Shown: positions 1-25,588 of the stretch, one piece after another | Position numbering within the stretch: the stretch's first letter is position 1 | How the letters are laid out: each line of letters begins with the position of its first letter | From: a virus | DNA length: 25,588 nt | IMG/VR virus record: IMGVR_UViG_3300021138_000153 | Coordinates: 1 to 25,588 of that record | Strand: one strand, 5' to 3' | Notes under the pieces: generated by a model | Seen by the model: only the letters and a program-made list of their open reading frames with translations | Databases searched by the model: none | What the model was told of the DNA's origin: nothing | Program-made: the position numbers and the translations under genes

Positions 1-2482
<2,482 letters not shown>

Positions 2483-2483
<1 letters not shown>

Positions 2484-2998
2484 TGAGTAAATGGGCATAT
2501 GTGGAAAATAGCATGGCAGTGGAACTATACGACCAACTGCCAGAGAGCTGGAGGAACGTCAGCAATTTGTTTGCTTTGGAAAATGACTTGGCAACACTGG
2601 CAAGTTTGGGCTGGTATCCGGTAAATGACATCACTCCCTCCATTACAGATTACAACACTCAATCATATGGTGCAACAACATTTACGTTTGACGGCGCAAA
2701 TTCCGTGGTAATACAAACTGCTGAACTGTTTACACGGAATTTTGATCCTCAAGAGTTGTTGCAGCAACAGAGAACGTCGTTTATGACGTATCTGCGCTCA
2801 GTGCGCGACCAGTTGATATCTGCCACAGACTGGACCCAGGCTCTGGACGTACAAGCATTGAAAAGCGATCAATGGAAAACCGATTATCTAAACTACAGAC
2901 AGGCGCTGAGAGATTTACCTGAGGTTTACAGCACAGACCCGTATACACAGGAAATAAATATAAACAATATTGTGTTTCCTATTGTTCCGCAGGAGTAG
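2483..2998 (+). CDS. Tail fibre assembly chaperone (Phage_tail_APC-like)
   Basis: 171 residues. The ATG at 2483 shares one base with the TAA stop of the fibre gene (TAATG), so translation is probably coupled. The C-terminal part holds the signature of the phage tail assembly chaperone family (Pfam Phage_tail_APC type): RDQLISATDWTQ at about 107-118, then W-K-x-x-Y-x-x-YRQALRDLPE at about 131-147. The N-terminal 100 residues look like a fibre-gene-associated domain (WAYVEN, GWYPV). Such proteins are encoded just after fibre genes and help the fibre fold or attach; they are usually not in the virion. The position after a collagen-like fibre and before a giant surface-type protein suggests it serves one or both. 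Family call is good; the client protein is inferred. Confidence 0.75.
2953..2960 (+). promoter_or_regulatory. Possible T4-type late promoter (AATAAATA)
   Basis: AATAAATA matches seven of eight bases of the T4 late promoter TATAAATA and lies 40 bases before the RCC1-gene ATG, inside the end of the chaperone gene. Single-mismatch matches occur by chance at roughly one per 1.3 kb per strand of unbiased sequence, so this is weak on its own. Confidence 0.25.
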
Positions 2999-3000
2999 TT

Positions 3001-6000
3001 ATGCTTTTTGAAAAGTTATTGACCGCAGGTAAAGTTGCAGGGCCCACTGGGCCGTTCAAGCAACTTTATATGTGGGGGCTGGATTCAAGCGGACAGGTTG
3101 GCGATGGTGATGCTGCACTTGCAAACAAATCATCACCAATTCACATTGGCACCACAAGCTGGAAACAGGTAGCCCTGGGCGATGCACATACCTTGGCTAT
3201 CCGCAGCGACAACACACTGTGGGGCTGGGGCAGCAATGCCACTGGGCAAGTTGGCGCCAGCCAATATGTTGCAACATCACAGCCATTAATACCTGCCGCA
3301 GGCACGGTTTCCTGGAGTAGTATAACTTACGGGGTCAGTTATGGCATGGGCATCAAGACTGATGGATCTCTCTGGGGCTGGGGTGCAAATACTGCTGGAC
3401 AACTTGGTGACGGCACAACCACCACAAAACAAATAGCAGTTAAAATCGGATCCAGCAGTTGGAGCATGGTGGCTGCAGGATTAAGTCACACACTGGCATT
3501 AACGACTGATGGCAATCTATATGGATGGGGCTTGAACACCTCGGGACAAGTGGGTATTAGCTCGTTAACTTCTCCCATATCCAGTCCAGTGTTAGTGAGC
3601 GGGCCAGCTCTTACCTCCTGGATATCAATTGGTGTTGGCGGCACCCATTCTTTTGCCATCACAACAAACAAAACATTATGGGGCTGGGGTTTGAATACCT
3701 CAGGACAAGTTGGCATTGGCACTTTAACCACAGTATCCACCCCCACATTGGTGTCAGGACCCAGTGGCATCAGCTGGGCCAGTGTGACAGCCGGCGTCAT
3801 GCACACCAATGCCTTGGACATCTATTATAACTTGTATAGCTGGGGCGGGTCATTGTATGGCCAGTTGGGTAATGGCATGGTAGGTGGTGCTGGCGGCAAC
3901 AATCTGCCCATGATACAAGCTGCTTATGATCCCACTGACACCTCAAGTTCCTGGAACGTGGTGTCGGCAGGCATATCGTTTGGCATGGGCATCAAATCCG
4001 ACGGTTCATTGTGGGGTTGGGGGTTAAACACCAGCGGGCAACTGGGAGACGGCTCTGCTGCCACAAGAAGTTCTCCGGTTCACATCGGCACAAGTAGTTG
4101 GTCAGTGGTCAGTTGCGGTGCTGCACACAGTTTGGGCATCACAACAGACGGTCGCCTGTTTGGCTGGGGATTGAACACTAGCGGACAAACCGGTATCAAC
4201 TCCACTGCGGCTGTGTCATCTCCAGTGTTGGTGGTAGCACCCACCGCAGGGCTGTCCTGGACCGCTGTGGCAGCCGGCGCTTCGCATAGTTTGGGTATCA
4301 CCACAGCTGGCAGACTATATGCATGGGGACAAAATACCTCAGGTCAGGTTGGTATCGGGGCGGCAACCACCAAATCCAGCGCTGTTTTGGTTTCCGGGCC
4401 CACCAACACAAGTTGGAGCATGATTGCAGCAGGTTCATCATTCTCATTCGCCGTGGACATCACAAAAACCCTGTTGTATGCATGGGGTTTGAACTCCAGT
4501 GGACAGATCGGCAACAACACCACAACAGTGGCATTGACACCGGTGAATATACCACTGCCAGCTACTCGTGTCAGTTGGATCATGGTGTCAGCAGGAACGT
4601 CGTTTACTTTTGCTATTACAGACACAAATGCATTGTATCAGTGGGGGGCATTTGCCTCCTATACCGGTGGTGGAAACTATAGTAGTCCTGTAATGATAAC
4701 AGCCACCAGCAGTTACACCGCAGTTTATGCAAGGCCCGTAGCAGGGCATGTACTCTACAGCCTTGCGGCCAGCCCCGCTGCATTGTTTGGTGCAGGGTTG
4801 AACACCAGCGCACAAATTGCAGTTAGCGGTGCGCAAAGCACATGGCTAACAAACGCCACACTGAGTCCTGCTGTGATGTCTACGTTGCCGGCACCCACTA
4901 CCTCACTGGGCGTAGCACTGGGAGATTATCACAGTACAGTTGTGGGACCCAAGCTCTGGGGTGCAGGACAAAACATTGTTGCAGAAACAGGTGTTCCTTA
5001 TTATACAACAGTGCCCACATTAGCGGCAGCAAATACAACAATAGCTACTGCCACCTATTCAGTGGCCAGTGGCGCAAACCACACAGTGTTGGCAAGACCG
5101 GTCAACGGCAACATAAAAGGATGGGGATTAAACTCCCTGGGGCAATTGGGGATGGGTAACACGTCCACCGCGACACTAATCAGCTCTATACCCTACACTG
5201 CCACCGGCATCCCCAATGGTATCGCCAATGTCATATCCGGCCCTGCGTCTAACTTTACCTTCGCCATTGACACGGCGGGAATACTTTATGGCTGGGGTCT
5301 GAACTCCAACAGCCAATTGGGTATTAACTCAGCAAGTTCAATAATAAGTTCTCCTGTCATTGTTTCAGGACCCATTGCTACGTCTTGGATTGCAGTGGCA
5401 GCGGGTGATACCATGGCCGGGGCCATCTCTACTGCAAATTTGCTGTATGGTTGGGGTAATAATATCCTGGGCCAGACTGGCGTTCCCATAATAACAAACA
5501 GTCCTATACAAGTGGGCATTAGTTCTTGGTCAGCTGTGTCAGCGGGTATTGGTTTTTCTCTGGCTATCCGAAGTGACGCCACGTTGTGGGCATGGGGTAT
5601 AAACAATGCCGGCCAAATAGGAAATAGCACATTGGTAAACACCAGCAGTCCGGTGCTGGTGAGCGGACCCGCAACAACATCCTGGAGTTTGATATCAGCA
5701 GGAAGTTCTTATGCAGCCGCCATCACCAGCACCGGACTCCTTTATACTTGGGGGTTGGGGACCAGTGGTCAGTTGGGAAATAGTGATATTTTATCAGCAA
5801 GCACGCCTGTTCCAGTAGGGACAAGTTCCTGGAGTGCTGTATCAGCTGGCGGACGGCTTTTTATGTTGGGTATCAGTGCTGGACTACTGTTTGCATGGGG
5901 CAATAACACATATGGTCAGCTGGGCAATACAACACAAACACAGGCAAGCTCTCCCACATTGGTATCTGGACCAGTTGGTGCATCTTGGAAAATTGTTTCG

Positions 6001-9000
6001 GCAGGTGGTTTTTTTGGCTTGGCCGTTACAACAGCAGGCGTGTTGTATTCGTGGGGCAGCAATAATAATGGAAACCTTGGCACAAACAATATTGTGAGTA
6101 CATCCTCACCAGTTCAAGTCTCCACACCACTGTTTGTTACACCATCATGGATATCGGTGAGCGTGGGTGCGTCACACACAGCAGCAATTCAATCTGACTA
6201 CAGCTTGTGGACTTGGGGTCAAGGTACTTCGGGGCAGATTGGCGATGGCACGCTGGTGGGCAAGAGCTCACCAGTAAAGATTGGCAGCAGCAGTTGGAGT
6301 GTGGTAAGCGCAGGACAGGATTTCACACTGGCTTTGACCTCTGACAGCAGACTTTATGCGTGGGGACTGGGAACCGGCGGTCAGATAGGTATTGGAACCC
6401 TTGCCACAGTGTCTTCGCCTGTTGTGGTTTTGGGACCTGCTGGTGCAAGTTGGATTGCCGTGGCAGCAGGTAATGCTGCTGGCATGGCTATTACCACCAC
6501 CAATACACTTTATGGTTGGGGTGCAAACCTCAACGGATATAATGGCTTGTATACATCAGCTGCCAGCACCCCAGTTGCGGCCACAGGCATAGCAACGCAA
6601 CAAAGTTGGAGGCAAATCTCGGTTGGTGACAAACATACGCTGGGCATACAGTCTGATTACAGTTTGTGGGCATGGGGAAATAACCAAAGTGGGCAGTTGG
6701 GGGACAACACTGCTGTTGTGCAACAGCTAGTTCCTGAGAAAATAGGTTCATCCAGCTGGACTGTGGTGTCAGCTGGGGTTTCCTATAGCATGGGCATCAA
6801 AACGGACGGTACACTATATGGCTGGGGACTGAATTCATCAGGACAACTTGGGATTCTCAATACCTCTACCCAAAGCAGTCCGGTAGCGGCAGGCCAGTTT
6901 GGCGTATCATGGACCAGCGTCACCGCAGGTGCCTCAACCACGTTGGGGATCACAACCACAGGCGTCCTGTATGGATGGGGATCAAACTTATCCGGGGCTG
7001 CTGGAAACTTTCTTGCGGGAAACGCCAGTAGTCCAGTGCAAGTAGCTGGTGTGCCAACCATACAAAGCTGGATTCAGATGGCTCCCGGTGGTGCTCACAC
7101 TCTGGCGATTAAATCAGACGGCAGTCTGTGGGCCTGGGGAGTAAACACCAGTGGACAACTGGGAGACAACACAACTGCCACTAGAAGTCTTCCTGTGCAG
7201 ATTGCACTACCGGGCTTTACTGCCACAAGCTGGGTTTCTGTGACCGCAGGCGGCTCGCACAGCATGGGTATCACAAATGACGGCGCGTTGTGGGCATGGG
7301 GCTATAACAGCTTGGGACAAGTGGGAATCAACTCCACCACTACCACAGTAAGCACACCCAGTTTGGTATCCGGTCCTGCTGGGACCTCTTGGAGCTCGGT
7401 GTCGGCTGGTGATTCTCACAGCATGGCTATCACTACAACCGGCACTTTGTACGGATGGGGATATAATACCAGCGGGCAAACCGGAATCAACTCTGCGACC
7501 ACCACCAGCTCTCCCATTGCCATCTCTGCGATTGCAGCGTCCTTGTCAAGTTGGAAATATGCATCGCTGGGGTCTGCGCACACATTGGCAATTCAAACTG
7601 ACGGATCGCTGTGGGCGTGGGGTATAAACGCCGGAGGTGAACTGGGAGACAGCACTTCAGTAACAAAAAGCTCGCCTGTGAAAATAGGATCGTCTTCCTG
7701 GACCACAGTGGCAGCTGGCGCATTTCATTCCCTGGGGCTCACTACTGACGGAAAACTTTACGCCTGGGGGCTCAACACCAACAACGCGCTGGGAACTGGC
7801 GGTGGCACAACAACCTCTCCGGTATTGGTTTCCGGGCCTGCCAGCACTAGTTGGATGGCAATCACAGCAGGCATCAGTCACAGCATGGCAATCACCACAG
7901 CAGGTGCTCTATATGGATGGGGATTGAATACATCAGGGCAAGCTGCAACTGGCATAAGCGCCACCGTCAGTCCCACTATTATTCAAACTCCCAGTGCTCC
8001 GGGTTCATGGCTGCAACTATCTGTGGGCACAGATCACGGATTGGGGATTCAATCAGATGGCAGCTTGTGGGCATGGGGAAACAATCCTGTTGGTCAGCTG
8101 GGAGATGGCACCATCGTGGCAAAATCATCACCCAGCAAGGTAGGCTCAGGAAGTTGGTCGGCGGTGGCCGCAGGCAACAGCTTCAGCTTGGGCATATTGA
8201 CTACAGGTCAGTTATATGCATGGGGTTTGGGAACTAGCGGACAACTGGGAAACAGCAGCACTGCTGCCAGCTTCTCAAGTCCTGTTTTAGTAAGTGGACC
8301 AGCAACAACATCTTGGACCAAAATCACAGCAGGCGGATCACATGCTGCTGCCATCACCACCCTGGGAGCCTTGTGGACATGGGGAGTAGGCACAAGTGGC
8401 CAGCTGGGCAACGCATCCCTTACATCCGTCTCATCTCCCATACAGGTCGGCGCATCAAGCTGGACCGCCGTGACGGCAGGAGGTATTTACACTTTGGCTA
8501 TCAACTCCATTGGTGCACTTTATGGCTGGGGGTATGGCGGATATGGACAGCTGGGAACAAATACACCAACCTCTACGTCAAGTCCAGTTGCAGTCCTTGC
8601 GCCACCTGCTATATCATGGGCCAAGGTAAGCTCTGCTTGTGGCGGTAGTTTTACCATGGCTATCAAAAGTGACGGATCCCTGTGGGGATGGGGTGTTAAC
8701 ACAGTTGGGCAACTGGGAAATAACAGTACCGCAACAGCAGTGGGATCTCCCATACAAATCGGCACAAGTAGTTGGACAGCAGTGGCGTGCGGTGGTACTC
8801 CACACACTCTTGCAATCACCGCCACTGGCCAGCTTTATGCATGGGGAGCTAATTTGGGTGCATTGGGTATTAACTCACTGACGCCCACAACCATATCTAG
8901 TCCTGTGCTTGTGAGCGGTCCTGCATCTACATCTTGGGCGTCAGTGTCGGCAGGAACAACGCACAGCATGGCAATCACAACACTGGGTGCATTGTACGGA

Positions 9001-12000
9001 TGGGGACTAAACACATCAGGGCAGGCAGGTATTGGTTCACTGACCACAGTGAGTAGTCCAGTGCATGTGGGCACAAGCAGCTGGGCAGCAGTGTCTGCGG
9101 GAAACTTCTTTACGTTGGCAATTACCACAGACGGCAAACCCTACGGGTGGGGATTAAACACTTCGGGTCAAGTGGGTATCAGTGCTTTGACTTCGCCGTT
9201 GTCGAATCCCACTCTTGTGAGCGGACCTGTCAGCACATCATGGACCGCAATATCTGCATCAGGAGGAGGTGCGCATTCGCTGGGGGTGACAACTACCAAC
9301 CTGCTTTATGCTTGGGGACTGGCCACAAGTGGACAGCTTGGAAACAACAGCGTAACAGGCAGCATCAGCACACCACTTCTTGTGTCGGGTCCGGCCACTA
9401 CGTCGTGGGCATCAGTCTCAGCAGGTGGGAGCCATAGTTTGGCTATAACAACGACCGGTGCACTGTATGCATGGGGTTACAACGGATTTGGACAAATAGG
9501 CAACGGCACTGCGACCCAAGTTAGTGCCCCGGTGTTGGTTTCCACAGCAACAGGTGTCAGTTTCACTGCAATTTCTGCAGGATCGAATGCCAGTTTGGGT
9601 ATAACCAACCTCACGTGGTTGTTGGGGTTTGGCGACACCGCCGCCATGGCCAATAATATCAACGGAAACCTGAGCTGGCCCACTCAAATCTGGAGCTCTG
9701 GCGGGCCTGTGGTATCTTGGACGGCAGTGTCAGCTGGGCTTTACCACGCAGTGGGGTTAACTACAACAGGGACGCTGTATTCCTGGGGATTAAATAACTC
9801 AGGCCAAGTTGGTATCGGCACCCTGACTGCCAGCGTGCTTTTCCCCACCCTGGTATCAGGGCCAGCGGCAACATCCTGGACCAAAGTGGCAGCAGGATCC
9901 AGTTTTAGCTTTGGAACAACCGCAACCGGTCTGTTATATGCATGGGGTGCAAACGGTTCTGGACAGTTGGGAATAGCATCAGTCACCGCAGTAAGCAGTC
10001 CGGTATTAGTGAGTGGGCCGGTGGGTATGTCTTGGAGTGCTGTTGCAGCTGGCGTGTCGGGCAATTTTGGTATGGCCATCAACAGCACTGCAATGCTATA
10101 TGGCTGGGGGCTGAATACATCAGGACAAGCAGGTATTTATTCTACTACCACAGTGAGTTCGCCGGTGTTGGTGTATGGTCCAGTGACAAACGTTATATCC
10201 TGGACCGCAGTGTCTGCAGGCGGTAACCATTCACTGGGTATCACCACAACAGGACAACTTTATACATGGGGACTGAACACAGCAGGTCAACTTGGTATTG
10301 GTTCAGTAACAACGCAGTTCCAAGCCACACAGGCAGTATTCCCCATGCTGTCCTGGATTGCCATTGCTGGAGGTGGCACCCACAGCATGGCTATAACCAA
10401 TACTGGGCTGTTATATGCATGGGGTGCAAACGGTTCTGGACAGTTGGGAATAGCATCAGTCACCACAGTAAGCAGTCCTGTATTGGTAAGTGGGCCAGTT
10501 ACAACATCTTGGTCGGCAATATTTGCCGGATCCGTACATTCATTGGCAATAACAAACACAGGCATATTGTATGCGTGGGGAGATAATTTTGTAGGAGAGG
10601 TGGGCAACAACGGTGCAGGCACAACCATATCTAGTCCTGTGCTTGTGAGCGGTCCTGCTGCCACTTCTTGGTTGGCAGTGGGATTGGGACCTAACGCCTC
10701 ACACAGTGTGGCTATCACCGCCGGACTGGCTGGTGGCGGGTATCTATACGCTTGGGGGTATAATCAGTCAGGGCAGGCGGGGATAGGAGCCACGGCAACC
10801 CTGACAATAATCTCCACCCCCACTGCTGTTTATACAAACGCACCTGTTGCGTTCTCCTGGACCTCTGTGGCGGCTGGACAAGGCCACACGCTGGGACTTG
10901 CCGCAGATGGCAAGTTGTGGGCTTGGGGCGCCGGCACCAACTATGCGTTGGGTGATCCATTGGCAGCTACGCGACTTATACCCAGATTGATATCAGGACC
11001 CGCTGCCACATCTTGGACCCAGATTGCAGCTGGTTACAGCCACAGTCTGGCCATCACCACGGCTGGTGTGCTTTATGGATGGGGTTTGAATACCTCAGGA
11101 CAGGTAGGGGTGTCATCTCTAACCACAATTAGCTCACCAGTGATCGTTAGTGGACCAGTTGGTACGTCGTGGGCGGCTGTTTCGGCCGGACAATATCACA
11201 CCTTGGCTTACGACACAACTAGCACACTGTGGGGCTGGGGATTGAATACGTCAGGCCAAGTGGGCATCAACTCTCTGACAACTGTGAGCGCTCCAACTTT
11301 GGTGAGCGGTGCCACAGGTGCCAGCTGGAAGTTTATTGGAACCGGACCAATATCCACACACAGCGGTGCCATTGACACAAATAACTTCTTGTATGAATGG
11401 GGCTCAAACATCAGCTACCAACAAGGTGTAGGCACAACTGCCGCAACTTCTTCGCCCCAGGTGGTCTACACACCCGGCGCAACACTTAGCTGGACCGCTG
11501 TTAGCACCGGAACAAGTCATACCTTGGCAATCTCCACTTCAGGCCGGTTGTATTCTTGGGGGTATAATAACAATGGTCAACTGGGAGACACCACGCAAAC
11601 AACACGATTCATGCCCCAGTTGGTTTCGGGTCCCGCAGTTACATCTTGGAGCGCAGTGGCAGCGGGCGGAAGCCATTCACTGGCCGCTACAAATACAGGC
11701 ACTTTGTGGGGTTGGGGATTGAATACAAGCGGTCAGGCAGGTATCAACAGTTTGAGTTCAGTCAGCAGCCCAGTTGCAGTATCTGGTCCGGCAGGAACAT
11801 CTTGGTCTGTTATTGCAGCAGGATTACTTCATTCAGTAGGCGTGACTACCACAGGCCTACTGTATGCCTGGGGATTGAACTCATCTGGCCAGCTGGGCAC
11901 GAACTCGGTTACTTCAGTGTCTGTCCCCACCGTTGTAAGCGGACCCACTGCCACTTCCTGGACATTTGTTGCCGCCGGATCTCAAGCCACGCATGCCAGT

Positions 12001-12969
12001 GCAATCACATCAGGAAGCTTGCTTTATACATGGGGTTATGGCGGGTATTATCAGTTAGGTTATGCAACCACGTTTAATATTTCCAGCCCAGTGGTGGTAT
12101 ATACTCCAGGTGCCACAAGATCTTGGGTCACAGTGTCCATGGGAGCATCTCACACCCTGGGTATCACTACAAGCGGTCAGATGTATGCCTGGGGAACGAA
12201 CACATCGGTCCAACTAGGAGATTTGACTGGTATCAATAGAAACATGCCCATGTTGGTATCAGGACCTGCGGGAACGAGTTGGTCCTCTATAGCAGCAGGC
12301 GGCCTCCATTCACTGGCCATAACCACACAAGGAGCACTTTATGCTTGGGGAAACGGGTCAAACGGTGCGCTGGGTAATAACAGCATAGCGGCGTCGCTGT
12401 CCTCTCCTGTGCAGATTGGTTCAAGTTCCTGGACTGCTATTATGGCAGGATCAGCGCATTCCATGGCCATTACCGCCAATGGCCTACTTTATGCCTGGGG
12501 ATTTGATAGCAGTGGTCAGTTGGGCAACCTATCAATCGCAACAACAAGCTCTCCGTCATTAGTGAGCGGCCCGGCAGCAACTAGCTGGAAGGCTCTTGCA
12601 AGTGCAGGTGGTTTGGCAAATTACAGCATGGCAATAAGCTCAGGCAATCTGCTGTATGGTTGGGGATTGAACACCATCGGACAAGCGGGTATTGACTCAA
12701 TACTCAGCGTATCTAGCCCGGTAGTTGTAACACTTCCCGGTGCCAACATATCATGGACTGCGGTGTCGGCAGGAGCAAGCCATGTATTGGGCATTGGCAC
12801 TAACGGCGCCTTGTATGCATGGGGTGCTGACAGTTCAGGTCAGGTTGGCAACAACTCAGTTGTGACCGCAATAAGCGGACCAGTGCTGGTCAGCGGACCC
12901 ACATACACATCTTGGAGCGCAGTGGTCGGGGGTGCTGCGGCCAGTCATGCTGCGGCGGTGACAACATAA
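3001..12969 (+). CDS. Giant RCC1-repeat protein (about 63 blades)
   Basis: 3322 residues (roughly 330 kDa). A strong ribosome site AGGAG (2991-2995) sits five bases before the ATG and overlaps the end of the chaperone gene. After a short N-terminus (MLFEKLLTAGKVAGPTGP), the whole protein is RCC1-type repeats of about 44-60 residues with the consensus LYGWGLNTSGQLG...SSPVLVSGP..TSW.AVSAG..HSLAITT.G. By the L[YW]xWG motif I count about 63 units, which would give nine seven-bladed propellers. The first unit starts at LYMWG and the last one stops before its LYxWG strand, so N- and C-termini complement each other. There is no signal peptide, membrane segment or enzymatic domain. RCC1 folds are beta-propellers used for binding. 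The place after fibre and chaperone genes suggests a virion surface or adhesion role. Nothing supports a eukaryotic guanine-exchange function. Confidence 0.88.
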   Translation: MLFEKLLTAGKVAGPTGPFKQLYMWGLDSSGQVGDGDAALANKSSPIHIGTTSWKQVALGDAHTLAIRSDNTLWGWGSNATGQVGASQYVATSQPLIPAAGTVSWSSITYGVSYGMGIKTDGSLWGWGANTAGQLGDGTTTTKQIAVKIGSSSWSMVAAGLSHTLALTTDGNLYGWGLNTSGQVGISSLTSPISSPVLVSGPALTSWISIGVGGTHSFAITTNKTLWGWGLNTSGQVGIGTLTTVSTPTLVSGPSGISWASVTAGVMHTNALDIYYNLYSWGGSLYGQLGNGMVGGAGGNNLPMIQAAYDPTDTSSSWNVVSAGISFGMGIKSDGSLWGWGLNTSGQLGDGSAATRSSPVHIGTSSWSVVSCGAAHSLGITTDGRLFGWGLNTSGQTGINSTAAVSSPVLVVAPTAGLSWTAVAAGASHSLGITTAGRLYAWGQNTSGQVGIGAATTKSSAVLVSGPTNTSWSMIAAGSSFSFAVDITKTLLYAWGLNSSGQIGNNTTTVALTPVNIPLPATRVSWIMVSAGTSFTFAITDTNALYQWGAFASYTGGGNYSSPVMITATSSYTAVYARPVAGHVLYSLAASPAALFGAGLNTSAQIAVSGAQSTWLTNATLSPAVMSTLPAPTTSLGVALGDYHSTVVGPKLWGAGQNIVAETGVPYYTTVPTLAAANTTIATATYSVASGANHTVLARPVNGNIKGWGLNSLGQLGMGNTSTATLISSIPYTATGIPNGIANVISGPASNFTFAIDTAGILYGWGLNSNSQLGINSASSIISSPVIVSGPIATSWIAVAAGDTMAGAISTANLLYGWGNNILGQTGVPIITNSPIQVGISSWSAVSAGIGFSLAIRSDATLWAWGINNAGQIGNSTLVNTSSPVLVSGPATTSWSLISAGSSYAAAITSTGLLYTWGLGTSGQLGNSDILSASTPVPVGTSSWSAVSAGGRLFMLGISAGLLFAWGNNTYGQLGNTTQTQASSPTLVSGPVGASWKIVSAGGFFGLAVTTAGVLYSWGSNNNGNLGTNNIVSTSSPVQVSTPLFVTPSWISVSVGASHTAAIQSDYSLWTWGQGTSGQIGDGTLVGKSSPVKIGSSSWSVVSAGQDFTLALTSDSRLYAWGLGTGGQIGIGTLATVSSPVVVLGPAGASWIAVAAGNAAGMAITTTNTLYGWGANLNGYNGLYTSAASTPVAATGIATQQSWRQISVGDKHTLGIQSDYSLWAWGNNQSGQLGDNTAVVQQLVPEKIGSSSWTVVSAGVSYSMGIKTDGTLYGWGLNSSGQLGILNTSTQSSPVAAGQFGVSWTSVTAGASTTLGITTTGVLYGWGSNLSGAAGNFLAGNASSPVQVAGVPTIQSWIQMAPGGAHTLAIKSDGSLWAWGVNTSGQLGDNTTATRSLPVQIALPGFTATSWVSVTAGGSHSMGITNDGALWAWGYNSLGQVGINSTTTTVSTPSLVSGPAGTSWSSVSAGDSHSMAITTTGTLYGWGYNTSGQTGINSATTTSSPIAISAIAASLSSWKYASLGSAHTLAIQTDGSLWAWGINAGGELGDSTSVTKSSPVKIGSSSWTTVAAGAFHSLGLTTDGKLYAWGLNTNNALGTGGGTTTSPVLVSGPASTSWMAITAGISHSMAITTAGALYGWGLNTSGQAATGISATVSPTIIQTPSAPGSWLQLSVGTDHGLGIQSDGSLWAWGNNPVGQLGDGTIVAKSSPSKVGSGSWSAVAAGNSFSLGILTTGQLYAWGLGTSGQLGNSSTAASFSSPVLVSGPATTSWTKITAGGSHAAAITTLGALWTWGVGTSGQLGNASLTSVSSPIQVGASSWTAVTAGGIYTLAINSIGALYGWGYGGYGQLGTNTPTSTSSPVAVLAPPAISWAKVSSACGGSFTMAIKSDGSLWGWGVNTVGQLGNNSTATAVGSPIQIGTSSWTAVACGGTPHTLAITATGQLYAWGANLGALGINSLTPTTISSPVLVSGPASTSWASVSAGTTHSMAITTLGALYGWGLNTSGQAGIGSLTTVSSPVHVGTSSWAAVSAGNFFTLAITTDGKPYGWGLNTSGQVGISALTSPLSNPTLVSGPVSTSWTAISASGGGAHSLGVTTTNLLYAWGLATSGQLGNNSVTGSISTPLLVSGPATTSWASVSAGGSHSLAITTTGALYAWGYNGFGQIGNGTATQVSAPVLVSTATGVSFTAISAGSNASLGITNLTWLLGFGDTAAMANNINGNLSWPTQIWSSGGPVVSWTAVSAGLYHAVGLTTTGTLYSWGLNNSGQVGIGTLTASVLFPTLVSGPAATSWTKVAAGSSFSFGTTATGLLYAWGANGSGQLGIASVTAVSSPVLVSGPVGMSWSAVAAGVSGNFGMAINSTAMLYGWGLNTSGQAGIYSTTTVSSPVLVYGPVTNVISWTAVSAGGNHSLGITTTGQLYTWGLNTAGQLGIGSVTTQFQATQAVFPMLSWIAIAGGGTHSMAITNTGLLYAWGANGSGQLGIASVTTVSSPVLVSGPVTTSWSAIFAGSVHSLAITNTGILYAWGDNFVGEVGNNGAGTTISSPVLVSGPAATSWLAVGLGPNASHSVAITAGLAGGGYLYAWGYNQSGQAGIGATATLTIISTPTAVYTNAPVAFSWTSVAAGQGHTLGLAADGKLWAWGAGTNYALGDPLAATRLIPRLISGPAATSWTQIAAGYSHSLAITTAGVLYGWGLNTSGQVGVSSLTTISSPVIVSGPVGTSWAAVSAGQYHTLAYDTTSTLWGWGLNTSGQVGINSLTTVSAPTLVSGATGASWKFIGTGPISTHSGAIDTNNFLYEWGSNISYQQGVGTTAATSSPQVVYTPGATLSWTAVSTGTSHTLAISTSGRLYSWGYNNNGQLGDTTQTTRFMPQLVSGPAVTSWSAVAAGGSHSLAATNTGTLWGWGLNTSGQAGINSLSSVSSPVAVSGPAGTSWSVIAAGLLHSVGVTTTGLLYAWGLNSSGQLGTNSVTSVSVPTVVSGPTATSWTFVAAGSQATHASAITSGSLLYTWGYGGYYQLGYATTFNISSPVVVYTPGATRSWVTVSMGASHTLGITTSGQMYAWGTNTSVQLGDLTGINRNMPMLVSGPAGTSWSSIAAGGLHSLAITTQGALYAWGNGSNGALGNNSIAASLSSPVQIGSSSWTAIMAGSAHSMAITANGLLYAWGFDSSGQLGNLSIATTSSPSLVSGPAATSWKALASAGGLANYSMAISSGNLLYGWGLNTIGQAGIDSILSVSSPVVVTLPGANISWTAVSAGASHVLGIGTNGALYAWGADSSGQVGNNSVVTAISGPVLVSGPTYTSWSAVVGGAAASHAAAVTT
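6205..8517 (+). repeat. Three-blade super-repeat within the RCC1 gene
   Basis: Units of the type SDGSLWAWG...GQLGD.T...KSSPVKIGSSSW recur as every third blade: their LW codons start at 6205, 6664, 7126, 7609 and 8065 (spacing 456-483 bases), with two LY-type blades between. This indicates expansion by copying three-blade modules. Confidence 0.7.
9931..10496 (+). repeat. Near-identical 89-base direct repeat in the RCC1 gene
   Basis: Bases 9931-10019 and 10408-10496 match at 85 of 89 positions, with the first 57 bases identical. They are 477 bases apart (three blades). The blade encodes LYAWGANGSGQLGIASVT in both copies. Another 30-40 base identity (CCATATCTAGTCCTGTGCTT and following) occurs near 8889 and 10624. 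Confidence 0.8.
10567..12969 (+). repeat. Four-blade super-repeat at the 3' end of the RCC1 gene
   Basis: Blades of the type with a lengthened loop before HSxAI start at 10567, 11227, 11860 and 12487 (spacing 627-660 bases). Two blades later in each set comes GDxxxxTRxxPxLVSGP, preceded by a VYTPGATxSW segment. The last third of the gene therefore grew by copying four-blade modules, unlike the three-blade period upstream. Confidence 0.7.
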
Positions 12970-12982
12970 CTTCCCGAGGAAT

Positions 12983-13011
12983 TGACTTTGTAAACCGATC
13001 TGCCATATAAA
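12983..13011 (+). promoter_or_regulatory. Sigma-70-like promoter of the glycosyltransferase cassette
   Basis: TTGACT (12983-12988), a 17-base spacer, and TATAAA (13006-13011), close to the TTGACA/TATAAT consensus. Transcription would begin near 13018, within the small palindrome TACAT-A-ATGTA (13017-13027). The same -10 region reads TATAAATG, one mismatch from the T4 late motif, so either sigma factor is possible. Confidence 0.55.
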
Positions 13012-13026
13012 TGACGTACATAATGT

Positions 13027-14289
13027 ATGATGTTCATTAAATCCCACATGACATTTGAAAAATCCCATCACCAATCCCAGATACAAGCAAGTGATGCCCA
13101 AGCTGCACAACTATTCACGCAAGGGCAATATCAGCAAGCCTTGAATCAAAATCAAGTCACAGTGAACCTGATTGGCCACAACACTGCTGAAACACATCTA
13201 AACTTTGCAGCGTGCTACAGCCGGATATTTGAACCGGAATTGGCAGTGCATCACTTTTCACAATACATGAAGTTGAGTCACAGCCAAACTGTGTGGGATA
13301 TCCGCAGGTTGAGCGACTATCACGCACAAGCCAATCAAATAGACCAAGCATTTGATATTGTATGCAACCAGCAACATGATTGTGCCGAAAAACACCTGGA
13401 CCTGTCCTGGCATTTATTTCGCCAACATCGGTATGAACAAGCATTTCGAGAAATGGATCACGGCAAGCGTCAGGGAAACATACTTTGGATTGGTCAAGAA
13501 AGATGGGACAATCTTCCACAATGCGATAGATGGCAAGATCAAGACTTACTGGACAAGCGAGTGTGTATTGTGGGAGAATGCGGCCTGGGTGATGAGTTCA
13601 TATTTGCCCGATGGATTGCCACTCTCCTGAAAAAGCATCCCACCACTCAATTCTATTATTACACCAACAATACCATATCCCATGTAATCATGAGAAACTT
13701 TGACGTTGCGCCGCATCAGGCTGACAATCAATACCACTTTTGGATACCCAGCATGAGCCTGCCCCTCATGGCCCAGCATTATGATCCCACAGTAACACAA
13801 GCGTATATCAAACCAGACCCGGTCTATGTGAAAAAATGGAAAAGTCTTCTTGGGAATCAGCGTGTTATTTCGTTAAGTTGGACCGGCAGCACACAGTATA
13901 GTGAAAACCATTTTCGAGATATTCCAGTGGAATACCTTGTGGAAAAGCTCAAAGACCGTTACACACTAGTGAGTGTGTGCATGGAAGCCCTGACATGCCC
14001 TGATGGCGTCTGGGATCTAACACCACAAATCAAAACCTGGGAAGACACCTTGGCCATACTGTCACTTAGTGAGATAGTTCTGTGTTCCTGTAGCAGTGTG
14101 AGCCATGCGGCTGGCAGCCTGGGCGTGAAAACATTTGTTTATACCCGACCCGACGATTACTTCACTTGGGGAGGCACCCTCAGTGGTGAAAAAACTGTGT
14201 GGTATCCCGACGTCACAGTGTGGAGAAAATCTCGCATGGGACAATGGCAACTGCCTATAAATCAGTCATTATTACAGTGGAAAAAATAG
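13027..14289 (+). CDS. TPR-containing GT-B glycosyltransferase-like protein
   Basis: 420 residues. The N-terminal part (about 24-150) is helical with TPR-like units (AQLFTQGQYQQALNQN, LDLSWHLFRQHRYEQAFREM). The C-terminal part resembles the GT9/GT41-like GT-B domain of TPR proteins: a glycine-rich loop GECGLGDEFIFARW (183-196), SWTGS (284-288) with HFRDIP (295-300), KTWEDTLAILS (336-346), and CSSVSHAAGSLGVKTFVY (355-372), where the donor nucleotide-sugar would bind. Probable role: transfer of a sugar to a virion protein, DNA base or host glycan; the substrate cannot be read from the sequence. Starts at 13027, 13030 or 13048 are possible; none has a clear ribosome site, and the predicted leader is only about 9 bases. 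It is paralogous to the next gene (shared WEDTLA and LGDE motifs). Confidence 0.7.
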   Translation: MMFIKSHMTFEKSHHQSQIQASDAQAAQLFTQGQYQQALNQNQVTVNLIGHNTAETHLNFAACYSRIFEPELAVHHFSQYMKLSHSQTVWDIRRLSDYHAQANQIDQAFDIVCNQQHDCAEKHLDLSWHLFRQHRYEQAFREMDHGKRQGNILWIGQERWDNLPQCDRWQDQDLLDKRVCIVGECGLGDEFIFARWIATLLKKHPTTQFYYYTNNTISHVIMRNFDVAPHQADNQYHFWIPSMSLPLMAQHYDPTVTQAYIKPDPVYVKKWKSLLGNQRVISLSWTGSTQYSENHFRDIPVEYLVEKLKDRYTLVSVCMEALTCPDGVWDLTPQIKTWEDTLAILSLSEIVLCSCSSVSHAAGSLGVKTFVYTRPDDYFTWGGTLSGEKTVWYPDVTVWRKSRMGQWQLPINQSLLQWKK

Positions 14290-14309
14290 CAATCTCACCA
14301 AAATGGCCT

Positions 14310-14315
14310 TATAAT
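14310..14315 (+). promoter_or_regulatory. Possible -10 element (TATAAT)
   Basis: A perfect TATAAT lies 22 bases before the ATG at 14338, giving a leader of about 16 bases with a GGAG site (14328-14331). No convincing -35 box is present, so this is tentative; the gene may only be read through from upstream. Confidence 0.25.
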
Positions 14316-14337
14316 TGATATAAACCTGGAGACAAAA

Positions 14338-16026
14338 ATGCACCCTATTGACAAAGAATTGAAGCTCATGCTAGAGGGCTCGTTTGAAGAAGCTTGGCAG
14401 ATATCCGAGGAACTTCAAGCGCAAGGGCCCAATGACATTGCCGACAACGAAGGAAACAAAAACCCTGAAATGTGGACTCGCCACAGCTTCAATCGCGGTT
14501 GGTTTATGTTGCAGCAGGGGCAATACCAAGAAGGGTGTCAGCTTCTGGAAAATGGCCGTTACTTGAATGTGTATGGCGGAGGATTCTTGAAAACTGCCGC
14601 TCCCATTTGGAACCCCGAGGAACATCCCATTGAAGGCAAGAGCATAATATTGAGCTTGGAGGGTGGTCTTGGAGACGAAATCATTCACGTTCGCTTTGCC
14701 ACGCAACTCAAACAAAAAGGATTTGAAAAGGTTTATGTGGCATGCGCCCCGGAACTTGCAAGCATTGTGCGCAGAATATCCGGCGTGGATGATGTGATAC
14801 AACGGGACCAGGCTCACACTGTGGCACATGATTACTGGTTGCCGGCATTTAGTGCTGGCTGGGTGTGTGGCAATACATTTGACACCATCAATCCTGGCAA
14901 CTATCTGTCTGTGGAGTCCTCCAGCGCCCAAGTTTGGGATACCATGATCAACAGCGACAAGATCAAAGTAGGTATCCGCTGGGCTGGCAATCCCAAGTTT
15001 GAACATCAGCAGTTCCGCCTGTTTCCATCACAGTTTCTTACTTCACTAAACCGTTACAAAGAACTGCAAATCTACAGCTTTCAACGCGACAACAACACAG
15101 TGGAGTTGAGCGAGGATATTGTGGATTTGCAACACCTCTTGATAAGCTGGGAGGACACCCTGGCGGCACTGAGCAAAATGGACTTGATCATTACATCATG
15201 CACTTCAATCGCTCACGCAGCCGCTGCCATTGGCAAACCCACGTGGGTAGTTACCCCCATATTGCCTTACCACACATGGGCCTGGGACGCGCCCAACAGC
15301 ACAGTGAGCCCCTATTACAGCACAGTGAAACTCTACAGACAGAAAAAAGCCAAAGAGTGGACACAGACGTTTGACGTTCTATACAAGGATCTGGAAAAAC
15401 ATTTCAAGCTCAAAAAGACCAAGAAGCCCGAGATAAGCGAAAGCAAGCTCAAGCTGAACCTGGGATGTGGCGGAAAAGCATTGGATGGCTTTGTCAACAT
15501 AGATATGAGCCAGATATCCAAAGCTGATCTCAAGCACGACCTGATGAATTTCCCCTGGCCATTTAACGACAGTTCCGTGGAACATATTGTGGCCAAAGAC
15601 ATCTTGGAGCATGTGGGAACAACACCCCAGGATTTCATTGACGTCATCAAGGAAATGTATCGAGTGAGTGCCAACGGCGCAGCTTGGGAAGTGCAGTTTC
15701 CGCATCATCGTTGCGACAATGCAGTAAACGACCCCACGCATGTGAGATTGCTCACACAAACTACTTTCAAGATGTTTGATCAAAGTATTGCCATGAAGAA
15801 TCAGGAAATCAATCGAGCTGAGACACCGCTGGCACTGGAACATGGCATTGACATTGAAGTTTGTGATGTAAAGCACGACTGGAACACATACTGGAGTGAA
15901 AAAGTTCGCAAAAAGGAAATGACCGAAGAAGAACTTTATTTCAACCTCAACACCTTGAGTAACGTGGCCGAAAGTGTCATCTTGTTGATACAAGTTCACA
16001 AGCCCGGTCGATCCAAGTTCAAGTGA
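14338..16026 (+). CDS. GT-B glycosyltransferase fused to SAM methyltransferase
   Basis: 562 residues; ribosome site GGAG six bases before the ATG. Residues 1-90 are helical and TPR-like (FNRGWFMLQQGQYQEGCQLL). Residues 100-350 are a GT9/GT41-like GT-B domain: LEGGLGDEIIHVRF (107-120), RWAGNPKFEH (214-223), and the WEDTLAALSKMDLIITSCTS stretch leading to AHAAAAIGKPTW (271-303). A charged linker (352-370) leads to a class I methyltransferase domain: motif I LNLGCGGK (373-380), the acidic end of strand two NIDMS (387-391), and PWPFNDSS...DILEHV (406-426). The protein could add a sugar and methylate the same glycan, or serve as two linked steps. The stop overlaps the next ATG by one base (TGATG). 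Both domain calls are firm; substrates are unknown. It shares ancestry with the preceding gene but carries the extra domain. Confidence 0.78.
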   Translation: MHPIDKELKLMLEGSFEEAWQISEELQAQGPNDIADNEGNKNPEMWTRHSFNRGWFMLQQGQYQEGCQLLENGRYLNVYGGGFLKTAAPIWNPEEHPIEGKSIILSLEGGLGDEIIHVRFATQLKQKGFEKVYVACAPELASIVRRISGVDDVIQRDQAHTVAHDYWLPAFSAGWVCGNTFDTINPGNYLSVESSSAQVWDTMINSDKIKVGIRWAGNPKFEHQQFRLFPSQFLTSLNRYKELQIYSFQRDNNTVELSEDIVDLQHLLISWEDTLAALSKMDLIITSCTSIAHAAAAIGKPTWVVTPILPYHTWAWDAPNSTVSPYYSTVKLYRQKKAKEWTQTFDVLYKDLEKHFKLKKTKKPEISESKLKLNLGCGGKALDGFVNIDMSQISKADLKHDLMNFPWPFNDSSVEHIVAKDILEHVGTTPQDFIDVIKEMYRVSANGAAWEVQFPHHRCDNAVNDPTHVRLLTQTTFKMFDQSIAMKNQEINRAETPLALEHGIDIEVCDVKHDWNTYWSEKVRKKEMTEEELYFNLNTLSNVAESVILLIQVHKPGRSKFK

Positions 16027-16853
16027 TGTTTGAAAAAAGCACAACGGCATCAACACCGGTTTATCAAGTTGATGTCTTTCTGCGAACTTGTTGCAGAACC
16101 GGTATAGAACATCCCACTGACCCCAAACCTCGCTGCGTGGCAGACACGCGAGCCACAATGATAATTAAATGTCTCAGTAGTTTGGTCACCAGTATCAAGA
16201 ATAGCAAAAACCATGTGAAATTGTGGATTGTGGATGATCACAGCGGGGATGAATTTCTGGCGCTTGTCCAGGCTCAGCTTGAAGGCGTAAACCATCACAT
16301 TGAACCACTCACAGACACCACTGGCTTTCGCGCCAGTGCAGTGCGTCAGGGCGAGTTATGCTTGGCAAATGGCAGAGAATTTGTTTATCTTGTGGAAGAT
16401 GATTATTTTCATGATCCACACGCAATAGACTTAATGGTGCATAGTTTGATCAGTTTGCAGCAAAGCGTAAATCAAATGCCCTGTGCAATCTTCCCCTACG
16501 ACTGCGTAGACAGGTATCACAAAGAATTTCCCCAACCCTGCAGAGTATTTTACACGCAAGGGTTGCATTGGCGCACTGTGACAAAAAGCAGCAACACAGT
16601 TATGCTATCTCATGGAACATTTTATTACACATATGGTATATGGAATAAAATGTTTGCTAATTATGACCCCTGGTCACTGAGCGAGGACCACACCATCAAT
16701 ACATTGTGGAGCAACATGGTGGATTTTGGCGGAAAAGTGGTGCTCTTTAGTCCCATCCCCAGTGTGGCAATGCATCTGGAACATCAAGAGCCCACTGTTG
16801 TGTCGCAGGGCTTGATTGATTGGCGGCAACAGTGGCAAGCTCTTAAAGCTTGA
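16026..16853 (+). CDS. GT-A (family 2-like) glycosyltransferase
   Basis: 275 residues from the ATG at 16026, which overlaps the previous TGA (TGATG). A GTG one codon upstream (16023) is also in frame, but the overlap arrangement favours ATG. GT-A features are seen: WIVDDHSGDE (67-76), like the nucleotide-binding strand of GT2 enzymes; YLVEDDYFHDP (121-131), carrying the acidic metal-binding DxD-like site; SEDHTIN (219-225); and late His residues (250, 253) that could complete metal binding. No membrane segment. It ends a three-gene sugar cassette and would extend or start the glycan handled by the two GT-B proteins. Donor and acceptor cannot be deduced. Its last 11 bases overlap a convergent gene. 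Confidence 0.7.
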   Translation: MFEKSTTASTPVYQVDVFLRTCCRTGIEHPTDPKPRCVADTRATMIIKCLSSLVTSIKNSKNHVKLWIVDDHSGDEFLALVQAQLEGVNHHIEPLTDTTGFRASAVRQGELCLANGREFVYLVEDDYFHDPHAIDLMVHSLISLQQSVNQMPCAIFPYDCVDRYHKEFPQPCRVFYTQGLHWRTVTKSSNTVMLSHGTFYYTYGIWNKMFANYDPWSLSEDHTINTLWSNMVDFGGKVVLFSPIPSVAMHLEHQEPTVVSQGLIDWRQQWQALKA

Positions 16854-16860
16854 TACCACT
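16831..16860. other. Hairpin across convergent stop codons
   Basis: AGTGG-CAAGCT-cttaa-AGCTTG-ata-CCACT can fold as a stem of 11 pairs with a 3-base bulge. It covers the stop codons of both convergent genes (TGA at 16851-16853 plus strand; TAA at 16845-16843 minus strand). There is no T run on either side, so it is not a classical intrinsic terminator; it may protect mRNA 3' ends or slow polymerase. Confidence 0.4.
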
Positions 16861-17259
16861 GAAGCTGGCCTCTGTGACATCCGACAGCCAGATCTCTTGT
16901 TGGGAGTAATTGGGATGCTGGTCCCGGAGAAGTGCGCACATATTATAGGACCTCTCGTCTTCAAATGGAGTTATGTCAACAAGCTCGTTGTTTTCGCGTC
17001 TCACAATGCTATGAAGTATAGCCACGTAATCTTTTGTATCAACTTCTTCAAGCAGATAGTAGCCCAGTAGCTTGGTTCCGCCATACCAATCGACATATTT
17101 GATTACGTTGTTGTGGCAGTCCCATTCACGGCAGTGAGGTTTTGAAGAAACCTCAACTGCACCGATCCAGGTACAGTCAAGCTTACGAGCAAAGTCTATG
17201 AGACGGTCGTTGAGTTTGGGGAGACGGAGCTCAGGGCAGTGTTTCAATTTTCCATCCAA
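16843..17259 (-). CDS. Unknown protein with NrdB-like C-terminal tail
   Basis: 138 residues, directly downstream of nrdB (11-base gap) and probably in its operon. The body holds CREWDCHNNV (43-52), WYGGTKLLGYYLLEE (58-72), AILHSIVRR (80-88) and ELVDITPFED (92-101); I recognise this as a recurring uncharacterised pattern but cannot name a family. Conserved-looking C48, H83 and D95 could form a Cys-His-Asp site (inference). The last 12 residues, DVTEASFSGIKL, match the last 12 of Nrd[13 protein letters not shown], at eight positions. In class Ia enzymes this tail of the small subunit docks on NrdA. The start is uncertain: no ATG is available, only TTG at 17259 (no ribosome site) or TTG at 17247 (preceded by GGATGG); coupling with nrdB translation is likely. 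It converges with and overlaps the glycosyltransferase gene by 11 bases. Confidence 0.72.
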   Translation of the reverse strand: MDGKLKHCPELRLPKLNDRLIDFARKLDCTWIGAVEVSSKPHCREWDCHNNVIKYVDWYGGTKLLGYYLLEEVDTKDYVAILHSIVRRENNELVDITPFEDERSYNMCALLRDQHPNYSQQEIWLSDVTEASFSGIKL

Positions 17260-17270
17260 TTGACGTACGA

Positions 17271-18404
17271 TTAGAGAGAAATACCATTGAAGCTGGTGTC
17301 GGTCACATCCATCTTGGCGTCACCAATCCGGTAGCTTGACAACTGAACTTGCTGAGGAGCAACTTGAACTTCCTTGCCGGAAATCCACTTGGTGGTCCAG
17401 GGAAGGGGGTTGCTACGACTACGGAACGGACTCCGTAGTCCCACGCTTTCCATGCGCTGGTTGGCAATATATTCCACATAGTCCTTGAGCAAGGCAGCGT
17501 TGAGGCCAATCATGCTGCCGTCCCGGAACAAATAATCTGCCCAGTCTTTTTCTTGATCCACAGCCGCCAGGAACATCCTGGTCACTTGTTCCTGGCACTC
17601 CTGTGCAATTTCAGCAAATTCTGGATCGTCCTTGGGCAGAAGTTTGAGCAGAGTCTGAGTTGATCCCAAATGCAAGTTTTCATCACGGCAGATAAATTTG
17701 ATGATCTTGGCGTTGCCTTCCATTTTCTTGAGTTCTGCAAAAGCCCACGAACATGCAAAACTTACATAAAAACGTATTCCTTCCAGTGCGTTAACAGCAT
17801 TGAGGCACAACCATATACGTCGCTTTAGCTCATGTAGATCCACAGTGACAGTATCACCATTCACTGTGTGTGTGCCCACACCCAAGACGTGATATAGCTG
17901 CGTGTAATGGATGAGATTGTCGTAATCCAGTGTGATGTCCTTGGCGCAATTCACAATGCTTTCGATGTCCATGAGTTCATCAAATATCTTGCTGGGGTCG
18001 CTGTAGACATTGCGGATAATGTGAGTGTAGGCCTTGCTGTGAATGGTTTCACTGAACGCCCAGGTTTGAATCCAAACTTCCAGCTCGGGCAAACTGCACA
18101 GGGGCAACAGAGCCAAGTTGGGGGCTCGCCCCTGCACTGAGTCCAGGAGTATCTGACGCTTGAGGTTGCTGGTAAAGATATGCTGTTCATGTGCAGTTAG
18201 CGCACGAAAATCTTTGCTGTCTTTGCCAATATCCACCTCACTGGGTCTCCAAAAGAAACCCAGTTGGTCTTCCGTTAGCCGGTCAAATACCCTGTATTTG
18301 ATCTTGTCATAACGGGCCACTGTTGTTGTCCCGGATGGGTCCAGGAATGCCAGTAGCTTGGTGTTATCGGCGTGGTTATTGGTGTCAAGTGTTTGAAATG
18401 ACAT
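17271..18404 (-). CDS. nrdB: Ribonucleotide reductase class Ia small subunit (NrdB, R2)
   Basis: 377 residues, the usual length for enterobacterial-type R2. It makes and holds the diiron-tyrosyl radical that NrdA uses to reduce ribonucleoside diphosphates. All metal ligands are seen by analogy with E. coli: D88 (LLDSVQGR), E119 and H122 ([16 protein letters not shown]), E208 ([15 protein letters not shown]), E242 and H245 ([10 protein letters not shown]). The radical tyrosine is Y126, and W52 of FFWRPSEVD starts the electron-transfer path. It is therefore a tyrosyl-radical enzyme, not a Tyr-less variant. The C-terminus ([12 protein letters not shown]) is the expected R1-docking tail. The gene follows nrdA by ten bases; its ribosome site AGGA (18416-18413) overlaps the nrdA TAG, so the two are coupled. 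Confidence 0.97.
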
Positions 18405-18414
18405 ATGTTTTATC

Positions 18415-20736
18415 CTATATGACGCACGCTTCGCAATCTGCGTCGTCTATTGTTTCAGGTTCGTTGTTGGTATTGGCTGAATCTGCGGCAGTGTCAAGCT
18501 TGAATTCGCCCTGACCATCCAGGGTATTCATATAGTAGAACGTTTTGATTCCCCATTTATATCCCAGCAACAAATGACGTAGCAGTTCACTCATGGGTAA
18601 CTGATTGTCGGGATAATGTTCGGGATTGTAGCTGGTGTTGGTTGAGATGGATTGATCTATATACTTTTGAAGCACGGCTGCAATCTTGAGATATCCTTCG
18701 GGACTCTTTTGATCCCACAGCAGATCATATTTGTTCTTGAGGCGGCGATATTCCGGCACAACCTGCTTGAGCACGCCATCCTTGCTTTGCTTGATGCTCA
18801 CATAGCTGCGTGGTGGCTCAATGCCGTTGGTGGCATTGCTTATCTGGCTGGAACTTTCAGATGGCATCAAACAAGCCACAGTGCTGTTGCGGATGCCGTA
18901 AGTTGTTGCAGATTGGCGCAATACATCCCAGGGCAGGCGTTCAACATGGGGCACAATCTCATCTATTTCTGGCTTGCGGGTGTCAATAGGCATGATTCCC
19001 TGACTATACTTTGTATCATTATTACCTTCACACGCGCCGTATTCTCTGGCTAGGTCCACAGAGGCTTTGATGAGATAGTAACTCCATGCTTCAGCATATT
19101 CATCCACCACTTGCAACGCATCATCATTGTATTTCAATCCATTTTTAGCCAACCAGTAGGAAAAATTTATAATTCCCACACCGAGTGGTCTGTAGAGCTC
19201 TGTGTGCCTCTGAGCTGCTAGTATGGGATAGCTTTGATAGCTCAGCAGTGCATCCAACCCTCTAATAGCCAACGTGCAGGGTTTTTCAAAATCCTTGGGT
19301 TCTCGAATTTTTCCCCAGTTTATGGCTGACAGCGTACACAGTGCCACAAGACCATTTGGATCATTTACATCATTTAGTGGTTTGGTAGGAAGTGTCACCT
19401 CTAGGCAAAGGTTGGATTGTCTGATTGGTGCAACATCTTCACGGAAGCTGCTGTGCGTGTTGGCATGGTCCACATTCATTACATAGATCCGGCCTGTATT
19501 CTTGCGTTCTTGCATAAAACTTGTAAACAAATCAATGGCTTTGATCGTCTTTTTTCTAATGCGGGTGTTCCGCTCGGCCGCCTCATAAAGTTCTGTGAAT
19601 TTCTCTTGATCCTGGAAGAATGCGTCATATAAACCCGGCACATCGCTGGGGCTAAACAGTGTGATGTTACCGCCGCTGAGCAGGCGCTCGTATGCCAGTT
19701 TGTTGAATTGCACACCGTAATCCATGTGGCGAGCACGGTTTTCTTCGGTGCCCTTGTTGTTTTTGAGCACGATGAGGTCTTCAAACTCGTATGTCCAGAA
19801 GGGGAAATAAAGAGTAGCTGACCCGGATCTAATTCCGCCTTGGTTGCAGCTCTTGACAGCGCTCTGGAACAGTTTGATGAAAGGTATGATGCCGGTATGA
19901 TAGGAATCACCCTGCCGTATGGGACTTCCCACTGCTCTGATACGGCCGGCATTAATGCCAATACCTGCTTTCTGACTCACATATTTCACAATGGCGGACG
20001 TGGTCGCATTGATGCTGTCAATGGAGTCATCGCATTCAATCAACACACATGAGGAAAACTGACGCTGTGGTGTGCGCACACCGGCCATAACTGGTGTGGG
20101 CAAGCTGATATAGTGTTGGCTAATGGCATCGTAATAGTCTTTGACCCACTTCATGCGGGTTTCCTGTGGATAACGTGCAAAAAGTGTAGCTGCAATTAAG
20201 ATATAGAGTATCTGTGGTGTTTCCCACAGTTTGCCTGTGACACGGTTCTTGACCAGGTATTTACCGCGTAGCTGTTCCATGGCAGCATAAGTGAGATCAT
20301 AGTCTCTGTCATGGTCCATGTAGGTATCCATGATGGCCCATTCGGCACTGTTGTAATCTGCCAACAGTTGAGCATCATAATAACCAGCTTCTGTTACCGC
20401 ACGCACATGATATTCCAGTTTTGGCGGCAAGATGCCGCCAAATACTTCCTTGCGGATGTGATAATTGATTAGTCTGCCTGCCACATACTGGTAGTTGGGT
20501 GCTTCTTCGCTAATGAGATCAGCAGCGGCTTTGATCAGGGTTTCCTGAATATCCACGGTCTTGATGCCGTTGTAGAACTGCAACTGACTTTTGATCTCAA
20601 CTTCGCTTGCAGAAACGCCGCTGGTACCTTCAGTGGCCCACAGGACCTGGCGATGTATTTTTTCAATATTCAGCGACTCTCGGCTGCCATCGCGTTTGGT
20701 CACTTGTATGTTGGTGTGGGCTCTGATTGCATTCAT
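18415..20736 (-). CDS. nrdA: Ribonucleotide reductase class Ia large subunit (NrdA, R1)
   Basis: 773 residues, close to the 761 of E. coli NrdA. An intact N-terminal ATP-cone (about 8-95, [40 protein letters not shown]) suggests activity control by ATP/dATP is kept. Active-site residues are present: C230 and C467 (redox pair), N442, C444 (thiyl radical) and E446 in [10 protein letters not shown], and Y734-Y735 in KTFYYMN on the radical path. The C-terminal redox tail ends DCEACVI, a C-x2-C (768, 771), shorter than the C-x4-C of E. coli; it would receive electrons from thioredoxin or glutaredoxin, neither of which is in the window. Start ATG has AGAGG nine bases upstream and its own promoter. 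It supplies dNTPs for phage replication together with NrdB. Confidence 0.97.
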
Positions 20737-20758
20737 TTAATATTACCTCTTCTAGATG

Positions 20759-20788
20759 ATTATAGACAGAACCGCCATGCTTATGCAA
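20759..20788 (-). promoter_or_regulatory. Promoter of the nrdA-nrdB operon
   Basis: On the minus strand, TTGCAT (20788-20783), an 18-base spacer, and a perfect TATAAT (20764-20759). Transcription would start near 20752, just before the AGAGG ribosome site (20750-20746). The -35 box is weak, so an activator or phage factor may help. It lies directly downstream of the terminator inside the preceding gene. Confidence 0.55.
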
Positions 20789-20814
20789 GCAGTCTGAAGT
20801 TATTTGTGTTGTGG

Positions 20815-21288
20815 TTAAGTGGTTATGGCAACAGCGGCGTCTTCATGATAATGAAACCGACGCTGAATCAAAAAGCTGGTCCGAGAATCGGACCAGCTTG
20901 TGATACGTTGATATTCCCATCCCAGCAGCCAGGTGTTGTTGACACACAGGCCCAGTTGCAACTGATGCCTTGCAGTGTCTTTCAGCAACATCAAGCACAG
21001 TTGATCGGAATTCCACCGGGAGTTTTCTGCCAGGTTTAGTGTATATAGCATGCCCAAGCTCACGCTGCTGGCGTCAAAGTTGCCATTATACAGCAGCATC
21101 CAGGGATCAGGCCAGGTGTCGCTGTGATCATAATCCAGCACGTGGTTTTGCAGTGGGGCACGGCTCCACCAATCCACCACCAGTTGCAAGTATTGTTCGT
21201 CGGTCAATTGACCTGTGAGTTGAGACCTCAATGTTTTCCAAGCCTGAAGGCAGTGTTCACCTCCCATTATGAAATCCCAGTTACTCAT
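20815..21288 (-). CDS. Conserved-type phage protein of unknown function
   Basis: 157 residues. Start ATG at 21288 has a strong GGGAG site seven bases upstream. The core reads WWSRAPLQNHVLDYD, then SDTWPDPWMLLYNGNFD and SLGMLYTLNL (about 40-85), a Trp/Asp/Pro-rich pattern I have the impression is widespread in T4-like phages but cannot name. No signal peptide or membrane segment. It follows the receptor-binding-type gene by 33 bases and is probably co-transcribed with it, which hints at a structural or assembly role (inference). Odd: a strong intrinsic terminator lies within codons for residues about 129-138 (SWSDSRTSF), so the last 20 or so residues are encoded beyond it. Confidence 0.7.
   Translation of the reverse strand: MSNWDFIMGGEHCLQAWKTLRSQLTGQLTDEQYLQLVVDWWSRAPLQNHVLDYDHSDTWPDPWMLLYNGNFDASSVSLGMLYTLNLAENSRWNSDQLCLMLLKDTARHQLQLGLCVNNTWLLGWEYQRITSWSDSRTSFLIQRRFHYHEDAAVAITT
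20870..20899 (-). terminator. Intrinsic terminator inside a coding sequence
   Basis: Read on the minus strand: a perfect 12-base-pair stem (AAGCTGGTCCGA / TCGGACCAGCTT) with a 3-base loop, running into five Ts. The plus strand lacks a T run, so it acts on leftward transcription. It lies about 55 bases before the stop codon of the 157-residue gene and upstream of the nrdA promoter. Confidence 0.8.
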
Positions 21289-21321
21289 CGATCTTCTCCC
21301 ACTTGGGTTGGATTTTTAATT

Positions 21322-21864
21322 TTAGTGTTTTAGGACAAAACTGTAAACATGCTGACTGGCAGCGCTTGTGGCATCTGTGGCCAACTGCAAGCTAACAACA
21401 TCCCCGCGATAGACAACCACATTGCCTGACACAGTGACATTATTGCTGGTGCCACTTATATTGCCCGTCATATTGGTTGCCGAGCCATTGTGATATACAG
21501 TATAGGCGTAATTCAAACTGGCGCCCGGAGGCAGTGTGCTCTGGGCGCTGACACTGCGCAAAATGCCTGATACCGGCATTAAAAATCCCGAAGCAGTGCT
21601 GTTGTTGGTGCCATCCACACCCACAGGCCCCAGATACACTGTGCTGCCGGCGCTGACAGTGCTGGCAGTGGCCCCAAAAAACGGCACAGTGGCTTGGCTG
21701 AATTCTGTTAAAACTTCTGTGTTGGCACCAAAGCCGTCGCTGTTGCCTATGAATAGTTGTCGGGTATCCACGCAGAAGCCCAATTCGCCTTCTGCTAGTT
21801 GATCGGGCAGGTCGCTGCGTATGCCTCGGCGATGTTGGATCTGGCTGATCACGTTAATGGTCAT
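21322..21864 (-). CDS. Tail/receptor-binding protein with Mtd-type N-terminal domain
   Basis: 180 residues from the ATG at 21864, which has GGAG ten bases upstream; the frame extends 20 codons further up, but that part has no ribosome site and no phage-like sequence, so the longer start is rejected. Residues 1-50 (ISQIQHRRGIRSDLP, LAEGELGFCVDTRQLFIGN) match the N-terminal attachment domain found in many phage tail fibre and tropism-determinant proteins. Residues 60-180 are Gly/Ser/Thr/Val-rich beta structure (GSTVYLGPVGVDG, FLMPVSGILRSVSAQ, VVYRGDVVSLQLATD), resembling trimeric jelly-roll tips of collagen-like proteins. Likely a short tail or decoration protein that binds host or virion. Domain assignment is good for the N-terminus, tentative for the C-terminus. 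Confidence 0.72.
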   Translation of the reverse strand: MTINVISQIQHRRGIRSDLPDQLAEGELGFCVDTRQLFIGNSDGFGANTEVLTEFSQATVPFFGATASTVSAGSTVYLGPVGVDGTNNSTASGFLMPVSGILRSVSAQSTLPPGASLNYAYTVYHNGSATNMTGNISGTSNNVTVSGNVVVYRGDVVSLQLATDATSAASQHVYSFVLKH

Positions 21865-21886
21865 CTTGTTTGTTCTCCGTGTTGGG

Positions 21887-21894
21887 TATTTATC
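21887..21894 (-). promoter_or_regulatory. Possible T4-type late promoter (GATAAATA)
   Basis: GATAAATA on the minus strand (21894-21887) matches seven of eight bases of TATAAATA and lies 23 bases before the ATG of the tail protein gene, the expected distance for a late promoter. No sigma-70 -35 box accompanies it. Fits a late structural gene. Confidence 0.4.
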
Positions 21895-21939
21895 ACCTCT
21901 GCATTTCAGGCCAGATGTCTCCACAACAGAATCTTTAGG

Positions 21940-21967
21940 TTGACATACATATCCACCATGCTAATAT
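21940..21967 (+). promoter_or_regulatory. Extended -10 sigma-70 promoter, small gene 1
   Basis: TTGACA (21940-21945), 13 bases, TGC, TAATAT (21962-21967). Consensus -35 plus extended -10. Predicted start near 21974, giving a leader of about 20 bases that carries AAGGAA. Confidence 0.75.
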
Positions 21968-21994
21968 GCACACACACAGCAAGGAACATGTGGC

Positions 21995-22168
21995 ATGCGT
22001 TTTTTTGGTTTGGGTTGGACTGTCTATCTTATCTTTATGGCCGTAGGCTGGGTTTTGAACATCGTGACCATCGTTTCACATATCAACGACCCCATCACCA
22101 CCATGACCGTGCTGCGAGTTGTGGGAATTGTTGCAGCGCCACTGGGCGGTGTGATGGGGTATATTTGA
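21995..22168 (+). CDS. Small two-helix membrane protein
   Basis: 57 residues. Ribosome site AAGGAA (21981-21986) lies eight bases before the ATG, and a strong promoter lies just upstream. Two hydrophobic stretches are visible: about residues 6-29 (WTVYLIFMAVGWVLNIVTIV) and about 39-57 (VLRVVGIVAAPLGGVMGYI), separated by a short polar loop with HINDPITT. The N-terminus is MRFFGLG. It is likely an inner-membrane protein; small early phage membrane proteins can block superinfection, affect lysis or alter host membranes, but nothing shows which. The frame is shorter than 60 codons, and a longer overlapping frame (21799-22206) is a shadow. The stop is adjacent to the -35 box of the next promoter. 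Confidence 0.75.
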   Translation: MRFFGLGWTVYLIFMAVGWVLNIVTIVSHINDPITTMTVLRVVGIVAAPLGGVMGYI

Positions 22169-22196
22169 TTGACAGCACCAGCAACAGTGCCATAAT
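22169..22196 (+). promoter_or_regulatory. Extended -10 sigma-70 promoter, small gene 2
   Basis: TTGACA (22169-22174), 13 bases, TGC, CATAAT (22191-22196). It begins on the base after the stop codon of the upstream small gene. A TATAAATC (22202-22209, one mismatch to the T4 late motif) follows 14 bases before the next ATG. Confidence 0.72.
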
Positions 22197-22223
22197 ATCA
22201 TTATAAATCAAATAGGCACCCCA

Positions 22224-22505
22224 ATGACCGATTTTCCCAAAGCTCAATTCAATTACATAGGCAACGCCTACGCTGGTGCAGCAGCACTGGGTATCGACAC
22301 TGGCAATCTTACCAAAGATCGTGCTGACAGCTTGATGCGAGTGCTTTGCAAGACCACTTGGTTAGAGGACAACCCCACTGCTTACCGACTGTGGGTGCTG
22401 GGCGGGGACCCCTGGGGACAGTTTGTGAAAGATTTGGTAGATTACACTCGCACAGTGCGTGCTTGGCAGAGGAAAACCGCCAAAAAATCTGCAAAGAAAG
22501 GTTGA
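22224..22505 (+). CDS. Hypothetical small phage protein
   Basis: 93 residues, family not recognised. The N-terminal half (FNYIGNAYAGAAALGIDTGNLTKDRADSL) looks helical; WLEDNPTAYRLWVLGGDPWGQFVKDLVDYTR follows; the C-terminus is strongly basic (RKTAKKSAKKG), which could bind nucleic acid (inference). No clear ribosome site: only a weak TAGG upstream of the ATG. It has its own promoter, and its TGA stop lies inside the TTGACA box of the following promoter. Likely an early, small accessory gene. Confidence 0.7.
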   Translation: MTDFPKAQFNYIGNAYAGAAALGIDTGNLTKDRADSLMRVLCKTTWLEDNPTAYRLWVLGGDPWGQFVKDLVDYTRTVRAWQRKTAKKSAKKG

Positions 22506-22529
22506 CATTGGCAACAGGCGTGCTATTAT
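22502..22529 (+). promoter_or_regulatory. Extended -10 sigma-70 promoter, small gene 3
   Basis: TTGACA (22502-22507), 13 bases, TGC, TATTAT (22524-22529). The -35 box contains the TGA stop codon (22503-22505) of the preceding gene. Predicted start near 22536, leader about 23 bases with AAGGAA. Confidence 0.78.
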
Positions 22530-22558
22530 GACGACATAGAGAGCAAGGAACACACAAC

Positions 22559-22840
22559 ATGCTTTGCTACGATGAAGTCAGTGTGCGTACGCCCTTTCGC
22601 AGTGCTGTGCCCTATGCCAATCTCAATGCCAACAAAAATTGGGAAACGCATTATGCAAACAGTCTCATGTTGAAATTTTACATTCAGCAAGGTAGCGCAC
22701 AAGAAAAAATACAAGCAAGCTCAGAGCTTGCTGTGTGCGATCGTAAATTAAAATACTGGGCGCAACATCCTAACTTCTGCGCGCGCACAGCAGAGCAAAC
22801 TGCTCAAAAACTCAAAAAAACCTGGCAGAACGCACGATAA
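22559..22840 (+). CDS. Hypothetical small phage protein
   Basis: 93 residues, family not recognised. AAGGAA (22545-22550) lies eight bases before the ATG. The N-terminus contains YDEVSVRTPFRSAVPYANLNANKNWETHYANSL in sections; the rest is helical and basic (QEKIQASSELAVCDRKLKYW, TAQKLKKTWQNAR). No signal or membrane segment. The C-terminal 50 residues resemble a helical hairpin. It has its own strong promoter and sits between two other small early-type genes; function unknown. Confidence 0.68.
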   Translation: MLCYDEVSVRTPFRSAVPYANLNANKNWETHYANSLMLKFYIQQGSAQEKIQASSELAVCDRKLKYWAQHPNFCARTAEQTAQKLKKTWQNAR

Positions 22841-22844
22841 ACGG

Positions 22845-22872
22845 TTGACAGACCGAATCCCTGTGTTAGGAT
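22845..22872 (+). promoter_or_regulatory. Extended -10 sigma-70 promoter of the SWIM gene
   Basis: TTGACA (22845-22850), 13 bases, TGT, TAGGAT (22867-22872). The box starts four bases after the previous TAA. The first ATG of the next gene (22879) lies seven bases after the -10, where transcription itself should start, so the mRNA would be leaderless. Confidence 0.68.
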
Positions 22873-22878
22873 GGTGTC

Positions 22879-23292
22879 ATGATGAAAAACACCCTGCCCC
22901 AAGTGGGCGATCAAATCACTGTTGCTGTGCGCAACCACACTCAACACATGCTGACGTGGTATCCTGCCACCACCACTTATCAGGGCCGCATTGTGGCCAC
23001 GCCAGCTTGGGTGGAGCAGGGCTATTTTTGCATGACTGGCACTGATCGACATGCCATGCGCGTGATCAAGTGGGCTGACGTCGCAACCATCACCAAGGGT
23101 GGTGTGGAGGTTGTTGTTCCTGTAGTGAAAACCGCCCCGCAGCCTGCGATCAAAACCTACGAAATTGCAGGCAGCCGGGGCAATACCTACACTGTGACCA
23201 ATCGCAATGGTGCTTGGAGTTGTTCCTGCCCTGCCGGAAATTTCGGAAAAGATTGCAAGCATGTCAAGGCGGCCAAACTTCAGGCCGCCTAA
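22879..23292 (+). CDS. SWIM zinc-finger protein
   Basis: 137 residues. The C-terminal part has a SWIM zinc finger, CxCx(n)CxH: C115, C117, C126 and H128 in WSCSCPAGNFGKDCKHVKA, preceded by the usual strand-rich lead-in (NTYTVTNRNGAW). SWIM fingers bind DNA or proteins and occur in recombination and repair factors. Residues 8-75 are a separate beta-rich region (VGDQITVAVRNH, GRIVATPAW, RVIKWADVATI), perhaps a small OB- or SH3-like barrel (inference). The two domains are joined by a Pro/Val linker. Two tandem ATGs (22879, 22882) begin the gene without a ribosome site; the promoter position predicts a leaderless mRNA. Its TAA overlaps the TAG of the convergent exonuclease gene. It may act with that nuclease in DNA processing (inference). 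Confidence 0.8.
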   Translation: MMKNTLPQVGDQITVAVRNHTQHMLTWYPATTTYQGRIVATPAWVEQGYFCMTGTDRHAMRVIKWADVATITKGGVEVVVPVVKTAPQPAIKTYEIAGSRGNTYTVTNRNGAWSCSCPAGNFGKDCKHVKAAKLQAA

Positions 23293-23969
23293 ACCTGATA
23301 ATACTCAGCTACTTTCTGCCACCAAACCTGCTTGTAATGCTCCAACTCTGCGCCCTCGAGAACCCAAGTTTGGGGTTCCAGGGCCGGAGTACACATCAAA
23401 ATAACGCCGCGGTCGATGTCTGTGCCATACACTGCGTTATGGCTCAAAAGATAGGCAGTGAGTTGCGTCTTGTAATCCACAACGCGATCATCTCTCTTGA
23501 TGCGGTTGCTTTGTTTGAAATCCATTATGGCAGGTCTGCCGTTGTAAACACCCACCATGTCTGCTGTGCCCGCATACAGCTCGGGATAATACAGGCTGGC
23601 TTCCAGCCCCCACACTTCAGTGAGGTTGGGCCTGAGATAGTTGTCCAGGATCACCTGAGCCATGTCCCAGGCTTGCTTGTGGTAGAAGTTGGTGCCGCGG
23701 GTGGGATTTTCCCCCAGCAGGGTTTTCTCCAGATAGCTGTGCATGATGGTTCCACGTGTGGCTGACTCAGTTGATATCTGCTGAGCTGCCTTGTCACCTA
23801 TTGATCTCCGCCATGCTTGCAGCGCTGCTTTGGCCTCGACGCTTTTGGTGGCATCCAGGATGGTTGTAACTGAACTCAGGGCGTGCCCGCCGGGAGTGCG
23901 ATAGAGGCGCCGGCCGGAACTTTCGTCACGGGCAAGCTTTTCATATGTGAATTTGGGAACTAATTGCAT
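23289..23969 (-). CDS. RecB/MGME1-like PD-(D/E)XK exonuclease
   Basis: 226 residues from the ATG at 23969 (a GTG one codon upstream at 23972 is also possible). The PD-(D/E)XK pattern is clear: SATRGTIMHSYLE with H77, then YAGTADMVG with D137, AIMDFKQSN with D150-x-K152, and KTQLTAYLLSHN with Q169 and Y173, the RecB-family set. Length and motif order fit single-domain phage exonucleases and the MGME1/Cas4-like branch; the four Cys of an Fe-S cluster typical of Cas4 are absent. It probably degrades single-stranded or flap DNA ends in phage replication or recombination. It has a strong promoter placed so that the mRNA would be leaderless. Its stop overlaps by four bases the stop of the convergent SWIM gene. 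Confidence 0.85.
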   Translation of the reverse strand: MQLVPKFTYEKLARDESSGRRLYRTPGGHALSSVTTILDATKSVEAKAALQAWRRSIGDKAAQQISTESATRGTIMHSYLEKTLLGENPTRGTNFYHKQAWDMAQVILDNYLRPNLTEVWGLEASLYYPELYAGTADMVGVYNGRPAIMDFKQSNRIKRDDRVVDYKTQLTAYLLSHNAVYGTDIDRGVILMCTPALEPQTWVLEGAELEHYKQVWWQKVAEYYQV

Positions 23970-23974
23970 CACGT

Positions 23975-24003
23975 ATTATACAACGCAGCAAGGGCGTTGT
24001 CAC
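23975..24003 (-). promoter_or_regulatory. Sigma-70 promoter of the exonuclease gene
   Basis: On the minus strand, GTGACA (24003-23998), a 17-base spacer, TATAAT (23980-23975). Eleven of twelve consensus bases. The ATG (23969) lies six bases past the -10, at the expected transcription start. The -35 box lies three bases past the previous gene's stop. Confidence 0.72.
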
Positions 24004-24006
24004 ATG

Positions 24007-24336
24007 TTATTTCTTGATGGCAGATTTCGCCATTTTGCTGACATGGTCTTGAGCCTTTTCCACAGAGTCCTGGGCCCCCAGGGCACTGGGGGTGTCTACA
24101 TTGAGGTAAATTGCATCAGGTGTGATGTTCTTTACAAAGGCAGCACCATCCAGAGTATCCATGACCCAGTCCTTGCTAACATCCCATTCTTGCCCATATA
24201 GGCTGTGCATGGTGTCCAACACAGTGCTCATGTCTACCTTGCTCTTTTTCTGAGCAAGGTAGGGTATGAACATCTGTTTGAGACTTTGATCTACCTCAGC
24301 CTCAATGTCCTCGCACAAGAGTTCGCTTATGCGCAT
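24007..24336 (-). CDS. Hypothetical small acidic phage protein
   Basis: 109 residues, family not recognised. Starts MRISELLCEDIEAEVDQSL, an acidic helix; LLCE resembles the L-x-E cleavage sites of T4-type prohead proteases, which is only a hint. The middle (DMSTVLDTMHSLYGQEWDVSKDWVMDTL in sections) is helical and the C-terminus is basic (SKMAKSAIKK). ATG lies one base after the TAA of the upstream gene (TAACATG), so the two are translationally coupled; a weak AAGAAG site is inside that gene. Shared transcript and possibly shared complex with the zinc-ribbon protein. Confidence 0.65.
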   Translation of the reverse strand: MRISELLCEDIEAEVDQSLKQMFIPYLAQKKSKVDMSTVLDTMHSLYGQEWDVSKDWVMDTLDGAAFVKNITPDAIYLNVDTPSALGAQDSVEKAQDHVSKMAKSAIKK

Positions 24337-24337
24337 G

Positions 24338-25588
24338 TTAGATCTTCTTGAGCTTGTTGATCTTGGCTTGAAAGTCTCGGGGTCCCACTGAGCGGATCAC
24401 TTTGATGTCGTTTTTGTTAAGGCCATGCCACAACTGGCGGTTGGCGGCACTTTCAAAGAACTTCTGTTGTTGTTTGCCAGTGTGGTCGCGGTAAACAACA
24501 CCCCAGGGCCGAGTGTTTAGTTGGCTTTGTAGGTTTCGTATTTCCACCACAGCGGCAACTTGCTCTTGTATTTTCTTGATGCCGTTTTGTTGTTGGGTTT
24601 CAATTATCTGTTGCAGCTTGCGTTGTTTGTTTTGGCAAGCTTGGATCTTGCCCATGACAATCTCACCATCCAGGCCATAACCAGTGTTGAGTGGGTCAAC
24701 CACACGACCTTCTTGAAGCTGTCCGCGGAATTCGGCCTTGTAAACTGCAAGTTGATCGTTTAGGTTATTGATCATGGCTTGAACAGATTCCAGTTGCATT
24801 TCAGCATTGACTTGGCTTTCGCTCTTTTTGCCGAACTTTTTCCAAGCTGTGGCATACAGCACCTCCTCGCCGCGATCTCCGTAACGCTTCTGGAAGCTAG
24901 CTTTGTTTTTGCGGATGAAACGCTCAGCTGCTTCGCCAGGAGGAGCGGTTTCCTGAACTGGTTGGCTGCTTTGTTGACCTCCTGACTGGCGTTGTGTCCA
25001 CAGAGTCTTGGCTGTGGCATCACCAGAGTTGGCCAGTTGTTGAAGTTTGCTGTCGCTCATGTTGCTGTAGGGATCAGTTTGACCCGGTGCCAGATCTTCT
25101 GAAACCTTGCTGGTCATTTCCTTGTATTTGTCCAACAGATCCTTGTGCCTGACCATCTCAGCGGATTTGAGAGCATATCTTGCAGTTTTGGCAACATCCA
25201 AATAATGCTGCTTGCTCTTTTCATTTCCTTGTGAATCGGCAGCAATGGCCTTCTTCATGGCAGTTGCAAAGCTGTTTTCTTGCAACTGACTTTCGTCAAC
25301 CTTGCCCCACTTTTTGCCCTTGGTTCCCTTGGCACGCAATGCAAAGTCAATCTGCTTGACTTCCTTTTGCTCGGCGGCAGTGCGAGTTTCCTTTTTCATG
25401 AGCTTGGCGCGCTTGGCGTTGAGTTCAGCTTCAGTCCAGCCTTCCCACTTGCCAACGTCTTTCTTGGCTGTGTGCATTTTGGTGTCCCAAGCTTCAGCCA
25501 CCACAGTCTTGCCGCACTTGTTGCACTTCATCTTGCCGTTGCTGGCTTCCATGTACCAACCCTTGCCGCATTCCATGCACTTCTTGCG
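24338..25588 (-). CDS. Zinc-ribbon, coiled-coil phage protein (5' partial)
   Basis: The frame is open to the right edge: the four codons before the first visible ATG (25576) read RKKC. That Cys completes a CMEC pair, matched by CNKC 14 residues later, so a CxxC-x14-CxxC zinc ribbon spans the supposed start, and the true start lies outside the window. After it come a charged helical region (WTEAELNAKRAKLMKKETRTA in parts), a Gln/Ser/Pro-rich linker (about 190-215), FQKRYGDRGEEVLYATAWKKFG (in parts), a long coiled coil rich in Gln (about 265-350), and a C-terminal domain with RPWGVVYRDHTGKQQQKFF and NRQLWHGLNKNDIKVIRSVG. The RYG...LYATAWKxFG segment looks like a motif seen in environmental phage proteins. 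Function unknown; nucleic-acid or protein-scaffold roles fit a zinc ribbon with coiled coil. Confidence 0.75.
   Translation of the reverse strand, partial: RKKCMECGKGWYMEASNGKMKCNKCGKTVVAEAWDTKMHTAKKDVGKWEGWTEAELNAKRAKLMKKETRTAAEQKEVKQIDFALRAKGTKGKKWGKVDESQLQENSFATAMKKAIAADSQGNEKSKQHYLDVAKTARYALKSAEMVRHKDLLDKYKEMTSKVSEDLAPGQTDPYSNMSDSKLQQLANSGDATAKTLWTQRQSGGQQSSQPVQETAPPGEAAERFIRKNKASFQKRYGDRGEEVLYATAWKKFGKKSESQVNAEMQLESVQAMINNLNDQLAVYKAEFRGQLQEGRVVDPLNTGYGLDGEIVMGKIQACQNKQRKLQQIIETQQQNGIKKIQEQVAAVVEIRNLQSQLNTRPWGVVYRDHTGKQQQKFFESAANRQLWHGLNKNDIKVIRSVGPRDFQAKINKLKKI

Follow-up and report, generated by a model that had tools for sequence, protein, structure and literature searches.

A perfect hairpin with a run of T residues lies in the 3' part of a protein gene just ahead of nrdA in this phage DNA. 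The question is whether it acts as a transcription terminator that translation can suppress, or represents an accident of mutation. The following features are found at this locus of the window, i.e., the whole stretch of 25,588 nt that was analysed.

21322–21924, minus strand: upstream same-strand gene for a 200-aa protein with an Mtd_N domain
20815–21288, minus strand: gene for a 157-aa protein, containing the hairpin; unnamed family conserved beside nrdA in this jumbo-phage group
20873–20899, minus strand: hairpin, perfect 12-bp stem, AAGCTGGTCCGA TTC TCGGACCAGCTT, with 7 G-C pairs and a 3-nt TTC loop
20866–20874, minus strand: U tract of the putative terminator, TTTTTGATT, codons TTT TTG ATT (F, L, I)
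20759–20764, minus strand: TATAAT, a perfect -10 box, candidate -10 of an nrdA promoter
20746–20752, minus strand: GAAGAGG, Shine-Dalgarno-like, before the nrdA ATG at 20736
18415–20736, minus strand: nrdA, class Ia ribonucleotide reductase large subunit, 773 aa
17271–18404, minus strand: nrdB, ribonucleotide reductase small subunit, 377 aa

The hairpin and its T run

The preliminary description of this DNA placed a 12-pair perfect stem with a 3-base loop and a T run about 55 bases before a stop codon, and this observation is confirmed. The stem runs from 20899 to 20873 on the minus strand; from its 3' end there are 58 nt to the end of the 157-aa ORF and 137 nt to nrdA. Its orientation is sense with respect to the 157-aa gene as well as to nrdA and nrdB. 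The hairpin encodes residues T-S-W-S-D-S-R-T-S-F of the protein, and the core structure has a delta G of -17.7 kcal/mol. Downstream of the hairpin on the minus strand is TTTGATTC (TTTGATT). The five-T run consists of the last two T residues of the stem and the next three (plus-strand A's at 20870–20874), and 52 nt separate it from the stop codon at 20817–20815. With GATT after the five T residues, the U tract is a good one that falls short of the ideal.

A G-C-rich stem with a short loop and a U-rich tract directly 3' of it in the direction of transcription (nT 4.06 on the minus strand) are the properties of an intrinsic terminator. The d'Aubenton-Carafa-type score is 31.2 for the minus strand, against 0.1 for the plus strand. 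The minus-strand score is the best value in the window, where no other site scores above zero, and the site thus scores as the strong intrinsic terminator that had been proposed. Judged by sequence, it carries all features of a bacterial transcription stop signal, and it is known from one phage only.

A first-order Markov model of the window predicts 0.017 perfect 12-bp stems per window, and sites scoring > 31 have a mean of 0.0019 per window on both strands (534 Markov windows); these per-window figures overstate the rarity because the feature was picked from a larger scan, and the Markov null is too low given the excess of long perfect stems in this phage group. When the codons that form the hairpin are varied synonymously, 8 of 497,664 versions have the full 12 bp at its dyad, and 12 bp is reached anywhere in the gene in 34 of 20,000 synonymous shuffles. 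There is no second copy of a hairpin arm without mismatch in the window (scattered half matches with two mismatches only), an exact copy of the hairpin was not found elsewhere in IMG/VR, and Rfam gave no match. A repeated or mobile terminator element and a known RNA family are rejected on these grounds.

The same terminator scan was applied to Pseudomonas phage PA5oct (100 kb), T4, E. coli, the closest large relative G002 (400 kb of an IMG/VR contig of 452.8 kb; nrdA 80%) and other relatives. There are 14 intergenic terminators scoring > 20 in the 400 kb of G002, including 45.8, 33.6, 28.3, 25.4, 24.3 and 22.8, and five in the 100 kb of PA5oct (35.4, 31.7, 27.9, 27.4, 23.5). The T4 intergenic terminator scores 28.2; the E. 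coli scores are 57.4 for an intergenic terminator and 46.7 for the MG1655 rph-pyrE attenuator. The window hairpin falls in the range of the intergenic terminators of G002 and PA5oct. Within coding sequences, no sense site > 7 is present in the scanned stretches of PA5oct, T4 and E. coli, and no credible same-strand internal site > 7 in about 1.4 Mb of relatives' coding sequence; the maximum sense score in about 0.98 Mb from relatives other than G002 is 3.6. One sense internal site in G002 (L189:1275–1298, score 37.4), the only one there scoring > 20, was set aside because the ORF was called mechanically and the site occupies its very first codons; as judged but not proven, it probably lies before the real start. 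The in-gene site of the window is unusual, yet it was selected from a larger scan.

The 157-aa gene and its relatives

The 157-aa protein has no match in Pfam or PHROG. Genes of its family adjoin nrdA in most IMG/VR loci that carry the closest NrdA sequences. The PA5oct homologue (EST35_0242) is directly before nrdA, and the homologue in Sinorhizobium phage Phosso comes after a tail-fibre gene. The nearest homologues have 35–45% aa sequence identity. The segment TSWSDSRTSF encoded by the hairpin is variable among them and nearly equal in length. The alignment runs gap-free through and past this segment, and a conserved stretch, IQ-(R/Q)-x-(F/Y)-x-Y, sits after it. The hairpin is therefore in ancestral coding sequence and not in an added tail. 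An extension of the C-terminus over an old terminator, suggested in the preliminary description together with a homologue alignment as its check, is rejected by this alignment. The hairpin is in the translated part of the gene, before the stop codon, as is characteristic of an in-gene terminator suppressed by translation.

A T-tailed hairpin is absent from the last 330 nt of the gene and from the spacer in the nearest relatives (L006, L007/L016, L008, L105; nrdA 76–82%) and in the family members L102 and L103 (42–45%). The spacer before nrdA is about 59–126 nt in near relatives and shorter in many others. The distant relative L150 has a weak spacer hairpin with a score of 7.0, the only one among the relatives scanned. 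A terminator or attenuator conserved at this gene boundary is rejected on this evidence, and the hairpin appears to be lineage-specific. Variation that breaks the stem in close relatives had been put forward as a refutation; searches with the 157-aa protein, NrdA and an alignment of the close clade found no close relative with a diverged stem.

A translation-suppressible terminator and its alternatives

Long perfect stems are a general property of this phage group. In 719 kb of coding and non-coding sequence, 28 perfect stems of at least 10 bp are observed vs 4.5 expected from the Markov model. Perfect stems of at least 9 bp are mostly in coding sequences, at about 16–17 per 100 kb in both the window and G002, and nearly all are without a T tail. 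The coding sequences of G002 (367 kb) have 64 such stems, with 31 of at least 10 bp and 7 of at least 12 bp. The coding sequences of the window have four: the one at 20873–20899 and three T-less hairpins.

24234–24262: perfect hairpin in coding sequence, 11 bp, no T run
20420–20442: perfect hairpin in coding sequence, 10 bp, no T run
17417–17440: perfect hairpin in coding sequence, 9 bp, no T run

In relatives, some stems are found repeatedly at one position and appear to be imposed by protein motifs (FFW-PEE in nrdB). Since T-less long perfect stems are common in the coding sequences of the group, the stem at 20873 needs no selection, and by itself it may be a by-product of template-switch mutation. 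It also follows that long perfect hairpins alone should not be taken as regulatory elements in these jumbo phages, where the T tail is the informative part. The T run, and not the stem, sets the 20873 site apart. The probability of a T run this good after a given coding position is about 0.001. With three internal stems of at least 10 bp, the chance of a stem plus tail is about 0.003 for the window, and it is several percent over all stems surveyed. A sense T tail of this type is found in one of roughly 70 internal stems of at least 10 bp. The low chance of the combination favours a function and does not prove one.

The reading given the most weight, at just short of an even chance, is that of a lineage-specific intrinsic terminator in the 3' part of a translated gene, which translation suppresses and which would stop uncoupled transcription before the nrd genes. 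A ribosome close behind RNA polymerase would cover the 5' arm, with read-through into nrdAB. If translation of the 157-aa gene lagged or was absent, the polymerase would terminate on the T run, some 50 nt short of the stop codon, yielding non-stop mRNA and little read-through; nrdA would then rely on its own promoter just downstream. The structural-type genes and the nrd genes would thereby show polarity or be partly insulated from each other. Several results are consistent with this reading, i.e., the top score of the window, in the same range as intergenic terminators of relatives, the lack of a credible sense site > 7 in the relatives' coding sequence, the low probability of the T tail, a host RNA polymerase that very likely serves at least the early-type genes, and the effect of translation measured on lambda tR2 (below). 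Against it stand the nearest relatives, which are without a T-tailed hairpin at this position, the abundance of T-less stems in the group, and a T run that encodes hydrophobic F-L-I, a stretch rich in T because of the protein.

The promoter evidence consists of one perfect -10 box and a poor -35. The candidate -35, TTGCAT at 20788–20783 (18-nt spacer), matches TTGACA at 3 of 6 positions. There is also a short dyad, TGCTT-GCAT-AAGCA, at 20791–20778 near this candidate promoter. The -10 box and the Shine-Dalgarno-like sequence downstream of the hairpin point to a separate promoter for nrdA, and because of these elements the nrd genes need not rely on read-through. The idea that the terminator isolates the nrd operon from the upstream gene or links it to that gene is weakened as a conserved device, both by these elements and by its absence in the nearest relatives. 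Any regulatory connection with nrd is unproven and lacks conservation.

Host RNA polymerase obeys intrinsic terminators. Four small plus-strand genes within 21995–23292 (starts at 21995, 22224, 22559 and 22879) form an early-type cassette between minus-strand genes. Each has its own TTGACA-16-TANNAT promoter, most with TG before the -10. From these promoters, host RNA polymerase very likely transcribes at least the early-type plus-strand genes.

That translation affects such a terminator has been measured at a similar geometry. With lambda tR2 in a construct where the stop codon is 38 bp after the U tract (vs 52 nt here), efficiency is down to 40% of the intergenic value (PMC4824070). Ribosomes near a terminator repress it, and a late-gene terminator keeps part of its activity; repression of tR2 placed just after a stop codon is abolished once translation is removed in the same system (PMC4824070). 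Ribosome stalling before a terminator restores termination (PMC5021804). The suppression by ribosomes that had been predicted for this site is thus established for an in-gene terminator elsewhere. As in the tR2 constructs, the stem and U tract here are late in the coding sequence, and termination would leave an mRNA without a stop codon, as the preliminary description had said. The tR2 terminators were built and measured, whereas the present site is natural and known from its nucleotide sequence. By analogy, it should pass coupled transcription and stop uncoupled transcription; we infer that the terminator is active and is suppressed by translation, and likewise that nrdA has its own promoter. 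Translation-conditional termination is already known behaviour, from the lambda tR2 constructs and E. coli rph-pyrE. The site offers a clean natural test case of a strong intrinsic terminator in the end of a translated gene, a situation usually studied by constructs.

Separation of transcription and translation by a phage nucleus would prevent suppression by ribosomes. It was set aside, as no match to phiKZ chimallin or to an RNA polymerase beta subunit was found in 400 kb of G002 or 100 kb of PA5oct; the search used sequence alone and has little power for distant homologues, and the window covers only 25.6 kb.

A mutational accident is a nearly equal rival to the terminator reading and is judged a substantial possibility, somewhat below it. 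A template-switch (quasipalindrome-correcting) replication error would have created the perfect short-spacer inverted repeat where the protein is variable, and a T-rich run of hydrophobic codons would have followed it by chance; any termination would be incidental, with no selected role. Short-range template switching is documented to make perfect hairpins in one step (PMC8794818). The hairpin has the marks of such an event: a perfect inverted repeat with a short loop and an unchanged segment length, in a group with many similar stems, nearly all T-less, three of them in the window. Because the segment length equals that of homologues, the arms arose by change of existing sequence rather than by insertion. 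Compared with the template-switch hairpins, the T tail is an additional feature; the error does not by itself explain it, and its frequency per coding position and among the internal stems, given above, counts against an accident. The homologues, at their level of protein identity, are too far in DNA for a reconstruction of the event.

Two more specific regulatory readings are much less probable. In the first, which is considered improbable, the in-gene terminator is a coupling sensor: transcription started in the upstream structural-type unit reaches nrd only as long as ribosomes keep up with the polymerase, and nrd otherwise uses its own promoter. If true, an rph-pyrE-type attenuator would have evolved independently within a coding sequence. 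The second, a shade less probable still, is a true pyrBI or rph-pyrE attenuator, in which RNA polymerase slows when nucleotides are scarce, allowing the ribosome to catch up and block the hairpin; nrdAB is then transcribed, and nucleotide-metabolism genes thereby respond to nucleotide supply. The pyrBI operon differs from the present locus, with its 157-codon conserved gene and no U-rich cluster, in its short leader peptide and its U-rich, UTP-sensitive pause. The likeness to pyrBI of E. coli (named in PMC4824070, PMC5021804) is a terminator hairpin that overlaps a translated frame upstream of nucleotide genes. The layout is also that of E. coli rph-pyrE, a natural case with a translated full-length upstream gene, a terminator, and a same-strand nucleotide-metabolism gene, where read-through depends on how far translation runs (PMC2784333). 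The pair of the 157-aa gene and nrdA is conserved, nrdA follows 137 nt after the stem, and the MG1655 pyrE attenuator is itself recognised by the same scan. The E. coli attenuator is between rph and pyrE, however, and the present hairpin is inside the upstream gene, with no relation by sequence. The hairpin is preceded by GGGATGGGAATATCAACGTATCACAAGC, and the 40 nt ahead of it contain no U-rich pause cluster; the candidate promoter lies downstream of it, and the nearest relatives have no such hairpin at the same gene boundary. A palindrome that serves not as a terminator but as DNA, or as a site for protein binding or RNA processing, is highly improbable: the dyad is perfect and many T-less stems of this type are in the group, but the full sequence is unrepeated in the window and in IMG/VR, has no Rfam match, and the stem is absent from relatives at that position.

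Neighbouring genes and other structures

A T-tailed 8-bp hairpin (AGCAAGCTCTGAGCTTGCT TGTATTTTTT) at 22732–22714 on the minus strand is antisense within the plus-strand gene 22559–22840. Minus-strand transcription reading through from the exonuclease gene could end at this hairpin. In the region 23267–23292, two convergent genes share 4 nt (23289–23292) and a perfect AGGCGGCC/GGCCGCCT stem ends at the stop codon, and another convergent gene pair overlaps at 16843–16853. On the plus strand, positions 3001–12969 encode a 3322-aa protein with repeats that are RCC1-like by eye. It is preceded by a collagen-like GPTG-repeat protein (21–2483), and both are probably fibre or adhesin proteins.
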